Shown one piece after another: positions 1 to 64,000 of a stretch of DNA of 64,000 nucleotides. This DNA is from a virus, in IMG/VR virus record IMGVR_UViG_3300032286_001304, positions 1 through 64,000 of that record; one strand, given 5' to 3'. The notes under the pieces were generated by a model that saw nothing but the letters and a program-made list of their open reading frames with translations, searched no databases and was not told where the DNA came from. How positions within the stretch are numbered: position 1 is the first letter of the stretch; every line of letters starts with the position of its first letter. The position numbers and the translations under genes are program-made.

Positions 1-80
1 AGTGCAGCAAGTAATACCCATGCTGGAGTTCCTACTATAAGTAATAGTATTATTATAAGTATAAGATATTCCTTTTTCAT
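1..80 (-). CDS. Partial small membrane protein (N-terminus only)
   Basis: ATG at 80-78, running off the left edge. The visible 26 residues begin MKKEYLILIIILLL and are almost wholly hydrophobic, so this looks like the first membrane segment (or signal anchor) of a small protein. Its ATG overlaps the TGA of the upstream gene (ATGA), which implies translational coupling. The family is not recognisable from this fragment. Confidence 0.55.
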   Translation of the reverse strand, partial: MKKEYLILIIILLLIVGTPAWVLLAA

Positions 81-421
81 AGTCCAAACCAAAGTTTTCT
101 TTTTCTTTTAAGTTTTTCAGGTAGCAAATCTATAACAAAGCACATTAGTTTAGCCCAATGTTTAGGAATAAGAATTGTTCTGGGTTTAGCTGGTTGTTCG
201 TAAAATACAACTTTAGTAACGAATACCGCTTTTTTTCCGTTTTGGGTTTTATAGTAGCGATTCCAACGAATCAGTTCTTTAATCCAATTATCATTTTCAT
301 CTATCTCAAAATAGTCAAACTTATCAACATGATAAGTTACACCCTTTGCATTATACCTTTCATAAAAACCTTCACCATACCAGTAACCGTTTTCATGGTA
401 TACTCTTAAAGTATTTTTCAT
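77..421 (-). CDS. Hypothetical protein, 114 aa
   Basis: No family recognised. The protein is rich in aromatic residues (YWYGEGFYERY near the N-terminus) and ends in a basic stretch (KLKRKRKLW). The start overlaps the stop of the upstream gene as ATGA, and its own stop overlaps the next ATG in the same way, so it belongs to a coupled run of at least four small genes. No membrane segment or metal-binding motif is obvious. Confidence 0.65.
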   Translation of the reverse strand: MKNTLRVYHENGYWYGEGFYERYNAKGVTYHVDKFDYFEIDENDNWIKELIRWNRYYKTQNGKKAVFVTKVVFYEQPAKPRTILIPKHWAKLMCFVIDLLPEKLKRKRKLWFGL

Positions 422-771
422 CCTTGTATTTCGTAAGATGCAAGATTGCGTTTTAGTTCCTCGGCTCGGTCAATGAGTTCTCTAATTTTTCGAGTTAGAA
501 TATCCTCGGCAAATTTCTTTGCGGCTTCTAGGTTTGTGAAATATCCATTACGTTCTACATAACAATCATATTTCTCGTCTTTGTCAAATGGAAATCCATC
601 CCAAGACTGTTCGACTTCACAAACAATGTTAAAGCTATCCTCATCAATCTTTTCTGTGGCGAGATATCTATTGAATGAATTAGGTGTGATAAATTTTTCA
701 ACCTCTAGTTTTCTAATGCAAGTGAGATAACCAGATGGAGCAAAACAGACTTCGTAGCAATAAGTTTTCAT
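418..771 (-). CDS. Hypothetical protein, 117 aa
   Basis: Unrecognised soluble protein. It starts MKTYCYEVCFAPSG, is acidic in the middle, and ends in a Lys/Arg/Glu-rich helix (residues about 88-112) that could be a coiled coil. It is joined by ATGA overlaps to both neighbours, which supports the reading frame and start. No enzymatic motif is visible. Confidence 0.65.
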   Translation of the reverse strand: MKTYCYEVCFAPSGYLTCIRKLEVEKFITPNSFNRYLATEKIDEDSFNIVCEVEQSWDGFPFDKDEKYDCYVERNGYFTNLEAAKKFAEDILTRKIRELIDRAEELKRNLASYEIQG

Positions 772-1046
772 TGTTTGAAGGTAAACAGTGTCTCCTTGCG
801 GCCCTTGCCGGACTTCCTGTTAGGCAAAAAGAAAACATCGCCGTATTCGTTTGCGATTTTGTAGCGGGCCTTGCCAGCGGCCACTATCTCGGCGCGGCGC
901 ATCTCGGCTCTTTGCTCGCGCACCTCGCGGCGAATATCCGCTTTGTATATGTGCCACGAATCCCGCTCGGCTTGGCGGAGGCGCAGCCAGAAATATGCCG
1001 CTGTTAGCGTTGCCATTACTGCGTAAAAGATAATAAGGTATTTCAT
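768..1046 (-). CDS. Small membrane-anchored protein with charged helix, GC-rich gene
   Basis: The start at 1046 (MKYLIIFYAVMATL) is chosen because it gives a clean N-terminal membrane segment (residues about 3-20) and avoids overlap with the upstream gene; a longer in-frame start at 1136 would overlap that gene by 67 nt. After the anchor comes a long Arg/Glu-rich helix (residues about 21-65). The core of the gene is far GC-richer than its surroundings and uses GCG, CGC and CCG codons that are rare elsewhere in the window, which suggests recent transfer. Function unknown; a small cytoplasm-facing or periplasmic coiled-coil protein is plausible. Confidence 0.6.
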   Translation of the reverse strand: MKYLIIFYAVMATLTAAYFWLRLRQAERDSWHIYKADIRREVREQRAEMRRAEIVAAGKARYKIANEYGDVFFLPNRKSGKGRKETLFTFKQ

Positions 1047-1068
1047 TGTCTTCGAGTTAGAAAATCTT

Positions 1069-1635
1069 TTAACCTCCGTAGTAACTTCCCTTACCCTCAA
1101 CCCAAAAAGCCCGAACATTCTCTTCAAGCCAATCAAATTTCAATAGTGGTGATTCGTTCTTAAAGTCTTCTAAATAAACATGATTGATAAATAAACCATC
1201 GTATTTGTTACCATTTTCAACACAAGTTACACATGGAAAAGATTTTGGAAAATCCTCGTTACGCTCTAATGTTTTAAGATCAACATCTAAATCGGATGCA
1301 ATGTATGTAACACCATCGCCATCTTCATCAGGATTATAATTTAATCCTAAACTATAAAGAAGTGTTTCTGCATTATAATCTTCAAAGATACCTCTCCAAT
1401 AAGACATATCTTCTCCGTATTCTTTTTCTGCCTTTTCGTATATCTCAAAACATTTCTTCCATTCTTGGAAGTTTTCTTCTCTAAACTCCTTATCATTTAT
1501 CTTAGAAATAAACGGCATATCTTCTTTTTTCCATACGTGTGCTGCTGCATTATATGCACGCAAATTGGTAAAGATGCAAGCAGTCCTTGCAAATTTAATG
1601 TAATCGTCTTCGGTTTGGAATGTTAGTTTAATCAT
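1069..1635 (-). CDS. Hypothetical acidic protein, 188 aa
   Basis: Unrecognised. It is acidic throughout, with a run of Asp/Gly around residues 103-118 (NPDEDGDGVTYIASDLDVD). That stretch resembles a calcium-loop-like sequence but does not fit a full EF-hand. It sits 22 nt upstream of the GC-rich membrane gene on the same strand. A soluble protein of unknown role. Confidence 0.65.
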   Translation of the reverse strand: MIKLTFQTEDDYIKFARTACIFTNLRAYNAAAHVWKKEDMPFISKINDKEFREENFQEWKKCFEIYEKAEKEYGEDMSYWRGIFEDYNAETLLYSLGLNYNPDEDGDGVTYIASDLDVDLKTLERNEDFPKSFPCVTCVENGNKYDGLFINHVYLEDFKNESPLLKFDWLEENVRAFWVEGKGSYYGG

Positions 1636-1684
1636 TTTGTTTTTTTTGGTTTGAAAGGAAATCTATCTACTGGCGGCTTATAAT

Positions 1685-2407
1685 TTAGTTTAAACAAAGT
1701 TGCCCATCAGTTGGGCGGGAAATATTTGTAGTATATCCAGTATTAAATCCAGCAGAGGATGCGTCTCCACCATAAATATTCAAGCGGGAAGCATTTGATA
1801 TATATAATTTTGGGAACTTTGTTTTTACAAAATTATCTCTTTCCTTCTTATTATTTACAAGAACTATTGAATATTTCTCTCTTGAAGATTTCTGAATATT
1901 AGTAGCCATACCAGCAAAAGATTCATTCTCTTGTTTCGTTTTAGCTTCAGTTAATTTAATATCAAGCCCTCTCGTAAATCCCTCAAGAAATGTTGCACGA
2001 TAACGAGTTTTGGCATTATTTGTCTTTTGATAATATTGCCAAGAACGCATCATATGTTCTTTTAGAAATGATTGGACATAAAGAGCGAATTCAACGTCTG
2101 ATTTACGACCAAGGAAACAAATCTTAACTCCATCGTATCGTGAACCAGAATAAACTAGATCAACATTAAAATGCTTTTGCAAAACATTTGAAATAAATCT
2201 TTGGGTTACACTCATTCGCTTTCCTTCAAGAATTTCTTCAGAAGTAAATTCTTCTTTAGGTTGCTCTATTGACGCAAGAGCTAAGTCAATATTATATTTT
2301 GCTGCTAAAGTAGTCGCTTTTTCAAGAGCGGATTCTGCTTCTGCTCCAGTTGCTCCTTTGTGAAGTTGGAGAAGTTTTTTTAATTTTTCTAGGATTTCGG
2401 TATTCAT
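1685..2407 (-). CDS. DUF2786-like protein
   Basis: Start at 2407 (MNTEILEKLKKLLQL). The N-terminal 40 residues carry the pattern typical of DUF2786: a helix LEKLKKLL, an Ala/Glu-rich helix (GAEAESALEKATTLA), then AAKYNIDLALA. The remainder (about 200 residues) resembles the C-terminal part of phage and mobile-element DUF2786 proteins, whose function is unknown. The 17 codons upstream of this ATG (MIFSLFSLFSYSQ...) look like leader noise, not a signal peptide, because the downstream Met matches the domain start. No catalytic residues can be assigned. Confidence 0.65.
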   Translation of the reverse strand: MNTEILEKLKKLLQLHKGATGAEAESALEKATTLAAKYNIDLALASIEQPKEEFTSEEILEGKRMSVTQRFISNVLQKHFNVDLVYSGSRYDGVKICFLGRKSDVEFALYVQSFLKEHMMRSWQYYQKTNNAKTRYRATFLEGFTRGLDIKLTEAKTKQENESFAGMATNIQKSSREKYSIVLVNNKKERDNFVKTKFPKLYISNASRLNIYGGDASSAGFNTGYTTNISRPTDGQLCLN

Positions 2408-2490
2408 TTGGTTTTTGGGTTGAGAATAAGAGAATAGACTAAACAGAGAAAAAATCAAGGTTTTTTTTCGCTTTTTTTAAAAAAATATTA

Positions 2491-2970
2491 TTAATACATT
2501 GGCTGATTTCTAAATGCTTTTAGGAATCCATCTCTTTCATCATCTATTATTATCAGATAATTAAATATTAAAGATTTACTAAAAGTCTTTTCGTAAGATT
2601 CTCCAGACATCTCCCTATCTTCTGATGGGTCGTATATTTTACCATCGCAAATTAATACTGCATGGTCTCTCCCTTTCTTTGAGTATTTATTTTTATAATT
2701 TGCGGAGCTTATCACAGGAAACTTTAAAGATAAAGTAATTAGATTAGAAAATATGTTCCAATAATCTTCGTTTATGATTACAGCATTGAAAATTACATTA
2801 TTTCTTTTTAAGAATTTCTCAATAGAACACATTTCTGTTCCAAGTCTTGTTGTTTTTAATTGTTTTCTAGCAATCCTTTCTTCTATTCCAAATAACATAG
2901 ATACAGCAGATGCCACGCAAGAATATGGTTTTTCTTGGTGACGATGTGAAATCTTTTTAATAGGTTTCAT
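2491..2970 (-). CDS. Papain-fold (C39-like) cysteine peptidase candidate
   Basis: The 159 aa carry the layout of a C39-like peptidase: a Gln then Cys in QEKPYSCVASAVSMLFG (Gln12, Cys18), followed by a helix, then GRDHAVLICDGKIYDPSE with a His near residue 103 and a downstream Asp. This gives a plausible Cys-His-Asp triad and oxyanion Gln. Family members cleave double-glycine leaders or similar peptides; no transporter or leader peptide is seen here, so the substrate is unknown. It is transcribed away from the HNH gene. Confidence 0.55.
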   Translation of the reverse strand: MKPIKKISHRHQEKPYSCVASAVSMLFGIEERIARKQLKTTRLGTEMCSIEKFLKRNNVIFNAVIINEDYWNIFSNLITLSLKFPVISSANYKNKYSKKGRDHAVLICDGKIYDPSEDREMSGESYEKTFSKSLIFNYLIIIDDERDGFLKAFRNQPMY

Positions 2971-3032
2971 TGATAATTTTCGGGTTTTACATAAAAGTTT
3001 GTTTTAAATTATTTTATTATTTTATAAATAAA

Positions 3033-3072
3033 TGGTTGGACGGGCCAGATTTTGAACTGAGCTATCTGCTTA
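3033..3072 (-). pseudogene. Chimeric tRNA remnant
   Basis: Read on the minus strand, a D-arm start (AGATAGCTCAGT) is joined directly to a T-loop and acceptor end (TCAAAATCTGGCCCGTCC) finishing ACCA. The anticodon and variable regions are missing, and the 5' acceptor bases do not pair with the 3' acceptor strand. It looks like two tRNA genes fused by deletion at a shared AGTTC. Not functional as a tRNA. Confidence 0.55.
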
Positions 3073-3132
3073 TATTTGATTTAAGCTTTCATCCAAAAAT
3101 AAAATGGCGCATATTTATAAAGGAGTTGGTTT

Positions 3133-3155
3133 TTAGTGTTTATCCTTTATATATG
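3133..3155 (+). promoter_or_regulatory. Shared 5' element of endonuclease genes (HNH copy)
   Basis: TTTTTAGTGTTTATCC...TATATATG ending in the HNH start codon. Closely similar strings precede three other endonuclease genes in the window. Probably a phage promoter or leader; the role is inferred. Confidence 0.4.
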
Positions 3156-3647
3156 AAAAAAAGTATTTTAAATCAAATTCCTAATGAAAAACTTCAAACT
3201 CTATTTGATAATAATAATTCTATAAGTTCTATTTTAGGAGAGCTTAATCTAAGCAAATCATGTCGTCATTCAAGAAAAATTCTTAAAAAAAGAATGGTAG
3301 ATTTAGATTTAACAAGATTTAATGAATTAAGAGCTAAAAAATCTCCATTTAAAAGTTTTTATAAAAAATATAAAGACGAAGATATGTTTAAGTTAAATTC
3401 GGATGTTGACGTAAAAACGATAAAAAGAAGGTTTTGCGAAAAAAATCTGCCATTAAAATGCGAATGTTGTAAGATTGAAAATAAATGGAATAATAAACCG
3501 CTAACTTTACAATTTGATCATAAAAATGGAAATAATAAAGATAATAGATTAGAAAATTTACGATGGCTTTGCCCCAATTGTCATAGCCAAACAGAAACTT
3601 ATACTGGGAAGAATAACAAAAAAATGGTGTCTCCGGTTGGACTCTAA
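3153..3647 (+). CDS. Free-standing HNH homing endonuclease
   Basis: Start taken at 3153 (MKKSILNQIPNEK), where the coding pattern begins and where the shared endonuclease leader element ends; the open frame extends to 2970 but crosses the tRNA remnant. About residues 5-50 look like a helix-turn-helix region. The HNH domain lies at the C-terminus: CECC and CPNC zinc ligands, the central FDHKNGNNKDNRLENLRWLC motif with catalytic His, then CHSQ. It is plus-strand in a minus-strand genome, and its last 23 nt and stop lie inside the tRNA-Arg gene on the other strand. Such genes spread by cutting homing-site-free genomes; the target here may be the tRNA cluster. Confidence 0.85.
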   Translation: MKKSILNQIPNEKLQTLFDNNNSISSILGELNLSKSCRHSRKILKKRMVDLDLTRFNELRAKKSPFKSFYKKYKDEDMFKLNSDVDVKTIKRRFCEKNLPLKCECCKIENKWNNKPLTLQFDHKNGNNKDNRLENLRWLCPNCHSQTETYTGKNNKKMVSPVGL

Positions 3648-3701
3648 CCAACGACCATCCGTTTAGAAGACGGATACTCTATACAACTGAGCTACGGAGA
3701 C
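3625..3701 (-). tRNA. tRNA-Arg (anticodon UCU)
   Basis: Full cloverleaf on the minus strand: acceptor GTCTCCG pairs with CGGAGAC, then discriminator A and encoded CCA. The D-arm is GCTC...GAGT, the anticodon stem TCCGT/ACGGA with loop CTTCTAA (anticodon TCT), and the T-arm GTTGG/CCAAC. It reads AGA, a codon favoured in AT-rich genomes. The HNH gene on the other strand ends within its 3' acceptor and T-arm. Confidence 0.93.
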
Positions 3702-3727
3702 AAAATAAAAATAACAAAAACAAAAAT

Positions 3728-3816
3728 TGGTCGCGCTAAACGGAATCGAACCGTTATGCCTATTACGGGCGAAAGATTTTGAGTCTTTTGTGTCTGCCAA
3801 TTCCACCATAACGCGA
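3728..3816 (-). tRNA. tRNA-Leu (anticodon CAA)
   Basis: An 89-nt class II tRNA with encoded CCA. Acceptor TCGCGTT pairs with AGCGCGA, the D-arm is TGGTGGAATTGGCAGACA, the anticodon loop CTCAAAA (anticodon CAA) sits on an AAAGA/TCTTT stem, there is a long variable arm typical of Leu, and the T-arm is AACGG TTCGATT CCGTT. It reads TTG. A possible TTGACT -35 lies at 3888-3893. Confidence 0.93.
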
Positions 3817-3957
3817 TAAAATAATTTAGTAATTCAAAGAACCTTTTATTCTTAACCTTCTACTATCCTGCCACAAACCATACTTTCAGTCAATACTTTT
3901 CTATCGTTTTTTTAAAAAAATTTCATATTTTTTATTATGACAAAAATAAAATAATAT

Positions 3958-4027
3958 CCCCTTGCATCAGGTTAATCATCAATTTAAAAAAACCACTAAA
4001 TAAATCAATGTCCTCATCGACAAGGGG
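3958..4027 (-). ncRNA. Candidate structured RNA closed by a 7-bp stem
   Basis: CCCCTTG at 3958-3964 pairs with CAAGGGG at 4021-4027, enclosing 56 nt. The size and closing stem recall a tRNA acceptor, but no T-arm, D-arm or anticodon arm can be drawn. On the minus strand the element is followed by an AT-rich tail with a T-run. It could be a small RNA or a decayed tRNA. Confidence 0.3.
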
Positions 4028-4054
4028 AAAAATGTTAAAATAACAAAAATAATA

Positions 4055-4174
4055 CCTCGTAAATAAGCGTTTCTAAAATGTCTCCAGCGAAGCTAGATCC
4101 TTGCATTTTGAGATTTTATCTCATTTTAGAAACCAATGAAATCATCTAGTTGTGAGCATTGCTTATTTACGAGG
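4055..4174 (-). ncRNA. Candidate structured RNA, nested 14-bp and 12-bp stems
   Basis: A perfect outer stem pairs CCTCGTAAATAAGC (4055-4068) with its complement at 4161-4174. A second perfect stem pairs GTTTCTAAAATG (4069-4080) with CATTTTAGAAAC (4122-4133). On the minus strand the inner loop also holds the hairpin CTAGC-TTC-GCTGG, and ATCTAG in this loop could pair with CTAGAT in the outer bulge as a kissing or pseudoknot contact. The 3' side is U-rich (TATTATTTTTGTTATTTT). No reading frame covers it. Two long perfect stems in 120 nt are unlikely by chance. Function unknown. Confidence 0.6.
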
Positions 4175-4277
4175 ATTTATCAGGACATGACCCCCGATAA
4201 AAGTATTTGAAAGAACAAAAATTTTACTTAACTTCTAATACCATAGTTTATTCCGTATTGTAATTCAAGTGTTTTTT

Positions 4278-4305
4278 TAAAAAAAATTCGACTCCCTAAC
4301 AGTCG
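4278..4305 (-). terminator. Rho-independent terminator
   Basis: On the minus strand CGACT-GTTAGGG-AGTCG forms a 5-bp hairpin followed by AA and a run of Ts. It probably ends the transcript containing the CAU tRNA. Confidence 0.65.
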
Positions 4306-4416
4306 ATCTTAATGGGTATTTTAATAAAACATAGTTAAACTTTTCAGCAAAACATAGTTTTATTAATCAAGGTTTCTGGTTTGGAATCGCCTACTATAAA
4401 CCTTTTTTCGGAAAAA

Positions 4417-4492
4417 TGGTGGGCGATGAGGGATTCGAACCCCCACTCAAAGCATTATGAGTGCTCTGCTTTAACCATTAAGCTAACCGCCC
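4417..4492 (-). tRNA. tRNA with CAU anticodon (Met elongator or Ile2)
   Basis: Complete 76-nt cloverleaf with encoded CCA. Acceptor GGGCGGT pairs with ATCGCCC, the D-arm is AGCTTAATGGTTAAAGC, the anticodon stem GAGCA/TGCTT has loop CTCATAA (CAT), and the T-arm is GGGGG TTCGAAT CCCTC. The AGCAGAGC-ACTCATAA arrangement resembles tRNA-Ile2, where CAU is modified to lysidine and reads ATA, a plausible need in an AT-rich phage. Elongator Met cannot be excluded from sequence alone. Confidence 0.92.
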
Positions 4493-4517
4493 ATAAAGTA
4501 TTTAAAGAATAAGAAAA

Positions 4518-4546
4518 TGTTTAGACGAGTCTCACTCACTCGTCAA
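4518..4546 (-). promoter_or_regulatory. Promoter upstream of the CAU tRNA, with internal dyad
   Basis: Minus strand: TTGACG, 17 nt, TAAACA. The spacer is occupied by an inverted repeat, GACGAGT...ACTCGTC. The predicted start is about 20 nt before the tRNA 5' end. The dyad may be an operator. Confidence 0.5.
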
Positions 4547-4653
4547 GAGGATATTTTGTTGTCCCACAATTTTTTAAGGGAATTTTTCACTTGTTATCAG
4601 ACAAATATTAAAACCTAAAATTATAACCGCCAATTTTCTAATTAATTGGTAAA

Positions 4654-4729
4654 TGGTGCGAGCGGAGGGAATCGAACCCTCATCTCAGCTTTGGAAGAGC
4701 CGCATAATAGCCTTTATACTACGCTCGCA
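4654..4729 (-). tRNA. tRNA-Gly (anticodon UCC)
   Basis: Complete 76-nt cloverleaf with encoded CCA. Acceptor TGCGAGC pairs with GCTCGCA, the anticodon stem CGGCT/AGCTG has loop CTTCCAA (TCC), and the T-arm is GAGGG TTCGATT CCCTC. It reads GGA. A hairpin CCAATT...AATTGG follows its 3' end. Confidence 0.93.
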
Positions 4730-4755
4730 TAAAATTGTGTTCAATCTCTAACTGA

Positions 4756-4860
4756 TTAATGATATTCGGCGAATTCATCGAAAAAGTCAAGAACACCTTT
4801 GAATTTTTCTCTCTCCGTCAAGTCGGGTGGTGAATTCGTTATCCTGTGAAATAAAGATAA
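4756..4860 (-). other. Short open frame without a good start (possible gene remnant)
   Basis: Thirty-four sense codons between stops read like protein (for example EREKFKGVLDFFDEF near the end) but contain no ATG; only a TTG is available. It lies between tRNA-Gly and the pseudoknotted RNA. It is probably a leftover C-terminus of a lost gene. An unusual small RNA is an alternative, since TTGACT and TTGACG hexamers occur in it. Confidence 0.3.
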
Positions 4861-4891
4861 TCAATCTTCATTTCGAGATTAAAATTGATTT

Positions 4892-4955
4892 AAAGAACAA
4901 AATTGAAATGCTAGTTTTTTGAGATTCGCGGAAACTAGCAAAACCAACTATCTCG
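4892..4955 (-). ncRNA. Candidate small RNA with H-type pseudoknot
   Basis: On the minus strand a 9-bp stem TGCTAGTTT/AAACTAGCA (4940-4932 with 4917-4909) encloses a loop holding ATCTC (4925-4921), which can pair with GAGAT (4954-4950) just upstream. This is a classic H-type pseudoknot. A strong promoter ends about 3 nt before the 5' side and a U-rich element follows the 3' side, so the predicted RNA is only about 60 nt. No frame covers it. Function unknown. Confidence 0.55.
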
Positions 4956-4957
4956 TT

Positions 4958-4987
4958 TTTATAGTCCTGTTCAGAGCGGACTGTCAA
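4958..4987 (-). promoter_or_regulatory. Sigma70-like promoter for the pseudoknotted RNA
   Basis: Minus strand: TTGACA, 18 nt, TATAAA, close to consensus. The spacer holds the inverted repeat AGTCC...GGACT, a possible operator. Confidence 0.6.
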
Positions 4988-5070
4988 TCAATAATTACGT
5001 TTTAACGGCATAATCTTGAGTGTTTTCATTTGGATTGAAAAAAATATAAAAAGAACAAAAATGACCTACT

Positions 5071-5239
5071 TTCTCTTATTGGAATCGAACCAATTATATT
5101 TAGTGGCAACCATATCACCCAAGAGATTTCGGTTTTTTATCTCATAATCCGGCTCGTTAATTCCGGCTTTCTGTGAGTTATGCTTGACAGGAAAAACCGT
5201 GCATAATCCTTATATGATTACTACATATTTATTATGAGA
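5071..5239 (-). ncRNA. Candidate RNA: long pseudoknot plus tRNA-like 3' domain
   Basis: The 3' part (5126-5071) has an acceptor-like stem TCTCTT/AAGAGA, a D-arm-like segment with TGGTT, and a clear T-arm ATTGG-TTCGATT-CCAAT, but no anticodon arm and no encoded CCA. Just upstream, TCTCATAAT (5239-5231) pairs with ATTATGAGA (5148-5140), and CGGTTTTT in its loop (5199-5192) pairs with AAAAACCG (5137-5130) beyond the stem, forming a pseudoknot. Pseudoknots next to an anticodon-less tRNA domain recall tmRNA or viral tRNA-like structures, but no tag frame is seen. A decayed tRNA is the simple alternative. Confidence 0.45.
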
Positions 5240-5250
5240 CAAATTATTAA

Positions 5251-5307
5251 AAAAGAACAAAAATTAATATCCCCAGTTTTTAAATAGGGGAGGAAGTGTT
5301 TGATTCA
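5251..5307 (-). ncRNA. Candidate short RNA with CCUCC stretch and terminator hairpin
   Basis: It follows a promoter (5313-5341). The predicted transcript of about 55 nt contains CTTCCTCCCC and ends in the hairpin TCCCC/GGGGA (5270-5291) followed by AATTTTTGTTCTTT. The CCUCC segment could pair with purine-rich Shine-Dalgarno-like sites, but it also forms part of the hairpin. No frame. Confidence 0.45.
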
Positions 5308-5312
5308 CGCCC

Positions 5313-5341
5313 AATCTACATGGGACTATCATAATTGTCAA
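5313..5341 (-). promoter_or_regulatory. Sigma70-like promoter
   Basis: Minus strand: TTGACA, 17 nt, TAGATT, ahead of the short RNA at 5251-5307. Confidence 0.5.
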
Positions 5342-5400
5342 CCAATTCTTTTAAAAAAATTGATAAGATATAATGAAACCCTTTACTCCCTGTAAAATAA

Positions 5401-5488
5401 TTTCAAATAAGAAGAACCAACTTACGTGGCACTTGCTTGGCTTTTTACGGCTCTTCACACTCCACTATGCTTTACTTCTTATTTGAAA
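5401..5488 (-). ncRNA. Candidate structured RNA closed by a 14-bp stem
   Basis: TTTCAAATAAGAAG (5401-5414) is perfectly complementary to 5475-5488. Inside are short hairpins such as CCACGTAAGTTGG on the minus strand. The design (14-bp closing stem, multi-hairpin interior, U-rich flank) mirrors the element at 4055-4174 but the sequences differ. Unknown function. Confidence 0.5.
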
Positions 5489-5574
5489 AATTGAAAAGAT
5501 TTTGAAAGAACGACATTACATCTAACTCTTCTTACCTTACCCGATTCCACTCTGGAAATCAAGGATTTTTTTCA

Positions 5575-5593
5575 TTTTTTTTTTTTTTTTTTT
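5575..5593 (+). repeat. Homopolymer of 19 Ts
   Basis: An uninterrupted T19 follows a short T-rich stretch, just past the end of the small basic gene at 5596-5751. Its length is likely to vary between copies or be a sequencing weak point. It would read as poly(A) in the minus-strand transcript. Confidence 0.8.
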
Positions 5594-5595
5594 GA

Positions 5596-5751
5596 TTAAG
5601 CGCAAAGGTCTCGCATATCAATCTCCGAAGAAAAGTTTTTATTTTCGATTTTATTTTTTTTGCTCTTAATTATCTTAGTTGGAAGAGCTTTTACTTTTGA
5701 CCTTGGTTTGTAGATTTTATTTAATTTTTTCTTTAATTTGTGGGTTTTCAT
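5596..5751 (-). CDS. Small basic protein, 51 aa
   Basis: Starts MKTHKLKKKLNKIYKP at 5751 and stops at TAA 5596. About a third of the first 40 residues are Lys or Arg, which suggests nucleic-acid binding. It lies between the RNA region and the first run of small genes, separated from the next gene by 39 nt. No Shine-Dalgarno sequence, as in most genes here. Could be spurious, but the codon pattern is coherent. Confidence 0.45.
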   Translation of the reverse strand: MKTHKLKKKLNKIYKPRSKVKALPTKIIKSKKNKIENKNFSSEIDMRDLCA

Positions 5752-5790
5752 GAAATAAAGTTTGTATTTTATAATACAGATATTTTAATA

Positions 5791-5970
5791 TTAATCTTCT
5801 ATTGAAATTGTTTTTATTCCAAAATTACGATGAAATATAACAAATATATTTATTGGATCTTCAAATGCACCATGAATTTTTGTTTCAGATGGGAATTTAG
5901 ATAGAATATCTATCAACTCTTGAGTTGTCTTGATATTTAGATATTCCTCCGTTACTATCGGTATTTTCAT
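5791..5970 (-). CDS. Small hypothetical protein, 59 aa
   Basis: Start MKIPIVTEEYLNIKT at 5970. The segment TTQELIDILSKFP followed by short beta-like stretches is a pattern seen in many small phage proteins of unknown function. It overlaps the 3' part of the upstream gene by 74 nt in another frame, more than is usual here, so one of the two frames may be mis-ended. Confidence 0.5.
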   Translation of the reverse strand: MKIPIVTEEYLNIKTTQELIDILSKFPSETKIHGAFEDPINIFVIFHRNFGIKTISIED

Positions 5971-6097
5971 AATTATGAAATAATTTATTGTTTAGTTCAA
6001 TAGACGCATAATCACGCGCATCGCTTGTGGAAAATCCATTTTTCATGCAATCATTCCATATTTGCATAAATTTTATCTTATATATATAATCTATCAT
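5897..6097 (-). CDS. Small hypothetical protein, 66 aa
   Basis: Start MIDYIYKIKFMQIWND at 6097, 4 nt after the upstream stop. Residues 1-45 look like a helical protein (NGFSTSDARDYASIELNNKL); the last 25 residues are low in regular structure and overlap the next gene. A frameshift near 5970 that joins or shortens these frames is possible. Confidence 0.45.
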   Translation of the reverse strand: MIDYIYKIKFMQIWNDCMKNGFSTSDARDYASIELNNKLFHNYENTDSNGGISKYQDNSRVDRYSI

Positions 6098-6101
6098 TTT
6101 T

Positions 6102-6323
6102 TTATTTTTTATAATCAGCCCATAAATGCCATACTTGCCAATCGTTATCTTCTCTTACCTTCTCTACAAAAGGATATGCTTTTTCACCAAAAAAATCAAG
6201 TAATTTTTCTACTTTTTTTTCGATACTCCATGAATCCCAAGTTTTATTATCAATAGCAAGTAAAAATTGATGTCTAACATATCCTTCTTCTACTGGAAAG
6301 TTTGCTTCTGGTTTTTTAATCAT
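6102..6323 (-). CDS. Hypothetical protein, 73 aa
   Basis: Start at 6323 (MIKKPEANFPVEEGYVRH), because the 18 upstream codons would run through a terminator hairpin. Trp-rich C-terminus (NDWQVWHLWADYKK). Four nt separate it from the next gene. Unrecognised. Confidence 0.6.
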   Translation of the reverse strand: MIKKPEANFPVEEGYVRHQFLLAIDNKTWDSWSIEKKVEKLLDFFGEKAYPFVEKVREDNDWQVWHLWADYKK

Positions 6324-6328
6324 ATTCA

Positions 6329-6361
6329 AACAAGATAAATGCGGTTTTAAGGATGACCGCA
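6329..6361 (-). terminator. Possible rho-independent terminator
   Basis: On the minus strand TGCGGT...ACCGCA forms a 6-bp hairpin followed by TTTATCTTGTTT. It lies between the genes at 6388-6573 and 6102-6323. Confidence 0.5.
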
Positions 6362-6387
6362 AACCTTTTTTAACCAAAAATAACTAC

Positions 6388-6573
6388 TTATAGAGGAGTT
6401 ATTAAATTTTTGACGCTTTTTTTATCTTTTACGTCAATCTTTCGCTTATGAGCATCAAATAAATAACGCTTTGTTGCTTCTATAAAATCTTTTGTTTTAG
6501 ATTTATATTCAGCAGAACTACGAATCTTATTTATTCTTTCATCATTATTTAGCTTTTCTTTTTCTTTTTTCAT
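6388..6573 (-). CDS. Small charged protein, 61 aa
   Basis: Lys/Glu/Asp-rich helix former (MKKEKEKLNNDERINKIR...). It lies 4 nt from the upstream gene and is followed by a terminator-like hairpin. Unrecognised. Confidence 0.55.
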   Translation of the reverse strand: MKKEKEKLNNDERINKIRSSAEYKSKTKDFIEATKRYLFDAHKRKIDVKDKKSVKNLITPL

Positions 6574-6577
6574 TTTA

Positions 6578-6766
6578 TTATGAGTTATTTTCTTTTACAC
6601 TAAATCCATATTTAGCAAGAGATTCACGGTCTTTTTTATTTTTTGCTCCAATAAGTTTCCATGCACCATTTTCCGTATTAGAAGATGCAATTTTAATAGT
6701 GTCTTTGAAGACAAAATATTTATCAGAGCAATTAATGAGTGATGTAGTTGTTTTTGTGTTTTGCAT
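6578..6766 (-). CDS. Small hypothetical protein, 62 aa
   Basis: Begins MQNTKTTTSLINCSDKYFV. Its middle (IKIASSNTENGAWKLIGAKNK) could form a small beta sheet. It is tightly packed between the thioredoxin gene (5 nt) and the next small gene (4 nt), which supports an operon. Unrecognised. Confidence 0.55.
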   Translation of the reverse strand: MQNTKTTTSLINCSDKYFVFKDTIKIASSNTENGAWKLIGAKNKKDRESLAKYGFSVKENNS

Positions 6767-6771
6767 ATTTA

Positions 6772-7032
6772 TTATTTATTGTGTTTTTCTAACAGGGAAA
6801 TTATTTTATCTTTTGGAACAAAACCAGAAATTCTTTCTACTTCAGTGTCATCTTTAATAAAAATTAGAGTCGGAACAGACTTTATATTATATTGATTTAC
6901 TAAATTTTCATTTTTATCTACGTCTATTGATTGAATTTCAACTCCAGTTTCCTTAGAAACAGAAGCTAAAATTGATTTTATAGCCCTGCAAGGGGCGCAC
7001 CATGTTCCTTCAAATTTTAAAATTTTAATCAT
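6772..7032 (-). CDS. Thioredoxin
   Basis: The 86-aa protein has the redox motif WCAPC (residues 11-15), the cis-proline loop SVPTLIFI, and the usual thioredoxin order of beta strands and helices. ATG at 7032 is used; the codon two upstream is TTG. At this length it is a minimal thioredoxin, similar to phage glutaredoxin/thioredoxin electron donors. The likely partner is the phage ribonucleotide reductase NrdA, whose C-terminus keeps the CxxC shuttle (37.2-38.9 kb); that link is inference. Confidence 0.88.
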   Translation of the reverse strand: MIKILKFEGTWCAPCRAIKSILASVSKETGVEIQSIDVDKNENLVNQYNIKSVPTLIFIKDDTEVERISGFVPKDKIISLLEKHNK

Positions 7033-7063
7033 ATTCAAATATTTATATATAAAAATTTATTTA

Positions 7064-7684
7064 TTAAATTTCTTTTGTCATTGCTGTATCTTGAGCATTT
7101 TTCTTTGATGTTTCTGCGTGCCAAAGTTGTGGACTCATAACTTTATAATCTAATGGTAAATTAGGTTTAACCCATGAATCATCTTTCCATACTATTCTAT
7201 TATTAGGTTGCGCTGCGATTTGTCCAGAACCATCTGTTAATAATAAAACGTGATAACATTTATGTTCTGGTGGATAATTACTGTAACCATTATCTGTATG
7301 ATCTAAAGTAAACCAATACATTGCAGGAACCATACTTCCATCTCTTTTCCTAAACTCACACATCATTTCTCTTAAATATTCATAACGAGTTACTGAAAAA
7401 TCCCAACCGTGACAATCCCACATCTGTAACTCATTTAATTCATGAACAGGCGCATTATCACTAGGCAAAGAATGCCTCAACATATGAAGAGGAATTCTTG
7501 CCCATTGTGCGCCAGACTCGCACATAATAGAAAAATGAAGTGCTCTTGATGGAATTGATGTTACTCCAAAAATAACAGCTTTATCAAATTTTAATGCTTC
7601 GTTTTTATCAAGTCCACGCAATATAGAGCGGTCAACGTAACCATACAAATGATGAACTGAGGCATTATGACAATAATGATTCAT
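7064..7684 (-). CDS. Hypothetical phage protein, 206 aa
   Basis: Unrecognised. Rich in His, Trp and Cys (MNHYCHNASVHHLYG; LHMLRHSLP; WDCHGWDFS; LDHTDNGYSNYPPEHKCYH), so metal binding is possible, but no standard zinc-finger spacing is seen. It sits 7 nt downstream of the rIIB-like gene, suggesting co-expression with rIIA/rIIB. Confidence 0.65.
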   Translation of the reverse strand: MNHYCHNASVHHLYGYVDRSILRGLDKNEALKFDKAVIFGVTSIPSRALHFSIMCESGAQWARIPLHMLRHSLPSDNAPVHELNELQMWDCHGWDFSVTRYEYLREMMCEFRKRDGSMVPAMYWFTLDHTDNGYSNYPPEHKCYHVLLLTDGSGQIAAQPNNRIVWKDDSWVKPNLPLDYKVMSPQLWHAETSKKNAQDTAMTKEI

Positions 7685-7691
7685 GATTTAA

Positions 7692-8675
7692 TTATAAAAT
7701 TACCCAGCCATTTCCTTTATTTATGCGGAAATATTGACGAGTAACTTTTTGGTCTGGAGTAATTTTCTGAAATCCATTATCAATAACTTGCCCATTTCTA
7801 TAAGCTAAATATGCTGAATTTGCGCCTATAACTTTAGAACTCTTAATAGAAGTATTTTGGTTTGTCAATAAAACTTCATCTTTTTCATCTTCTTCATTAA
7901 CGTATTCATTAAAGATTTCCTCCGTTATCGCACTACTAGGAGCGTAATTAGAGGTAAATTTCTGACTATCATTACTCTTTTCCCCTAGCGTAGCAATGAC
8001 TTCATAACGGCAAACTCGCATCTTTGCATAATTAGCCTCAAAAGGAATAGAAACAACATCTCTTGGGTTAATTTTACAAAGAATAGTAATCCCTTTATTT
8101 CCAAAAGAACTTACGAAATCTTCAGAACCAACGTGCAAGCCGCGCCCACATCCGTTTTCTGGATTTGGGTCTAATAGAGCACGGTCTTCTTCTACAATCC
8201 TGCCAACGGAATTATCAAAAGAGCCAGTATGTAAATCCTTGAATTCATTGGAAACTTTTTTCTGAGCAATAAAATCTCCATCTTCACAAATTGGTAGTTT
8301 GTAAATATTTAAATAATTATAAAGTTGTTCGATTGACCTTTTCTCTGGATTTGTCATTAGTTTTTCCAAGAAACGAACAAGAGGTTCAAATGGAAAACCT
8401 TCTTTTGCAAACTCCAAAATACGGTCTGAAACACTATTATGAACAATCTTACCATCATAATAAATTTCATTTTGGAATACTTTGATTTTACCAGAACTAA
8501 ATAATGCGATTGCGCTTGGCAAAGATACTACTTGCTCTACAATATCCCATGCCTTATTTTTGATTGCCTCCTTTAATTTAATAAAACGAGAATCATTAGA
8601 AAGGATTGTATGAGGTTTGTTCTTGATTATTATAGTGATAAAATCAGAACTAATTAATGTAGCGGGCGTGTTCAT
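7692..8675 (-). CDS. rIIB-like protein
   Basis: A 327-aa protein directly downstream of an rIIA-like gene, as in T4-type phages. The conserved core is at residues 171-235: NGCGRGLHVGS, then GNKGITILCKINPRDVVSIPF and MRVCRYEVIA. The upstream half has CEDGDFIAQKKV, another rIIB-like landmark. T4 rIIB acts at the membrane with rIIA and is needed to grow on hosts carrying the lambda rex exclusion system; the exact biochemistry is unknown. 17 nt from rIIA, so probably one transcript. Confidence 0.8.
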   Translation of the reverse strand: MNTPATLISSDFITIIIKNKPHTILSNDSRFIKLKEAIKNKAWDIVEQVVSLPSAIALFSSGKIKVFQNEIYYDGKIVHNSVSDRILEFAKEGFPFEPLVRFLEKLMTNPEKRSIEQLYNYLNIYKLPICEDGDFIAQKKVSNEFKDLHTGSFDNSVGRIVEEDRALLDPNPENGCGRGLHVGSEDFVSSFGNKGITILCKINPRDVVSIPFEANYAKMRVCRYEVIATLGEKSNDSQKFTSNYAPSSAITEEIFNEYVNEEDEKDEVLLTNQNTSIKSSKVIGANSAYLAYRNGQVIDNGFQKITPDQKVTRQYFRINKGNGWVIL

Positions 8676-8692
8676 TTCTACTGTGTTTTTTT

Positions 8693-10873
8693 TTAGTTTT
8701 TAGTGCTAGATAATAGGTTAATGTAATCCTTAACTGGCTTTTCGTGCCAGCTATAATACGGAACATACTGCATTACAGGGTAGGAGTCAAGGAATTTCTC
8801 ACATAATTTCTCAATTTCTTTTTTATTTTCAAAAATAATTTTTTTGATATTATTATCTGGTTTAATATTGCTGTATAAATGGAAGTTATTTTTAGTTAAA
8901 TAACATTTTCGTGTGTCATCTGTAACTAAAAATTTAATTTTATTAATGATTTCACAATTATAATCTAGTTTGATTATGCTTCGGACTCTCTCTCCAGTAA
9001 TATAATCAAAGCCATATGAAAATGACAAAATAGCATCTATCTTTGCATCTTTAAATCTTTCATCATAAATCTTTGTTAGATGGTCTTTAATATTAATCCA
9101 GCCGTTTTTGATTAACTTCGGTATTGAACGCTCTGTAAAACAATAGATTACAGGATGTTCAGAGAATTCTGAATCTACTGCCTTTAACTCATTATGAATA
9201 AACTCAAGACTATAATCGAATGTTTGATATTCGATACCGTCACGTAATATATAATATCCAGCTTCAGATGAATCAAAATCTACATTAAAAAGTTCTGTTT
9301 CTAAATATTTATTTTTTAACGATAAAATCTTATCACCAACTTCATCTTCATCTAAAAAGTTTTCTGGATCAAAAACGTGTGCATTATATCCAATTAAGGA
9401 AGTAGCACCTGTTGAATTTTTTGAGTTTTTTGTTTTTGGCGGAAGTTCAATATCGTCAATGTTCTTGAAAAGATTAAAATCAATACCCTTTTCATTACAA
9501 AATTCGTTAAATTGCTCTAAATCATTTGGTTCAGTCAATTTTAAACATAAACATTCCTTATCTATCATGTTATTCTTTTCAAAATAAAAACGGAAAATTT
9601 TACGAATTTTGCCTACACCTTTTGTTTTTAGAGTATAGAATAATCTTTGTGGCGCATTTTTCTTTAATTGCTCATTAGCAATTGAGATAAAATCAACCAT
9701 ATCACCATTTGTAGATTGATTTAATCCAGCTTTTACGGTTAGTTTATATTGATTATTCCTGATTTGATATGCGAAGAAATGTGGGAAATTAATTTTGATA
9801 GCAACTGAATCAATTTCTTTGTTATTGAAATTAATCTTTACAGTATCCTTGATAATATCTTTGAAGATATTCAATTCTCCAGATTCATTAAAAATTTCAT
9901 GATAGAATACGCGAGCATCCCATTCAGTATTGATTGATTCAAGCCGCTTGTTAATACGTTCCTTGATTTCATTCTCAATTTCTTTAAGTTTTGTCTTAAT
10001 GAATGAGATTGTTTTAGGAGTATATTCTACTGTTTCGCGGGAAGGAGGAATATTTACTTGCCCAAGTTCAGCAAATAAATATACGCCTTTATTCAACATT
10101 TTTACTTGAAGTGAATTTGTATTAGAAACAAGATTAGGGTCAATTAAATATTGAATCCCTCCCATAATTATCTTGCTGCGGCGAGAACTATAATTACTAA
10201 ACTTTGGAAATCCCCATTTCCCTTCTGATTCAATATAATATTCCGTTTCGTCAAATTTAAAATCATTAGCTCCATGAACATTTGGCTTTACGTTCCAAAA
10301 TTGAGCAATATCATGAATTCTAGCAACAAAAATATGCGAATCAGCAATATTAACAGGAATGATAATCTCCATTCCACTTTCTTCTGTGGATTCTTCTCTT
10401 ACAAGCAATGCCATCTTTCCAACGCCATCCTCTGAAGAATAGGCATTGTAAATGTATTTTTCTCCTTTGTAATATGAAATTACTTGGAAAGAAGGAGTGT
10501 AAGCAAATCCACTCTTCGCGCCGATGCCAAAATACCCAACGGCATTCTTATCATCGCGCTTTAGGGACTTTGAATATGAAACATAAATCTCGAAAATATC
10601 TTCTTTAGACAAACCAGTTCCATAATCACGAACACGAAATTCTAGGTTTTCTAATGTAGGCGCATAAACATCAATTGGTCTGGAAGTATTTCCATTTAAT
10701 AAATGAGCATCGCGTCCATTGCACATATATTCACGGCAAACGGCTCCGATTTTATCGGTGTAAATTTGATTACGCAGAATATTAAAGATATTCTCGTTAA
10801 TTTCAAGTTTGAAAGAAGTTTCTTCAAACTGCTGACTACGTTCAATAGTTTTTTGTGTGGTTTCAACAATCAT
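8693..10873 (-). CDS. rIIA-like protein with GHKL ATPase domain
   Basis: A 726-aa protein whose N-terminus is a GHKL (Hsp90/gyrase/MutL-type) ATP-binding domain: N-box REYMCNGRDAH (47-57), G1 DYGTGLS (83-89) and G2 VGYFGIGAKSG (112-122). The length and the rIIB partner next door match T4 rIIA. The likely role is membrane-associated defence against phage-exclusion systems and lysis timing. A sigma70-like promoter (10894-10921) lies about 20 nt upstream, so rIIA heads an operon running to rIIB and beyond. Confidence 0.85.
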   Translation of the reverse strand: MIVETTQKTIERSQQFEETSFKLEINENIFNILRNQIYTDKIGAVCREYMCNGRDAHLLNGNTSRPIDVYAPTLENLEFRVRDYGTGLSKEDIFEIYVSYSKSLKRDDKNAVGYFGIGAKSGFAYTPSFQVISYYKGEKYIYNAYSSEDGVGKMALLVREESTEESGMEIIIPVNIADSHIFVARIHDIAQFWNVKPNVHGANDFKFDETEYYIESEGKWGFPKFSNYSSRRSKIIMGGIQYLIDPNLVSNTNSLQVKMLNKGVYLFAELGQVNIPPSRETVEYTPKTISFIKTKLKEIENEIKERINKRLESINTEWDARVFYHEIFNESGELNIFKDIIKDTVKINFNNKEIDSVAIKINFPHFFAYQIRNNQYKLTVKAGLNQSTNGDMVDFISIANEQLKKNAPQRLFYTLKTKGVGKIRKIFRFYFEKNNMIDKECLCLKLTEPNDLEQFNEFCNEKGIDFNLFKNIDDIELPPKTKNSKNSTGATSLIGYNAHVFDPENFLDEDEVGDKILSLKNKYLETELFNVDFDSSEAGYYILRDGIEYQTFDYSLEFIHNELKAVDSEFSEHPVIYCFTERSIPKLIKNGWINIKDHLTKIYDERFKDAKIDAILSFSYGFDYITGERVRSIIKLDYNCEIINKIKFLVTDDTRKCYLTKNNFHLYSNIKPDNNIKKIIFENKKEIEKLCEKFLDSYPVMQYVPYYSWHEKPVKDYINLLSSTKN

Positions 10874-10893
10874 GGTAGTTGTGTTACTCGTCT

Positions 10894-10921
10894 AACCTAG
10901 CATAGCTGCACCGAAAGTCAA
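10894..10921 (-). promoter_or_regulatory. Promoter of rIIA
   Basis: Minus strand TTGACT, 16 nt, TAGGTT; predicted start about 15 nt before the ATG at 10873. No Shine-Dalgarno in the leader. Confidence 0.6.
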
Positions 10922-10936
10922 GTGATTTTAAAAAAA

Positions 10937-11425
10937 TTATTCTGTTATTTTTTCTTGTTCTGGAGTGAAAATTGTTCCTAAAGAATATTCTTCTGCATAA
11001 TGTTGATTTACAGAATATGTAAAATCTTGATTTCCACATTTTTGTAGAAATAATTCTACTTTTTCTGCGGCCAACTCATTTAGTTTATCTTCATCCCATT
11101 CAACTTTAACTTCAACAACATCTCCTAGTTCATCTTTAACATGTGAACAAATGTAATTGATATTTTCATTTTTTGCTTTAACTATTTCACCACGAAAACA
11201 ATTAAGCAAAGCAGATTTTAACCTGCTCATTGGCGTTAAAACATAATAATGATTATCGCTTAATTCAAAATAATCTTTAGAAACGCCATATCCTAAGCAA
11301 AAGTTTAGCATTCTATCCAGAGCTTCTTTTGGCCCGCGAAAAAATAAATTATAATAATTATTTCCAGATAAAGTTAAATTAAATTCCAGTGGCTCTTCTA
11401 ACAGGGGTGTGTATGTTTCTGACAT
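10937..11425 (-). CDS. Hypothetical protein, 162 aa
   Basis: Unrecognised soluble acidic protein beginning MSETYTPLLEEPLEF. It has an alternating beta/alpha look, with DVVEVKVEWDEDKLNELAAEKVELF near residue 115. It ends 16 nt before the rIIA promoter -35, so its transcript probably runs into the rII operon or stops there. Confidence 0.65.
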   Translation of the reverse strand: MSETYTPLLEEPLEFNLTLSGNNYYNLFFRGPKEALDRMLNFCLGYGVSKDYFELSDNHYYVLTPMSRLKSALLNCFRGEIVKAKNENINYICSHVKDELGDVVEVKVEWDEDKLNELAAEKVELFLQKCGNQDFTYSVNQHYAEEYSLGTIFTPEQEKITE

Positions 11426-11448
11426 GTGGTTTTTTAATTTTTGTTGTT

Positions 11449-11667
11449 TTATTGTTTGTTAATAAAATTGTTTATTTTATCGTTTAAATTTTTAGTCTCC
11501 TCTTGACTAGGAGAGTGTTTCAGATGGAAGTCGTTCATGCAAGCAAATTCTTCTCCTTTATAGAAAATATTTATGTCAATTCGCCCATTTGAGGGGTCTT
11601 GCAATAAAGTTCCTTGAAATAATTCTTCGCGAAAATTAAAACCAAAACTTCTATTTAGTGTTTTCAC
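11449..11667 (-). CDS. Small hypothetical protein, 72 aa
   Basis: Begins MKTLNRSFGFNFREELF; short beta-rich N-terminal half and a polar helical end (EETKNLNDKINNFINKQ). 15 nt gap to the upstream gene, 23 nt to the next. Unrecognised. Confidence 0.6.
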   Translation of the reverse strand: MKTLNRSFGFNFREELFQGTLLQDPSNGRIDINIFYKGEEFACMNDFHLKHSPSQEETKNLNDKINNFINKQ

Positions 11668-11682
11668 TATTTATTTATTTTT

Positions 11683-12063
11683 TTACAATAAACCTTGTCT
11701 TTTGAGTTCTAATACTGCTTTTGCAGTTGCCAATTTAATTCCAACACTTTTATTAAAATGGTCTGAGCTATGGCAACGAGCTTCTGAAATAACATTTACT
11801 TTAGACTTTGTAATTTTAACAGTTGTATATCCGCCGCAAGCACAAACTTCTTTCTGAAGATTTAAACGACGGATTTCATAAACAGGCATGGATACTGGAA
11901 TAAGTAATGATTGACCATTAATTTTGAAATGAGTTTTTACATTTCTAAATTGATTAGTAATAATTGAAAATCCACGTTTTTTCAAAGCATTCGTATCAAT
12001 AGTTTCTCCATTGATAATTGGCCAATCTATATCATTTGCATTTAACTGTGTGTTTTTATTCAT
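11683..12063 (-). CDS. Hypothetical protein, 126 aa, with CxC and Cys/His pairs
   Basis: Unrecognised. Contains CACGG (about residue 75) and RCHSSDH (about residue 97), which could form one zinc site. It ends in a helix AKAVLELKRQGLL. A weak promoter-like TTGACT/TAGAGT pair lies around 12110-12140 upstream, so it may start a transcript. Confidence 0.6.
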   Translation of the reverse strand: MNKNTQLNANDIDWPIINGETIDTNALKKRGFSIITNQFRNVKTHFKINGQSLLIPVSMPVYEIRRLNLQKEVCACGGYTTVKITKSKVNVISEARCHSSDHFNKSVGIKLATAKAVLELKRQGLL

Positions 12064-12131
12064 ATTTTTTGTATTTTTATTTTACTGCTATTGATTTTTG
12101 CGTTTACACTCTATACTAAGATTTTTAAAAG

Positions 12132-12332
12132 TCAATGAATTTTTGAAAAAAAATTAATATTTAATTCAAAAAATTCTTTTTGATAATTTATTATAAATAA
12201 ATTTGAGTCAAAAATATCTTCTGCTAATGCTATACCATTTAAAATTTGACCCTCTTGGAAATAAAATTTTTTTACTTTTCCATTCCAAGAGGTATGCAAA
12301 ATTTTTACATCTTTTAAGATTTTTATTTTCAA
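12132..12332 (-). CDS. Small hypothetical protein, 66 aa
   Basis: Begins MKIKILKDVKILHTSWNG; looks like a small beta-barrel-type protein (KVKKFYFQEGQILNGIALAEDIF). Directly abuts the upstream gene with no gap (start 12332, upstream stop 12333). Unrecognised. Confidence 0.6.
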   Translation of the reverse strand: MKIKILKDVKILHTSWNGKVKKFYFQEGQILNGIALAEDIFDSNLFIINYQKEFFELNINFFSKIH

Positions 12333-12605
12333 TTACTTATAATTAGTAATTAAAACTTCATTTCCTAGACCTTCTCCATAATCAGCAAATAATTCACCGC
12401 CGAAACGATTAATATTATTTAGAGCCTGTGCTAAAATTGGAGTCATTTTAGGAATTTTCTCCAATGAAGAATGATAACCTGTTTCGATTTGAATGCGTGT
12501 TCCATCTTCTTCTGTTACCCATTGACGAACAATCCACCTAAGCGGACGATGTTCACGAACAGATGAAATATTTTTGGGATTATATGTTTTATTTGTTTTT
12601 TCCAT
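12333..12605 (-). CDS. Hypothetical protein, 90 aa
   Basis: Begins MEKTNKTYNPKNISSV. Basic N-terminus, then RWIVRQWVTEEDGTRIQIETG, and an acidic/Gly-rich end. Two nt from the upstream gene and immediately adjacent to the downstream one. Unrecognised. Confidence 0.6.
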   Translation of the reverse strand: MEKTNKTYNPKNISSVREHRPLRWIVRQWVTEEDGTRIQIETGYHSSLEKIPKMTPILAQALNNINRFGGELFADYGEGLGNEVLITNYK

Positions 12606-12607
12606 AA

Positions 12608-12856
12608 TTAAAAGTTATTTTCTTGAATAATTGATTTATAGTTTTCTACTTCATTCTCACATGATTTATTAAACCAAATTGCTAAATTATGGTTTGATAT
12701 TTGTTTGTTTCCATAGAATGAGTAAACGAGTTTGCTTTTAGAAGATTTTTTATATATTGATAAATATTTTGCATAAATATTTTCTATATCATTTATTACA
12801 TTTTCTAATGAATTATAACCAGTTTTAATAGTTAATGTTTGATTTAATTCGTTCAT
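12608..12856 (-). CDS. Hypothetical protein, 82 aa
   Basis: Starts MNELNQTLTIKTGYNS with an ATGA overlap to the upstream coiled-coil gene. Tyr-rich middle (IYAKYLSIYKKSSKSKLVYSFYG). Unrecognised; probably co-translated with its neighbour. Confidence 0.6.
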   Translation of the reverse strand: MNELNQTLTIKTGYNSLENVINDIENIYAKYLSIYKKSSKSKLVYSFYGNKQISNHNLAIWFNKSCENEVENYKSIIQENNF

Positions 12857-13347
12857 TCTTTGATTGTTTTATATTTTATACCTTGGTATTCGATTATTAA
12901 CGGATTAGTTAGAATAATTTTCGCGTTATTCTTTCTTCCCTTTAACTTAGTATTTTCGCGTTCTAAGTCAAGTGTTTTTTCGTTCCATTTTTTTATATTT
13001 TCTTTATATATTTCTATTTGTTTTTCATTTGATTCGTTACGTTCAAACAATTCCTTGAATGTATCGCTTTTATTATCTCTTAGTCCAGCAAAATATTCTT
13101 CTATTACTTGATTTCTTTTCTCTAATTCTGAGATATGATTTTTTAGATCTTCGACTTCCGATTCCAGTTCTTTTATCGTTTTTTCATTTATCTTAATGTC
13201 TTCGTTCAAATCTTTTGCGATTGATTCCCACTTACCTCCGGTAAATGAAATATCATATCCATTAAAACATACTTCATTTACATCAACTTCTGTAAATTTA
13301 TTTGTGGATAAATTCGATATTTCTTCCAAGAAATGTTTAAGTAGCAT
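12853..13347 (-). CDS. Coiled-coil protein, 164 aa
   Basis: Residues about 50-140 are a long heptad-like coiled coil (KTIKELESEVEDLKNHI; LERENTKLKGRK), flanked by a globular N-terminal segment (VDVNEVCFNGYDISFTGGKW) and a short C-terminal beta piece. Coupled by ATGA to the next gene. Likely an oligomeric scaffold or adaptor; no family recognised. Confidence 0.65.
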   Translation of the reverse strand: MLLKHFLEEISNLSTNKFTEVDVNEVCFNGYDISFTGGKWESIAKDLNEDIKINEKTIKELESEVEDLKNHISELEKRNQVIEEYFAGLRDNKSDTFKELFERNESNEKQIEIYKENIKKWNEKTLDLERENTKLKGRKNNAKIILTNPLIIEYQGIKYKTIKE

Positions 13348-13357
13348 TTTATTAAAA

Positions 13358-13912
13358 TTAAGCCCAAAGTTTATCTCTGTTTATTACCAACCAAGTAAGC
13401 CATTTAGTATCAGTTTCGTTAATCAGTTTTTCTAAACGATCTACCTCGCCATATTCCTCTTCATAGGTCTTTTTGCTAGGAATATATTCATAGTTTCCGT
13501 TATCTAATTTTTTGAACAGTTTTCTTTCAGGTGTAATTTCTGGATATGCTGCCCACATTTGTTTATCTAATTGTGCTCTTTCTGTTTTTGCCCAGTTGTA
13601 ACATTCGATCATTTCTAAGCGAAATTTTTTACCATCTTCATCTATGTCCCAATCAATTATTGTCAATGCCTTTTCTTCTTCAATAAAATCTATGATGCAA
13701 TTAAATAGAACTTGTGGAATAATGCTTGTTTTATCCATCCAGCTATTTTTGATATTTTTCATTAACCATTTTTGGCGCGGAAATAAAAAATCATGAATTT
13801 TATAATAATTATGTTTGATATTAAATTTCCAAAAAATACAGATTGGACTTTCATAACAAAGCCAATAATCAAGGTTATTTATAAGCGATTTTATTTTTTT
13901 AAAAATTTTCAT
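13358..13912 (-). CDS. Hypothetical protein, 184 aa
   Basis: Basic, aromatic N-terminal 60 residues, then a helical acidic domain (DEDGKKFRLEMIECYNWAKTERAQLDKQMW) and a C-terminal DRLEKLINETDTKWL helix. Proteins with this Trp/Glu-rich arrangement are common in large phages but have no assigned function. 10 nt upstream of the coiled-coil gene. Confidence 0.6.
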   Translation of the reverse strand: MKIFKKIKSLINNLDYWLCYESPICIFWKFNIKHNYYKIHDFLFPRQKWLMKNIKNSWMDKTSIIPQVLFNCIIDFIEEEKALTIIDWDIDEDGKKFRLEMIECYNWAKTERAQLDKQMWAAYPEITPERKLFKKLDNGNYEYIPSKKTYEEEYGEVDRLEKLINETDTKWLTWLVINRDKLWA

Positions 13913-13922
13913 AAAATTAATA

Positions 13923-14081
13923 TTAAAATAATCTGAATAATAGAATAATAGATAATCCTATTGTTAATCCTGATAATGGATATACAATTAAAATATCATA
14001 TTTTAACGCATCTAAAGCTAAAGAAAGCCCAATAAATGTTGTTACTAACAAAAAATGTAGCCATAATGGAAAATATTTCAT
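13923..14081 (-). CDS. Small two-span membrane protein, 52 aa
   Basis: Start MKYFPLWLHFLLVTTF at 14081. Two hydrophobic segments (about residues 4-24 and 32-50) are separated by LDALKYD, predicting a hairpin membrane protein. It lies in an otherwise empty 213-nt gap and ends 11 nt before the next gene. Could be a holin-like or accessory membrane peptide; no family recognised. Confidence 0.55.
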   Translation of the reverse strand: MKYFPLWLHFLLVTTFIGLSLALDALKYDILIVYPLSGLTIGLSIILLFRLF

Positions 14082-14125
14082 GATTTTATTGATTATTATC
14101 TTATCTTATATTATTTTATATTATA

Positions 14126-14668
14126 TTATCTATATTCCTTTTTTAAGAGTCTCCATCTGTTGCTATCAACTTCTTTGTCCCCACGATCTATACTGTTAAT
14201 GATTTCCACCACTTTGTCAAGCGAATCGTGAAAATATTTATGCGGTATCGTGCCGAATAGCCATAAAGGTAATGTTTTGATTCCTTGATTTGCAATAACA
14301 AAGATAGGACGTTTGATTGAATTAGCGTGAAATAATTCTTCCCAACTGCCACAGGTAGGTTTATTTACATCATAAAAGAAAATAATCGCATCGGATTTAT
14401 CGACCATAGATAAATCATAAGAACGAATTTCTTTCATATGTTTTGCTAGTTTTTCATAATTACCATCTTCGCGCCATTTTTTTAGTTTAGTTTGGTATTC
14501 ACCCGATTCTTGAATATCTTTTACGAAAACTTTATTAACTGGGTCAAACCATTTAATTCCAACGTGCTTTAATTTTTCTTTTAATTCGTTACGCCAGCCA
14601 GCTCCACAATCTTTTTCGCATTCCATCGGGCCTACTTGATAAATGCGAATGCCTTTTAATAAATTCAT
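14126..14668 (-). CDS. Nucleoside 2-deoxyribosyltransferase-like protein
   Basis: 180 aa with the family pattern: substrate loop near the N-terminus (RIYQVGPMECEKDCGAGWR), a helix, DLSMVDKSDAIIFFYD, and CGSWEELFHAN, where the Glu of the GSWEE segment matches the catalytic Glu region of 2-deoxyribosyltransferases. This family exchanges bases on deoxynucleosides for salvage. The neighbour is dNMP kinase (10 nt away), consistent with nucleotide metabolism. Confidence 0.7.
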   Translation of the reverse strand: MNLLKGIRIYQVGPMECEKDCGAGWRNELKEKLKHVGIKWFDPVNKVFVKDIQESGEYQTKLKKWREDGNYEKLAKHMKEIRSYDLSMVDKSDAIIFFYDVNKPTCGSWEELFHANSIKRPIFVIANQGIKTLPLWLFGTIPHKYFHDSLDKVVEIINSIDRGDKEVDSNRWRLLKKEYR

Positions 14669-14677
14669 ATTGTTTAT

Positions 14678-15232
14678 TTAAATTAAATATTTTTTGTAAA
14701 CTTCTTCTACGATTGGTTGAAGAGCAACTAAATCAGGTGTTGTCTCCCAAGTCAAGGTGTAATTCGACATTTTTTCAAGCTCTGGAATATGTTTAGTTTC
14801 TTCTTCGGTTGGTTCTGGCCCACCGACACGAACAATATTCAATAAGAAAAATTGATTTCCATATTTATTTTTAAGATAATCTGCTTCATTTTTAAATCTA
14901 ACGTCGCAAATACAATGGATTAAATTATTATTTTTATCCATTTTATCCCATGTATCTATCGCATTTATAACTTCTTTTACCCAATGTAAAGGGTCAATTT
15001 CTCGCCAAGCACATCCATAAGCAATCATAATAGGGCGCAATCGTTCTTTAATATCACCATCTAATGTATGAATATCAGCATTAAATTTATCTCTAAATAA
15101 ATCAGATAAGTCACCTTTTAGCGCATTTGCAAATGCGTAATTAATTACTTGTTTAGAGGTAACTCGTTTCAAGACGTTGGCAAAAGTATCTTTTCCTGCG
15201 CGGCGTGCGCCTGTAATTCCTATGTATTTCAT
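14678..15232 (-). CDS. Deoxynucleoside monophosphate kinase
   Basis: 184 aa with a Walker A loop GARRAGKDTFA (residues 7-17), as in T4 gp1-type dNMP kinases. A conserved WREIDPLHWVKEV region and ICDVRFKNEAD follow, in the place where the family has its Asp-x-Arg motif. It would phosphorylate dNMPs to dNDPs for the phage dNTP pool. Confidence 0.82.
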   Translation of the reverse strand: MKYIGITGARRAGKDTFANVLKRVTSKQVINYAFANALKGDLSDLFRDKFNADIHTLDGDIKERLRPIMIAYGCAWREIDPLHWVKEVINAIDTWDKMDKNNNLIHCICDVRFKNEADYLKNKYGNQFFLLNIVRVGGPEPTEEETKHIPELEKMSNYTLTWETTPDLVALQPIVEEVYKKYLI

Positions 15233-15271
15233 TTTATTTATTTTAAAAATTTTTCTGAATAGTAATAATCT

Positions 15272-15499
15272 TTAAGAAAAAGCAATATGGCTTGTTTCAT
15301 TCACACGATAAACTGAAAGTCCATTCCATTTAGGGCGTGGTGGATAACTTGCCATTTGAGTTGCTAACTTTGGCATTTTTTCAATTTCTCTTAACAATAG
15401 ACTTTCTTCTCTAGTTCCAAGGTATAACGCAGAAGGTTGAGGATGTCCTTCTGTTATGTATTTATTAAATGCGTTATAAATAAGTTCGTTAATATTCAT
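15272..15499 (-). CDS. Small hypothetical protein, 75 aa
   Basis: Begins MNINELIYNAFNKYIT. Contains PSALYLGTREESLLL, then a Pro-rich turn (SYPPRPKWNGLSVYRV). The pattern resembles small phage proteins built around a YLG-type strand. 2 nt from the upstream gene. Function unknown. Confidence 0.6.
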   Translation of the reverse strand: MNINELIYNAFNKYITEGHPQPSALYLGTREESLLLREIEKMPKLATQMASYPPRPKWNGLSVYRVNETSHIAFS

Positions 15500-15501
15500 A
15501 T

Positions 15502-15720
15502 TTATTTTAAATTTTCCACTATTGATAGAATTTTTAATAAATTGCTATCTTCAGCAACATGCAAAAATCCACGGCAATGACGAGGTTCTTTATTTAAAAT
15601 CCATTTACAGTCAATACCATTTTCAGTTTCTACCTCTATGTGCCAAATTCCTCCTTCATATTCTCCAGAAAGAATAACTTGATTTGCTTTTGTATTAAAA
15701 TAACAATCAGCAATTTTCAT
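15502..15720 (-). CDS. Small hypothetical protein, 72 aa
   Basis: Beta-rich (KIADCYFNTKANQVILSGEY; WHIEVETENGID) with a C-terminal helix (DSNLLKILSIVENL). Separated from neighbours by 2 and 13 nt. Unrecognised. Confidence 0.6.
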   Translation of the reverse strand: MKIADCYFNTKANQVILSGEYEGGIWHIEVETENGIDCKWILNKEPRHCRGFLHVAEDSNLLKILSIVENLK

Positions 15721-15733
15721 ATTGTATAATACT

Positions 15734-16069
15734 TTAATCTAAAATAGAAAAATCCGTATCACAACAAATTTCTCCTGCTCTCAATAAATCAAATTTAAAT
15801 AGAACTTTTTCAACTTCTCCAATTGCCTTGAATCCATTCTTAGTCTTTACAAACAAATGCTTTTTTGCAAGTTCATCTGTTAAAAAATTCAAAATCAATG
15901 GATTTAATGTAATGAAATCAACATCTATTTCTATTAGATGCTTTATCCATCCATCAATAATTTTTTCAAAATAGTTTTTAGAGTCTTCGTTAAAACTATT
16001 AAAATAGCTGAAAAAATCGCAATCATTTAAACAGATGCTATCAGGCGCATGAAGCCAATAAATTTTCAT
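15734..16069 (-). CDS. Hypothetical protein, 111 aa
   Basis: Begins MKIYWLHAPDSICLNDC. Four cysteines and many aromatic residues; no clear fold. ATGA overlap with the upstream phosphoesterase gene indicates co-translation. Confidence 0.6.
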   Translation of the reverse strand: MKIYWLHAPDSICLNDCDFFSYFNSFNEDSKNYFEKIIDGWIKHLIEIDVDFITLNPLILNFLTDELAKKHLFVKTKNGFKAIGEVEKVLFKFDLLRAGEICCDTDFSILD

Positions 16070-16665
16070 ATTTTTTTAAATTCTATTCCTTTGTGAGCTA
16101 GTATTGCATATTTACTTTGGTTCCTTACATCACCAACTTGCCATATCACGCAGTCGGTGTCAACAAAATTATGAACACATTGCTTATGGGTATGCCCGCC
16201 AATTACTGCATAATAATCATCAATTTCTGGAAAATCTTCTTGAAAATCTCTTTCGGTATATTCGTTCGGATTTATAAAGTCCCACAAAGATTTAGGTTTT
16301 GAATGTAATAAGAGATATTTTTTACCATTAAATAATAATTTATAATATATTTTAAATTTAGTGGAAACTAAATTATAAGTTTCTTGGTCTAAACCGTATT
16401 TCCACCATTCACGTATTACAACAAGATCATGATTGCCAAGGCAAAAATGCCAGTCATTAATATTTTTCTTTAGCCATTCCGCTGTTCCTTTATTATTTTC
16501 ATTTAATGTTGGAAAATTTTGTTCATTTGTAAATGAAAAAAGGTCTCCAAGAAAAAAACGAGTTTTTATTTCTGGGTATTTATTTTTTATTATATCTAAT
16601 TTGTCATATTTGCAATGACAATCAGAAGCAATAAGAATTTGTTGATTATTTACTTCAATATCCAT
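16066..16665 (-). CDS. Calcineurin-like metallophosphoesterase
   Basis: Start at 16665 (MDIEVNNQQILIAS), immediately after the upstream stop; an in-frame ATG at 16710 would overlap the neighbour. The dimetal motifs are complete: DCHCKYD (D-x-H), FFLGDLF, CLGNHD and IGGHTHKQ. 199 aa, the size of single-domain phosphoesterases of the ApaH/PP2A type. Possible substrates are phosphoproteins, diadenosine polyphosphates or nucleic-acid ends; not resolvable. Tandem with a second phosphoesterase. Confidence 0.82.
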   Translation of the reverse strand: MDIEVNNQQILIASDCHCKYDKLDIIKNKYPEIKTRFFLGDLFSFTNEQNFPTLNENNKGTAEWLKKNINDWHFCLGNHDLVVIREWWKYGLDQETYNLVSTKFKIYYKLLFNGKKYLLLHSKPKSLWDFINPNEYTERDFQEDFPEIDDYYAVIGGHTHKQCVHNFVDTDCVIWQVGDVRNQSKYAILAHKGIEFKKI

Positions 16666-16666
16666 A

Positions 16667-17497
16667 TTAATTAATCCATCCATTATATTGCCAACCAGTT
16701 TCTTCAACAATATTTAACTCCCCAGAGATAGTAGATTTAAATTCTATTTTACCAGAACTATCCAATAACGCATAAGTAGTTTGTCCACCATCAATACAAA
16801 AACTTTTTCCTTTAAATCTAATCGTATTATGATTTTGTGTATGTCCAATTAATTGTGGGCCAATCTCTTCGTTATCAGTAAATTCTTCTAAAAAGTCTAA
16901 CCAACAAGGCCCACCCGCTTTTAATTGTCCTCCCCTAGCTTCTCCGCATCCAAATAAATGAGATGGTTTAATTGAGATAGAATTAAATGAATCCTTTGAT
17001 TCATCCCATAAAGAATTTAAGTTTTCTTCTCTTGTTTTATAAAAATTCCAAAAAGATGGATGAAATCCTGCATGAGAAATTAAGTAACCACCAAATTCAC
17101 AAAATAATTGATATTTTTGGTAGTCTTCCCATTTGAAGATTTTATTTATCTCTATAGATTTGCTATTCGTGAATCCCGAACAAGAATTAATTATATTATG
17201 TTTATGTGAATATTTGCTATTCGCAAGCCATGATTCAGCATAAGATAAAAGGTGATTTCCAATTAAGCAAGTGCTTGGGCCAAATTTTCCATTAACAAGG
17301 TCAACAGCAAAACGCGCAGTTTCTTTAATACCAGAAATCTTATCAGTAGATTCATGAGTATCAAATTCATCACCAGCAAAAATAATATGGTCATAATTAT
17401 CTTTTTCTAGTTCAAGAATGTGTTTTACCCATTTTATATTCTGGTGATAGTCACTGAACAACAATACTTTGTTCGCTTTAACCTGATATGTTTTCAT
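16667..17497 (-). CDS. Calcineurin-like metallophosphoesterase
   Basis: 276 aa. Metal motifs: LFSDYHQN (D-x-H), IFAGDEFD, CLIGNH (without the usual following Asp), LISHAGFHP and LIGHTQNHN, then CIDGGQ. It resembles the PrpA/ApaH side of the family. Fewer than 2 nt separate it from the second phosphoesterase, so the two are a tandem pair. A promoter-like TTGACT with GTAAAT/TAAATG lies 5-30 nt upstream. Confidence 0.8.
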   Translation of the reverse strand: MKTYQVKANKVLLFSDYHQNIKWVKHILELEKDNYDHIIFAGDEFDTHESTDKISGIKETARFAVDLVNGKFGPSTCLIGNHLLSYAESWLANSKYSHKHNIINSCSGFTNSKSIEINKIFKWEDYQKYQLFCEFGGYLISHAGFHPSFWNFYKTREENLNSLWDESKDSFNSISIKPSHLFGCGEARGGQLKAGGPCWLDFLEEFTDNEEIGPQLIGHTQNHNTIRFKGKSFCIDGGQTTYALLDSSGKIEFKSTISGELNIVEETGWQYNGWIN

Positions 17498-17501
17498 GCC
17501 T

Positions 17502-17531
17502 CATTTACGCATCTTTTTTATCTAAAGTCAA
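17502..17531 (-). promoter_or_regulatory. Possible promoter upstream of the phosphoesterase pair
   Basis: Minus strand TTGACT with TAAATG 18 nt away (or GTAAAT at 17 nt). The predicted start falls at or next to the ATG at 17497, implying almost no leader. Confidence 0.4.
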
Positions 17532-17539
17532 CTGATTTT

Positions 17540-17707
17540 TTACCAAAATCCCAAATTCCTTCCAGCATTTGCAATAATAAAAAAGCAAGTTATAACATGA
17601 AGAAACCACCAAAAAGTTCTAATCAAAGCAGCTATATCTGATTCAGTTGTATTTTCAGAGATTTTAGATCCCATTGTTTTTGCCCAAATTGACCAAATTT
17701 TTTTCAT
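17540..17707 (-). CDS. Small single-span membrane protein, 55 aa
   Basis: Start at 17707 (MKKIWSIWAKTMGSK), preferred over 17728 because the latter overlaps the upstream gene. One hydrophobic span (TFWWFLHVITCFFIIANA, about residues 30-48) with a soluble N-terminal arm. Unrecognised. Confidence 0.5.
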   Translation of the reverse strand: MKKIWSIWAKTMGSKISENTTESDIAALIRTFWWFLHVITCFFIIANAGRNLGFW

Positions 17708-17715
17708 TTTATTTT

Positions 17716-18027
17716 TTATCCGATACAATTAAAGTTTGCAATATTATCAAAATTTTTGCCTTTCGGACGAGAACATTCACACCAATAACCATCCCAATTT
17801 TCTTTATCGGTGTCAATCCATTTATACCATTGAATATCTTGAGCATGGGCATAAATACCCTGTTCCTGTTTTTCAATTACAAGATATTCGTATAGACATT
17901 CTTGCATTGAACCACGATTATGCAACGCCGCTCCGCGAGCAGCGGATTCGTTAAAGAAAAATCCAAAACATCTGGACATATCGCGTTTAGAATCAGTAAG
18001 GGCAGTTATTGTATATATTTCGTTCAT
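17716..18027 (-). CDS. Hypothetical protein, 103 aa
   Basis: Begins MNEIYTITALTDSKRD. Contains RCFGFFFNESAARGAALHNRG and a Trp/Tyr-rich end (WYKWIDTDKENWDGYWCECSRP). The early part resembles small phage proteins with a strand-helix pattern for adapting surface loops, but no family is recognised. 8 nt from the methyltransferase gene. Confidence 0.6.
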   Translation of the reverse strand: MNEIYTITALTDSKRDMSRCFGFFFNESAARGAALHNRGSMQECLYEYLVIEKQEQGIYAHAQDIQWYKWIDTDKENWDGYWCECSRPKGKNFDNIANFNCIG

Positions 18028-18034
18028 TTTTTGA

Positions 18035-18778
18035 CTAATTATTTAATAGATTTAATCTTTCCTCTGCAATATTAATATATTTCTTTAATAATTCACTTCC
18101 TACATAATGCCTTCCGAGTCTCTTGCTTACAACACCAACAGTTCCTGTTCCAAAGAATGGATCGTAAATAATTTCACCTTCCTTTGTAAAATTAACTAGT
18201 ATCTTTTCTACAAGTTCCTCTGGAAAAGTTGCCCCATGTTCTTTAGAAACCTTTTTTCCTCGCTTTATTCTCCATATATTAGATAAAGTTCCGCGAGCAA
18301 AATTTGCTTTCTTAAACTGTCTGGACATTGCATCTTTTTTATTATTAGAAAGTATAATTAGAAACTCAAATTCTGAATTCATCACGCATTCACCCATTGC
18401 TGGTTGTGCGGAAGTTTTATCCCAAATTACAATTTCTTTTATCTTTTCTGAAAATTCCCCCATCAATTTAAAAACCGAAGGTTTATTTCCTGTCACAATT
18501 TGTATATTATAAAATACATAACCTTTTGTTACTCTAAGCAACTCACCTAGAATTTTCTTATGTAGATTAAAATATTCTTCTTGTGGCAAATTATCATCAA
18601 ATCCATCATATTTAGTGGAAAATTCTTTGACAATTTGACGAGAACAATATTTATCCCCCATTATACGAAGATTCATGTTATATGGTGGACTAGTTATAAT
18701 ATGATTAATTGATTCGTTTTCTAGTTTAGATAAGGTATCTAAACAATTTTCGTGATAAATGTAGTCTTTTTCTATCAT
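18035..18778 (-). CDS. DNA methyltransferase (N6-adenine or N4-cytosine, beta type)
   Basis: 247 aa with catalytic motif IV TSPPYN near residue 33 before the SAM-binding motif I region DPFFGTGTVG near residue 210: the beta-class order. A central helix-rich region with WDKTSAQPAMG resembles target-recognition segments. No restriction endonuclease gene is adjacent, so it is an orphan methylase, most likely protecting phage DNA from host restriction. Target sequence cannot be read from the protein. Confidence 0.85.
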   Translation of the reverse strand: MIEKDYIYHENCLDTLSKLENESINHIITSPPYNMNLRIMGDKYCSRQIVKEFSTKYDGFDDNLPQEEYFNLHKKILGELLRVTKGYVFYNIQIVTGNKPSVFKLMGEFSEKIKEIVIWDKTSAQPAMGECVMNSEFEFLIILSNNKKDAMSRQFKKANFARGTLSNIWRIKRGKKVSKEHGATFPEELVEKILVNFTKEGEIIYDPFFGTGTVGVVSKRLGRHYVGSELLKKYINIAEERLNLLNN

Positions 18779-18798
18779 AGCTTATGCTATTTTATTTT

Positions 18799-19326
18799 TT
18801 ATATTTCATTTTTAATATCTTCCGTAGAATCAACATCATTCACACCACAAACTTTTGTCTGGTCAAAAAGATGCATTGTTCCATCTTTATGCATCCAGTC
18901 TCCACGCTCTAAATAAGAACAATATCCGTTATTTTGTCTTCCCATAATATCCCAGCTATCCCAAAAAGGACATAATCCATTTTTATCATAACAATACGGA
19001 CCGGAAGGAATAATATTTTTAACGAAATCCAAATTATCTATTCTAATAGTTCTATATATTGAGTCATTCCACATCTCATAAATCAATCCAGCAATAACCC
19101 AAAATGGTTTATTCTCAAATTTTGCTATAGTCTCTATTGCAAGTTGAATTTCTTCTGGTTCTATTAATTGATCGTCATTCCGCATAGAGAAATTATAATT
19201 TTCCCATTCTCCATTAACCAATCTAGAAATTGAGTATCTAGTTACGCAAACAGACACATCTTTAGAATACCACCCATAATATTTGCAGTAGTTTCTTATA
19301 TTTTTTGGAGGTATTTCGCTATACAT
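18799..19326 (-). CDS. Hypothetical protein, 175 aa
   Basis: Start at 19326 (MYSEIPPKNIRN), 5 nt after the upstream stop. Trp/Tyr-rich with several cysteines (CPFWDSWDIMG; NGYCSYLERGDWMHKDG; CGVNDV). The last third, CxxF-W near GLCP and SYLERGDW, might bind a metal, but spacing fits no standard motif. Unrecognised. Confidence 0.6.
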   Translation of the reverse strand: MYSEIPPKNIRNYCKYYGWYSKDVSVCVTRYSISRLVNGEWENYNFSMRNDDQLIEPEEIQLAIETIAKFENKPFWVIAGLIYEMWNDSIYRTIRIDNLDFVKNIIPSGPYCYDKNGLCPFWDSWDIMGRQNNGYCSYLERGDWMHKDGTMHLFDQTKVCGVNDVDSTEDIKNEI

Positions 19327-19330
19327 ATTT

Positions 19331-19702
19331 TCACCACCAACCATAAATAAAAACTTTCTCCCCATAAGTTGAAGCACCAAGAATTTTTCCAGTCACCTCT
19401 TTGTATGACTGAAAATACTCATCACCATGTTTATTATGGATATAGTCTATAAATTTAATCCAATCCTCTTCTGTTATTGGAATCGCCACGCAATTAAAAT
19501 CTCCTTTTTCATACTCTTCTTTCCAATATTCTTGATCTATCCCACTAGTTTCTTCAATGGATTTTTTTTCATTCCATTTATTTGCCAAGTCGAGATATTT
19601 AATACGCGCTAAATCAATCCACCATTGTTGCAAAGTCCAATCTTTGCGAAAATAAGCTAATTGTTCGCCTTTTTCTGTTCTAATATATGTATCTAAGCCC
19701 AT
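19331..19702 (-). CDS. Hypothetical protein, MGLDTYI family
   Basis: 123 aa beginning MGLDTYIRTEKGEQLAYFRK. Small proteins with an MGLDxY start followed by a YFRK-W segment occur widely in bacteria and phages without known function. C-terminal GEKVFIYGWW. Separated from the downstream gene by 4 nt. Confidence 0.6.
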   Translation of the reverse strand: MGLDTYIRTEKGEQLAYFRKDWTLQQWWIDLARIKYLDLANKWNEKKSIEETSGIDQEYWKEEYEKGDFNCVAIPITEEDWIKFIDYIHNKHGDEYFQSYKEVTGKILGASTYGEKVFIYGWW

Positions 19703-19764
19703 AATAATTTATTTAATTTTTAGTATTAATGAAAAAAAGTTTCTAAAATAATTTAATATCAATA

Positions 19765-20019
19765 TTAAAATCTTCCAACTTTATTATATGTAACATCGAA
19801 AGGATAAGCTGATTTAAAAGTAAATGAAACGTAATAATATGAATTATTAAGCTTATCAAAATAATACCAAGGTTCACCATCTTTATCTTTAATTTCAATT
19901 TGAGAAATAGAGGGACATTTTCCTTTTGGAAATTTGAAATAATCCCAAGCGGAAGATAATTGTTCTTGAGTTACAATCGTATTAATCTGATTTCCTCTCA
20001 GTCTTATATTTTTATTCAT
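19765..20019 (-). CDS. Hypothetical protein, 84 aa
   Basis: Start at 20019 (MNKNIRLRGNQINTI): the longer frame back to 20064 runs through a terminator hairpin and can be excluded. Aromatic, beta-rich (EPWYYFDKLNNSYYYVSF). It is the first gene after a terminator, so it needs its own promoter; a TTGACA at about 20060 is a candidate -35 but no good -10 is visible. Unrecognised. Confidence 0.6.
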   Translation of the reverse strand: MNKNIRLRGNQINTIVTQEQLSSAWDYFKFPKGKCPSISQIEIKDKDGEPWYYFDKLNNSYYYVSFTFKSAYPFDVTYNKVGRF

Positions 20020-20025
20020 AAATTT

Positions 20026-20056
20026 CAATAAAAAGAGCCTGCTATGAACAGGCTCT
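20026..20056 (-). terminator. Rho-independent terminator
   Basis: Minus strand AGAGCCTG-TTCATAG-CAGGCTCT, an 8-bp perfect hairpin followed by TTTTTATTG. One of the strongest terminators in the window. It ends the operon that includes 20082-20531. Confidence 0.85.
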
Positions 20057-20081
20057 AATGTCAATATTTTTTTAAAAAAAG

Positions 20082-20531
20082 TTACTGTTTATTAAATGGA
20101 ATCGACTCGCTATCTAACACAACAATTTGAACTGGCTCCTTTGAACAAGGTTGAACTTGATATGGTTTACGATATTTCCCTTTGACATATCGACACCATT
20201 CATTCCATTTATTAATTTTACCCTTTTTCTTAACATTTATATTTTGCTCAACAGCGGCTCGTAACATACGATTAGGAACTTCGTTGGCATCTACATTCTC
20301 TAATGTCTTAATTAGAAAAGCCTCTGTCTCTGTAATAGCCTTTTTTATTTCATCATTATCTGTTCTAAAAAGAATAACATATTTATTCTTTGCTTTAGGC
20401 CCATTATTACCCTTTTCTTCTTTCTTTTCTTGTTCAATTTCCTCGGCAATTTTAATTACTTTGGAACGTGCAGTGGCATCCAAGCCAGCTTGCACAAGAA
20501 TTTCCGCTAAATCATCTTTTGTAATAGACAT
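20082..20531 (-). CDS. Hypothetical protein, 149 aa
   Basis: N-terminal helix pair (ITKDDLAEILVQAGLDATARSK), a charged linker, then an alpha/beta part (NKYVILFRTDND; RMLRAAVEQNINVKKKG) and a beta C-terminus. It ends 25 nt before a strong terminator, so it is the last gene of its transcript. Unrecognised. Confidence 0.65.
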   Translation of the reverse strand: MSITKDDLAEILVQAGLDATARSKVIKIAEEIEQEKKEEKGNNGPKAKNKYVILFRTDNDEIKKAITETEAFLIKTLENVDANEVPNRMLRAAVEQNINVKKKGKINKWNEWCRYVKGKYRKPYQVQPCSKEPVQIVVLDSESIPFNKQ

Positions 20532-20557
20532 GGTATATTTTATTTGAGTTTTAATGA

Positions 20558-20986
20558 TTAGTTTTTAATGAAACGTGGCTTTTCTGCTGGCCCCTTTTCT
20601 CCATTTGCAATCGCCCCATAATCAAAATTAGGAACATCCATTACAGGCTTATTTGATTTAATCTCAAGGCGATTAATATCAAAATAATGCGAATCTTTTT
20701 GTTTTCCATCCTTATCCATTCCGGGATTTACAATAGCTTGAATACAGCCGTAAAGGTCAAAACTAACGGAAGTTACAATACCAGTAAATCCGGTGACTTT
20801 ATCTTTTACTTTTAAACCTAAAAGACTTAGGTGTTTTTTGATTTGAATTTCCATTTTGTTGTTAATTTCTTTATTGCATTGTGCCTCTACTAGAAGTGTA
20901 TCTTGCTGTTTTACCTTTTCAGAGTCAAGGAGTTTCTTGATATTTTTTGCTATTTTCTCATACATATTCTCTATATTTTTATTCAT
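20558..20986 (-). CDS. Hypothetical protein with SH3-like segment, 142 aa
   Basis: A charged helical N-terminus (residues 1-50) is followed by GLKVKDKVTGFTGIVTSVSFD and QAIVNPGMDKDGK, the pattern of a small SH3/KOW-like barrel found in many phage hypothetical proteins with the GxxVKDKVTGFxGxV signature. Role unknown. Confidence 0.65.
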   Translation of the reverse strand: MNKNIENMYEKIAKNIKKLLDSEKVKQQDTLLVEAQCNKEINNKMEIQIKKHLSLLGLKVKDKVTGFTGIVTSVSFDLYGCIQAIVNPGMDKDGKQKDSHYFDINRLEIKSNKPVMDVPNFDYGAIANGEKGPAEKPRFIKN

Positions 20987-20998
20987 AATATTTAATAT

Positions 20999-21379
20999 TT
21001 AAATTACTTCTTCTAAGATTCGCCAACTTTGGACAGTATTATCGCTAATAATGACCTCTACTGGCATTCCTTTTAATTTATCCACCGAACTTACATTAGC
21101 ATCTTTAAGAATTAAAGAAACTATTTTACAAAGTTTTAACATTTGTTTTTCTCTATCTTTTTCATTCCATTTAGCATTAGGACTACATTCTATTGATTGG
21201 AAATCCCATCCACCATTTATGAAATTACCTGCGCCAAGCCCACTTTTTTGTTCAAAATGCAATGTAAGACCAAAGCATGAGTTTTGATAACCTCCCAAAC
21301 CAAAAGATACATTGGAAATTTTCATAAATTCTTTCTTATGATGTATTGGTAGGTCTTTATGATTTAAAAATTTATACAT
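20999..21379 (-). CDS. Hypothetical protein, 126 aa
   Basis: Begins MYKFLNHKDLPIHHKK. A Gly-rich strand region (NVSFGLGGYQNSCFGLTLHF) is followed by helices with SLILKDANVSSVDKLKGMPVE. The order strand-rich then helix, ending in VQSWRILEEVI, resembles small phage DNA-binding accessory proteins, but no family is recognised. Confidence 0.6.
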   Translation of the reverse strand: MYKFLNHKDLPIHHKKEFMKISNVSFGLGGYQNSCFGLTLHFEQKSGLGAGNFINGGWDFQSIECSPNAKWNEKDREKQMLKLCKIVSLILKDANVSSVDKLKGMPVEVIISDNTVQSWRILEEVI

Positions 21380-21410
21380 TTTTTATTTCTATTCTTATTT
21401 TGATTATATA

Positions 21411-21905
21411 TTATAAATCTCCTTCTATAAATGGGTCAATATCACCATCCTTGTAAGATGAGAGAGTTATAAATCTAGTCCAGTCATTATTTCGATTAAA
21501 ATAAATTGTAGCAGCACGTTTATCAAAAGTTGTATGAATAATATGATAGTTTTTTAAATCAATAGCGTCACTATCTTCTTGCTCCAAACCCACCGACAGA
21601 GTTGCGGATAACATCCAATCTGGTGGGTCTTCATTAAGAAATTCGGCGGTAACATTTTTCTTTAAATAAGGAAAATATATTTCTGTTAATAATTTATTAC
21701 CACCAAAAGATTGATTATCTCCGCCATCAGCATATTTTAACTTATGGAAATGCGGAGCAGAATCCATATCATATCCAGTCCAATTAATATGGAGAATGAT
21801 TTGATGCGTTAAATCACATTTTTGAATTACTCCATTATATATTTTAAATCCGGCTTCTTTTAAAATATCAACTGAATCTTTGTGGATTGAAATGTATGGT
21901 TTCAT
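21411..21905 (-). CDS. Hypothetical protein, 164 aa
   Basis: Start at 21905 (MKPYISIHKDSVDIL), overlapping the upstream stop by one base (TAATG). Mixed alpha/beta with acidic segments (GLEQEDSDAIDLKNYH) and no recognisable motif. Confidence 0.6.
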   Translation of the reverse strand: MKPYISIHKDSVDILKEAGFKIYNGVIQKCDLTHQIILHINWTGYDMDSAPHFHKLKYADGGDNQSFGGNKLLTEIYFPYLKKNVTAEFLNEDPPDWMLSATLSVGLEQEDSDAIDLKNYHIIHTTFDKRAATIYFNRNNDWTRFITLSSYKDGDIDPFIEGDL

Positions 21906-22108
21906 TAATAACAAAAGCCATCAAGAATTTCTCTTAGCGCATAAATTGCTTCTTTTGGTAAAACAATTTCTTGATCATCCTCGCCATGCCCTTGTGAGAT
22001 AGTTACCCAATCAGGATTTGATGGGCAAGTTTTTACAATAATATTCTCAGTGTATTCTTCACTATGCATAAGTGTGAATTGCTTAGTTATTTTTGGTTTC
22101 ATATTCAT
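21905..22108 (-). CDS. Small hypothetical protein, 67 aa
   Basis: Start at 22108 (MNMKPKITKQFTL) or the second ATG at 22102. Beta strands (NIIVKTCPSNPDWVTISQG) then an amphipathic helix (PKEAIYALREILDGF). Overlaps the upstream gene by 26 nt. Unrecognised. Confidence 0.55.
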   Translation of the reverse strand: MNMKPKITKQFTLMHSEEYTENIIVKTCPSNPDWVTISQGHGEDDQEIVLPKEAIYALREILDGFCY

Positions 22109-22493
22109 TGGTAAATTCTATTGGTAGAATAACATTTTCCGGTATCTTTTGGGAAGTAAAAAATGGTCGAATTTGTTCTGGTTTGTATCCAGCCAGCCCC
22201 ATTCCAATTTTAGTCGTCAAGAACTCAAGATGCGGGTTTTTCTCGGCAAAGTCAAGATATTCTTTAATATTTCGTTCAATGTCATAGAGAGGTAGCGTTT
22301 CAATGTCAAAATCCTTAGTTGGCAATGCGTAAGACTGACCTTGTAAACCGCGCCCGACCCCATATTTCGCCCCAAATTTATTTAGAGCAAGTTTTGCCGC
22401 ACCCGCGCCGTGGATGCCTTTTGTATTGCTCCCGAAGACAAAAATTTGATTAGGAGCAAGTTCTTTAATATTTTCTGGTGTATATTTTTTCAT
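22083..22493 (-). CDS. Macrodomain-like protein
   Basis: Start at 22493 (MKKYTPENIKELAPN), just after the upstream stop. The signature FVFGSNTKGIHGAGAAKLA followed by FGAKYGVGRGLQGQSYALPTKD and later TKIGMGLAGYKPEQI matches a family of macrodomain-like proteins common in phages and bacteria. Macrodomains bind or hydrolyse ADP-ribose derivatives; here a role in reversing host ADP-ribosylation or in nucleotide clean-up is inferred, not shown. Confidence 0.72.
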   Translation of the reverse strand: MKKYTPENIKELAPNQIFVFGSNTKGIHGAGAAKLALNKFGAKYGVGRGLQGQSYALPTKDFDIETLPLYDIERNIKEYLDFAEKNPHLEFLTTKIGMGLAGYKPEQIRPFFTSQKIPENVILPIEFTNEYETKNN

Positions 22494-22497
22494 AATT

Positions 22498-22986
22498 TTA
22501 ATCTCTGTATTCAACTACCGGACTAAATTGAGTAGTTGCTAACTTGTCAAGCACCTTTTGCGCGTAATCAGGATATTTCCGTGCCATTTCCGCAATCGCA
22601 CTTAGATAAGCGTTGAAATTTTCACCATGAATAACCCAAGTAGAATCTAAATAAGTATCTAGAAACTCTTTATCACTAATAAGTTGAATTTCAGATGCAA
22701 AATAACGCAAATCCATACCTTCTAACAAATCACGCCAACCATTTCTTGGGTCATTTTCATTTTTCCAATGCATCAAACCAACTTTAATCTCATCATTATC
22801 ATCAAGAGTATATTTTATAGGTATGGGTATTGAATAGTTTTCTGGTTTCCAACCACCTAATTTTTCATAGTTGATTTTGAATAATCGTTCTTCATGATCT
22901 ATTCTTGCCATAAACTTTTTCGCTTCTTCTTCAGTATTAAATTGATACTGGTCAAACTGATATTTTATGATTTTTTTAATTTGCAT
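22498..22986 (-). CDS. Hypothetical protein, 162 aa
   Basis: Begins MQIKKIIKYQFDQYQFN. Residues 10-35 look like a strand plus helix (YQFNTEEEAKKFMARIDHEE), and the C-terminal third is helical (FNAYLSAIAEMARKYPDYAQKVL). Unrecognised; 4 nt before the macrodomain-like gene, so probably co-transcribed. Confidence 0.6.
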   Translation of the reverse strand: MQIKKIIKYQFDQYQFNTEEEAKKFMARIDHEERLFKINYEKLGGWKPENYSIPIPIKYTLDDNDEIKVGLMHWKNENDPRNGWRDLLEGMDLRYFASEIQLISDKEFLDTYLDSTWVIHGENFNAYLSAIAEMARKYPDYAQKVLDKLATTQFSPVVEYRD

Positions 22987-23017
22987 ATTAATTTTTATTT
23001 TTTATAAGTCATTACAA

Positions 23018-23440
23018 TCAAGAGAACATTTCTACTTTTTGACAAAATCTCTGATCATTATTCTGCAAATCGCAAATTAAACAATGTCTTTCTCGGTCAT
23101 AAGAAACTTTCCCGCGAACAGTATAATTACCTTTGTATTGAGCTGCGGCATATTTCGCAAATTCAATTAAATTATTTCTAACTTTATCACTCTCAATGTT
23201 TCGAGCAATCTTTAGTGTCGTTCGACAATTAGGAGAAATTGTAAGGCGACTATTGTTAGAAGTAGCTTCGGTAACTTCAATTCCATCAACTAAATTGAAA
23301 GAAAGTTTGTCAACTTGCGAGCGAAGTTTTGAAAATTCCCCATTAATGGAGTTTTGAATATGAAGAATTTCGTCATGAATTTTAGACCCACGCTCAAAAT
23401 TCTCTTTTAATTTATTTAGTTTTTCGTGAATGTATTGCAT
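23018..23440 (-). CDS. Hypothetical protein, 140 aa
   Basis: N-terminal 60 residues form an amphipathic, coiled-coil-like helix (YIHEKLNKLKENFERGSKI), then a beta region (NCRTTLKIARNIES) and Cys-containing end (HCLICDLQN). 3 nt from the nucleotidyltransferase gene. Unrecognised. Confidence 0.6.
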   Translation of the reverse strand: MQYIHEKLNKLKENFERGSKIHDEILHIQNSINGEFSKLRSQVDKLSFNLVDGIEVTEATSNNSRLTISPNCRTTLKIARNIESDKVRNNLIEFAKYAAAQYKGNYTVRGKVSYDRERHCLICDLQNNDQRFCQKVEMFS

Positions 23441-23443
23441 TTT

Positions 23444-24331
23444 TTAACTGTAAATTTTATCTAGTATTTCTTCCTTGATTCCATCTCTTACCTTATCAGG
23501 TAATGGCGATAAAGCAAGCATTTTTTTCGTTTCATTCATCGTTTCATCTAACTTCGCAAACAATTCTTCTCGCGGGAAAATGACCTTTTTATTTTTAACC
23601 TCTCGGAGAAATTTTGCTTCTTTCAATGGGAAAGTTAAATCTTGTTCTAATGCAATTTGTTGCAACTGATAGCATATCCTAAAGGAATGCGAAACGGATT
23701 TGGTGTCGAACTCCCCTTGTTGTGCCGCTCGCACTCTTTCGCCATATTCATCCTTAATGTTAATTAACGCAGAACGAAAATCTTTTAGTGTCGTGTTTTT
23801 TCTATATTTACGACTTAAAATAACATAAAATAACTCTTCTTTAAAAAAGAAATCATTTTCTGGCAAAGAAGCCCAAATATGTTCAATAGTTTGATTTCCA
23901 CGATATCCTAATGAATTCATGTAATCGTTAATATTCATTAGCAAATTATCTAAAACATTAACGCGCTCGGCTTTTACTGCGTATTTTGAGACAAGAGAGG
24001 AAGCAAATCCCAAAAACGCATCCATTCTTTTGGTTAAAAACTCTTTTCGATATTGCCTAATCAGCGGCCAATCGAATCCGGTTGAGAAATGATTTTCCAA
24101 AGGTGAGAAAAGTATTTCAATTGCAACAGGCTCGCCCTTGATTGCTAAATCCAAAAATTTTTGAACTGAATAATAAATTTCTTCATTAGCGGGTTCAATA
24201 ACATCTTTTATTTGTGCAAGATAACATTCACGCAATGTTGGTTTATAAATTCCACGAAAATCCCAGTCAGAGCTATCCGTATGGGTATGATACAGCCTAG
24301 ACCCAGTTAATACTTTACAAATAATATCCAT
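23444..24331 (-). CDS. Nucleotidyltransferase (COG3541-like)
   Basis: 295 aa. The N-terminus has the nucleotidyltransferase signature GSRLYHTHTDSSDWDFRGIY (residues 10-29; the G-S and D-x-D residues bind metal and NTP), followed by IEPANEEIYYSVQKFLDLA, the usual second motif in this phage-common family. The rest is helical. Members are predicted to add a nucleotide to RNA, protein or a small molecule; the true substrate is unknown. Confidence 0.75.
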   Translation of the reverse strand: MDIICKVLTGSRLYHTHTDSSDWDFRGIYKPTLRECYLAQIKDVIEPANEEIYYSVQKFLDLAIKGEPVAIEILFSPLENHFSTGFDWPLIRQYRKEFLTKRMDAFLGFASSLVSKYAVKAERVNVLDNLLMNINDYMNSLGYRGNQTIEHIWASLPENDFFFKEELFYVILSRKYRKNTTLKDFRSALINIKDEYGERVRAAQQGEFDTKSVSHSFRICYQLQQIALEQDLTFPLKEAKFLREVKNKKVIFPREELFAKLDETMNETKKMLALSPLPDKVRDGIKEEILDKIYS

Positions 24332-24336
24332 ATTAA

Positions 24337-24702
24337 TTATTCAAAGGCCCGTCCATCTATTTGGTTAAAATTTTTAATTTTCCTATATCTTTCTAAAACT
24401 TGCATTAATAAATTTTTATCAACGTGCCAATCTTCGTAGCCATCTTGGATAACACAACTACTTACTAAGTCTACCCAATCATCATCGGTCTTTGGATTTT
24501 TTGATTCCCATTTATCATACTCTTCTTTTAGTCCCTTTTCTAAAACATCTATCTCCTTATGATTAAGGATACCTGTGCAAAATGGGACTGCACCGTCGAA
24601 ATAGAACTTATTTTTCATGCTTCCCCAGTCTTTACCAGAAGCAAAACGAATAACACCGTTTATGTTTTTGTATGAGAAATCTTTAATTTTTACTCCGCTC
24701 AT
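24337..24702 (-). CDS. Hypothetical protein, 121 aa
   Basis: Begins MSGVKIKDFSYKNING. Acidic middle with Trp residues (EYDKWESKNPKTDDDWVDLV) and a helical end (QVLERYRKIKNFNQID). Five nt from each neighbour. Unrecognised. Confidence 0.6.
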   Translation of the reverse strand: MSGVKIKDFSYKNINGVIRFASGKDWGSMKNKFYFDGAVPFCTGILNHKEIDVLEKGLKEEYDKWESKNPKTDDDWVDLVSSCVIQDGYEDWHVDKNLLMQVLERYRKIKNFNQIDGRAFE

Positions 24703-24707
24703 TTTAA

Positions 24708-24926
24708 TTATTTATTAAATAAATGATCTGAATTCATCTGTTCAACCGTGATATTATTATTGCATTGGATTTTCCATTGACCCATGCTGTATAGAACAAC
24801 TACACGATTAATTCCCAAATCAATTGTTATCATTTCATGCCTATCAATAATAATATTTGCGTTATCATCAATATCCAACTTAAATTTTGGTTCATCGCCT
24901 AAAGAGGTTAATTGTTGAATAATCAT
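24708..24926 (-). CDS. Small hypothetical protein, 72 aa
   Basis: Beta-rich (ANIIIDRHEMITIDLGINRVVVLYSM...), ends VEQMNSDHLFNK. Four to five nt from both neighbours, so part of the same transcript. Unrecognised. Confidence 0.6.
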   Translation of the reverse strand: MIIQQLTSLGDEPKFKLDIDDNANIIIDRHEMITIDLGINRVVVLYSMGQWKIQCNNNITVEQMNSDHLFNK

Positions 24927-24930
24927 ATTA

Positions 24931-25143
24931 TTATGCGTTAATTTTTCTTTCTCTAGCTTGTTTATACCCTTCCAGTCTAATTTTACGATCTAAAACTTCT
25001 CGCCATGCAAAATGAAAATGCGAGCCTAGAACTTTTAAATCCTGTTCTAAACGCTCATAAAATTGTAATAAAATATCTAACTCAAAATCGGTTATTGAGT
25101 CGCCTATTAAAAATTTTTCATTAATATCAGTTAATAGTTTCAT
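24931..25143 (-). CDS. Small helical protein, 70 aa
   Basis: Begins MKLLTDINEKFLIGDS; mostly helical (FELDILLQFYERLEQDLKVL; REVLDRKIRLEGYKQ). ATGA overlap with the upstream YopX-like gene. Unrecognised. Confidence 0.6.
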   Translation of the reverse strand: MKLLTDINEKFLIGDSITDFELDILLQFYERLEQDLKVLGSHFHFAWREVLDRKIRLEGYKQARERKINA

Positions 25144-25502
25144 TTTAATAATTCTTTATTTTCAAATATATTTCCAACTACTTCCGAATATTTACATCTA
25201 TCATAGAGAGCATCAAAATACTTAAATCCGTTCTCCGACGACTCCTTTGTATGATATGAAACTTGCCATTCTCCGTTTGTAAATTGATATACTTGTTTAT
25301 ACTTTCCACCGTTTGCGATAGGATCTAAAAGAATATCACCATCGTAAATTTCTTTTCCATTTTTATCTTTTAATCCGGTGAATTGTTGCGGTGGGCTAAC
25401 CGAGCCATAAATTCCATGCGGATACCCTTCGTAAATATCAAAATAAATAAATGCTTTATCTATAAAAACATAGATGCGAAACTTTAATTCTCTTTGTTGC
25501 AT
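25140..25502 (-). CDS. YopX-like protein
   Basis: 120 aa with the YopX signature QFTGLKDKNGKEIYDGDILL (residues 40-59) and the start RELKFRIYV. YopX proteins are common in phages of many hosts; function unknown. A promoter 7-35 nt upstream puts the transcription start at or within 1-2 nt of the ATG, so the mRNA is predicted to be leaderless. Confidence 0.8.
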   Translation of the reverse strand: MQQRELKFRIYVFIDKAFIYFDIYEGYPHGIYGSVSPPQQFTGLKDKNGKEIYDGDILLDPIANGGKYKQVYQFTNGEWQVSYHTKESSENGFKYFDALYDRCKYSEVVGNIFENKELLK

Positions 25503-25508
25503 AACTAC

Positions 25509-25537
25509 ACATTATCACTCTTTCTCTTTGAAGTCAA
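25509..25537 (-). promoter_or_regulatory. Promoter giving a leaderless YopX transcript
   Basis: Minus strand TTGACT, 17 nt, TAATGT, then 6 nt to the ATG at 25502. Confidence 0.55.
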
Positions 25538-26057
25538 GGTAATTTTTCCAAGGCGCAACCATCTTCCAGTTACACGCTAATTGTTCATCCGCAATCTTAA
25601 CCATTAGCGGATTAGGTTTGGCAATATCTCTGCGCGATAAAACCAAACTTTTAGCATCCTGTTCATACCATTCGCCAAGTAAATAACATAAAATAATATA
25701 AGCTGCCGCTGTGCTACAGCTAATTCCGGCATAGCAACATACGGCTAGATTTATATTTTTACCCTTTTTAAGTAAACTTTCTATAACAACTCCGCTTTCA
25801 ATTATACTATTTATTAAATTAACATCCGGCATTTTATAACCAGTTTTTCTATGTGATTCTATAAATGTATCATGAACTTCGTGAGTTACAAAATACTTTA
25901 CATCACCCAGAATAGCACTAACATTATCGTATGTATATGGTTCTTTTTGGCCAGGATGATTAAATCCAATAAAATAGTTGATATTTTTATCTTTTATTTT
26001 TTCTAACTCATAGCGTCCACAGATATAAAATTTAAAATTAAAAGGAAGAATAGTCAT
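25515..26057 (-). CDS. Dual-specificity-phosphatase-like protein with altered active site
   Basis: 180 aa matching a family whose P-loop reads HCYAGxSRSTAAAY. Here it is CCYAGISCSTAAAY (residues 107-120): the preceding His and the phosphate-binding Arg are both replaced by Cys (C107 and C114), while the nucleophile Cys108 is kept. Without that Arg normal phosphatase activity is not expected; it may bind phosphorylated or nucleotide ligands, or act as a decoy. Its 3' end overlaps the promoter of the YopX-like gene. Confidence 0.65.
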   Translation of the reverse strand: MTILPFNFKFYICGRYELEKIKDKNINYFIGFNHPGQKEPYTYDNVSAILGDVKYFVTHEVHDTFIESHRKTGYKMPDVNLINSIIESGVVIESLLKKGKNINLAVCCYAGISCSTAAAYIILCYLLGEWYEQDAKSLVLSRRDIAKPNPLMVKIADEQLACNWKMVAPWKNYLDFKEKE

Positions 26058-26059
26058 GA

Positions 26060-26341
26060 TTATTCAGATATTTTTTTATTATGCAAATATTTATGTTTAT
26101 CCCAAAATTCTTTGCCGGTATAAAACTCATGCAATTTATTAACTTCCGGTGGAATAAAACTATCTAGAATTTTTCTATCAGATTCTTTTACAAGATAAGT
26201 ATCGCCAGTATTTAATTTTTCAATAATTGCACTAGTAATTCCCAACTGAGGTTGAATTTGTTTCGCGTGCCAGTATTCTTCTAGGATTACTAGTAAATTT
26301 GTAATAATGTGACGTTCTAATTGTGATAGTTCGATTTTCAT
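26060..26341 (-). CDS. Hypothetical protein, 93 aa
   Basis: Helical protein beginning MKIELSQLERHIITNLLVIL; conserved-looking C-terminal VNKLHEFYTGKEFWDKHK. First gene behind a strong promoter (26432-26460) with a leader of about 85 nt, the longest of any gene here. Two nt before the phosphatase-like gene. Unrecognised. Confidence 0.6.
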   Translation of the reverse strand: MKIELSQLERHIITNLLVILEEYWHAKQIQPQLGITSAIIEKLNTGDTYLVKESDRKILDSFIPPEVNKLHEFYTGKEFWDKHKYLHNKKISE

Positions 26342-26431
26342 GAAAAATATATATAAATTAATGATGATCTGTTATTTTAATATTCTTTTTATTCATGATT
26401 TGCTTGATTTTTGAGAAATCAACATAATCAC

Positions 26432-26460
26432 ACTATACATAGCTCCACGCATATAGTCAA
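26432..26460 (-). promoter_or_regulatory. Strong sigma70-like promoter with inverted repeat
   Basis: Minus strand TTGACT, 17 nt, TATAGT, near consensus. ACTATA and TATAGT form an inverted repeat spanning the spacer, a possible operator. The leader to 26341 is about 85 nt. Confidence 0.7.
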
Positions 26461-26498
26461 GATTTTTATAAAAAATAAGTCAAAAAGCATAATTTTAT

Positions 26499-26517
26499 GT
26501 GTAATACCATATATATG
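26499..26517 (+). promoter_or_regulatory. Shared 5' element of endonuclease genes (LAGLIDADG copy 1)
   Basis: GTGTAATACCATATATATG, ending in the start codon. Matches GTGTAATACAATATA at 28777 and GTGTAATCCATTGTATATG at 32573-32555. Confidence 0.45.
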
Positions 26518-27450
26518 AAAAGACCCAAAACGACACAAGATCAGATAAAATTTATTCTAGAAAATTATCCAGATAATGGAGCTATTTTTTGCAGCGAAAA
26601 AACTGGAATTCCTATAAGAAGGGTAAAAAAAATTTGTTATAAAGCTGGAGTAAAATTAACCAAGGAATCTAGGATAAAAATTCAAAGAAAATTACTCAAC
26701 CTTGCGCATAAACAACGAGAAATAAACAAAAATAATTTTGACTTATACGATGTGAATCCAGGTTTATTTATAAATCCAACAACTCCAGAAGTTGCTTATA
26801 TTTTAGGCTTACTATGGGCAGATGGATACATTAGAGAGGTTGGGTCAATTGCGATTGAAGCTGTAAAAAGTGATATAGATATTTTTTATCCTATTTTTTT
26901 AAAAACTGGAAGTTGGCTAATAAATTATAGAAATCGTTCCAACAGAAAACCACAGGGAAGAATTCATAAAAATAATATAATTATTGGAAAATTTTTAATT
27001 GAAAACGATTACACTTCTAAATCCACTGCATCAGCTTGTAAAATTCTTTCTAAAATTCCAGAACATCTTAAACATTATTGGTTTAGAGGGTTATTTGATG
27101 GAGATGGGTGCTTTTATATCAATCAAAAACAAAATCTAATTCAATTATCTATCGCAAGCTCTTTTGAGCAAGATTGGGGGTTTTGTGAAAAAATTATGGA
27201 AAAATTAAATATTAAATATACAATTAAGAGAAGTCAGCAACTACAAAAAGGAAAAATAAATAAATTTTCTGTTATAAGAGTAACAAATAGGAAAGGTATA
27301 AAGATATTTGGAGATTATATTTATAACAATTACGAAAACGACAAAATTGGTTTGCCTAGAAAATATAATAAATTTAAAGAAATAAAACAAATGATAGGGA
27401 CTAGTGATGGTCTGTCAAGTCCAACGAGCGACCGTTTAAATGCATCTTAA
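26515..27450 (+). CDS. LAGLIDADG homing endonuclease
   Basis: Start at 26515 (MKRPKTTQDQIKF), the ATG that closes the shared endonuclease leader. Residues 5-55 form a helix-turn-helix-like region. Two LAGLIDADG helices are present: AYILGLLWADGYI and HYWFRGLFDGDGCFY, each supplying an acidic residue, so it should act as a monomer with a pseudo-symmetric active site. Plus-strand in a minus-strand neighbourhood; its last 50 nt overlap the 3' end of the convergent phosphoesterase gene, so that its C-terminal tail is simply the antisense of that gene. Confidence 0.88.
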   Translation: MKRPKTTQDQIKFILENYPDNGAIFCSEKTGIPIRRVKKICYKAGVKLTKESRIKIQRKLLNLAHKQREINKNNFDLYDVNPGLFINPTTPEVAYILGLLWADGYIREVGSIAIEAVKSDIDIFYPIFLKTGSWLINYRNRSNRKPQGRIHKNNIIIGKFLIENDYTSKSTASACKILSKIPEHLKHYWFRGLFDGDGCFYINQKQNLIQLSIASSFEQDWGFCEKIMEKLNIKYTIKRSQQLQKGKINKFSVIRVTNRKGIKIFGDYIYNNYENDKIGLPRKYNKFKEIKQMIGTSDGLSSPTSDRLNAS

Positions 27451-28054
27451 CTTCTTTTAAGGAAACCGGCTCACCGAAAGACTCAACCCCTACATCTAAT
27501 CTAAAACCACGACCATTATTTTTATTTGTTAACTCGCAGTTTGAGTGGGTATGACCCGAAAGATGAATTGAATTTTTTGATTGATAATTATGTGAGATTA
27601 TCGGGTAGTGACAAAGCACTAGCATAGTAGAATTAATATTTACTTCTACATATTGTGGAAGAAAAACAATCTTTTTTCCCTTATGAATAAATGATAATGG
27701 GTAAACCTCATAATTTACATCACCAAATTGTTGTTTCAATTGGAAAAAATATGCCTGTCTTTGCCCGGAGGTGTGATTGCCCCAGAGTAGATGTAATTCT
27801 TTAAACTTTAATCTCTCAATTACTTTATAAAAATTTTCACCTGTGCCATCTGAAAATATAAAATCGCCAAGATGAAAAACGATTGATTCTTCATCGCATT
27901 TTGCGTTCCATCTTTCGATTAAAACTCTATTACTTTCCTCTATAGAGTTAAAACCCCTCCTTCCCCAGATAAATTCACGATCATGGGAGTGATGTAAGTC
28001 ACTTAAAAATAAAAACTTAGACTCATCACCGTTAAACTTTAATTCTTTAATCAT
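27401..28054 (-). CDS. Calcineurin-like metallophosphoesterase
   Basis: 217 aa with motifs FLSDLHHSH (D-x-H), FHLGDFIF, LLWGNHTS, LCHYPI and LSGHTHSN. It resembles small phage and bacterial phosphoesterases of unknown substrate. The 3' end overlaps the LAGLIDADG gene by 50 nt on the opposite strand, but the reading frame is intact. It lies just downstream of the polynucleotide kinase pair, so a nucleic-acid end-processing role is possible. Confidence 0.8.
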   Translation of the reverse strand: MIKELKFNGDESKFLFLSDLHHSHDREFIWGRRGFNSIEESNRVLIERWNAKCDEESIVFHLGDFIFSDGTGENFYKVIERLKFKELHLLWGNHTSGQRQAYFFQLKQQFGDVNYEVYPLSFIHKGKKIVFLPQYVEVNINSTMLVLCHYPIISHNYQSKNSIHLSGHTHSNCELTNKNNGRGFRLDVGVESFGEPVSLKEVKMHLNGRSLDLTDHH

Positions 28055-28055
28055 T

Positions 28056-28295
28056 TTAATTATTATCTAAGAATCTGATGGCATTACGGATATCCCAAGC
28101 TGAATGTAATGCTTCAAGCGACTTAGTAATAAGATCATCCTTAGTCATCTCAACGGTTTTCCCATGATTAGTTGTGAAGACTTTATATTGACCATGTTCA
28201 TCTTGTTCTACCCAGCCCTCATTATCCATATCCCATCCATCATGGAGAATACGAAAACGAAATACGGTTTTATTTTTATTATTATCCTCGCTCAT
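28056..28295 (-). CDS. Hypothetical protein, 79 aa
   Basis: Start at 28295 (MSEDNNKNKTVFRF), overlapping the end of the kinase gene by 14 nt. Asp/Gly/Trp-rich (HDGWDMDNEGWVEQDEHGQ), then a C-terminal helix (ALHSAWDIRNAIRFLDNN). One nt from the phosphoesterase gene. Unrecognised. Confidence 0.55.
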   Translation of the reverse strand: MSEDNNKNKTVFRFRILHDGWDMDNEGWVEQDEHGQYKVFTTNHGKTVEMTKDDLITKSLEALHSAWDIRNAIRFLDNN

Positions 28296-28740
28296 TCCAG
28301 TTAACATAAGTGATTTTGCCACCCTCGTCAAGCGGAATCGTGAAATTTTCGTGTTGGCGTTTGATTACGTCGATTGGAACCTTTCTTGCGCGTTTTTCAT
28401 TATTTAAAATACATTGTTCAAGAGGTGTCTTAAAAACAACCCACTCTTTATTGTAATTAAATGCGGTTGCAAGACGATTCCAAATCAAACGATTCTTTTT
28501 ATTATAATTAGTATTATCAATAATCAAATTATTTCCTAATGACATCAAATATGACGCCATGTGCTCTAAAGTTTGAAATACTTGGTAATTTTTATCTTGA
28601 TTAGACTCATCACCAGTCATTATCAAACGCATCTTATCTGCATTTAGATAAATGTATTGTGGATTATCTTGTAAAAATTTCTTAGCCCAAGTGCTTTTAC
28701 CTGCACCAGAAATACCCACTAAAAGAATTATATTAGACAT
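28282..28740 (-). CDS. Polynucleotide 5'-kinase (P-loop kinase domain)
   Basis: 152 aa with Walker A GISGAGKST (residues 9-17), the catalytic-Asp region LNADKMRLIMTGD, NLIIDNTNYNKKNR and the lid RARKVPIDVIKRQ, as in the kinase domain of T4 polynucleotide kinase. The 3'-phosphatase domain is absent; a separate phosphatase would have to supply it. With the RNA ligase 2 kb away it suggests repair of tRNAs cut by host anticodon nucleases. Confidence 0.82.
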   Translation of the reverse strand: MSNIILLVGISGAGKSTWAKKFLQDNPQYIYLNADKMRLIMTGDESNQDKNYQVFQTLEHMASYLMSLGNNLIIDNTNYNKKNRLIWNRLATAFNYNKEWVVFKTPLEQCILNNEKRARKVPIDVIKRQHENFTIPLDEGGKITYVNWNERG

Positions 28741-28776
28741 AGATTTTTAGTTTGAATTTATAAATAATGATTTTTA

Positions 28777-28802
28777 GTGTAATACAATATACATCCATCA
28801 TG
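28777..28802 (+). promoter_or_regulatory. Shared 5' element of endonuclease genes (LAGLIDADG copy 2)
   Basis: GTGTAATACAATATA then ACATCCATCATG, following TTTTTA as in the HNH copy. Confidence 0.45.
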
Positions 28803-29795
28803 AAAAAATTAAGCAAAAATATAAAAGCTGAAGAAATCGAATACCTAAAAAGTAATTATGGAAAAATATTTGGGAGCGAAATTTGCAAACAATTAAAATG
28901 GTCTTCATCAAAACTTGAAAGGGCTACGAGAGCACTTGGGCTAAAGAGTAAGTTGCAAAAAAGAAAAAATAATGCAAACATAGAACTAATTTCAAAATTA
29001 GAAGATCCAGAAATACTTTACATCTTGGGGTATATTTGGGCTGACGGATATATACAGAGAAAAAAGAAAATTAAAAATAATAAAAAAATAGATAACGATT
29101 TTTTATTTCAAATGGCAAAACTAACAATTGTTAGCGAAGATTTTAAAGATATAGAAAATTATTTTAGTAAATTTGGAAAATATTCAATAAAGCACGAAAA
29201 AAGAGGAGATTTTAAGCCGACTTCTACTTGGTTTCTATGCGATACTACGTTTTGTGAATGGTTATGTAAATTCAATTATCATGAAAAATCATTAAAGGGG
29301 CCAGAAAAAATATTAAATGCTATCCCAGAAAATCTTCGCCATTACTGGTGGAGAGGATATTTTGATGGTGATGGTCATATTATATTGGCTACCAATTTTA
29401 GATCTTCCGTTTCGATTTCTGCTAATTTTGATTATAACTGGAGTTTTTTAAATTTGTTCTTGAATGGTATTGATTTTAAAATTAATAAAATAACAAATAA
29501 AAAAGGTCACAAACACTCTATAGCTTCTTGTAATTCTTTTAAATCAAAAAAATTTTTAGACTATATTTACCAAAATGTAGAAAAAGATAATATAGGACTT
29601 AAAAGAAAACGAGAAAGGTATTTTTTGTCTAAGCAATATATTTTTAAAGATAAAAAAAATAAAAATAAATATGTATATTATGTAGAAAGGAGAAATAAAT
29701 GGTCACTTTCTATTAAAAAACTTGGTGTCCAAATTTTATTTGAAACAGAAGCAGAGGCCATAAAGAAAAGAGACGAAATTATAAATAATCTTTAA
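28800..29795 (+). CDS. LAGLIDADG homing endonuclease with AP2-like tail
   Basis: Start at 28800 (MKKLSKNIKAEEI). Helix-turn-helix-like N-terminus (residues 10-50), then LYILGYIWADGYI and HYWWRGYFDGDGHI, and a C-terminal KYVYYVERRNKWSLSIKK...FETEAEAIKKRDE segment resembling the AP2/integrase DNA-binding fold. Related in layout to the gene at 26515, so the two probably share ancestry. Inserted between the polynucleotide kinase gene and 29779-30747, whose last 17 nt it overlaps on the opposite strand. Confidence 0.88.
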   Translation: MKKLSKNIKAEEIEYLKSNYGKIFGSEICKQLKWSSSKLERATRALGLKSKLQKRKNNANIELISKLEDPEILYILGYIWADGYIQRKKKIKNNKKIDNDFLFQMAKLTIVSEDFKDIENYFSKFGKYSIKHEKRGDFKPTSTWFLCDTTFCEWLCKFNYHEKSLKGPEKILNAIPENLRHYWWRGYFDGDGHIILATNFRSSVSISANFDYNWSFLNLFLNGIDFKINKITNKKGHKHSIASCNSFKSKKFLDYIYQNVEKDNIGLKRKRERYFLSKQYIFKDKKNKNKYVYYVERRNKWSLSIKKLGVQILFETEAEAIKKRDEIINNL

Positions 29796-30747
29796 GTTTG
29801 ACATAAGACGAAAGAAGATCTTGATCTACCATAGAAAATAATCTTTCATAAATTGGACGAAAAACTCTTCCATCAATATCTGGTTCATTGATTAACTCAG
29901 AAATTTGTCTATGAATTTCTCTATCCAAATCACCTTCAATTTTAAATCCGCGTAGACCAATTTCTGCATAATCATAACCATCACTCCAGTCATTTCTATT
30001 TTGTTGTAAATAATGCGCGAGATACAAATATTTATCTTTTGAAAGAATCGCTTCAGTCATCTCATGAACATTAGGCATTCCATTTGGAAAAGTCAAGTCA
30101 TATTTCTTAATTAATTCAAGAAATAACTTAGTCTTTTCCGCTTCTTTCTTTTTCTTTTCCTCTTCTAATTCCTTTGCTCGTTCAGCCGCTTGACGCTTTT
30201 GCACCTGCTCTTCAACCTTTCTTTTGAACCCTGACCAGTCGGGCAGAGAAGGAGCGTAAACGCGACATTTTGATTTTAATTCGGTGACAAATTCGCAATC
30301 CATCCAATCAGGAATGGTTTTCCGCGATTTAGGATTTTTACAACGAGTTTCAATCCCCATTAGTTTGATCAAATCAATTAAACCATTGAACGAGGCAAGA
30401 TTATTCTTTGCGATTTCTAAATTTTCAGCATAGATCGCCTTATCTTTTTCCCAAATTTCATCAATAAGTTCAATTTTATCCACAAATTGATATGAGTCAT
30501 AAACTCCTTGCGATGCTTCGCGTAACTTTTCTTCTTTACGAATTCCCCAAATCGAGGTAGATTCATATTGGTATTCAAATTGGTAGGAGTAATAAAGATA
30601 AGATTTATATGGAATAATTTTCCAATCTTTTTGCGCTGCCGCTTTATATTTTTCCACTTCGTTAGCGGATTCAGTTATCGCGTCAAGCAAATAAGAAACT
30701 GCTAACTTTCCCTTATAGGAAAGTTTTTCATCATCGTATTGTTTCAT
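29779..30747 (-). CDS. Hypothetical protein with central coiled coil, 322 aa
   Basis: Tyr-rich N-terminal third, a charged coiled coil at about residues 185-215 (RAKELEEEKKKKEAEKTK), and a C-terminal helical domain. Located between the RNA ligase C-half (3 nt) and polynucleotide kinase, so it may belong to the RNA repair operon, but no family is recognised. Confidence 0.65.
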   Translation of the reverse strand: MKQYDDEKLSYKGKLAVSYLLDAITESANEVEKYKAAAQKDWKIIPYKSYLYYSYQFEYQYESTSIWGIRKEEKLREASQGVYDSYQFVDKIELIDEIWEKDKAIYAENLEIAKNNLASFNGLIDLIKLMGIETRCKNPKSRKTIPDWMDCEFVTELKSKCRVYAPSLPDWSGFKRKVEEQVQKRQAAERAKELEEEKKKKEAEKTKLFLELIKKYDLTFPNGMPNVHEMTEAILSKDKYLYLAHYLQQNRNDWSDGYDYAEIGLRGFKIEGDLDREIHRQISELINEPDIDGRVFRPIYERLFSMVDQDLLSSYVKLKDYL

Positions 30748-30750
30748 TTT

Positions 30751-31590
30751 TTATTTATTTTGTTCCGCTACTGATTCTTGCGTTTCAATATCCACTTCCC
30801 CTCTATCGTGTTCGGCAGATTCTTGGCTTAAAAAGGCCAGACTTTTTAATTTATATACATCAGCATAATCATTAAATTTACGGACTACAACACCTTCTCT
30901 TGGAACTTTATTGACACATAATGGACAATCCATTTCTGTATATTTCGCAATTAAATGATTTAGCAGTTCTTCACGCCAAATATCTAAATCCCTATCATCC
31001 TTTGATTCAAGCCACTTAGTAGGCGCAACTAAATCTTTCGCATAACCAATATAATGATATGGAACTGTCTTTAGATTGTATTTCTTGCAATAAAGAGCAA
31101 TTTGCTGTTCGGTAAATTCAAAAACTTCACCCGATGGATTTGTATAGGTTATGCGATAAATAGCATAGTCATGTTGACCAGTTTTTGTGCCATAATCAAA
31201 ATCCTTTTGAATCCACTTGCAATTAGGAAGTTGCCCATAAATCTCTACATAAAAACTCATTCCATCTTTTAGGAATGGATTAAGTTCTTTGGCAACCAAG
31301 CCCCAAATATCTACATCATAGAAAGATTCTGATTTTTTATCAGCATAAGCGTTTTTAATTACTTTACGTGAACTCCATAGATAATCATAATTAGTATCTA
31401 CGATATTCACACCTAATTTCTTTAGAATCTTCTCGTAAAAATTCAATGATTTTTTACATAGAACTTTAGAGAAAACCCCGCTAGTATTATGAATTAGAAT
31501 TCCGTTAGCATAGAAATTACCAGTTGAACTTACGGTTAAGTCATAGCGATCATTTCGCTTATCCAACTTTTTAATTGATTTTATTTTCAT
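30751..31590 (-). CDS. RNA ligase C-terminal half preceded by C-intein
   Basis: 279 aa. Residues 1-35 are a C-terminal split-intein half: RYDLTVSS (block F region) and the splice junction ILIHN followed by Thr36. From Thr36 the protein is the rest of a nucleotidyltransferase RNA ligase: TSGVFSKVL completes motif I, then YDYLWSSRKV, FYVEIYG (motif IIIa), EGVVVRK (IV) and DVYKLKS (V). On its own it lacks the catalytic Lys; with the product of 32595-33545 it would be spliced into a complete ligase. The start overlaps the end of the intervening endonuclease gene by 20 nt. Confidence 0.85.
   Translation of the reverse strand: MKIKSIKKLDKRNDRYDLTVSSTGNFYANGILIHNTSGVFSKVLCKKSLNFYEKILKKLGVNIVDTNYDYLWSSRKVIKNAYADKKSESFYDVDIWGLVAKELNPFLKDGMSFYVEIYGQLPNCKWIQKDFDYGTKTGQHDYAIYRITYTNPSGEVFEFTEQQIALYCKKYNLKTVPYHYIGYAKDLVAPTKWLESKDDRDLDIWREELLNHLIAKYTEMDCPLCVNKVPREGVVVRKFNDYADVYKLKSLAFLSQESAEHDRGEVDIETQESVAEQNK
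31486..31590 (-). other. C-terminal half of split intein
   Basis: 35 codons ending ANGILIHN, with terminal Asn and penultimate His in place and Thr as the +1 extein residue. The block F position that is usually His in HNFYANG reads GNFYANG. Confidence 0.82.
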
Positions 31591-32557
31591 AAATTGATTT
31601 TATTTTTTCATATAGAAGTAAGAATTTATCTTCTCTGTTTAGTAGATGTAACTCTCTTTCCCATATCGTGACAACACTAAACCCTTTTTCTCTAGCTAAG
31701 TCAATTTTATTTTTATCTTTTTCCCAGATTTCTTTTGCAGTCTTGCGTGAAACTGGCATAATATCATTTTCTTTGTAAAGTTCAGGATCAGCGTGCCAAA
31801 TTGTTCCATTTATTTCGACTAAAACCTTTGAATTAGAGAGATAAATATCAAAAACATATCTTCCCATTTTAAATTGAGAAGAAAATGGAACTTGATTATC
31901 CACTAAGATTTCTTGTATATCTTTTTCCAAAGAACTTTCATATAGTTGAGTATTATTTTTTAATGACTGCTCGCTCCTTATTGTTTTTAATAGCCATTCC
32001 TCTTTTTCTTCTATTGTTTTGGATGACCATGCTATTTTTGAATCTATTGATCTTTTTTCTCTTATGGAGCATCCGAAATTCTTTAAAAATACAGACTCCA
32101 TTTTTTCAAGAAAATTCTTTATTTTAAATGGATTATCGACCCCATATTTCAAAATATAGGTTTTTTTTCTTTTTTCATTGAACTCTTTTACCTTAAAAGT
32201 TTGATCAACCCCATATCTTATAAGATTCGTTTTTTTTGATTTTTTAGCTGCCAAAACACATGCTTCACTATGCGTTCTTGGAATTATCCCAAAATAGTCT
32301 ATTAAAAATTTGGTAATTTTGTATGGAATTCCATATTTTTCTTTAAAATCCGGCAAACTATATAGTAGCGTTGAATAAGCATAATGAAAAATTTCTTTTG
32401 TCGCTATCTCTTTGAATGTCTCTAAATAAATCAAATATCTTAAAGACTTGGTATCCATCCCTCTTTTCTTTCTCTCCCATCTTAGATATGAAGCGAGTTG
32501 ATTGTTTTCATTGATAATTGTTTTTTTAAAGGGGCAAATATATTTTTGAGTATCCAT
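31571..32557 (-). CDS. Vsr-like homing endonuclease inside the fractured gene
   Basis: Start at 32557 (MDTQKYICPFKKT), the ATG that ends the shared endonuclease leader. Residues about 105-170 carry repeated DNA-binding modules (RYGVDQTFKVKEF; KYGVDNPFKIKNF; NFGCSIREKRS). The C-terminal domain fits the Vsr/EDxHD fold: FDIYLSNSKVLVEINGTIWHADP, then EIWEKDKNKIDLAREKGFSVVTIWE. This type was first described in fractured genes with split inteins. It lies between ligase halves, 38 nt from the N-half and overlapping the C-half. Confidence 0.85.
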   Translation of the reverse strand: MDTQKYICPFKKTIINENNQLASYLRWERKKRGMDTKSLRYLIYLETFKEIATKEIFHYAYSTLLYSLPDFKEKYGIPYKITKFLIDYFGIIPRTHSEACVLAAKKSKKTNLIRYGVDQTFKVKEFNEKRKKTYILKYGVDNPFKIKNFLEKMESVFLKNFGCSIREKRSIDSKIAWSSKTIEEKEEWLLKTIRSEQSLKNNTQLYESSLEKDIQEILVDNQVPFSSQFKMGRYVFDIYLSNSKVLVEINGTIWHADPELYKENDIMPVSRKTAKEIWEKDKNKIDLAREKGFSVVTIWERELHLLNREDKFLLLYEKIKSIYENKIN

Positions 32558-32573
32558 ATACAATGGATTACAC
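32555..32573 (-). promoter_or_regulatory. Shared 5' element of endonuclease genes (Vsr-like copy)
   Basis: Minus strand GTGTAATCCATTGTATATG, ending in the start codon at 32557. Same family as the elements at 26499 and 28777. Confidence 0.45.
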
Positions 32574-32594
32574 AAAAAATTCTAAAATTATACT

Positions 32595-32906
32595 TTATTC
32601 TGAATTTTTGCTGATAAGAACTTCGTCCCCATTTTTCAGAAGATCGGCTCTTCTGTAACATTTTAAATCCTTCATCCAAACTGGGTTATTACCCGTTATC
32701 TCTATCTTCCGCCCATCCTCTAACTCCATCTCATACCAATCATCACTATCTTTATAAAAATAATGATCTGTAATTTTGGCCCATACCTCTTTCTCAAGTT
32801 CTACGTCATAAGCCAAAACATTTCCAAATAATTTATTATCAACTACTTGGCCTATCGTGATATCCCCGTATTCAAGGGTTTTTATAATCGTTTCCTTATC
32901 CACACA
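32595..32906 (-). other. N-terminal half of split intein
   Basis: 103 codons beginning with Cys. Block A and the block B neighbourhood are recognisable, but the usual TxxH His of block B is Asn (TGNNPVW). Confidence 0.82.
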
Positions 32907-33545
32907 ACCATGAAGTTTTTCAGAAATTGAGATAAAATCGTCTGGATGTAATGAAGATAAATTCTTTTTTAGCGGAGCCGTATCAATATGTAGTCTAAAT
33001 TGATTATCTACAAGTTTAGACTCTCTCTTTACTTTTCCTTTTTTGTTTTTAGAATTATTTTCTATATTTTGGGCGCGACGTAATGCATCATAATTGATAT
33101 ATTTATCGCAAATAAATGTATCTCCATAATGACTAAATTCAGTTCCTACCTCAAAATCTCCTATTGAAGCCTTTATTTTCTTGGAGGATAACCAATCAAC
33201 AATGGATTGAATTGGAACAATATAACCTTCAGAAAAGATTCCGCGAAGTTTGGTTGTTTTAACTCTTGATACGGATGGGAAAAATCCTTTTATGCTTTTA
33301 TCCGCATTTAATTCGGATTTGGAATAAGAATTAGACCAACTTAGATATTCCGAGTTTAAACGAGATTCCAGAGGAAAATAAATATAAATATCATCGGTTT
33401 TTGCATTTAGTCCTGTGATTACGTTCTGCCCATCAATAAAGGCAATTTGCAAACTGTCAGCGGATGGATGCTTACGCAATTCACCCAACTTAACTACTTT
33501 AGCAAGATAGTTTTTATGTTCGGTTTGAATAGATAATTTGCTCAT
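32595..33545 (-). CDS. RNA ligase N-terminal half followed by N-intein
   Basis: 316 aa. Residues 1-213 are the front of an RNA ligase: an N-terminal OB-like domain (KLGELRKHPSADSLQIAF; TTKLRGIFSEGYIVPI) as in the DRB0094/Rnl5-type ligases, ending in SEKLHG with catalytic Lys210. Cys214 begins a 103-residue N-intein (CVDKETIIKT; NNPVWM; LLKNGDEVLIS). The ligase is interrupted exactly inside motif I (KLHG / TSG), and resumes at 31485. A promoter at 33555-33583 leaves only a few nt of leader. Confidence 0.87.
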   Translation of the reverse strand: MSKLSIQTEHKNYLAKVVKLGELRKHPSADSLQIAFIDGQNVITGLNAKTDDIYIYFPLESRLNSEYLSWSNSYSKSELNADKSIKGFFPSVSRVKTTKLRGIFSEGYIVPIQSIVDWLSSKKIKASIGDFEVGTEFSHYGDTFICDKYINYDALRRAQNIENNSKNKKGKVKRESKLVDNQFRLHIDTAPLKKNLSSLHPDDFISISEKLHGCVDKETIIKTLEYGDITIGQVVDNKLFGNVLAYDVELEKEVWAKITDHYFYKDSDDWYEMELEDGRKIEITGNNPVWMKDLKCYRRADLLKNGDEVLISKNSE

Positions 33546-33554
33546 GTTAGATTT

Positions 33555-33583
33555 AACTTAGTTTATTCCGGTATTAAAGTCAA
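33555..33583 (-). promoter_or_regulatory. Promoter of the RNA ligase N-half
   Basis: Minus strand TTGACT, 17 nt, TAAGTT; predicted start about 3 nt before the ATG at 33545. Confidence 0.5.
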
Positions 33584-33813
33584 TTATTTTCTTCCGTAAA
33601 TTTATAAAATTCCTCATTAAATAACGCATCAATTGCCCGTCGCTGTCGCTCATCTTGTTCTGATGGGTTATTGTCTGGTCTATGACCAATTGGGTTATTT
33701 AATGCAATTTTATACCACGGATCACCGAATGGATTATTTTTCATAACCTCTCGCTGGAAACTCAAGCAAGACACTCTTAATTTTTCTGATTTATCTAAAA
33801 AACTATGTTTCAT
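33580..33813 (-). CDS. Small hypothetical protein, 77 aa
   Basis: Begins MKHSFLDKSEKLRVSC. Contains PFGDPWYKIALNNPIGHRPDNNP and a charged end (EQDERQRRAIDALFNEEFYKF). 8 nt after the next upstream gene; its last codons overlap the RNA ligase promoter. Unrecognised. Confidence 0.6.
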   Translation of the reverse strand: MKHSFLDKSEKLRVSCLSFQREVMKNNPFGDPWYKIALNNPIGHRPDNNPSEQDERQRRAIDALFNEEFYKFTEENN

Positions 33814-33821
33814 TTTAAAAT

Positions 33822-34370
33822 TTATCTTTTTGAATAAACGCCATTAACGAATGATTTATCTACAAATCGCTCTGATTTCTCAACCCAAAAGTCTGGAATC
33901 TTGGATATTTTAGGCCAAAGTGCAAATTCAATCTTATCTAAGATATAGAATTTTTGATAAGCCTTTACACAATCAGGTTCTTCTTTTTCTAGTTGTTCCT
34001 TAAACTTTCCAAAGCAACGCGCAAATTGAGTTAAACCACTACTGGAAAAAGAAATTGATTTGTAATGATTTTTAATCCAATCAAGATGTTGCGCCGTGCC
34101 ATGCTCACGTTTATAACGAATCTTATATTCATCTAATTGCGCCTCAAAATGAGCTAGTCCCCATTCAAAATTATCTTTTGAACAGCGAAGCCATATTGAA
34201 GCGGGATGTTTATAATGAGCGTGCTTTGGAGAATTTTTGTATGGAGCAGTGCCTTCTGGAAAGCAAAAACAGAGCATTTGTAGAGACTCTGTTGGCATTT
34301 TAACTATATGCTTATTGCCTAATTGACGAGCAGCGATTTCTGGGTCTTGGTTAATGGCAAATATGTTCAT
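33822..34370 (-). CDS. Phage protein resembling pyrimidine-dimer glycosylase-like family
   Basis: 182 aa starting MNIFAINQDPEIAARQLGNKHIVKMPTE, a pattern (x-D-P-x-x-A-x-x-L-x-x-x-H-x-x-K-M-x-x-E) shared by many phage proteins loosely annotated as pyrimidine dimer DNA glycosylase. The catalytic Thr2 of T4 endonuclease V is not evident here (position 2 is Asn), so DNA repair activity is uncertain. Start follows a promoter-like TTGCTT/TAGGTT. Confidence 0.55.
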   Translation of the reverse strand: MNIFAINQDPEIAARQLGNKHIVKMPTESLQMLCFCFPEGTAPYKNSPKHAHYKHPASIWLRCSKDNFEWGLAHFEAQLDEYKIRYKREHGTAQHLDWIKNHYKSISFSSSGLTQFARCFGKFKEQLEKEEPDCVKAYQKFYILDKIEFALWPKISKIPDFWVEKSERFVDKSFVNGVYSKR

Positions 34371-34381
34371 GATTGACCTCT

Positions 34382-34410
34382 AACCTAAGTCAAAACGGAC
34401 TCAAAAGCAA
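34382..34410 (-). promoter_or_regulatory. Possible promoter, TAGGTT type
   Basis: Minus strand TTGCTT, 17 nt, TAGGTT; the -10 matches that of rIIA. Start about 5 nt before the ATG at 34370. Confidence 0.4.
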
Positions 34411-34431
34411 GCAAATTTTTTAGATTTTTCG

Positions 34432-35415
34432 CTATTTCAGACTGATTTCTGCATAAGTTGCTTTGACTGATTCCTCTAGCGAAGTGAATTCTTTCTTGTA
34501 TCCTAACTGGTTACGGAGTTTTGTCAAGTCCGCAACTGTTCTTGATTGGTATTGTTTTTGTAAATTATCTGGCAATGGTTCATATTTAAATAGATTATCT
34601 TTTGGTAATCCTCTTACATCCGCGCAAACTGAAGCTAATTTTTCCCAAGAAGTTCCTTCGCCGGAACCAAGATTATAAATACCAGCTTTGCAATCATTGG
34701 TAAGGGTAAAATAAATTACATCGGCCAAATCATTGACCCATATGAAATCGCGTTCAAATACAGTATTTTTATCATCACGGAATAATACAAAGGGCGGTTT
34801 ATCCGATAAGAAACGAGTTATCGGAGATGCCATTCTGCGCTCAACCTTGTGGGATTCATCAGCACCAAAACAATTGAAAAATCTGAAACTGTAACATTTA
34901 TGATTGCCAAAATATTGATTTAAATATTGCTCTATTTCTATATCGCACAACTGCTTTGTCTTTCCATACAAGTGCGGAGGTCTTAATCCTTCCGTGCGCT
35001 CTGTAAAATCAGAGGAATTACCATAAACCGAAGCCGATGAAGCAAATATAAATTTAGAGTCTTTCTTTCCATGATGTTGAGAAAAATAAGCCCACATTCT
35101 CAAAAGGTCTTTTGTGTAGTAGAAATTTTGATATAAAACCTTTTCATAATCTTCTGGTTTTGTTGTAGTTGACGATGATGCGCCAAAATGAATGATATGG
35201 TCATAATCATCGACTTTGTTTGATATTAAAAGTTCTTTGTAATCATAAATGCCCTTAATGTCGCATGAAAGGATATTATGCATCTTTGAATGCAGAGTAT
35301 CTAGTTTTTCATAAATATCTATGTTTATGTAACCTTCTTTATTTAAACGCTTTATAACATTACTGGCAATAAATCCTGCGCCGCCTGTGCAAGCGATTTT
35401 TATATTTTTATTCAT
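34432..35415 (-). CDS. hldD: HldD-like ADP-heptose 6-epimerase
   Basis: 327-aa extended short-chain dehydrogenase. N-terminal NAD(P) loop CTGGAGFIASN; catalytic Ser-Tyr-Lys as ASSASVYGN and LYGKTKQ. Family-specific stretches match HldD: GASSSTTT, RFFNCFGADESHK followed by MAS, RDFIWVNDLADV, GIYNLGSGEG and PDNLQKQYQS...ADLTKLR. The enzyme makes ADP-L-glycero-D-manno-heptose, the inner-core sugar precursor of lipopolysaccharide. Close to the adenylyltransferase and cupin genes. Confidence 0.83.
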   Translation of the reverse strand: MNKNIKIACTGGAGFIASNVIKRLNKEGYINIDIYEKLDTLHSKMHNILSCDIKGIYDYKELLISNKVDDYDHIIHFGASSSTTTKPEDYEKVLYQNFYYTKDLLRMWAYFSQHHGKKDSKFIFASSASVYGNSSDFTERTEGLRPPHLYGKTKQLCDIEIEQYLNQYFGNHKCYSFRFFNCFGADESHKVERRMASPITRFLSDKPPFVLFRDDKNTVFERDFIWVNDLADVIYFTLTNDCKAGIYNLGSGEGTSWEKLASVCADVRGLPKDNLFKYEPLPDNLQKQYQSRTVADLTKLRNQLGYKKEFTSLEESVKATYAEISLK

Positions 35416-35752
35416 GTTTAATAATTGAAAATTTATCGTTTAAGCTCCATCCACCAGCAAATGCTTTACCATTTTTAATTCTAAGCGTTACAATGCAATC
35501 TTCGTCATCACGTTCAATAGCCTGACATTCAGTAGTATAGAATGTTTCTGTTTTATTTATTTCAACTTGTTCTAATTCTACAACTTCCCCGCCAAACATA
35601 TCAACCCAATTTTTAGCACCTTCAAAGGTATTCCATTTTGCCGCATCTTCTATATTTCCTAAATAGGGAGAAGGAAGGTCTTCGCGGGAAAATTCCCCTG
35701 TATGATATTGAATATCATCACCAAATTCTGATTTTACCAAATAAATTTTCAT
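35408..35752 (-). CDS. Hypothetical protein, 114 aa
   Basis: Begins MKIYLVKSEFGDDIQYHTGEF. Contains DAAKWNTFEGAKNWVDMFGGEVVEL, which looks like a small alpha/beta unit, then CQAIERDDEDCIVTL. Overlaps the start of the HldD gene by 8 nt. Unrecognised. Confidence 0.6.
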   Translation of the reverse strand: MKIYLVKSEFGDDIQYHTGEFSREDLPSPYLGNIEDAAKWNTFEGAKNWVDMFGGEVVELEQVEINKTETFYTTECQAIERDDEDCIVTLRIKNGKAFAGGWSLNDKFSIIKHE

Positions 35753-35763
35753 ACTAAATTTTA

Positions 35764-36246
35764 TTATAGTTTTTGTCCAATAGCTATTTTTCCTTGAAAG
35801 ACACTCATTAATTCTTCGTTTTCTTTCATTTCTAATTTTTTAATTATATTAGTTGTAGAAATATTATCAATTCTATCTATAATACAAATATTACCACCCC
35901 ATTCTTTACATTCGGGCCAACCGCGAACATTTTCTGCTTTGTAATCAGAACCTACAAAAATATATGTAGGTTTTAACATCATGATAATTGGAAGAGGGTC
36001 TGATTCAAAGCGAAGAACCTCATCGACAAACTGCGTATTATATAAAGCCTCTATGCGTTTTGATTGCGTTAATAGTGGTTCCCGATTTTTCTTTTCACGA
36101 ATATATTCATCTGAGTTACACGCAACAACAAGATAATCACACATACTTCTTGCTGTTTTAAGGATATGTAAATGTCCATCATGGGGACAGCGACCTTCTG
36201 GAGCGTCAAAAACCCCCGCAATGAATCCTATTTTTTTATTATTCAT
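35764..36246 (-). CDS. HldE-type nucleotidyltransferase domain protein
   Basis: 160-aa cytidylyltransferase-fold enzyme: PHDGHLH (HxGH at residues 22-25) and ISTTNIIKKL near residue 130, plus TYIFVGSDYKAENV. In HldE the C-terminal domain adenylates heptose-1-phosphate; here it is a separate gene next to HldD and the cupin. A glycerol-3-phosphate cytidylyltransferase is the main alternative, since sugar specificity cannot be read by eye. ATGA overlap with the cupin gene. Confidence 0.78.
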   Translation of the reverse strand: MNNKKIGFIAGVFDAPEGRCPHDGHLHILKTARSMCDYLVVACNSDEYIREKKNREPLLTQSKRIEALYNTQFVDEVLRFESDPLPIIMMLKPTYIFVGSDYKAENVRGWPECKEWGGNICIIDRIDNISTTNIIKKLEMKENEELMSVFQGKIAIGQKL

Positions 36247-36620
36247 TTCTTTTGAGAGTCACCAGCTAAAACGCGCAGAGAATCCATTTCATCATGATTT
36301 GTAGAGAATTCAAAAACTGTTGAATTAGTAATCGCACGAATTTGATGAACTAATAAACGAGGGATTTCCACAATCTCACCCTTTTTCATAATTACTTTAG
36401 ATTGTTCGGCATTAAGAGGATTAATTGTCATTAACTCAATTTCGCCTTCCCATATTAAGAACACCTCACGCTTCTTAACATGTTGATGGGCGGAAAATTG
36501 AGCACCCGCATTAAAGCGCAAAATTTTCCCACAAAATTCCTCATTATTACATATCCAAGATTCTGAACCCCATCTTTTAGGGTGGAAAGTTGGTTTTAGA
36601 AAAATAGGTTCAATAGTCAT
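36243..36620 (-). CDS. Cupin (mannose-6-phosphate isomerase/ManC C-terminal type)
   Basis: 125 aa with cupin motifs FSAHQHVKKREVFLIWEG (two His and a Glu as metal ligands) and EIPRLLVHQIRA. Similar to the C-terminal isomerase domain of ManC and to phage sugar-processing cupins. Located at the head of the sugar-nucleotide cluster; probably isomerises or binds a sugar phosphate intermediate. Confidence 0.72.
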   Translation of the reverse strand: MTIEPIFLKPTFHPKRWGSESWICNNEEFCGKILRFNAGAQFSAHQHVKKREVFLIWEGEIELMTINPLNAEQSKVIMKKGEIVEIPRLLVHQIRAITNSTVFEFSTNHDEMDSLRVLAGDSQKK

Positions 36621-36625
36621 AGATA

Positions 36626-36655
36626 AATATGAACATAATACCTTAGTTTAGTCAA
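36626..36655 (-). promoter_or_regulatory. Possible promoter of the sugar-nucleotide operon
   Basis: Minus strand TTGACTAAACTAAGG..., -10 TCATAT at 17 nt (or CATATT at 18). The -35 region is nearly identical to TTGACTAAACTTAGG at 57469. Predicted start coincides with the ATG at 36620. Confidence 0.4.
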
Positions 36656-36664
36656 GATTTTTTA

Positions 36665-37210
36665 TTAAGAATTTTTCAACTTATCAACTAACTCTCTTAA
36701 CTCTTTCATGTAAATTCTTGCTTGTTCATCCCAATCATCACTTAACTCTTTCCAATGAAAGAATGTTCCACCCTGTTCAGTCCATTCTTGCCCATTTATA
36801 ACCTTGTCGTCAATTAAAATATCATATTTATTTCTGCAAATTCTGGCTTTGGAGCCAGTCACTATCCATAAACGATTGATTTCTCTAGGCCAAAACTTCC
36901 GAATAGTGGAAAACTTTCCAGAAGCAGAACCAGAATCAAGAGAACTCTTTGTTAAAAATATCCAATCATCTGATAATTCATTAGCTAATTTTACACAGTC
37001 ATCTGACCAACTATATTTATCCAAAGAAGACCAAAATGCATGACCATTTATCTTTTTCCAAAAATACTTTTTACCACCAGCAATTTCATAAAGATTATCT
37101 TTAACGAAAGATTTTGATGGATATTCAACATTGAACTGAACAGAGGCGGAACGATAAAAATTAATTAGCGTTCCGTCTAAGTCCCAAAACATTCTTATTT
37201 TTTTATCCAT
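36665..37210 (-). CDS. HAD-family 5'-nucleotidase-like phosphatase
   Basis: 181 aa with HAD motif I MFWDLDGTLINF (residues 7-18; nucleophile and acid Asp), motif II IFLTKSS, and the motif III/IV region YDILIDDKVINGQEW, the arrangement of NT5C-type deoxyribonucleotidases. Possibly removes phosphate from dNMPs; could alternatively act in sugar metabolism since HldE-type genes are next to it, but no GmhB signature is visible. 6 nt downstream of NrdA. Confidence 0.72.
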   Translation of the reverse strand: MDKKIRMFWDLDGTLINFYRSASVQFNVEYPSKSFVKDNLYEIAGGKKYFWKKINGHAFWSSLDKYSWSDDCVKLANELSDDWIFLTKSSLDSGSASGKFSTIRKFWPREINRLWIVTGSKARICRNKYDILIDDKVINGQEWTEQGGTFFHWKELSDDWDEQARIYMKELRELVDKLKNS

Positions 37211-37216
37211 TAAGTA

Positions 37217-38863
37217 TTAAGATTCGCAGGATTTGCAGGTCAAAATAGAACGAACAAGTTCTTGCGCTGGATTAGAGGAACGCTGATAATAAAGTCCCTT
37301 TACTCCATTTTCCCAAGCAAAAATCATCAATTGACTTACATCTTTAGGTGAAGCTGTATGAGGAATAGTCAAATTAAGACTTTGACCTTGATCAATATGT
37401 TTCTGACGAGCACCAGCTTGAATTATAATTTCTTTCTGTGAGATTTCGCTAAATGTCTTAAATACATCTTTTTCATCTTCAGAAAGAAAATCTAAATGCT
37501 GGACGGAGCCACCACGAACAAGAATAGAATCCCAATTTTGTTTATTATTTTGACTTTTCTTTTCTAATAGTTCAATTAGATATGGATTCTTGTAGGTAAA
37601 CTTACCCTTAGCCAAATCTTTAACAAAGTAATTGGAATTTAACGGTTCGATTGATGGACTTACTTGACCAAGAATGAAAGAGCTGGAAGTTGTCGGAGCT
37701 ATCGCAATAGTAGTAACATTCCTACGACCATATCCTTTTAGTAACTCCGGTTCTCCAAATTTTTCAGATAGAGTTTTTGTTGCATTATCACACTTTTCTC
37801 TTATCACCTTAAAGATAGAAGAATTTAGTGATTTAGCACGCATTGATTCAAAACCAATCATCTTACTCTGCAAATAAGAATGCCAACCTAGAACGCCAAG
37901 ACCTAAAGCTCTTTGGTTTTTTGCAAAATTATGAGCAGCAGACATATGCTTGATTCCATCGGTTTTATTTACGAACTCTTGATTTACTGCATCTAAGAAA
38001 TAAACTAAGGTTTCAACCGCATCGGTATTTTTTATCTCATCCCAATGTAATAGATTTACAGAAGAAAGGACACATACAAAACTTTCGGATTCAGAACTGC
38101 TTAAACAAATCTCATTGCAAAGATTAGATGCAAATACTTTTTTATTCTTATCTTTATAGACTTGTGGAGCATTGTTATTGATATTATCAATAAAGCTAAT
38201 ATATGGGAATCCAGTTTCAAATCTCTTTTTGATAATAGCACCCCAAATCTCGCGCTTATCTTTATCTCCAGCAATCATTTCTTTCATCCACTCATCAGTA
38301 ATTGTGACTGCAAAACTCATTTCTTGAATAGCATTGCCTTCATCTCTGATTCTTAGGAATTCTTTAATATCAGGATGTTCTACTGGTAAATAGGCAGCAA
38401 ACGCACCTCTTCTAGCTGAACCTTGAGAAACAACAGTAGCAATTTTATCAAAAAGCTCCATGAAATGAACTGGGCCGCTTGATTCCCCTCCTACACTAAT
38501 TTTAGCACCACGATTTCTTAGTTGTCCGAAATATCCAGAAGTTCCTCCTCCCATCTTTGACATTATTCCAACTTCAGAGGCTTTATCTAAAATGCCCTCC
38601 ATTGTATCTGGAACAAAAGAACCAAAGCATGAAACTGGAAGTCCCCGCTTATTTCCAAAGTTAGTCCAAATAGGAGTAGCTAGGGAATAATAACCCTTAT
38701 GCATATAGGATTCAAATTTATCAGCGAAACCATTGATACCTAGTATCTTTTCAGCGGCTTCGGATATTTGACGAATTCTTTTTTCTGGACTTACTCCCTT
38801 TTCGAGATAGTCTTTTGAAAGAAATTTGCGAGAATCTTCATTTAGCCAGTAAATATTATTCAT
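37217..38863 (-). CDS. nrdA: Ribonucleotide reductase alpha subunit (class I)
   Basis: 548 aa; reduces ribonucleotides to deoxyribonucleotides. Radical-site residues are in place: GLPVSCFG (Cys79), NLCNEI (Cys249 with Glu251), VCVLSSVNL (Cys264) and GLYYQ (radical-transfer tyrosines), with a CKSC tail for reductant. The protein is about 200 residues shorter than typical class Ia enzymes because the N-terminal ATP-cone is absent, so overall-activity feedback by dATP is unlikely. Six nt before it lies NrdB. Confidence 0.92.
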   Translation of the reverse strand: MNNIYWLNEDSRKFLSKDYLEKGVSPEKRIRQISEAAEKILGINGFADKFESYMHKGYYSLATPIWTNFGNKRGLPVSCFGSFVPDTMEGILDKASEVGIMSKMGGGTSGYFGQLRNRGAKISVGGESSGPVHFMELFDKIATVVSQGSARRGAFAAYLPVEHPDIKEFLRIRDEGNAIQEMSFAVTITDEWMKEMIAGDKDKREIWGAIIKKRFETGFPYISFIDNINNNAPQVYKDKNKKVFASNLCNEICLSSSESESFVCVLSSVNLLHWDEIKNTDAVETLVYFLDAVNQEFVNKTDGIKHMSAAHNFAKNQRALGLGVLGWHSYLQSKMIGFESMRAKSLNSSIFKVIREKCDNATKTLSEKFGEPELLKGYGRRNVTTIAIAPTTSSSFILGQVSPSIEPLNSNYFVKDLAKGKFTYKNPYLIELLEKKSQNNKQNWDSILVRGGSVQHLDFLSEDEKDVFKTFSEISQKEIIIQAGARQKHIDQGQSLNLTIPHTASPKDVSQLMIFAWENGVKGLYYQRSSNPAQELVRSILTCKSCES

Positions 38864-38868
38864 AAAAA

Positions 38869-39834
38869 TTAAAATAGTTCGTCGTATGATTTGTTAGATT
38901 TGCTATATTCAACAGGACGAGATTTGAAGAAATCTGTCATATTATTTCCTAGCAACTCTTCATAGAACCAATCTGTATTAGATATTAGCTTATTGTCAAT
39001 ATCAAAAACTTCAGAATATCCAATTTGTTTTAAAGATTCATTAATTCTAAATTTAATAAATTCTTTTAGAATAGTTTTTGAAATATTCTTTTCTGAAAAA
39101 TCACCTAACATCCAATCTATAATCCTACATTCAGCAGCATATGCGTCAAGTGCTTCTTCTTTTACTTTTTCTTCAAGTTTAGAATCGAATAAGTCTGGAT
39201 ATTCTTCTCTAAGAACATTTATAATTTTAATACCTACTAAAGCATGAATATTCTCTTCATTTCTTGTATATCTAACTTGCTGATCTGTATCTTTTAATAC
39301 ATTTTTGTTGCGTGCAAACCAATTTACAATATAGAATTGGCTAAATAATGAAACATTTTCAACAAAAAGAGTAAATAATATTAAAGCGTAAATATATTGT
39401 TTTTTATTATCTTTATAAAATTTATGAGTATATTTTCTTAGATATTTTACCCTACCTTGAATCCAATCAAGTTTAAGATTTTCTTCAAATATATTTTCTA
39501 TGCCTAAAACAGTTAAAAGACGCTCATATGCATTATTATGAATAACTTCTACATTTGCCATAACATAACCCATATCGGCTAGAGATGGATGCGGCAAATT
39601 TTCACCTAATTTAGCCCAAAATGTCTTGACTGCTACCTCAATTTGTCCAATAGCAGATAATGCTCTAGTAATGACTTCTTTTTCTTCTGGAGATAAATTT
39701 ACGTTAAAGTCTTGTATATCTTGAGTAAAAGAAAACTCTTTATCGCTCCAAAATCCATTATGCATTGCATCAATAAATTCTTTTGTCCAAGGATATAAAT
39801 TAGGTTTGCGTGAAATTTGTTCGTCGAATAGCAT
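38869..39834 (-). CDS. nrdB: Ribonucleotide reductase beta subunit (class I)
   Basis: 321 aa ferritin-fold protein that generates the tyrosyl radical. Iron ligands and the radical Tyr are visible: QIEVAVK, NVEVIHNNAYERLL (E-x-x-H with Tyr), LFVENV and RNEENIHALVG (E-x-x-H). The first ligand appears to be Glu where E. coli has Asp84. C-terminus (SKSNKSYDELF) supplies the tail that docks into NrdA. Same transcript as NrdA; a dyad lies 21-38 nt upstream. Confidence 0.9.
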   Translation of the reverse strand: MLFDEQISRKPNLYPWTKEFIDAMHNGFWSDKEFSFTQDIQDFNVNLSPEEKEVITRALSAIGQIEVAVKTFWAKLGENLPHPSLADMGYVMANVEVIHNNAYERLLTVLGIENIFEENLKLDWIQGRVKYLRKYTHKFYKDNKKQYIYALILFTLFVENVSLFSQFYIVNWFARNKNVLKDTDQQVRYTRNEENIHALVGIKIINVLREEYPDLFDSKLEEKVKEEALDAYAAECRIIDWMLGDFSEKNISKTILKEFIKFRINESLKQIGYSEVFDIDNKLISNTDWFYEELLGNNMTDFFKSRPVEYSKSNKSYDELF

Positions 39835-39854
39835 AAAATTAAGTTTGTGGGAGC

Positions 39855-39872
39855 AAGATACACTTGTATCTT
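39855..39872. promoter_or_regulatory. Imperfect palindrome upstream of nrdB
   Basis: Arms AAGATACA and TGTATCTT separated by two bases, located 21 nt upstream of the nrdB ATG. Could be an operator for the nrd genes. It is not a good match to a NrdR box. Confidence 0.45.
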
Positions 39873-39967
39873 TGATTAAAAAAGAAATATTATAATTACT
39901 CTTTTTATATTAAAAGTCTATTAATTTTAGTGTAGAAACTCGTTATTGATTTTTTATAAAAAAATCT

Positions 39968-40219
39968 TTAATTGTTTTTAGTAAATCCAATAAATTTGAA
40001 TATTTTTCTAAATTCAGATTCAGGCCCACACCAAGTAATTCCATTTTCATCATCGGTTAAATCTGACCAAGTATAAATTATTGGTTCATCTGTTAAATTA
40101 TAATTATCTACATCTTCATCAGTTTCTATAAGTAAAACTTGATGTTTAGTTCCTTTTTTATTTTCCTTTGTTAATGCAAACCATCTTTGACCAACTTTTA
40201 TCTCCTGATTATTCGACAT
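39968..40219 (-). CDS. Hypothetical protein, 83 aa
   Basis: Begins MSNNQEIKVGQRWFAL, a strand pattern of a small KOW-like barrel (KVGQRWFALTKENKKG), then acidic residues and an aromatic end (SEFRKIFKFIGFT). The stop lies 133 nt from nrdB start, the only sizeable gap in this area. Overlaps the upstream gene by 11 nt. Confidence 0.6.
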   Translation of the reverse strand: MSNNQEIKVGQRWFALTKENKKGTKHQVLLIETDEDVDNYNLTDEPIIYTWSDLTDDENGITWCGPESEFRKIFKFIGFTKNN

Positions 40220-40403
40220 TATTATTGATTTCTTTTATTTTACAATTTAAGTAATCCGCTTCTTCGCGTGTGGCATCACGCCAATTATATGCAATAACAA
40301 AATCACCTCTATAACTAAAAAATTTTCTTTTTCCAGTTAAGACCTGTAAAATCTGTTTTCCAAATATATTTTGGCGAAATCCAAATTTAATTATTTTTCT
40401 CAT
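40209..40403 (-). CDS. Small hypothetical protein, 64 aa
   Basis: Basic N-terminus (MRKIIKFGFRQNIFGK), then YRGDFVIAYNWRDATREEADYLNCK. Two nt after the dUTPase gene. Unrecognised. Confidence 0.55.
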   Translation of the reverse strand: MRKIIKFGFRQNIFGKQILQVLTGKRKFFSYRGDFVIAYNWRDATREEADYLNCKIKEINNNVE

Positions 40404-40405
40404 AA

Positions 40406-40951
40406 TTAAGAGCCGCTACTTCCAAATCCACCATTACCACGCTCTGTTTCATCTAAAGATAAGTATTCAGCAATAGAAACTGAATGTTGCATTGTTACAA
40501 TTAATTGAGCAATTTTATCTCCAATTTTATAAATTCTATTTTCATCAATTTCAATTCCAAAATTAGGCCATTTTTCTGGATTTAGAAATATAAAATCTTG
40601 AGCCTGTGGAATATATTTATAACGAATCATTAGACTGCCAGTATATCCAGAATCAATTAAGCCATAACTATTAGATTGAATTAAATTAGTTTTACTAATA
40701 GATGAACGTGGTGCTAAATAAGTAAAGTAATCATGGCGTTCCCTAAGATTAGAAGTAAATGATATTGGCTGAATGCTAATTCCACAATCATATTCAATAT
40801 AATCAATTCTTTTATACAAATTTGTAAATCCATCCAGTGTTTCGCCTACAATTTTCATTGAATAGGCATAAACATCTAGTCCAGCATCGCTTTCATTTGC
40901 GCGAGTTGGAATTTTTGAATCTTGATAATTTTTTTTTACTTTTAGTATCAT
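40406..40951 (-). CDS. dut: dUTPase
   Basis: 181 aa, all five trimeric dUTPase motifs: DAGLDVYA (I), APRSSISK (II), GLIDSGYTG (III), KIAQLIV (IV) and RGNGGFGSSG (V, the flexible P-loop-like tail). Hydrolyses dUTP to dUMP and PPi, keeping uracil out of DNA and feeding ThyX. A little longer than usual because of inserts between motifs I-II and III-IV (for example the KYIPQAQDFIFLN stretch). Confidence 0.92.
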   Translation of the reverse strand: MILKVKKNYQDSKIPTRANESDAGLDVYAYSMKIVGETLDGFTNLYKRIDYIEYDCGISIQPISFTSNLRERHDYFTYLAPRSSISKTNLIQSNSYGLIDSGYTGSLMIRYKYIPQAQDFIFLNPEKWPNFGIEIDENRIYKIGDKIAQLIVTMQHSVSIAEYLSLDETERGNGGFGSSGS

Positions 40952-40977
40952 ATTATTTTAATATATTTTATATAATT

Positions 40978-41424
40978 TTATTTATTTTTTTTATTAACTT
41001 TTGTTTTTTTATTTTTAATAATATGCATTTTGTTAAATTCATCTTCAAGTTCCTTATCAAAAACTAAATCTTTGCATTTATCAATGGCTAATAAGCAAAC
41101 AAACGCCATAATACATTCTGAAGCTACATAAACAGGTTCGGATTCTAAAATATGATCTAAATCAAAACCCTCCTTATCTAAATATTTAACTTTTTCTGTT
41201 TTTACTACAACACCAAAAAATTTATTTTTCTTAGTTTTATTTATACCGATAAATCCAACTCTTGGAGCTATAGAGTTTGGATAAATAACATAACTCAATG
41301 TTTCATCTTGTTTTTCACTATCTTTTGGATGATATTCGCATTCAAATGGAATATTATTAGTTGTAAAACATTCTAAAATTTTGTTATGATATTTTTCGAG
41401 TGATATATTTTTTATATTTAACAT
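40978..41424 (-). CDS. Hypothetical protein, 148 aa
   Basis: Begins MLNIKNISLEKYHNKI; alpha/beta with YVASECIMAFVCLLAIDKC, which could be a buried helix, and a basic Lys/Asn tail (KNKKTKVNKKNK) that may bind nucleic acid. One nt after the Dam-like gene. Unrecognised. Confidence 0.6.
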   Translation of the reverse strand: MLNIKNISLEKYHNKILECFTTNNIPFECEYHPKDSEKQDETLSYVIYPNSIAPRVGFIGINKTKKNKFFGVVVKTEKVKYLDKEGFDLDHILESEPVYVASECIMAFVCLLAIDKCKDLVFDKELEDEFNKMHIIKNKKTKVNKKNK

Positions 41425-41425
41425 A

Positions 41426-42226
41426 TTAATAATTTGTAATTAAAATTTCTTTATAATCTTTATTTTTCTTTCTGGCTACCTTTTCATAGTCAAATTCTAA
41501 ATAATGGACTTTGTATTTAGATTCGATTAAAGACTCTAGTAATAGAGATTTCTCATCGCATAGGACGCCAGATACGGCGAAGGTTGCCCCAGCCTTATCT
41601 GCTTTATTTAGGTAGTTAGATAGATTGATTTCTTTTTCTATACTCCAGTAAGCATTATATCCTGCCTCTGTTTGATAGTAAGGAGGGTCACAGTAAATAA
41701 AGGTCTTTGAAAGGTCAAATGGATGAACGCTCGAAAAATCTAAACTTGTATAATATAACTTATTTTTAAACTTCTCAATATGTTCAACCCATTTGTTTAT
41801 TTTTAATTCTGTATTTTTATTAAAAGTTCTTTTTCCAAAAGTTTGATTGAAATAGAAAGACTTATTAAAACGCATCATGTTGTTTGTGCAACTCAACATT
41901 AACGCGAATAACTTTTCTGGAGATTTTTCTGAATTGTAACTATCTCTTAGTGTATGATAAAGATTTTGGTCATCTTTAGCTGGACATAGCAGCTTTACTC
42001 TTTCTACAAAAGATTTATCATTAACTAATGAATAATGAATTTCTACTAAATTCTTAATTATGTCATTAGCCCAGATTTTTTCATATTTATCTAAAATATT
42101 TGTGTAAACAGAACCTCCACCGCAAAATAAATCCAAAAAATATGGTTTTGAATAATCAAATTTAGGTAGAATCTGTTCTAAAAGTTTATATTTAGAACCA
42201 GTATAATTAAAAGGTGTTTCTATCAT
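41426..42226 (-). CDS. DNA adenine methylase (Dam/D12 type)
   Basis: 266 aa alpha-class N6-adenine methyltransferase: NYTGSKYKLLEQI at the start (motif X), FLDLFCGGGSVYTN (motif I, SAM binding) and TFIYCDPPYYQ (motif IV DPPY catalytic). The target would be GATC if truly Dam-like, but that cannot be read. Methylates phage DNA against restriction. ATGA overlap with the upstream gene. Confidence 0.88.
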   Translation of the reverse strand: MIETPFNYTGSKYKLLEQILPKFDYSKPYFLDLFCGGGSVYTNILDKYEKIWANDIIKNLVEIHYSLVNDKSFVERVKLLCPAKDDQNLYHTLRDSYNSEKSPEKLFALMLSCTNNMMRFNKSFYFNQTFGKRTFNKNTELKINKWVEHIEKFKNKLYYTSLDFSSVHPFDLSKTFIYCDPPYYQTEAGYNAYWSIEKEINLSNYLNKADKAGATFAVSGVLCDEKSLLLESLIESKYKVHYLEFDYEKVARKKNKDYKEILITNY

Positions 42227-42552
42227 GATTTATTTATATAAATTTTAAATCCAAACTCCATCAAAGTGCAGTGATTTAAGTTATCAATCAAATAATTTAC
42301 GAACATATCATTGAATGTTCTTTTATCTAAAACTTTAAAAATATTTTTATTTATTCTCTTATCATTGAAAACTTTGTAACATATTATAGAAATACATAAA
42401 TCCTTTTGATATATGAATGATTCATGTGGATAAAAATTAGCTATATGTTTTTCTTTAGCTTTTTTAGGATTTTCTGCATAACTTAGATAAATATATTGGC
42501 TATATCCTTCTCCAGTAGCGCAATGCTCATGATAAGTTAAATAATAATGCAT
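42223..42552 (-). CDS. Hypothetical protein, 109 aa
   Basis: Begins MHYYLTYHEHCATGEGYSQ; Tyr/His-rich N-terminus, then YAENPKKAKEKHIANFYPHESF. Coupled by ATGA to the methylase gene. Unrecognised. Confidence 0.6.
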   Translation of the reverse strand: MHYYLTYHEHCATGEGYSQYIYLSYAENPKKAKEKHIANFYPHESFIYQKDLCISIICYKVFNDKRINKNIFKVLDKRTFNDMFVNYLIDNLNHCTLMEFGFKIYINKS

Positions 42553-42554
42553 TT

Positions 42555-42803
42555 TTATTTTTTGGATTTATGAATCAAACATCCTTCACACGGAACCAAA
42601 TATCCCATTTCTCTTCCTTGTATTGTATCTTCACGATATATATTCAGTCCAGTTGCCGAACAACACTCCTGCGTCCCAAAATGTTTAGTGCGTAAAAATA
42701 TACATATTTTCCCTTTGTTCCAATCAATCGCACAAGTTGGTTGTCCAAATGGAGTGTAAAAAGCTTTTAATTTTACATTAATTAGTTTTTCTTGTTTTTG
42801 CAT
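42555..42803 (-). CDS. Small Cys-rich protein, 82 aa
   Basis: Contains several Cys (TCAIDWNKGKICIF; QECCSATGLN; PCEGCLIH), of which ECC...PCEGC may bind zinc. Start at 42803 overlaps the upstream gene by 26 nt. Unrecognised. Confidence 0.55.
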   Translation of the reverse strand: MQKQEKLINVKLKAFYTPFGQPTCAIDWNKGKICIFLRTKHFGTQECCSATGLNIYREDTIQGREMGYLVPCEGCLIHKSKK

Positions 42804-42960
42804 GTTTTATGATTATCTTATCAGTATCTTTTATTGCATTACCAGCTAATGCTCTAATGACAGACTCGGCTCCTTTGAATGCATATTCCCTTGTCAATTC
42901 GGGAACAGTATAAATAAATGTTTTAGTCCCGTTCCTATGTCTAATGACTTTAAGTGGCAT
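42778..42960 (-). CDS. Small hypothetical protein, 60 aa
   Basis: Begins MPLKVIRHRNGTKTFIY with a basic end (KIIIKHAKTRKTN). Overlaps the end of the DNA polymerase gene by 11 nt and the next gene by 26 nt. Unrecognised. Confidence 0.55.
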   Translation of the reverse strand: MPLKVIRHRNGTKTFIYTVPELTREYAFKGAESVIRALAGNAIKDTDKIIIKHAKTRKTN

Positions 42961-45562
42961 TTTCTAGCTCCTTTCTGACCACACTTGCTTTCAATACGGT
43001 CGGAACCTCTTGTTCGACAATTTCTTTAACGAAATATATCTCATCTGTTTCACTAGTTACTTTTTTGGATAGGTGTATCACGGCGATTGAGTCTTCCTTC
43101 AAATTAACGAGTTCGTTCAGCAAGTCAAGCTGGAATAGCATCACAACCAAAGAATCTGTGTCATCTTTTATTGTGTATCTGACATAATCTTTTTTATTCT
43201 TAGAAATTCTTTTTTCTATTTCTTTTATTTGACAAATACATTTATAATCTCCTTGTGGCAGAGCTTTTAATGTTTTTAAATCATGCAATCCGATTATATG
43301 TTTACTATAAATAGATTTTAGCGAACCAGAATAAGAAAATCCAACATATTCATTTTCAGCAATCCATTTTGTAAGTTCTTCAAATCTTGAATTTCTAATA
43401 TATTTTTGCCAAAATGGAATATAATTCTTTTTTATTGTATCTCTTCTTGATTCTTTTATAAAAGGTTTTCCTTTTAAGTCTTTTAAATCTTCAACACAAG
43501 CCTTTATACAAGCCTCTAGGTTATAATTATATTTTTCACCAATGCTATGAATGATTGGCTTTTCCTTTGGAGTTAAAAGTTTATATAATTCAAGTTGAGC
43601 AATTAATTTATTTCTAGTGCTATCTTTGTTATATTCATCAAAGCAACCAGACATAATTAGGGAAGACGCCAAATTAATTGGAATTCCTGCTTCTGTTATT
43701 CCAGAAAATAAAGAGAATTTATTTTCAACAGCAATTTTAAATTCATGGATTTTATCAATTGCTTTTCCAGCAACACCCTTTACATTTGAAAGACCAATTC
43801 TGATTGCCCCATTTTCAATCACATGGTCATCTTTTGAGCAAGAAAGAGATGGAGGTAGTAATTTTATTCCTCTATCATCCATTTCCTTTTTTATTCTTGA
43901 TACATTTATAATTCTATCTTTTGGAGAATCATAACGAGTCATCTTCAAGCACGCCCAATAAAACTCGACTGGATATTTTATCTTTAACCATATCGTTTGC
44001 GCTGTAATCATCCCATACGAGATGGCGTGACATTTCGCAAATTGATACCCACCAGACTCTTCCGCTATTTTTAGAAGAAGATCTACAACAGTTTTTTCTA
44101 TACCATTCTTTTCGCAAATTTCTTCAATTTCTTTTTTTACTTTTGGAATCTCATCAATTTTCTTTTTACCAAGAGTTCTTCTAGCCATTTCAGCTTTATT
44201 TGGGTCCATTCCTACATTAATCAACATCTTTAGATATTGTTCTTGAAACAAACAAATTCCGCCAGTTGGTTTAAGAACATCATCAATTACAGGATGAATA
44301 GTTTCATAAACTGAATTATGAACATAATTTAAATATTTCTTTAATCCGCTTATAGCACCGGGACGACTAATAGCAAGAGCATCTGCAATTTGAATAAAAT
44401 TCTTTGGTTTTATTTGAATTGCAATTCTTCCTTGAGCCTCAGACTCAAATTGGAATATTCCATACATATCTTTGGCATCTTGAAGCCATTGATAAATAAT
44501 ATTATCTTCGCAATTTATATCTTCGACCTTGATTCCAGCCGCTTTACAACAATCATAAACGACAGATGCGGTTTTTAGTCCTAGTTCGTCAAATTTAAGA
44601 GTAAGCTCTTGTGCGGTATACATATCACAAGAATTTGAAATGGCATATTCCCCTGTTTCTTCACCTTTTGTAAGCTGAAGGGGCATTAAATTAGCTATTT
44701 CATCATGTGAAATCAAAACAGCGGAAGCATGGCATCCGACTGATTTTTTAAGACCTCTTAACTTTAATGACATCCTGATTACTTCAGAATGATTCTTAGC
44801 CCATTGTTTTAACTTTACATTTTCTTTATTTTTGTCATTTGAAAGGGCATCACCTAAGTCTTCGACTATGCCGAATTGCTTATCGACGAGGTCGCTTACA
44901 TCATTTGCTTCGCTTTCAGAAGATTCCTCGTAACATTTTAAGACTTCTTTTAATAGAATCTTTGTAGTTAGGGAGCCAGTAGTTAGAAGTTTAGCCGTTC
45001 TATTTGGATATTTTTGATTTAGATATTCAATAACCTCACTTCTTCTGTAAAAACATAAATCTTGGTCAATATCGGGAGCAAGAGAACCGTCGATGTATTT
45101 TATTCCATCAATAAAACTTGTTTTTGCGCGGGCTGGATTTAGAAATCGGGTAAAGAAAAGTTCATTCTTAATTGAGTCAATCTTAGTAATTCCTACTAAA
45201 TAACAAACAATACTTGAAGCTACTGAACCACGACCTGGACCAGTTGGAATTTCATTTCTACGGCAAAAGTCACAAATATCCCAAACCATCAAGATGTAAT
45301 CAATAAATCCAAGAGTCTCAATAACATTTAACTCTTCTTTTATTTGATTGGCATACTTTTGATTTAGCGATTTATCTATTTTGCCAACTATTTTATCACG
45401 AAATCCCTTTCTGCATAGTTCGGTTAAAAACTCTTTATTAGAAACTGATTCTGGCAGACCAACATATTCGTATTGAATCTTTGAAGGTTTGAATTCTGGT
45501 AAACGAACTCCGTTAAAAAGAACAGGAATTTCGTATGAAGTAAATTTTTTGGAAAAAGACAT
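42950..45562 (-). CDS. dnaE: DNA polymerase III alpha subunit, polymerase part without PHP
   Basis: 870 aa C-family replicative polymerase. Palm motifs: GPGRGSVASS (108-117), FLNP (140-143), PDIDQD with catalytic Asp164/Asp166, and KFDELGL with Asp325; then CHASAVLIS (277-285), finger and thumb regions, and an OB-fold near residues 780-840. The PHP domain that starts normal DnaE proteins is missing; a PHP-like protein is encoded two genes upstream. Product of the chromosomal replisome plan (order PHP, exonuclease, polymerase). The stop overlaps the next gene by 11 nt. Confidence 0.92.
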   Translation of the reverse strand: MSFSKKFTSYEIPVLFNGVRLPEFKPSKIQYEYVGLPESVSNKEFLTELCRKGFRDKIVGKIDKSLNQKYANQIKEELNVIETLGFIDYILMVWDICDFCRRNEIPTGPGRGSVASSIVCYLVGITKIDSIKNELFFTRFLNPARAKTSFIDGIKYIDGSLAPDIDQDLCFYRRSEVIEYLNQKYPNRTAKLLTTGSLTTKILLKEVLKCYEESSESEANDVSDLVDKQFGIVEDLGDALSNDKNKENVKLKQWAKNHSEVIRMSLKLRGLKKSVGCHASAVLISHDEIANLMPLQLTKGEETGEYAISNSCDMYTAQELTLKFDELGLKTASVVYDCCKAAGIKVEDINCEDNIIYQWLQDAKDMYGIFQFESEAQGRIAIQIKPKNFIQIADALAISRPGAISGLKKYLNYVHNSVYETIHPVIDDVLKPTGGICLFQEQYLKMLINVGMDPNKAEMARRTLGKKKIDEIPKVKKEIEEICEKNGIEKTVVDLLLKIAEESGGYQFAKCHAISYGMITAQTIWLKIKYPVEFYWACLKMTRYDSPKDRIINVSRIKKEMDDRGIKLLPPSLSCSKDDHVIENGAIRIGLSNVKGVAGKAIDKIHEFKIAVENKFSLFSGITEAGIPINLASSLIMSGCFDEYNKDSTRNKLIAQLELYKLLTPKEKPIIHSIGEKYNYNLEACIKACVEDLKDLKGKPFIKESRRDTIKKNYIPFWQKYIRNSRFEELTKWIAENEYVGFSYSGSLKSIYSKHIIGLHDLKTLKALPQGDYKCICQIKEIEKRISKNKKDYVRYTIKDDTDSLVVMLFQLDLLNELVNLKEDSIAVIHLSKKVTSETDEIYFVKEIVEQEVPTVLKASVVRKELENAT

Positions 45563-45563
45563 G

Positions 45564-46217
45564 TTAAATTTCTAGTAGCCAAATAAGTTTTTTATGTATT
45601 TCTACATTTTGGATTATATCATAGTCTGCTGTATGCAAACGGCTTTCATCAACCGTGATTCCGAACTCCTTACTCATTGTGCTAATGCTAGTTTTAAGAC
45701 CTTTCTCAACATAGTCAACAAGTCTATACTGGTGAGCAAGAAAATTATTCGATGAACTAGTATCTAATTTTATTTGTTTTTTATACGCTTTGCTTAAAGC
45801 AATCGTATCGTAAGTTTTAAAAGGTTGATATAGATAATCGTAAATAGGTTTCATTCCTAATGCTCTGCGCCAAGCATTAAGAATCATTGAATCATAACCA
45901 AGAAAATTTTGTGCAGCAATCTTATATTTAGGATTATGGAGATATGATTCAACTATCTCAAGAATTTCTTTTGGGTCTCTAGCTTTGGACTTGTATTCAT
46001 CGTAATTGAATTTTGTGATAGCTGCCGCGCCTGCACTCATACGGAGGTTTTCCCACCAAACGAAGTAGTCGTGAAATTCTTTTTGGCCGTCTAAGGTCCA
46101 AACGGAAAAAGAAACTTGAAAAGGTTTTGCATAAACAGTATTCAGGGACTCTGTTTCCGTGTCCAAGGTTATATACTCTTGTGTTTTATTATATCTTAAA
46201 AGTTCAACGCCAATCAT
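45564..46217 (-). CDS. DEDDh 3'-5' exonuclease (proofreading, DnaQ-like)
   Basis: Start at 46217 (MIGVELLRYNKTQ), forming an ATGA overlap with the PHP gene; an ATG at 46235 would overlap it more. 217 aa with Exo I LDTETESL, Exo II NFLGYDSMIL and Exo III HTADYDIIQNVEIH, giving the DEDDh set. It lies between PHP and polymerase genes and 1 nt from the latter, so it should be the proofreading partner, mirroring domain order in PolC. Confidence 0.85.
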   Translation of the reverse strand: MIGVELLRYNKTQEYITLDTETESLNTVYAKPFQVSFSVWTLDGQKEFHDYFVWWENLRMSAGAAAITKFNYDEYKSKARDPKEILEIVESYLHNPKYKIAAQNFLGYDSMILNAWRRALGMKPIYDYLYQPFKTYDTIALSKAYKKQIKLDTSSSNNFLAHQYRLVDYVEKGLKTSISTMSKEFGITVDESRLHTADYDIIQNVEIHKKLIWLLEI

Positions 46218-46993
46218 TTTGTTAATTCCTTCCATTTTTCAAAACTAAAACTATCCGAACATAACCATCTTAGTTCTGGTTTTGAAAATTTACTTCTTTC
46301 TTGAATTGCCCTGTAAGTGATATATGAGGAACAATCACTTGATTTTTCGTAATAGCAAGTTTTTGTGTTTACTATGTTTCCTCCCCATTTTTCAATAACT
46401 TCATCAATTAATGGAGCAAAGGGTAAATCTGATTCAATCTCTTTAAAGAAAACTACATCATCTTTTGGCACGAAACCAAACTCTGGAACAATTGCAGAAT
46501 CCATTACCAAACGGTTTTTAGCAAGAAAACTATCGACATATGGAAAAGCTAATAATAGATTTTCAGTCCATAAGTTACGTAATTGTTTGAAATCATACCT
46601 CATTTTATAGTATTTATTCTCACGATTGCTGTAACAACTTGTATATATTTTGCCTAAATCATTGTAAGCCTTGCCATTTTTAGCAAAAATAATTATCTTA
46701 TGTTCTTGTTTTAGGCTTTTGTCGGAATGATTGTTTATCGAATCATCTGTAAGCCACATCTGTAAACCGAAAATTAGTTGTAGATTTAATTTATTTGCAT
46801 TTTTAAGAGCTTCACGAAAAGATTCAAAATTATTACTTATGTAGTAAACTTCTTTAAGCCCAGATTCTTTTGCTAATTTTAAAAAAGACTGTGGGCCATT
46901 CTCATCTTTACATTCATCTGGAGACCAAGCAGTTAAAATACTAAGCAGACTTGTATGGTCATAAAATAATGGAATTATCTCTTTATTTTTCAT
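46214..46993 (-). CDS. Separate PHP domain of DNA polymerase III alpha (degenerate)
   Basis: 259 aa aligning by eye with the N-terminal PHP domain of DnaE: a start strand with YDHTSLLS where the metal-binding HLHVHTEYS normally lies, LKLAKESGLKEVYYIS, an LNLQLIFGLQMW strand and KIIIFAKNGKAYNDL. Most metal ligands, including the H-x-H pair and the Asp-His-Gly loop (here SNN), are lost, so it is unlikely to be an active nuclease; it probably structures the polymerase. Gene order PHP-exonuclease-polymerase. Confidence 0.75.
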   Translation of the reverse strand: MKNKEIIPLFYDHTSLLSILTAWSPDECKDENGPQSFLKLAKESGLKEVYYISNNFESFREALKNANKLNLQLIFGLQMWLTDDSINNHSDKSLKQEHKIIIFAKNGKAYNDLGKIYTSCYSNRENKYYKMRYDFKQLRNLWTENLLLAFPYVDSFLAKNRLVMDSAIVPEFGFVPKDDVVFFKEIESDLPFAPLIDEVIEKWGGNIVNTKTCYYEKSSDCSSYITYRAIQERSKFSKPELRWLCSDSFSFEKWKELTK

Positions 46994-47017
46994 TTAATGA
47001 ATATCTATTAAGACTCA

Positions 47018-47257
47018 TCACTTCTTATTGAATATTCCGTCAAAAAAGTCAAGTCCATTTGAGGAGCTTGGTCTACTTTTTATCTTACTCTGGTTTCTCT
47101 CCCACTCCTGTCCATTTTTAAATCCAAACTCAGAGCCGTATTTAAATGAAGTTTCGACTAGTTTTTTTATTTTAGCTGGATTAAGACAAACATTTTCTTC
47201 TCCTAAAAAATTTGGATTAATATCACAAAATTTTTCCCAAACTTCTTCTTTATTCAT
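47018..47257 (-). CDS. Small hypothetical protein, 79 aa
   Basis: Start at 47257 (MNKEEVWEKFCDINP) after the upstream stop at 47263. Helical (ETSFKYGSEFGFKNG), charged C-terminus with SRPSSSNGLDFFDGIF. The last stretch resembles a short docking peptide for a clamp or SSB, which is only a suggestion. 24 nt upstream of the PHP gene. Confidence 0.55.
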   Translation of the reverse strand: MNKEEVWEKFCDINPNFLGEENVCLNPAKIKKLVETSFKYGSEFGFKNGQEWERNQSKIKSRPSSSNGLDFFDGIFNKK

Positions 47258-47262
47258 AAAAT

Positions 47263-47916
47263 TTATTCCCAATATTTAGATATTCTTTTGTCGTCTTTAC
47301 TTGAATATTTACCTTTTAAAGTATCTTCATTTGTTTTATATGGCAATGGTTTTTCAAAACCTAAATCACGCAAGACTTCTCTTACTCGCATAACATCCTT
47401 TTCCTCTTTCCAGTCTCTTGTAAAAACACATATAACATATTCTTTGCCCTTTTCACCTTTCAATGTAGAAACTTTAGAATATCCACCCAGTAAACCTTGC
47501 TCGGTTGCATCCTTAATTTGTTCCCAAGCCTCATTTATATATTCTTTTGGAATAAAGATTAACCACTTTCCTGCGCGAGTAGTATAGTTAGATTTCTTGC
47601 CATAAGCATGAATCCAGTATTCGGAAGTGCATTCAGTTGGAGTATCTTGTCTATTAGAACGAAAATAAGATTTATATGACTGTTTTTTCTTTTGTTTTAT
47701 AGAAATATTACTGGTTGGCGCGGCAGCAAACATTTCTTTTTTATTGATTTTTTTACCATTTAAAATATTATCTCCTTTTAGTATATCATCTTCAAATGGA
47801 CTCGCCATATTATGGGCAACGCAATCCTCAAATACATGATCATAATCTAAATCTGGATCGCTTAGTTCATCCCAAACCTGATCTGGCATATCTTCTGGAT
47901 TAAATGGGTCAATCAT
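47263..47916 (-). CDS. BLES03-like (DUF1917-type) protein
   Basis: Start at 47916 (MIDPFNPEDMPDQ), after the upstream stop. The N-terminal 90 residues are acidic and unstructured-looking. The C-terminal 120 residues fit the BLES03 fold pattern: YWIHAYGKKSNY, GKWLIFIPKEYINEAWEQI, LGGYSKVST, YVICVFTRDWKEEKDVMRV and PYKTNEDTLKGKY. Eukaryotic and bacterial members are sometimes described as phosphothreonine-lyase-like; biochemistry is not established, and its place in a replication operon is unexplained. Confidence 0.65.
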   Translation of the reverse strand: MIDPFNPEDMPDQVWDELSDPDLDYDHVFEDCVAHNMASPFEDDILKGDNILNGKKINKKEMFAAAPTSNISIKQKKKQSYKSYFRSNRQDTPTECTSEYWIHAYGKKSNYTTRAGKWLIFIPKEYINEAWEQIKDATEQGLLGGYSKVSTLKGEKGKEYVICVFTRDWKEEKDVMRVREVLRDLGFEKPLPYKTNEDTLKGKYSSKDDKRISKYWE

Positions 47917-47921
47917 TTTAT

Positions 47922-48299
47922 TTAATAAGGTCGGTCGTCGTCGCCATTCATCTGTTCGTCCAAATCTCTTTGCTCTTCCGTCATGTTCCAAGGATCGCTC
48001 CAAGTCAAGCATTCTTTCTTTTTAAGAGTATGTAACTGCTCATTTAGAACGTCAACATAATCGCTCCGTCTTTTTATAGCCTTTTTAGTTGATTCTATTG
48101 ATTCTTTTAGTGTCTTTTTATAATCTGTGGAATAAATTTGCTCAGATTCGCCCCATTGATCGGGAACAATAATAAAAGATTTTTCCTCCTCATTATAAAT
48201 ATATTGAGCATATTTAGACGGCCCTTCAATTGTTTTTTCTACAAAATAACCATCTCCATCACAACGATAGATTTTAATTGGGTATTTAATATTATTCAT
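47922..48299 (-). CDS. Hypothetical protein, 125 aa
   Basis: Begins MNNIKYPIKIYRCDGDGYFVE. A beta-rich N-terminus, then a coiled-coil-like helix (KTLKESIESTKKAIKRRSDYV). Acidic tail (DEQMNGDDDRPY). 5 nt from the BLES03-like gene. Unrecognised. Confidence 0.6.
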   Translation of the reverse strand: MNNIKYPIKIYRCDGDGYFVEKTIEGPSKYAQYIYNEEEKSFIIVPDQWGESEQIYSTDYKKTLKESIESTKKAIKRRSDYVDVLNEQLHTLKKKECLTWSDPWNMTEEQRDLDEQMNGDDDRPY

Positions 48300-48309
48300 T
48301 TTGATTATG

Positions 48310-48561
48310 TTAAATTTTCACAATTTCATCTGCCTTAACTTTAGCCCGTGCTTTTTCGTATTTCTTAAACCATTTTTCAAATTCTGGCCAAACCCAATGC
48401 TTAGGAGATGGTTGTATTTTTAATGGTTCGCCATCTTTGCGTAAAAAGAAGGGGCCACAATAACGATGAAATTCCCAATGAATAGTGCGACCATTTTTAG
48501 TCGCGCTACCTTCTCCATCGTGATAATCGACACAGATTCCGTTAGAGATAAAGCCAGCCAT
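48310..48561 (-). CDS. Small hypothetical protein, 83 aa
   Basis: Begins MAGFISNGICVDYHDGEG; Trp/His-rich middle (IHWEFHRYCGPFFLRKDGE) and a charged helical end (FEKWFKKYEKARAKVKADE). 6 nt after the primase gene. Unrecognised. Confidence 0.6.
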   Translation of the reverse strand: MAGFISNGICVDYHDGEGSATKNGRTIHWEFHRYCGPFFLRKDGEPLKIQPSPKHWVWPEFEKWFKKYEKARAKVKADEIVKI

Positions 48562-48567
48562 AATGAT

Positions 48568-49452
48568 TTAACTTAACCACTTTTCTCTCCATTCATCAAG
48601 TCCATTCGTATCATTTTTCTCTAAATATTCAAGAAAATCTTTATATTTAGGAAGTGCAATTAATATTTTTTCTTCATCAAAATAATTTAATAAGACATTT
48701 TTAATTTTTTCAGCCGCTTTATTCCCTATATTATCATTATCTGGTTCGTTATTTAATGCAATGAGTATTTTGCTTGGGTTATTTTTAATAATAAAAGATA
48801 ACTGTTTAGAAGAAATTTTTGTTCCAAAGATACACATTGCATTTTTAATGCCTTTTTCATGTAAAGCAAGAACATCGGCTGGTCCTTCGACAATAATTAT
48901 TTTATTTATTTTTCTGATGATTTGTTCATCGCTACAAAATATACTATCATTTATATTTGATAAATGTTTCCATTTTGGAACTTTATTTTCCTTATGCCAT
49001 TTGGTATATTTAATAAACCTACCAGTAAATGCAACAATTTTATTATTTTCTATCAAAGGAATAATGACTCTACCAGCAAGTTGACCTGTTAAGGCTACGC
49101 CAATTTTGAAATATTTTTGTGTTTCTGCTGAAATTCCTCTTCCTTCAAAATAAGAATAGTCTTTTATTAATTTATCTAAAATATCAATCGTCCAAGTTTT
49201 ATTATATTCAATTTTTGGTTGTTCAATAGGGACATCTTTTATTACTCCATCTGAACCAATACCAATTAACTGATAAATACCTTTATTATGTGAACTATCA
49301 GCAATACAATTATATTTTCCTGAAGATAGTATGCTTAAATGATTTTTTGACCTATCTCTACCTTCTAATGCACAAACTGGACATCGACCTATGAAGTCTA
49401 TTCCATTTTGTCTTATTCCTTCTATTTTTTCTAAATCAATAATATGAGCCAT
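48568..49452 (-). CDS. DnaG-like DNA primase
   Basis: 294 aa. Zinc-binding N-terminus (FIGRCPVCALEGRDRSK and NCIADSSHNKG, with the C-x2-C, C and H ligands), then a TOPRIM domain: KIIIVEGPADVLALHEKG and LIALNNEPDNDN, the Glu and Asp metal ligands. Shorter than E. coli DnaG (581 aa), lacking the C-terminal helicase-binding domain. 3 nt from the helicase gene. It synthesises RNA primers for the lagging strand. Confidence 0.85.
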   Translation of the reverse strand: MAHIIDLEKIEGIRQNGIDFIGRCPVCALEGRDRSKNHLSILSSGKYNCIADSSHNKGIYQLIGIGSDGVIKDVPIEQPKIEYNKTWTIDILDKLIKDYSYFEGRGISAETQKYFKIGVALTGQLAGRVIIPLIENNKIVAFTGRFIKYTKWHKENKVPKWKHLSNINDSIFCSDEQIIRKINKIIIVEGPADVLALHEKGIKNAMCIFGTKISSKQLSFIIKNNPSKILIALNNEPDNDNIGNKAAEKIKNVLLNYFDEEKILIALPKYKDFLEYLEKNDTNGLDEWREKWLS

Positions 49453-49455
49453 TGA

Positions 49456-50973
49456 TTAAAATGCAGGTTCACTATCTTCGTTATTATTTTCTGGTTTAAA
49501 TCCAGCTTTACCATTTTTTACTAACCATTCTGAATATAAACCACAATCCTCAACAGCAAAATTATTAATATCAAAATTTATAAAATTTGGTTTATAATAA
49601 ATTTCTTTTCCATCTTTTACTCTAACATAATCTAAAAAAGCTGCGCCTTTTTCACCAAGATATCTTGTTTTTGTTGTAATTAGTTTATGTGTCGGTGCTT
49701 TTCTTTCTGGAGTTGAATCTGAAAGCATCTCGTCATGCGTTCTTTTTCTAAGAATACCCATGTAAGATACTAGCCAATTTAATCTATCTGACATACTTAA
49801 TGAGTTCTCATTATCAGAAATTTCACTTGATGATTTTCCATTAGTAATACCAGATCTATTTGTTTGCACCGCTGATAATACTGGACAATCACAATATTCA
49901 GCAGTTTCTTTTAGAGATTGTGTTTTATCATAAGCAGCTATAAATTCTTGTGTATTTTTCCCATCTCTATCTGCACTTGTTATTTTTAAGTAATCATAAA
50001 TTATTAAAAATGGATTTCCACGACCAACTTTATTTAAATAAAATCTTTTTATATACTTTTCTAATTCTGAACTATTTTTATTTCCAATTGATTCAAAATA
50101 TAGATTTTTATTTTTTTGATTTTGAATTTTATGTATTTCTTCATTAATCTTTTTTGACCATTTTAAATCAAATTTCCATTTTCCTGAATCCATTAACCAA
50201 TAGGGGACTCCGATTCTTCCAGAAATATAACGTAAAACAGCATCTTCTAAAAACATTTCTGAATCTAAATACAATATTTTTAATTCATCTGCTTTATTTG
50301 GATTTGCCTCTGGCATCCTACGCATAATATCTAAAAGAAATGTGCTTTTATTTCCTCCAGATCTTGCAGCAAAAATACCTAAATTTTTACTTTTAAGTCT
50401 TCCAATATTTTCATGAAAAGATTTGTAAGGCATTATTAGATCATTTTGATGAATATCTGTATTACTAAAATCCTCAAGAATTCTTGGTAATTCTTCTAAA
50501 AGATTTCTTGGCTCTGGATCGTCTCCGCTTAAACTAATTAAACTTTTTCCTAAATATTTATCTGTTATTTCAATTAATTCTTTAGCTGGTTTTTCTTCGT
50601 TATCTAATATTTCTTTTTGAACTTTAATAGAATTCTCATGAATTGTTCGCACTAAAGTCTTTTTCTTTAGAGCTTTTCCTAAATCTAGGATATTTCTCTT
50701 ATCTACTGGACGAATTTTGAGTGAAGAACAGTAATCTCCTATTTCAATTCCATCTAATGTAATTCCTAATGATTTTAGTTTTTCAGAAACAATTATTTCA
50801 TCTGGTCTACCTTTATTTTCTATAATATTACTAATTACAGCAAAAATTGGAGAATTCTGCTTACTGAAATCCTTTGAGTTAATAAAAGGAATTTCTACGT
50901 AAGAGTCTGGATATTGTAATAATATTGCTATAATCGACTGTTCAATTTCTATACTATAAAGTGACTTTGCCAT
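49456..50973 (-). CDS. dnaB: DnaB-like replicative helicase
   Basis: 505 aa. The N-terminal domain (residues 1-80, SIEIEQSIIAILL...SKDFSKQNSPIF) is DnaB-type. The RecA-fold C-terminal domain has Walker A ARSGGNKST (203-211), where the Gly before the Lys is replaced by Asn208, and Walker B FLIIYDYLK. It unwinds duplex ahead of the DnaE polymerase. Promoter 50988-51015, leader about 10 nt, with a weak AAAGGG ribosome-binding-like stretch. Confidence 0.88.
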   Translation of the reverse strand: MAKSLYSIEIEQSIIAILLQYPDSYVEIPFINSKDFSKQNSPIFAVISNIIENKGRPDEIIVSEKLKSLGITLDGIEIGDYCSSLKIRPVDKRNILDLGKALKKKTLVRTIHENSIKVQKEILDNEEKPAKELIEITDKYLGKSLISLSGDDPEPRNLLEELPRILEDFSNTDIHQNDLIMPYKSFHENIGRLKSKNLGIFAARSGGNKSTFLLDIMRRMPEANPNKADELKILYLDSEMFLEDAVLRYISGRIGVPYWLMDSGKWKFDLKWSKKINEEIHKIQNQKNKNLYFESIGNKNSSELEKYIKRFYLNKVGRGNPFLIIYDYLKITSADRDGKNTQEFIAAYDKTQSLKETAEYCDCPVLSAVQTNRSGITNGKSSSEISDNENSLSMSDRLNWLVSYMGILRKRTHDEMLSDSTPERKAPTHKLITTKTRYLGEKGAAFLDYVRVKDGKEIYYKPNFINFDINNFAVEDCGLYSEWLVKNGKAGFKPENNNEDSEPAF

Positions 50974-50987
50974 GTTATTATCCCTTT

Positions 50988-51015
50988 ACTATAGGGCATT
51001 TTGAAATAAGGTCAA
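50988..51015 (-). promoter_or_regulatory. Promoter of the helicase operon
   Basis: Minus strand TTGACC, 16 nt, TATAGT, near consensus. It directly follows a terminator (51016-51044), so it starts a fresh transcript of helicase, primase and polymerase genes. Confidence 0.75.
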
Positions 51016-51044
51016 GAAAAAAGCCACGCTTTTTGGCGCGGCTT
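51016..51044 (-). terminator. Rho-independent terminator before the helicase operon
   Basis: Minus strand AAGCCGCGC-CAAAAA-GCGTGGCTT, a GC-rich hairpin, followed by TTTTTTCTT. It ends the transcript of 51067-51240. Confidence 0.82.
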
Positions 51045-51066
51045 GAGTATTGAGTTATATTTTTAG

Positions 51067-51240
51067 TTAAAATAATATAGCTCCAGCGATAAAGGTAGCG
51101 GCAACTACAATTAAAAAATTTAAAAGTGATATGTTTACTTTTTTTGTAAAAATATATGTTTTAAATCCACTTGATTGAATATTTGCAACTTCAATTTGCG
51201 CTTTATCTACTACTTCATTTACTTTTTCTATGTTTGACAT
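51067..51240 (-). CDS. Small membrane-anchored protein, 57 aa
   Basis: Start MSNIEKVNEVVDKAQ at 51240, stop at 51067. Amphipathic N-terminal half and a single C-terminal membrane span (LNFLIVVAATFIAGAILF, about residues 40-57), a tail-anchored layout. 8 nt from the upstream phosphoesterase; terminator follows. Function unknown. Confidence 0.6.
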   Translation of the reverse strand: MSNIEKVNEVVDKAQIEVANIQSSGFKTYIFTKKVNISLLNFLIVVAATFIAGAILF

Positions 51241-51248
51241 AATTATTT

Positions 51249-52508
51249 TTATTTATAATCTTTATCCTCAATTGGTTGAGAATAAAATACTGCATCTAAG
51301 TTATCTTTGCTGCACACCATAGCAAGAGCTTGGCGGGTTGAACCCACGTAACCGTTTGCTTGGTGAAAATCATCACTACCTGAAATACTTGGAATCGTCC
51401 ATATTTCTGTTCCTTGGATATTTTGAACTTTATGATGATGGGTATGACCTATCAACCAAAAACGTCTTTTAGCTGAACCCCATTCTTTTCCATATTCAAC
51501 AATTCCCATTTGAACCAATTTATCAGATTTAATTTGGTCTCCATGAGTATAACCGAAAGCAATTTCACCATGACTGTAATACTTACGGAGTTTATCTTCA
51601 TTATCTACCGTAACATTTTCGTCATTATGATACCAGCATTCTAAAGCATCACCTAAATGAAACATAGATGATCTATCATGATTTCCTGGCATTACAATAA
51701 TATGAACAGGGGCGATTTGTTTTAAAATCTCGACTGTTTGAATTAATAATTTTCTACCTTCTCTAAAAATTTTGCTAAATCTAGTATCAACATCTTGCGG
51801 AGTTCCGCGAGTTGTCGTATTTTGTGGAGTATCAATTGTCAAATAGTCGTTTCCAACTACATACCAAATCTTCTCAATACCACCCTGTCTTTTTGCCTTT
51901 GCGACTAAATCAAGTAAAGTCTTAGTATAAACTTCACAAGCAATTTTTAAATCGTAATTATGTCCAGTTTGTTCTTTATTACAGAGTTTACCTATATGAG
52001 CATCTGGGATGTTTACAATTAGAAGTTTTCCATTTTCAAGAGTTGGGTATTTAATCTTATCTACATTTGGTGCAAAATTCAAAGCATCTTCTCTAAATTC
52101 TTCCAAAATATGTTTTAATGCTACTTCTTTTCTTCTTGTGAACTCAGCTTTAGCTTGAAAATTCTGACCATAAGAATTAGCAATGAAAGATTTAACAATC
52201 CATTCTTCCATATTTAATTTACTGACTTCAATTAGCTCATCTAATGTATAAATTTGTGGGCTATTTTTAGTTTCTATAACTGCTTTATCTCCTTTTACGC
52301 TAACCTGTGGACAAGCTGCTTTTTTTATAAATTCTTTAGAAGTTTTATTTTCTAATTTAGAAAAAAGCTTTCTATATAGATTATTTCTAGCCGTTTTTTT
52401 AAGTCCCCAAATTTTTCCAATTTCTTTTCTAACTTGTGTGGGTATAGTTGATTTGCTATATTTTTTTATATAACTAACTTTTTCCCTTTCTGTTTTAAGC
52501 TTAATCAT
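51249..52508 (-). CDS. Calcineurin-like phosphoesterase with N-terminal helical domain
   Basis: 419 aa. The N-terminal 150 residues are basic and helical (perhaps DNA binding). The C-terminal domain has the phosphoesterase motifs IPDAHIGKL (D-x-H), VVGNDYL (with GND, where GD is usual), MPGNHDRS, GYTHGDQI and LIGHTHHH. A phage family with this size and layout is common next to recombination genes. Near RecA; a role as nuclease or phosphatase on DNA ends is plausible. Confidence 0.78.
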   Translation of the reverse strand: MIKLKTEREKVSYIKKYSKSTIPTQVRKEIGKIWGLKKTARNNLYRKLFSKLENKTSKEFIKKAACPQVSVKGDKAVIETKNSPQIYTLDELIEVSKLNMEEWIVKSFIANSYGQNFQAKAEFTRRKEVALKHILEEFREDALNFAPNVDKIKYPTLENGKLLIVNIPDAHIGKLCNKEQTGHNYDLKIACEVYTKTLLDLVAKAKRQGGIEKIWYVVGNDYLTIDTPQNTTTRGTPQDVDTRFSKIFREGRKLLIQTVEILKQIAPVHIIVMPGNHDRSSMFHLGDALECWYHNDENVTVDNEDKLRKYYSHGEIAFGYTHGDQIKSDKLVQMGIVEYGKEWGSAKRRFWLIGHTHHHKVQNIQGTEIWTIPSISGSDDFHQANGYVGSTRQALAMVCSKDNLDAVFYSQPIEDKDYK

Positions 52509-52529
52509 AATTTTTTATTAACTAAGTTA

Positions 52530-52558
52530 TAGTTACACTATTTTAAGTTTAATGTCAA
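52530..52558 (-). promoter_or_regulatory. Promoter of the phosphoesterase gene
   Basis: Minus strand TTGACA, 17 nt, TAACTA. Leader about 16 nt to the ATG at 52508. It overlaps the end of the upstream gene. Confidence 0.5.
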
Positions 52559-52853
52559 CACCTAATTCATCTGGAATTGGTAAGTTTCTGTTTATATGTA
52601 TTTTAAGTTGTCTCTTGATATCTGATTCTACTGCAAATAATTGACTATTTATTTTGAACATAAGTTGATTCAAGTAACATTCTTTTTCATATTCTAGTAA
52701 TGCATTATCATCATCAGATTGTAAAATAGAATTATAATGACGAAAATCTTTCATTCGATTTGATTTGAAATCAAAGCATTTATTAGTATTATTAGCTGTA
52801 AGTGGCATTTTAAATTGCCAACCTAAATTAGTAAATTTATTAAAATTAATCAT
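52533..52853 (-). CDS. Hypothetical protein, 106 aa
   Basis: Begins MINFNKFTNLGWQF. Contains MKDFRHYNSILQSDDDNALLEYEKE and a helical end (DIKRQLKIHINRNLP). ATGA overlap with the upstream gene suggests a shared product pair with 52850-53266. Unrecognised. Confidence 0.6.
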   Translation of the reverse strand: MINFNKFTNLGWQFKMPLTANNTNKCFDFKSNRMKDFRHYNSILQSDDDNALLEYEKECYLNQLMFKINSQLFAVESDIKRQLKIHINRNLPIPDELGVDIKLKIV

Positions 52854-53266
52854 AAAGTTAAATCAAATATTTCTTTAAACATAGTTTTTGTTAAGTTAAT
52901 CAAATGCTCATCATTTAGTTCTATAAATTTAAACCCATTTAATTCAGCTAATTGCATTTTTTCATAATCAGCTTTTATTTTTTTTGAAAATCCAGCTCTT
53001 GAGCCATGCATAAATTCATTATATTCCAAATGAACTGCATCTGGTGATGTTTCTACAATTATTTTTCTAGATAAGTTTACTAAATCAAATCGCCACAAAG
53101 TTCTTGGCAGTCTCATTTCAGATAAAACTATATCATTTTTCCAGAATGGATAAAAAAATTTTTGAACTTTAAGTTGGGGACCAGATGGTGCTTCATTCCA
53201 ATTAATAAGTTTATATTGTATTGGATTAAAATTTACATCTTTCCCCGACTTTAGTTTCCATTTCAT
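52850..53266 (-). CDS. Possible PD-(D/E)xK/Vsr-like nuclease-fold protein
   Basis: 138 aa; residues about 55-110 resemble the nuclease core LWRFDLVNLSRKIIVETSP then KIKADYEKMQLAELNGFKFIEL, a strand-strand-helix order found in DUF559/Vsr-like enzymes with D and E as candidate metal ligands. Coupled to the next gene by ATGA and adjacent to RecA (1 nt). Function otherwise unproven. Confidence 0.45.
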   Translation of the reverse strand: MKWKLKSGKDVNFNPIQYKLINWNEAPSGPQLKVQKFFYPFWKNDIVLSEMRLPRTLWRFDLVNLSRKIIVETSPDAVHLEYNEFMHGSRAGFSKKIKADYEKMQLAELNGFKFIELNDEHLINLTKTMFKEIFDLTL

Positions 53267-53267
53267 A

Positions 53268-54425
53268 TTAAGAATTCTCTGAAATCATATTTCTTAGTTT
53301 GATAAAAAGAAAATCAGTTACATTAGGATTTTCTTCAAGAAATAATCTTATACTTTCCATTCCTTGGAATTTTTCTGGAATCTCTATCTTAATTTTTTCT
53401 TTAACTTCATCTATAATATCTTTATCTACATAAAACCAAGCTCCAGCTTTTCTAATTTTCTCAAATTGAATAAGAACATCAACAATTTCATATTCTCGCC
53501 AGATACTTGTTCCATTTTTTCTACCATATCTAATTGGATATGAGACTGGAATATTTGATTTTTCATTACTAGATTTTTTAATAATAATCTTACACCAGTG
53601 ACCAAGTATTTTATTTTTGATAGGGTCTGGTTTTAATTTTGGATCTTGCAAAATCAAATCACTCATATATCTCGCTTCAAACTGTAATATCCAGTTAGAA
53701 AAGTGAAGTGCGGCATTTCCACCAGTTGCGGAAATTTGTCTTTGATCTTTTGGTGCATAAGGGTCAATTTCAACCTTTGCTGAAACTTGACCAATCATAA
53801 AGCATCTATGACCAAATTTATTCATAGCAGTTGATAAACGCTGCATGAATTTTTTTGTTAACATTGGAGCACCAGCAACGCGACCAGCAGATTCAATTGG
53901 TTTATCCATATCCTGTTCTAGAATAAGGCCATCCATTGAATCTAGTAAGAAAAAATATTTATTCTTATGTTCTGGATTTTCTATCACAAGAGATCTCATT
54001 AGATTTACGACTGCATCATAAACATTTGTTTCTAGAACAAAGCAAGTTCCAGATTCCCATTCCTCAAATTTAGAAACGAATTTTAATCCTGATCGTTCTT
54101 GCATCTCTTTGCTTAATCTTCCTTCTGCTTTTACTAATAATCCATAACCATTTGGAGTAACTTTAAGAAAATTTTTCATTACCTCCAGCCCCGCTGATGT
54201 TTTTCCTCCTTCAGTAAAACCAACGAAACGATGTAATCCAGCCCCAAATCCGCCACCAAGTTGACTATCTAAAATTAAACTTCCACTAGAAACTAGCGGA
54301 ACATCAATTTCCTCTTGATCGTTATAATGCTTTCCTTCATTTTCTTTTAAAATTCTAGATAAAATGTCTTTTGGAGAAGACTGTATTTGCTGATCTTGAT
54401 CTTCTGTTTTTTTTGCTTTAGCCAT
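53268..54425 (-). CDS. RecA/UvsX-type recombinase
   Basis: 385 aa. A RecA core with Walker A GFTEGGKTS (69-77) and Walker B FFLLDSMDG, followed by GQVSAKVEID and ATGGNAALHFSNWILQ. Shorter than full RecA in its C-terminal lobe, like phage UvsX proteins. It pairs single strands with duplex DNA in recombination-dependent replication, and would use single strands from the RecB/Cas4-like exonuclease at 56.1-57.1 kb. Confidence 0.85.
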   Translation of the reverse strand: MAKAKKTEDQDQQIQSSPKDILSRILKENEGKHYNDQEEIDVPLVSSGSLILDSQLGGGFGAGLHRFVGFTEGGKTSAGLEVMKNFLKVTPNGYGLLVKAEGRLSKEMQERSGLKFVSKFEEWESGTCFVLETNVYDAVVNLMRSLVIENPEHKNKYFFLLDSMDGLILEQDMDKPIESAGRVAGAPMLTKKFMQRLSTAMNKFGHRCFMIGQVSAKVEIDPYAPKDQRQISATGGNAALHFSNWILQFEARYMSDLILQDPKLKPDPIKNKILGHWCKIIIKKSSNEKSNIPVSYPIRYGRKNGTSIWREYEIVDVLIQFEKIRKAGAWFYVDKDIIDEVKEKIKIEIPEKFQGMESIRLFLEENPNVTDFLFIKLRNMISENS

Positions 54426-54463
54426 AAAATTAATGTAATGTGTTAAATATAGGTTTGAATAAA

Positions 54464-54718
54464 TTATTTATTACGTAGTGATCGCCATTGTTTTTGGCGA
54501 ATAAACTCTTTTTCAATTACCTTTGCCTCATTTTCACTTATCCCATACGAATGCCAATATTCTTTAGCCCAAGTTAATTCTGAATCATGCATAGCTTCTA
54601 AAACTTGCATGAATTTTTGCTTCCAAAAATTATCTGATTTAGCTTTATTTTGAGTGTATTTTAATTTTGGCATTTTTTTATAATTTGTATTTTTAGAATT
54701 TTCTTGAGTTGATTTCAT
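54464..54718 (-). CDS. Small basic protein, 84 aa
   Basis: N-terminal 35 residues are Lys/Asn-rich; the rest is helical (FWKQKFMQVLEAMHDSELTWAKEYW; IEKEFIRQKQWRSLR). Positive ends suggest nucleic-acid contact. 38 nt upstream of RecA on the same strand. Unrecognised. Confidence 0.55.
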   Translation of the reverse strand: MKSTQENSKNTNYKKMPKLKYTQNKAKSDNFWKQKFMQVLEAMHDSELTWAKEYWHSYGISENEAKVIEKEFIRQKQWRSLRNK

Positions 54719-54736
54719 ATTTTTAAAATTTAAATA

Positions 54737-55249
54737 TTACGATAATAAATCTAATAAATTTTTAGGACGTTTTTTTTCTAAAATAATATCTTCAATTACT
54801 TTATTATTTTCTAATAAAACTAATTCTGTTTTAGTTGTCAAGTCTAAAGCCCATTTTTTATATAGATTTTCTACTTCAGGTCTATTTTCCCAGTAAAGTA
54901 AAGATTTTACTTTTATTGCTGGTTTAAAGCCATCTAGCCAAAAATCCTTATGTGGAAATTTTCTAATAAGTCTTGCTAGAATAATAATTTCTCTCTTAAA
55001 ATTAACTTTAAGAGATTCGGATTCTATCAAACTTTTTAGAATTAATCCTCTTTCTTCTCTTGTTATTTTTATTGGAGGTGGAGTTTTCTCTTTCTTGCTA
55101 GATTTCAACAAAGTTATTTTGTCTAATGGAAGTTCGCTATCTTCGCGTGCATATTTTTTTCTTCCCCAATAAATTCCCATTAATTTTTGAGTTATTTTAT
55201 ACTGTTCTTCGTTAAATAACACCAAATCGCCTATATTATAAGATTTCAT
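54737..55249 (-). CDS. Hypothetical protein, 170 aa
   Basis: A KOW/SH3-like start (YNIGDLVLFNEEQYKITQK), a basic linker (KKEKTPPPIKITREERG), then a helical domain. The start is reminiscent of small transcription or tail chaperone proteins. Overlaps the end of the HldE-type kinase gene by 14 nt. Unrecognised. Confidence 0.55.
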   Translation of the reverse strand: MKSYNIGDLVLFNEEQYKITQKLMGIYWGRKKYAREDSELPLDKITLLKSSKKEKTPPPIKITREERGLILKSLIESESLKVNFKREIIILARLIRKFPHKDFWLDGFKPAIKVKSLLYWENRPEVENLYKKWALDLTTKTELVLLENNKVIEDIILEKKRPKNLLDLLS

Positions 55250-56066
55250 TTCTTTTTATTGAGCAAGTTCCCTTTTTTGTAACAGAAATAGAAGCTGCTT
55301 TATTTGCAAATTTAATTGATTCTTCAATATTATTTTCACTTTCTATCATTTTTATAACAAAAGCTGCTAATGCAACATCACCAGCACCAACAACATCTCT
55401 TACTTCGACTCTTTCTCCAATGAAAGTTAGTCCCTTATTTATCCAATGTATTCCCTTATCTCCATCTGTAACTAATAAATTTTTGCAAAATGATTCTGGA
55501 AATTTATTTGATAAAAGATTATTTTCATATTCTTTTTTATTTATTTTTACAAAATCTATTTCCTTACTCCAGTCAGAAAGAATTTTTTTTGAGTCTAATG
55601 CAGTTAATATTCCATATTTTTTTGCTAAAATAGATATTTGTTCAATCCAATATTCATCAATAAATTGTTTATTATAGTCTGATATTACTATAAATTTGAT
55701 TGTTTTATGATTAATTAGTATTTCTTCTAATTTTTTAAATGTATCTCCACAAAAATATTCATGCTGTTTTGATATAATATCATCATTTTGATCTATTCTA
55801 AAAACAACATAATTTGATTTTTTATCAATAAATCTTTTTTTGATTATAGCAGTTAAATTACTTATAAAGCAAACATTATTTTGTTTTAAACCTAATGAAA
55901 TTAAATTATTATATACATTTTCCGCCATTCCGCCTTTTACATCCATTCCAACAGGAACTCCAATTAAAGATGGAGCCTCTGGATTTACTCGATTAATATC
56001 AACATATTCAAAGATATCTATAGCTTTTTCTCCAATGATAATAACTTTTGGCTCAAAATTTTCCAT
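55236..56066 (-). CDS. HldE-type (PfkB) heptose-7-phosphate kinase
   Basis: 276 aa PfkB-family sugar kinase. Early HldE features: VDINRVNPEAPSL (substrate strand) and KGGMAENVYNNLISLG. The C-terminal ATP/anion-hole motif is DVVGAGDVALAAFV with catalytic Asp. HldE kinase makes heptose-1,7-bisphosphate in the ADP-heptose route; here kinase and nucleotidyltransferase are separate genes 19 kb apart. Ribokinase or other PfkB sugar kinase is the alternative. Confidence 0.72.
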   Translation of the reverse strand: MENFEPKVIIIGEKAIDIFEYVDINRVNPEAPSLIGVPVGMDVKGGMAENVYNNLISLGLKQNNVCFISNLTAIIKKRFIDKKSNYVVFRIDQNDDIISKQHEYFCGDTFKKLEEILINHKTIKFIVISDYNKQFIDEYWIEQISILAKKYGILTALDSKKILSDWSKEIDFVKINKKEYENNLLSNKFPESFCKNLLVTDGDKGIHWINKGLTFIGERVEVRDVVGAGDVALAAFVIKMIESENNIEESIKFANKAASISVTKKGTCSIKRNEIL

Positions 56067-56110
56067 ATAAAATTATACTAATATTAAATTAAATTATCAA
56101 TTTTAATAAA

Positions 56111-57082
56111 CTAATAGTTTTCTGGATAAAAATGCTTACAACCTTTATAAGATTTTTTTTCAACTAATTCTCCAATTTTTATACTAAAATCATTTTCAAA
56201 AGAAGTCTTTATAATATCGTTATTTTTATCTAAAAGAACATAATAATCTAATGGCTTTTGATGTGGACAAATCCAACCAGATTTAGATGGGCCACAGAGA
56301 AATTTAGTTTTTTCATTTAATTTTCCATAATTTGAATCAACATCTTTTTCCGAAAAACTATTTATTAATTGTTGAATATGACTTAGATAATATAAATAAC
56401 CATTCAGAGCTGATTCATCAACTGGCGTATATACTTGGTATGGATTCTCAGGAAACTTTAGAAAAATAAACTTAAAGTCCTTCATTTTTACATTTGGATA
56501 TAAAAGACTAAGAGCAAGTTGATACATTAATGCTTGACCTGTTTCTAAATCGCTTTTATCTAATTTTTTAGAAGACGATTTGTAATCAGCAGCATAAATC
56601 ACTAATGAGTTACTTTCTTTGACTAAATGGAATCTATCTATAAATCCACGAATACGACAATCTATTCCATCATCTTCTATTTCTAAATCAAATTCTTTTT
56701 CTATAAAAGTATGAATAGTATTTTCTGGCCCCCAAAAATCACATTTTAGTGCCGTAACTAAGAAACTATCTATCAGTTCTAAATTATCAGGATCGTCTAC
56801 TTTGTATTTTTTTGCAACTAAGCATACGAATTTCCATAATCCAGTTTCATTTCTAACTGTTTTGCTAATTAGGATTCTATCAACTTGTTTCTTTCTTCTT
56901 GGTTTATTTAGTAGTTCTAATACATCATGACATGTAGAACCGCGAAGACTTCCTGAGTTTCCTTTGTCTGGAATCTTTAATATATAATTACAATAATAAC
57001 TTTGGCTACAATGTTGGAATTTTTTTATTCTACTTGTAGAAAGAGCTATTTTATTTTTAAAGTCTTTTGTTCTTACGATCAT
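56111..57082 (-). CDS. RecB/Cas4-like PD-(D/E)xK exonuclease
   Basis: 323 aa. RecB-family order: SRIKKFQHCSQSYYC at the start, RGSTCHDVLELL, RGFIDRFH with the metal-binding Asp, then AADYKSSSKKLDKSDL (D-x-K) and QALMYQLALSLLYP. Cysteines at both ends (CSQSYYC; LCGPSKSGWICPHQ) could hold an iron-sulfur cluster as in Cas4/AddB, but this is not certain. It would resect DNA ends for RecA. Confidence 0.78.
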   Translation of the reverse strand: MIVRTKDFKNKIALSTSRIKKFQHCSQSYYCNYILKIPDKGNSGSLRGSTCHDVLELLNKPRRKKQVDRILISKTVRNETGLWKFVCLVAKKYKVDDPDNLELIDSFLVTALKCDFWGPENTIHTFIEKEFDLEIEDDGIDCRIRGFIDRFHLVKESNSLVIYAADYKSSSKKLDKSDLETGQALMYQLALSLLYPNVKMKDFKFIFLKFPENPYQVYTPVDESALNGYLYYLSHIQQLINSFSEKDVDSNYGKLNEKTKFLCGPSKSGWICPHQKPLDYYVLLDKNNDIIKTSFENDFSIKIGELVEKKSYKGCKHFYPENY

Positions 57083-57414
57083 TCTTTATTTATTAATTTT
57101 TTATCAGAAAGTTCTTTTTCATGCTCAATACACCATTTAAGTTTTTGTTCTGCACGTTCTAATGTTGGAAAAGACCAACCAAAATAACCAAAATCTTCAT
57201 TACTAGGACCGTATTCAGCAGCTTCAAACTTAATAACTTGTCCTGTCTTTTTGATCACCATTTCTCCTGCCTCTCTTTCACGTATCTTTATTACTTCGTA
57301 AGCTAGGCAACCCTTTCCTTTATCAAGTCGTTGCTTATAGATAGCCCAAAATCCTAGTCGTTTTAATTGTTCATAGTAAAATCCATTTTTTTGGAAGTCT
57401 TCTAATTTTTTCAT
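57079..57414 (-). CDS. Hypothetical protein, 111 aa
   Basis: Start at 57414 (MKKLEDFQKNGFYYE) is preferred over 57438 because the promoter -10 at 57441-57446 places the transcript start beyond the earlier ATG. Contains KGCLAYEVIKIREREAGEMV, GQVIKFEAAEYGPSNEDFGYFGWSFPT and ERAEQKLKWC, a pattern of small phage proteins of unknown function. ATGA overlap with the exonuclease gene. Confidence 0.6.
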   Translation of the reverse strand: MKKLEDFQKNGFYYEQLKRLGFWAIYKQRLDKGKGCLAYEVIKIREREAGEMVIKKTGQVIKFEAAEYGPSNEDFGYFGWSFPTLERAEQKLKWCIEHEKELSDKKLINKE

Positions 57415-57440
57415 AATTATTTTATTTGACTCATGCATTC

Positions 57441-57469
57441 TTCTTACACCAATTCCTAAGTTTAGTCAA
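57441..57469 (-). promoter_or_regulatory. Promoter for 57414 and exonuclease
   Basis: Minus strand TTGACT, 17 nt, TAAGAA. The -35 region TTGACTAAACTTAGGAATT is nearly identical to that at 36655. Its position fixes the start of the gene below it. Confidence 0.55.
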
Positions 57470-58338
57470 GGTTTGTTTTCAGGAAAATTTCTGGCCGATA
57501 AATTATTTAATCGTAAAAAATTATCTACCGCTTTAGCAGCCTCGATTTCCGTATCAAATGATCCCAAAAATTTTCGACGCTTTTCAAACCATATCATTGC
57601 ATCATATTTTTTTCGATGTTCTCGAACACCATAATATGGAGACTTTCTGATTTTTTTTGATCGAAATGATTTTAATTTATCTTCGTCCCAGATATCGCTA
57701 GGAAAATTTATTGGCTCTAATTTGTTTCTAATTAAATAAAAGTCATAAGCGCGGGCGGCAGCCTCTTCTGTTAAATATGTTTCGGTAAGTCTTTTTCCTA
57801 AATTGTATATTTCGCATCTCCATTTCGATCCATCTTTAACTACGCCCATAAATTTTGATGTTTTTTCTCTATTTCTAGACAGCCCTTTTCTTGTTTTGGA
57901 ATTAAATTGGCCGCGTTTTGGTCTTTTTAATATTTCTGGATTTATTTTTGCCGCTCTTTTATACCCATTCGCAGCATTGATTATATGATCCAAACTTTTG
58001 GGAACACCTTTTAATCTTTTACTAATTTTGTCTTTTGTTTCCTTCAGTAATGACCCACCATTACCACCCTCTAAAATATTATATCCATTTGGCAATCTAG
58101 AATTAAAAAACGAAATATAATATTTTTCGCTATTATCTAATTGATTTTGATCTGAACAATCGCAAATTTTTTGAATAGAAAAATTTTCTTTTCCATATTT
58201 TTTAATAGCCCTAGTTATAGCCATTGTATTTTTATTACTATCGGAGCAATGGCGATTCCATCTTTTATACAATGTTTCTATAGTTTGGCCTATGTAAATC
58301 TTTCCGTTTATATTATTAGTTATTTTATAAATAATCAT
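57466..58338 (-). CDS. GIY-YIG homing endonuclease with two AP2 domains
   Basis: 290 aa. GIY-YIG catalytic module at residues 1-90 (MIIYKITNNINGKIYIGQT, Tyr and Arg present), a NUMOD3-like segment (KDKISKRLKGVPKS), then two AP2 DNA-binding domains (SKFMGVVKDGSKWRCEI and SPYYGVREHRKKYDAMI). The start overlaps the stop of the SLOG gene as ATGA, so unlike the plus-strand endonucleases it is translationally coupled to a host gene. No shared leader element found before it. Confidence 0.88.
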   Translation of the reverse strand: MIIYKITNNINGKIYIGQTIETLYKRWNRHCSDSNKNTMAITRAIKKYGKENFSIQKICDCSDQNQLDNSEKYYISFFNSRLPNGYNILEGGNGGSLLKETKDKISKRLKGVPKSLDHIINAANGYKRAAKINPEILKRPKRGQFNSKTRKGLSRNREKTSKFMGVVKDGSKWRCEIYNLGKRLTETYLTEEAAARAYDFYLIRNKLEPINFPSDIWDEDKLKSFRSKKIRKSPYYGVREHRKKYDAMIWFEKRRKFLGSFDTEIEAAKAVDNFLRLNNLSARNFPENKP

Positions 58339-58850
58339 TTAATATTGACTTTGCAAAATTTTCTGAGTTTATTTATTTCGTTGTTTTTACCAAGATTAAA
58401 AATTTTTATATTATACTTTTTTGCGGTTTTAATTCCCATAGCGGTTCCTCCAGTTTCTTCGCCATTTGGTGTCCAACAAACAACCAAATCAGCTGGCGTT
58501 TTATTTTCTCTACCAAGAATAATCCCAACATTGCGAGCATGAAAAATCTTAGAGTTTAAGTTGAGCTTATCCCATGTGGGATGATATTGCGCGGCTAAAT
58601 CCCAGTTGAGTTGGCCCCATTCCACATGATATTCATATAAATCATTATAGCCCGCCCACGGCAAATATAACTCTATTTTTGCGTTTTTAACTTTATTCGC
58701 CCCTGAAAATGCGGCCTCATCCGCGCCTTTTGCCCCGCCCGTTCTGATTATCCAACCTTTACGTGCGAAAAATTCAGAGATTGCGGAAATGGTTTCAAGC
58801 ACATCTTTAGGTGTTTCGTGTGAACCGATAATCGAAACTATTTTAGTCAT
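58335..58850 (-). CDS. SLOG-domain protein (DprA/YspA-like)
   Basis: Start at 58850 (MTKIVSIIGSHETPKD). The 171 aa have the SLOG nucleotide-binding pattern: SIIGSHETP at the first strand, GWIIRTGGAKGADEAAFSGA, and a later TPNGEETGGTAMGIKTAKKY. SLOG proteins bind nucleotides or their derivatives, and some sense nucleotide second messengers in phage-defence systems; here the role is unknown. Followed directly by the GIY-YIG gene. Confidence 0.75.
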   Translation of the reverse strand: MTKIVSIIGSHETPKDVLETISAISEFFARKGWIIRTGGAKGADEAAFSGANKVKNAKIELYLPWAGYNDLYEYHVEWGQLNWDLAAQYHPTWDKLNLNSKIFHARNVGIILGRENKTPADLVVCWTPNGEETGGTAMGIKTAKKYNIKIFNLGKNNEINKLRKFCKVNIK

Positions 58851-59346
58851 TATCAAAATATTCGTAAATAATTTCTTTAACTAGATAATCTGTATCCTCA
58901 TGTAGTCTTGGCTTAATATTTTTATCATAATTTTCGTTAAACCAAACCCACTCTTTTTTTGATTTTGGGTATTTTCCGCTATATGCTTTAGATGCACCAA
59001 GCCAATCTGCGACCATTTCTCTTACATACTTTTCTGTCATTGGTAGCGGTTCTAAATCCTTATATCCACCGCGATTATGACCTGTAATTGGAATCCATGC
59101 TTCCCAATGATGTTTTTGTCTTTGATGATGTAGCCATGCGTATGTAAAACCTAATGGGTCGGATTTATCACCGAAAAACTGGCGACCATAATAGGGTGCT
59201 TCACATGGCAGAAACTTAACCCAATCGTGTATGATTAGTTGCCAGATTGGAACTTTTAATCTTAATCCAGCATTAAAAACGTAATATTTATGTTTAAGTG
59301 TTAAATTTAAGTATTTTATAGTTGGTATTATATTTTTAAGGTCCAT
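58843..59346 (-). CDS. DUF5662-like protein
   Basis: 167 aa with the DUF5662 pattern: HKYYVFNAGLRLKVPIWQLIIHDWVKF, PCEAPYYGRQFFGDKSD, then FTYAWLHHQRQKHHWEAW. The His/Asp-rich arrangement resembles a metal-dependent helical (HD-like) site. Common in large phages; function unknown. Overlaps both neighbours by 8-11 nt. Confidence 0.72.
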   Translation of the reverse strand: MDLKNIIPTIKYLNLTLKHKYYVFNAGLRLKVPIWQLIIHDWVKFLPCEAPYYGRQFFGDKSDPLGFTYAWLHHQRQKHHWEAWIPITGHNRGGYKDLEPLPMTEKYVREMVADWLGASKAYSGKYPKSKKEWVWFNENYDKNIKPRLHEDTDYLVKEIIYEYFDND

Positions 59347-59572
59347 AATTCAAATAATTTTCTTTATCAACTATAATAAGTTTCATTCCAGCAACTTCTT
59401 TTTTGCGCATAATATTATCATGTGCCGCTTGGGTTAAATTTGAAAGTTCTGTGTAAAATAAACTTTTTAATTTCCACCATTCATTTTCGCCAAGGTAAAC
59501 AATTTTAGGTGAAATTCTATATTTCACAACAAATTTATGAGAACCTTGAATAATTTCATCAAGGATATCCAT
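59336..59572 (-). CDS. Small hypothetical protein, 78 aa
   Basis: Begins MDILDEIIQGSHKFVVKYR. Strand-helix pattern (RISPKIVYLGENEWWKL; SLFYTELSNLTQAAHD). It is typical of small phage proteins with an IVYLGxxEWxxL motif, of unknown role. Overlaps the next upstream gene by 14 nt. Confidence 0.6.
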   Translation of the reverse strand: MDILDEIIQGSHKFVVKYRISPKIVYLGENEWWKLKSLFYTELSNLTQAAHDNIMRKKEVAGMKLIIVDKENYLNYGP

Positions 59573-59837
59573 TTACTTTAAAAGATGTTTTTTTGAAATT
59601 TGCGGTATCCTTTGAATCAGATATTTTATTTAATTTATAATCTCTAAATGCGCGACTTTTAGGACTCCAAAATGCATATTCAGAATTAAAGAATAAAGAG
59701 TCATCATCTTGAATGCATTTAGAAGCTGCGGTTAATTCAAGATAAATACTATGTTTTTCTTTGTATTGATCAGTGATTATATCTATACGCATTCTATCAG
59801 ATAGCTCTTCAGTATTGATTACGGTTCCGCCGATCAT
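59559..59837 (-). CDS. Hypothetical protein, 92 aa
   Basis: Start at 59837 (MIGGTVINTEELSDR), right after the ThyX stop; an ATG at 59849 would lie inside thyX. Beta-rich N-terminus and Phe/Lys-rich end. Unrecognised. Confidence 0.6.
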   Translation of the reverse strand: MIGGTVINTEELSDRMRIDIITDQYKEKHSIYLELTAASKCIQDDDSLFFNSEYAFWSPKSRAFRDYKLNKISDSKDTANFKKTSFKVNGYP

Positions 59838-59838
59838 A

Positions 59839-60483
59839 TTAAAACCCAAATGCCTCCATAGTAAATTTAAATGGCTCGCCGGGAATTTCTTTAACTAATC
59901 GAAGCATTTCCGTAACAACATCTCTAGTTTCTTTTTGGGTATCAGATTTTAATCGCAAATTACAAAGATGGATAAAAGCCTGAAAGCTACCTGTCCAAAT
60001 AAAAGTTGTTTCTAAACATAATGGTAAAATCGCTCGGGCCTGCTCTTTTGCTACGCCATTTTCGCATAATTTAGCATAAGTTTTTTGTGCTAAATCTACT
60101 ACCTTTTGCATTTCTGCTACAAGCTCCTTATTTAGTTCTTCTGGTAAATCGCCTCCGCTTCCCTGTTTACTATCTTTGGACTGATAACGAAGCTGAGTAG
60201 GAATGTCGTAACTATCAGAGAAATCTACATATCTTCCAGAGATAGAATTTTTTGCAACACCGACCTCATGCTTGAATATTTGACGTTCGCAAAAAATTGA
60301 GCATTTAATGCGAAATTGTAAGTGAGCATGGCGAAAGGGGGAGGTATGTCCATGATTAACGAGATATTTAAGAAGTTTTTCATCTTTTTTATCAAAAACC
60401 TCCTTATTTTTTCCGTAGCTGACACGGGCTACATTCGCAGCCATTAAATCGTCACCAAAATATCCTAATAATTCAATTTTCAT
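59839..60483 (-). CDS. thyX: Flavin-dependent thymidylate synthase ThyX
   Basis: 214 aa. FAD/dUMP-binding features: VARVSYGK, NHGHTSPFRHAHLQFRI and the signature region RQIFKHEVGVAKNSISGRYVD. The usual RHRxxSxNExSxR motif is altered: KHE for RHR and NS for NE. The fold match is otherwise clear. It converts dUMP (from dUTPase) to dTMP with folate and NADPH. Its promoter contains a perfect palindrome. Confidence 0.85.
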   Translation of the reverse strand: MKIELLGYFGDDLMAANVARVSYGKNKEVFDKKDEKLLKYLVNHGHTSPFRHAHLQFRIKCSIFCERQIFKHEVGVAKNSISGRYVDFSDSYDIPTQLRYQSKDSKQGSGGDLPEELNKELVAEMQKVVDLAQKTYAKLCENGVAKEQARAILPLCLETTFIWTGSFQAFIHLCNLRLKSDTQKETRDVVTEMLRLVKEIPGEPFKFTMEAFGF

Positions 60484-60546
60484 TAATTTTAAATTTATTT
60501 TTTAATATATTTAAAATCAGATATGACAACTACTTTCATATACAGT

Positions 60547-60575
60547 TATGTACCTGATTAATCAGGTAAAATCAA
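60547..60575 (-). promoter_or_regulatory. Promoter of thyX with central palindrome
   Basis: Minus strand TTGATT, 17 nt, TACATA. The spacer is filled by the palindrome at 60551-60568. Leader about 57 nt to the ATG at 60483. Confidence 0.5.
60551..60568. promoter_or_regulatory. Perfect 18-bp palindrome (operator candidate)
   Basis: TACCTGATTAATCAGGTA is self-complementary over all 18 bases and lies between the -35 and -10 hexamers upstream of thyX, the usual place for a repressor site. A symmetric hairpin in RNA is less likely because of the zero-length loop. Confidence 0.65.
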
Positions 60576-61633
60576 GGATAAAGTTCAAAAACATTGGGTC
60601 GAACTGGAGTTTGACCCGATTCAAGCTCGTAGTCATATTGTGCCATAATTTCCATGTGTTTTTTGAAAGGCATCCGCTGTGGATTCCATCCAATCAGATT
60701 TTGTGCCTTTTTGCTACTACCAACCAGTTTCAAAACTTCATTTGGGCGCTTGAGAGAATTGTCAATTTGAATATATTTTTTCCAGTCCAAATTAAAATAC
60801 CCAAATGAATAATCAAGAAATTGCTCCCCATGATAACAAACATCTGAACTTAAAACAACATCCTCTGGTTTGTCTAGTTGCAGTAGATTAAACATGCCTT
60901 CCACGCAAAAATCCGCATAAGTTTCATCTCGCCAATGGTCTATGTTACCGCAAATAATTTTATCCGTTTTGCCTAATGCAATTTTAGCCGCATAACTAGA
61001 GCACTTCCGGGCGAAAAACGATGGATGTCTATATATATTACTATGATTGAAAGTGAATGCTGTTACGCAAAACATACCATAAGTTTGCCGGAAATACTTA
61101 ACCCAATTATAGGCAAGATTTTTTGCAATCGAGTATGGGGAGCGAAATTCTAGGGGGGAATCCTCATTGAAGGGGCAGTTTCGGGGATCGCCGCCAAACA
61201 TTTCACTAGTAGACGCTTGAAAAAATTTAACCTTTGGACAAAATTCGTAGCAAGAATCTAAGAGATAAAACACCGATACACCCGTGGCGAAAAGAGTGTA
61301 AGTTTCGTTTTTGAAGGAATCTCCTACATGACTTTGGGCCGCAAGGGAATATAGTTCGTCAGGTTCGCCGTAATTTTTGACAATTTCCCTAATCCCATTA
61401 CGAACAGAAGAAGCGTCCGTAATATCCATGAATTGGAAGGATAGTTTTGATTGGGGGTATTTTGATAAATCTACAGAAAATAGGGAGGAAATTTCCTCTA
61501 TAATTTGCTTAGTGTTCCTGCGATATGTAAGAATCACATGATAATTTTTTGATAGCAGTAGGTGGGTGATGGTTTTTGAATCCATTCCGGTCCCCGTTAC
61601 CACTGCTAACTTAGATTTATTTTGAATATTCAT
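60572..61633 (-). CDS. GDP-mannose 4,6-dehydratase-like enzyme
   Basis: 353 aa extended short-chain dehydrogenase. NADP loop at the N-terminus (VVTGTGMDSKTITHLL, less regular than the usual GITGQDGSYL), then ELYSLAAQSHVGDSFKNE, STSEMFGG (catalytic Ser), RSPYSIAK (Tyr-x-x-x-Lys), FNHSNIYRHPSFFARK and the RDETYADF region: the GMD order. Family enzymes make GDP-4-keto-6-deoxymannose for rhamnose/fucose-type sugars. 3 nt from the GIY-YIG gene. The sugar specificity is inferred. Confidence 0.8.
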   Translation of the reverse strand: MNIQNKSKLAVVTGTGMDSKTITHLLLSKNYHVILTYRRNTKQIIEEISSLFSVDLSKYPQSKLSFQFMDITDASSVRNGIREIVKNYGEPDELYSLAAQSHVGDSFKNETYTLFATGVSVFYLLDSCYEFCPKVKFFQASTSEMFGGDPRNCPFNEDSPLEFRSPYSIAKNLAYNWVKYFRQTYGMFCVTAFTFNHSNIYRHPSFFARKCSSYAAKIALGKTDKIICGNIDHWRDETYADFCVEGMFNLLQLDKPEDVVLSSDVCYHGEQFLDYSFGYFNLDWKKYIQIDNSLKRPNEVLKLVGSSKKAQNLIGWNPQRMPFKKHMEIMAQYDYELESGQTPVRPNVFELYP

Positions 61634-61635
61634 GA

Positions 61636-62901
61636 TTAATTTTTAAATTCTTTCTTTTTTAATGTCCACCCATTATACTCTTTTATCTGGTCCCTTATCA
61701 AGAGAAAAAGTTTTTTCTTCGGAATTAGCCCAATCATAAATTTCCATAGCTCGCTGGGGCTTTCGGCAGAAATCTCTTCGTTAGTATTTATATTTAAAAG
61801 AGATATATAACTATATTGTTTTCTTGGATGACTTTTTAAAACGCTTATTAAATCAAATCTTTTATGATTTTTTAGTCGCCCATTAACGATTCTTCTAATT
61901 GATGGATCGCCCATCTCAAGTATAAATTGAGATAAATTTGTTATAGTTATTTCTATTTTATTTTTCTTGTCATATAAAACATATACTCCACATGGTTTTG
62001 TTTTATTCTTTAAACAAACAATATCCTCGTCCGTGATACTCGCGAGTCTCCACCCTTTTCGCTCTACAGCCTTACCCCGTATCAAAAAAGTTACATCTTC
62101 GCGCAATAATGGAGGATGAAGGCGAGCAAACTCCGTTGAACTTCCTCCATATTTGTAAATTTTGCCATCTGGTCCCTTTAGCTCCATATCTTTTAGCTCT
62201 TGGCGCTTAAACCATTTTGAAATATCCATACCTTCTTTGATATAATCACCACATGGAGTATTTGTCTTAAATCCATTAATCATTGCAGATAAATAATCTG
62301 GATTTAATTTTTTTTCTAAGGCGAATTCAGATATGTTTTTAAAATAAATAACTTCTTTTGTTTTATAATTAATTAATTTATATTCTTTGTTTGGATTTTT
62401 AATTAATTCTAACGGAGTTCCCTTTAGCGCGAAACCCTGAGATGAAATATTTTGTTTAGAAATAACAACTTTTAGACTTGGGTAAGACAACCCTCTTTCT
62501 TTGCAAAAATCTTTTAGATGGAAAATAATATATTCTTTTCCTTTGTAATCAACAAGATGATGCTCTTGGGATACTGACTCGGATAATTTTCTTTTTGAAA
62601 TCTCCGAAAACTCAGGAGAATCTCCACCAGTTGTAAAATTATAGCCATTGGGAACAAAAGTGTTATGTTTTGCTATATGAAATTTTTCTAATCTTTTCAG
62701 TTCTTCTTTTGATTGTACATTTGACTCAAGCAGTTCAACTTTAAAGTTTTTAGGACCGTATAAATTAACGGCATTTGACAGATATTGATTATGATGCTTT
62801 CTATACCAATTTCCATGATACCTTTCTCTTATATTTTTCTTTATACTCAAACCGATATAAGAATGTCCATTTATTTTGTTGGTAATTTTATAGATAATCA
62901 T
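61636..62901 (-). CDS. GIY-YIG homing endonuclease with NUMOD repeats
   Basis: Start at 62901 (MIIYKITNKINGHSYIGLS). The GIY-YIG module spans residues 1-100; NUMOD3-like SKRKLSESVSQEH follows, and several NUMOD/IENR-like repeats form the rest (VIYFKNISEFALEKKLNP; GGSSTEFARLHPPLLRED; ITITNLSQFILEMGDPS). About 421 aa. Placed between small zinc-ribbon-like and GMD-like genes, both intact, so it is an intergenic insertion. GTGTAAT, a part of the shared endonuclease leader, occurs upstream. Confidence 0.86.
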   Translation of the reverse strand: MIIYKITNKINGHSYIGLSIKKNIRERYHGNWYRKHHNQYLSNAVNLYGPKNFKVELLESNVQSKEELKRLEKFHIAKHNTFVPNGYNFTTGGDSPEFSEISKRKLSESVSQEHHLVDYKGKEYIIFHLKDFCKERGLSYPSLKVVISKQNISSQGFALKGTPLELIKNPNKEYKLINYKTKEVIYFKNISEFALEKKLNPDYLSAMINGFKTNTPCGDYIKEGMDISKWFKRQELKDMELKGPDGKIYKYGGSSTEFARLHPPLLREDVTFLIRGKAVERKGWRLASITDEDIVCLKNKTKPCGVYVLYDKKNKIEITITNLSQFILEMGDPSIRRIVNGRLKNHKRFDLISVLKSHPRKQYSYISLLNINTNEEISAESPSELWKFMIGLIPKKKLFLLIRDQIKEYNGWTLKKKEFKN

Positions 62902-62975
62902 TGTTCGCCCTTTATCAAAATTACACCTGAGACGAACACTTTTATACACAAAAAGAATCCATATATACACTTAAA

Positions 62976-63230
62976 TCAAGTTAATTCCTGTTTATCCACC
63001 CATTCTTTTAAGCACTTTAATCCACAGAAATCCCATGCGTTAGGGCGTTGTAATTCCGCAAACCAAGTTCCCCTCGGAGTTCTTGTTAAATGATACCAGC
63101 CACCTTTAAAACTGCCGCCAATTAAGGTTTCGGCATGATCGCAAGTTTCTTTACCGCAATTATCACAGTTTAAAGTTGTTATTTGAACGAAAGTTTCGAC
63201 TGTCTTTTTTAAGGTATTAACGTGTTTCAT
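62976..63230 (-). CDS. Small zinc-ribbon-like protein, 84 aa
   Basis: C-x-x-C pairs are present: LNCDNCGKETC with His, and FCGLKCLKEW, so one or two zinc sites are likely. The middle is WYHLTRTPRGTW. Start forms an ATGA overlap with the stop of the IMPDH/GMP-reductase-like gene. Unrecognised. Confidence 0.6.
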   Translation of the reverse strand: MKHVNTLKKTVETFVQITTLNCDNCGKETCDHAETLIGGSFKGGWYHLTRTPRGTWFAELQRPNAWDFCGLKCLKEWVDKQELT

Positions 63231-64000
63231 ACTTTTAATTCAAATGTTCCATTTCCAATAAATTTCGTTAAGCTATCATATCCCGAATAAGAGACGGCGC
63301 TTGATATACCTCCCCATAAATCATTCACCAACTCCTCAAGGGAAAAAATTTCTTGCTCTACGGATAAAACTTTGCCCTCGGAATGTCTTTTAACTTCCCC
63401 CTTCTGTTTTATTTGTTGATACTTGCTGGCCCCACCCCAAAACTTAAATTCTCCATCAATTATATTTTGAGCCTCTTTTGCATTCTTCCAATAGCCTCCT
63501 AACATCACGTAATCGGCCCCAGCCCCAAAAGCCTTGGCCGCATCTCCGGGAGAACGAACGCCGCCATCAGCACAAATTATCTGATCATCGGCATATCGCC
63601 CCTCTCGACACTCAATAATCTCGGTTATTTGCCCACGGTTTACGCCAGTCATTTTAGAGGTATCGCACCCGCTGCCAGAAGCTATGCCTATGCGGCAAAA
63701 TACATCCCGATAAAGATTTAATCCTTTGGAAGTATGAATGTTACCTACCATTACGATATAACCTTTATGTAAAAGTTCATTTGTGAATCGAACCACATTA
63801 TCTAAGTATCCGTTCGCAACATCAACTAAAACATGATTGTGTTGAAGTTTTTTAACTCTATCCCAGTCATTTAACCCAACGGAAACCCAGCATCTATCAA
63901 CACGACTATATCGAGAGCGAATTTCATTAAGAATATCCAATTGTGATTCTACCGTATCAAATCTATGAAGACAAATAGTTAATCCAAGTCGATAAGCTTC
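63227..64000 (-). CDS. IMP dehydrogenase/GMP reductase family enzyme (5' end outside window)
   Basis: The open frame continues to the right window edge, so this is a partial gene; the TTG at 63940 is not the start, since EAYRLGLTICLHRFD upstream still matches the family. Visible features: SGSGCDTSKMTGVNRGQ (catalytic Cys loop, as in GuaC), CADGGVRSPGDAAKAFGAGADYVMLGG (phosphate-binding barrel), then the KRHSEGKV and GGISSAVSYSGY segments. GMP reductase (GMP to IMP) or IMP dehydrogenase; the Cys loop context favours GuaC. CBS domains are not seen. Confidence 0.82.
   Translation of the reverse strand, partial: EAYRLGLTICLHRFDTVESQLDILNEIRSRYSRVDRCWVSVGLNDWDRVKKLQHNHVLVDVANGYLDNVVRFTNELLHKGYIVMVGNIHTSKGLNLYRDVFCRIGIASGSGCDTSKMTGVNRGQITEIIECREGRYADDQIICADGGVRSPGDAAKAFGAGADYVMLGGYWKNAKEAQNIIDGEFKFWGGASKYQQIKQKGEVKRHSEGKVLSVEQEIFSLEELVNDLWGGISSAVSYSGYDSLTKFIGNGTFELKV

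What the first reader, a model, noticed from the sequence alone, without database searches (positions are those of the whole stretch)
30751..33545. Fractured RNA ligase: split intein at the catalytic Lys motif with a Vsr-like endonuclease gene between halves
Seen: the upstream gene ends its ligase part with SEKLHG (Lys210) and continues with a Cys-starting N-intein; the downstream gene starts with a C-intein ending ILIHN and continues with TSGVFSKVL. Joining the exteins rebuilds a continuous motif I and the later motifs IIIa, IV and V. A 328-aa Vsr/EDxHD-type endonuclease gene lies between. Established: fractured genes with split inteins and such endonucleases are known for several phage replication genes. 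Inference: this ligase is inactive until trans-spliced, which could delay or gate RNA repair activity, and the break sits at the most conserved spot where homing is safest. I do not know of this arrangement in an RNA ligase.
Basis: partly seen in the sequence, partly recalled or inferred. Interest (0 to 1): 0.93.

Follow-up and report, generated by a model that had tools for sequence, protein, structure and literature searches.

The report
Phage RNA ligase split by intein
In this phage the gene for an RNA-repair ligase is cut in two right behind its catalytic lysine by a split protein-splicing element with a homing-nuclease gene in the gap, and it belongs to a lineage of such elements, apparently not described before, that sits at this same catalytic motif in many phage RNA and DNA ligases.

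Summary
A phage RNA ligase (OB domain plus nucleotidyltransferase, Naegleria/Rnl5-like) is encoded in two pieces broken after motif I (SEKLHG^TSGV). The pieces carry an N-intein and a C-intein, and an intact 328-aa endonuclease gene of the Vsr/I-Bth0305I (EDxHD) fold lies between them. Joining the exteins gives a 457-aa ligase that aligns without a gap at the junction with uninterrupted phage ligases.

It is not unique. Six other IMG/VR contigs have an RNA ligase fractured at the same site. Mycobacteriophages carry an ordinary cis intein there. A scan using only N-intein residues found 47 loci: 43 break a ligase at motif I, 3 break a ligase just upstream, 1 is cut off. Across 108 distinct inteins, all 51 in ligases (RNA ligases of several families, DNA ligases, one unassigned KTDG family) score above all 57 others with a profile from five ligase inteins. 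Every one is split. All 39 with an intact middle gene carry the same endonuclease family.

Best reading: a homing split-intein lineage specialised on ligase motif I, with ligase restored by trans-splicing. Splicing, cleavage and any regulatory role are inferred from sequence, not shown.

The parts
32595..33545 (-). N-half gene: RNA ligase residues 1-213 fused to the N-intein (316 aa)
   Evidence: ORF; phrog_968 1.9e-28 on 8-213; TIGR01445 intein_Nterm 28.8 bits v cut-off 24.5; AF2 model matches Naegleria RNA ligase and Npu DnaE split intein
32907..33545 (-). N-extein: OB domain and start of nucleotidyltransferase domain, ends SEKLHG (motif I, Lys210)
   Evidence: PHA02142 OB-fold 27.8 bits v 27; gap-free alignment of the junction with B23, Lak, Dallas and other ligases
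32907..32918 (-). Codons of motif I KLHG; the intein is inserted directly after Gly213
   Evidence: Sequence; 40 of 42 relatives from the ligase scan have an uninterrupted KxHG[TS] here
32598..32906 (-). N-intein, residues 214-316, Cys1 to NSE*
   Evidence: TIGR01445; DnaE and NrdJ-1 intein hits in PDB; N-intein profile
32685..32696 (-). Intein block B position TxxH, here TGNN (His replaced by Asn)
   Evidence: Sequence; Asn in all seven KxHG^TS split inteins
31571..32557 (-). Free-standing homing endonuclease gene, EDxHD/Vsr-like, 328 aa
   Evidence: phrog_3339 homing endonuclease 3.2e-16; family profile hits I-Bth0305I 3r3p 1.3e-4 and Vsr 1cw0 3.5e-4; AF2 pLDDT 90.8, Foldseek 1cw0 1.3e-4 and 3r3p 2.7e-4, TMt 0.74
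30751..31590 (-). C-half gene: C-intein fused to RNA ligase residues 214-457 (279 aa)
   Evidence: ORF; TIGR01443 intein_Cterm 27.2 bits v 15.6; phrog_968 1.4e-11
31486..31590 (-). C-intein MKIKSIKK...ILIHN (35 aa)
   Evidence: TIGR01443; start motif MKIKSIKK shared with many fractured phage genes
30754..31485 (-). C-extein starting Thr+1: TSGVF, then ligase motifs III (YVEIYG), IIIa (YRI), IV (EGVVVRK), V (YKLKS)
   Evidence: Alignment with uninterrupted ligases
31571..31590 (-). Overlap of the endonuclease stop region (YENKIN*) with the C-half start (MKIKSIK), different frames
   Evidence: Sequence; overlaps also in L001, L006, L066
28282..28740 (-). Polynucleotide kinase gene, likely RNA-repair partner of the ligase
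   Evidence: phrog_505 polynucleotide kinase 4.5e-28

Best explanation
A phage RNA ligase gene has been fractured by a mobile split-intein element. Each half of the ligase is translated with half of an intein. The two intein halves associate, excise themselves and join SEKLHG to TSGVF, rebuilding motif I and a 457-aa ATP-dependent RNA ligase. The ligase probably works with the nearby polynucleotide kinase in RNA (tRNA) repair. The Vsr/EDxHD-type endonuclease encoded between the halves is the homing activity. It is expected to cut intein-less ligase genes at the motif I codons, so that the whole N-intein/endonuclease/C-intein cassette is copied in by recombination. The element belongs to a lineage of always-split inteins found in these data almost only at motif I (KxxG^C/S/T) of covalent nucleotidyltransferases, in both RNA and DNA ligases. 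Shown by computation: anatomy, homology, same-site occupied and empty alleles, purifying selection, specialisation of the lineage, inteins more similar than their hosts. Inferred: trans-splicing, DNA cleavage, inactivity of unspliced halves.
For: Intein, ligase and endonuclease families recognised independently. Joined exteins align gap-free across the junction with intein-less ligases of Synechococcus phage B23 (44% over the ligase), Lak phages and others, with all catalytic motifs present. 40 of 42 ligase relatives have an empty site. Same-site fractured ligases: L066, L271, L272, L274, L350, L351; cis inteins at the same site in mycobacteriophage Dallas and in L070. An N-intein-only scan gives 43 of 47 loci broken at ligase motif I, 3 more in a ligase just upstream, 1 cut off. 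All 51 ligase inteins outrank the 57 others with a profile from five of them. 39 of 39 intact middle ORFs are the same endonuclease family. 51 of 51 keep Cys1, HN and a C/S/T at +1. Tree: the 51 ligase inteins need 2 label changes, shuffled mean 36.3, none of 500 shuffles as low. Non-synonymous below synonymous difference in exteins and inteins of close pairs (L275/L283 dN 0.05-0.06 v dS 0.53-0.54 in exteins). Horizontal movement: L366 v L367 intein 98% identical with pS 0.30, N-extein 77% with pS 0.74.
Against: No splicing, cleavage or ligation has been measured. Block B His is Asn in this subclade while the -1 residue is Gly; in an engineered intein loss of that His was compensated by bulky -1 residues (PMC6333167), so splicing here could be slow. 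N-half AF2 confidence is moderate (70.7) and the linker 160-214 is unmodelled. The endonuclease's target and active-site residues are inferred. Synonymous sites are near saturation for the window's own pairs, so selection is shown mainly in related elements. dN/dS was computed by simple Nei-Gojobori.
Confidence: 0.88

Rival explanations
1. Decayed gene: the ligase has been inactivated by insertion and frame loss, and the two ORFs are remnants, not functional halves.
For: Some endonucleases of the lineage are visibly broken (L272, L274, L351), showing that decay happens in these loci; block B His is lost in the window.
Against: Both window halves keep every ligase motif and every splicing residue except block B His; the same loss is shared by all seven KxHG^TS members. 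Close pairs show dN well below dS in exteins and inteins. Where the endonuclease is broken or gone, the ligase halves stay open.
Confidence: 0.05
2. Regulatory device: splitting and trans-splicing are kept because they gate or delay RNA repair during infection, rather than as a by-product of homing.
For: The lineage sits at catalytic motif I of ligases and stays split in 12 of 51 loci without an intact endonuclease; a non-canonical block B could slow splicing; published work argues that phage inteins may tune splicing (PMC5050341).
Against: Conserved motifs are also the best homing targets. Inteins move between hosts. 40 of 42 ligase relatives do without one. Re-fusing a split gene needs a precise deletion, so persistence after endonuclease loss is expected without selection. 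No trigger for splicing is known.
Confidence: 0.12
3. Assembly or binning artefact: two genes joined or a continuous gene misassembled.
For: The window comes from one IMG/VR record.
Against: Six further contigs from other samples show the same break at the same residue, with 44-53% N-intein identity to the window, so they are not copies.
Confidence: 0.01
4. RNA-level interruption (self-splicing intron carrying an endonuclease gene) rather than protein splicing.
For: The same ligase family does carry other endonuclease insertions without intein halves (L057, L061-L063).
Against: No Rfam intron match in 30700-33600 even at E up to 1; both junctions encode intein halves that pass curated models; the C-half has its own start codon and conserved MKIKSIKK start.
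Confidence: 0.01

Closest known systems
Fractured genes with split inteins and EDxHD/Vsr-like homing endonucleases (Dassa et al. 2009, NAR 37:2560; paper not held, known from citations in PMC7090010, PMC12350094 and from memory)
   Same: Conserved enzyme gene broken in two by a split intein with a free-standing Vsr-like endonuclease gene between the halves, in phages.
   Different: Host here is an RNA ligase. The lineage is specialised on ligase motif I and includes both RNA and DNA ligases. Which eight enzyme types that paper lists (number from memory) could not be checked; a DNA ligase may be among them.
Cis inteins in mycobacteriophage RNA ligases (Dallas MN062701, Hannaconda MN586029)
   Same: Identical insertion site, QKLHG^C...VLVHN^SS, in a homologous ligase.
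   Different: Continuous gene, 357-aa intein with a LAGLIDADG_2 domain; the intein scores weakly with the split-intein profile (5e-4).
Fractured DNA polymerase of Tenacibaculum phage PTm1 (annotated intein-containing split DNA polymerase and VSR endonuclease) and the split PolB of Pseudomonas phage MIJ3 (PMC6892783)
   Same: Split intein with an endonuclease gene between halves in a cultured phage.
   Different: Host is a DNA polymerase; MIJ3 has an HNH endonuclease.
I-Bth0305I homing endonuclease (PDB 3r3p)
   Same: Catalytic-domain fold of the window endonuclease (TMt 0.74).
   Different: I-Bth0305I is a mobile-intron protein; here it is a stand-alone gene between split-intein halves, with a long helical N-terminal region.
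Naegleria gruberi RNA ligase (Rnl5 type; PDB 5cot, 6vt4)
   Same: N-terminal OB domain plus nucleotidyltransferase order; best solved relative by sequence and by fold.
   Different: Continuous gene; the phage branch is far below the TIGR02306 cut-off.

Membership tests
Fractured gene with split intein and EDxHD/Vsr-like endonuclease | Enzyme gene in two ORFs, each fused to an intein half | tested here: met
Fractured gene with split intein and EDxHD/Vsr-like endonuclease | Free-standing endonuclease gene between the halves, Vsr/I-Bth0305I fold | tested here: met
Fractured gene with split intein and EDxHD/Vsr-like endonuclease | Exteins rebuild a continuous enzyme; intein-less alleles exist | tested here: met
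Fractured gene with split intein and EDxHD/Vsr-like endonuclease | EDxHD catalytic residues | tested here: inconclusive
   E248 invariant; D237, H255, D265, D281 at 90% or more in 33 homologues, but not mapped one by one to I-Bth0305I
Fractured gene with split intein and EDxHD/Vsr-like endonuclease | Trans-splicing and site-specific cleavage | not testable with these tools
   Needs bench work
Intein (Hint superfamily) | Block A Cys1, block G HN, nucleophile at +1 | tested here: met
   C214; HN; Thr+1; 51 of 51 ligase inteins
Intein (Hint superfamily) | Block B TxxH histidine | tested here: not met
   TGNN in the window and TGNN/TSNN in all seven KxHG^TS members. This His is usual but not strictly defining; inteins lacking it are known (own knowledge), so membership rests on the other features and on curated models passed
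ATP-dependent RNA ligase, Rnl5-like | Motifs I, III, IIIa, IV, V in the spliced protein | tested here: met
   Pfam RNA_ligase 28.0 v 27
ATP-dependent RNA ligase, Rnl5-like | N-terminal OB domain like Naegleria/DRB0094 ligases | tested here: met
   PF21189; 5cot 1.1e-5; 6vt4 fold
TIGR02306 RNA_lig_DRB0094 equivalog | Score above curated cut-off 151.15 | tested here: not met
   22.9 bits, N-half only; so Rnl5-like, not filed in this equivalog
ATP-dependent RNA ligase, Rnl5-like | RNA sealing activity | not testable with these tools
   Needs bench work

The most novel reading that the evidence does not exclude
A lineage of obligately split, endonuclease-linked inteins has specialised on the one motif shared by all covalent nucleotidyltransferases (KxxG). 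It has jumped between paralogous phage RNA-ligase and DNA-ligase families at that site, and the resulting two-piece ligases are conditional enzymes whose nick sealing is switched on by trans-splicing.
Probability: 0.2. Interest if true: 0.86.

Novelty: new variant of a known kind. Interest (0 to 1): 0.72.

Why it matters
Intein insertion sites are normally discussed per gene family. Here one intein lineage tracks one catalytic motif across RNA ligases of several families and DNA ligases. That makes testable how a homing endonuclease can move between paralogous genes through a shared short core (AARnTnSAYGGn^). It offers dozens of new natural split inteins with different +1 residues and block B variants, useful for the split-intein toolbox. 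It suggests that annotation can miss ligases that are encoded in two genes. It also provides matched sets (intact endonuclease, broken endonuclease, none, empty site, cis intein) to ask why genes stay split.

Tried and rejected
Group I/II intron: Rfam scans of the window locus and of the other inserts in this ligase family found nothing; rejected for the window.

DNA-level search for near relatives of the locus among named phages: none. Direct scans with the N-half in viral and bacterial genome collections: none. N-intein profile in bacterial/archaeal genomes: none. N-intein in named phages: one distant hit, in an intein-bearing gene of Streptococcus phage GXN1 just upstream of a capsid assembly gene, not a ligase.

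The 735-kb uncultured phage hit to the endonuclease (L398) is a stand-alone endonuclease with no intein around it.

Promoter/terminator scan around the endonuclease: promoter-like sites no more than shuffles.

The first tree suggested that the cis intein of L070 belongs with the ligase group, but its branch is very long (2.57), so no claim is made. Gordonia Rabbitrun, Neville and Trax looked intein-bearing from hit length; Rabbitrun and Kudefre, translated here, have continuous KLHGTS ligases, Neville and Trax were not checked.

Dassa et al. 2009 is not held, so its list of fractured enzymes could not be checked.
Full report
WHAT IS THERE. The window is bases 1-64000 of a 97,940-base IMG/VR virus record; tail-tip-like genes and many small genes mark it as a tailed phage (reading of the ORFs by eye). 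On the minus strand three genes lie head to tail: N-half 33545-32595, endonuclease 32557-31571, C-half 31590-30751. The N-half is ligase up to SEKLHG (Lys210-Gly213) followed by a 103-aa N-intein. The C-half is a 35-aa C-intein ending ILIHN followed by TSGVFSKVL and the rest of the ligase. Curated intein models pass cut-off on both halves. PHROG 968 (RNA ligase) matches both halves. Joined exteins pass the Pfam RNA_ligase cut-off that the C-half alone misses.

THE LIGASE. The spliced 457-aa protein aligns without a gap at the junction with the uninterrupted ligase of Synechococcus phage B23 and with ligases of Lak, Gordonia, Vibrio, Xanthomonas and Bacillus phages, with motifs I, III, IIIa, IV and V intact. 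The best solved relative is the Naegleria RNA ligase, by profile (1e-5) and by fold of the N-half model. It is far below the TIGR02306 cut-off, so it is called Rnl5-like only. A polynucleotide kinase gene lies 2 kb downstream and four tRNA genes lie elsewhere in the window. RNA repair is therefore the likely role (inference).

THE INTEIN. Cys1, the terminal HN and Thr+1 are present. Block B TxxH is TGNN. The N-intein part of the AF2 model matches the Npu DnaE split intein (5.5e-5) and, more weakly, NrdJ-1 (2.7e-3), though model confidence is moderate (70.7).

THE ENDONUCLEASE. A 33-member family alignment gives an AF2 model with pLDDT 90.8. Profile and fold searches both put I-Bth0305I (3r3p) and Vsr (1cw0) on top. 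Its last codons overlap the C-half start in another frame. The N-terminal region has KYG repeats; 32 of 33 homologues match DUF7487.

SAME SITE, OTHER PHAGES. Of 42 relatives found with the ligase profile, 40 have an uninterrupted KxHG[TS], one is fractured (L066) and one has a cis intein (L070). Intein-profile scans added L271, L272, L274, L350 and L351, all fractured at KxHG^TS. Mycobacteriophages Dallas and Hannaconda have a continuous intein at the same residue; the one in Dallas carries a LAGLIDADG_2 domain. The seven split ones form one subclade (97) and all have Asn at block B.

A LIGASE LINEAGE. A profile of five N-inteins (intein residues only) was used to scan viral contigs. Of 47 loci, 43 are broken at a K-x-[DHEAN]-G motif (a few of them two residues further on), 3 break a ligase about 24 residues before motif I, and 1 is cut off. 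Pooling all scans gives 108 distinct inteins. The 51 in ligases (49 motif I, 2 near it) are all split and all rank above the 57 in ribonucleotide reductases, helicases and others, with the first non-ligase at 58.7 bits and rank 52. Only 5 of the 51 trained the profile. Host class was read from the junction motif. It was checked by Pfam on 49 C-halves: DNA_ligase_A_M 21, RNA_ligase 12, RNA_lig_T4_1 3. The rest, including four proteins with EK^TDGQ, have no Pfam ligase hit on the C-half; calling those four nucleotidyltransferases is an inference from motifs. Because collection was by similarity to ligase inteins, the share of ligases among all phage inteins is not estimated. The claim is only that intein sequence predicts host class here.

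THE ENDONUCLEASE TRAVELS WITH IT. In 39 of 51 loci an open reading frame fills the gap, and all 39 match the window endonuclease family (worst E 1.6e-15). In 12 it is absent or broken (L272, L274, L351 show fragments), but the ligase stays in two genes.

MOBILITY AND SELECTION. L366 and L367 share a 98% identical N-intein (synonymous difference 0.30), while their N-exteins are 77% identical with synonymous sites near saturation (0.74): the intein moved more recently than the genes diverged. L275/L283 have dN 0.05-0.06 against dS 0.53-0.54 in both exteins, and low dN in the inteins. The window's own pairs are too divergent at synonymous sites for a firm ratio. Across 43 insertion sites the conserved DNA core is AARnTnSAYGGn^, with free third positions, so it reflects the protein motif. 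It is a plausible but unproven common target.

LITERATURE. Fractured genes with split inteins and Vsr-like endonucleases are established (Dassa 2009, cited in PMC7090010 and PMC12350094; original not held). A fractured polymerase is annotated in phage PTm1 and one is reported in MIJ3 (PMC6892783). The mycobacteriophage intein survey PMC5050341 does not contain the word ligase in its main text. Searches for split intein with RNA ligase or DNA ligase found no report of a fractured ligase, within an open-access library only. Loss of block B His can be compensated by bulky -1 residues in an engineered intein (PMC6333167); here -1 is Gly, so another compensation or slow splicing is expected (inference).

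VERDICT. The finding is real and correctly read in its anatomy. It is not a one-off but one member of a lineage that appears specialised on ligase motif I. Trans-splicing and homing are the most likely mechanism; gating of RNA repair is possible but has no positive evidence beyond anatomy.

Noticed in passing
window 26497-27450 (+) and 28767-29795 (+): Two stand-alone LAGLIDADG_3 endonuclease genes on the opposite strand flank the metallophosphoesterase/polynucleotide kinase genes, so the RNA-repair region is crowded with homing genes.
   Followed up: partly
window 57466-58338, 61636-62970, 2970-3647: Further homing-type genes: GIY-YIG at 57466 (Pfam), a GIY-YIG-like ORF at 61636 without a Pfam hit, and an HNH ORF at 2970 (below Pfam cut-off) whose end overlaps a tRNA-Arg gene.
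   Followed up: partly
window 42950-46993: What looks like DNA polymerase III alpha in pieces: ORFs 46214-46993, 45564-46235 (exonuclease-like) and 42950-45562, overlapping or nearly touching. Read by eye, not analysed.
   Followed up: no
L066 5157-6698: The fractured ligase of this phage has a second break after SSRKVIKN, with a GIY-YIG gene on the opposite strand and the rest of the ligase in a third ORF; no intein parts and no Rfam intron there.
   Followed up: partly
L057, L061, L062, L063 (ligase between residues 188 and 189): About 1.2-1.3 kb insertion at FH[YE]D^T of the same ligase family; in L057 and L061 it was checked to hold a LAGLIDADG ORF without intein halves and, by Rfam, no known intron.
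   Followed up: partly
L194 (=L014), L249, L275, L283: Large phage proteins with a split intein between the K and TDG of an EKTDGQ motif; no Pfam or PHROG match (two tested), ligase-like motif order; possibly an undescribed nucleotidyltransferase family.
   Followed up: partly
L004, L005, L008, L010, L012, L158, L159, L189, L206, L231, L234, L266: Split inteins in helicase-like genes broken after the DE of DE^CH, many with the same MKIKSIKK C-intein start; they form their own supported group next to the ligase lineage.
   Followed up: partly
MN586029 gp150 (Hannaconda) v MN062701 gp153 (Dallas): The intein-bearing RNA ligase is annotated HNH endonuclease in one mycobacteriophage and RNA ligase in the other, although the Dallas intein carries a LAGLIDADG domain.
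   Followed up: yes
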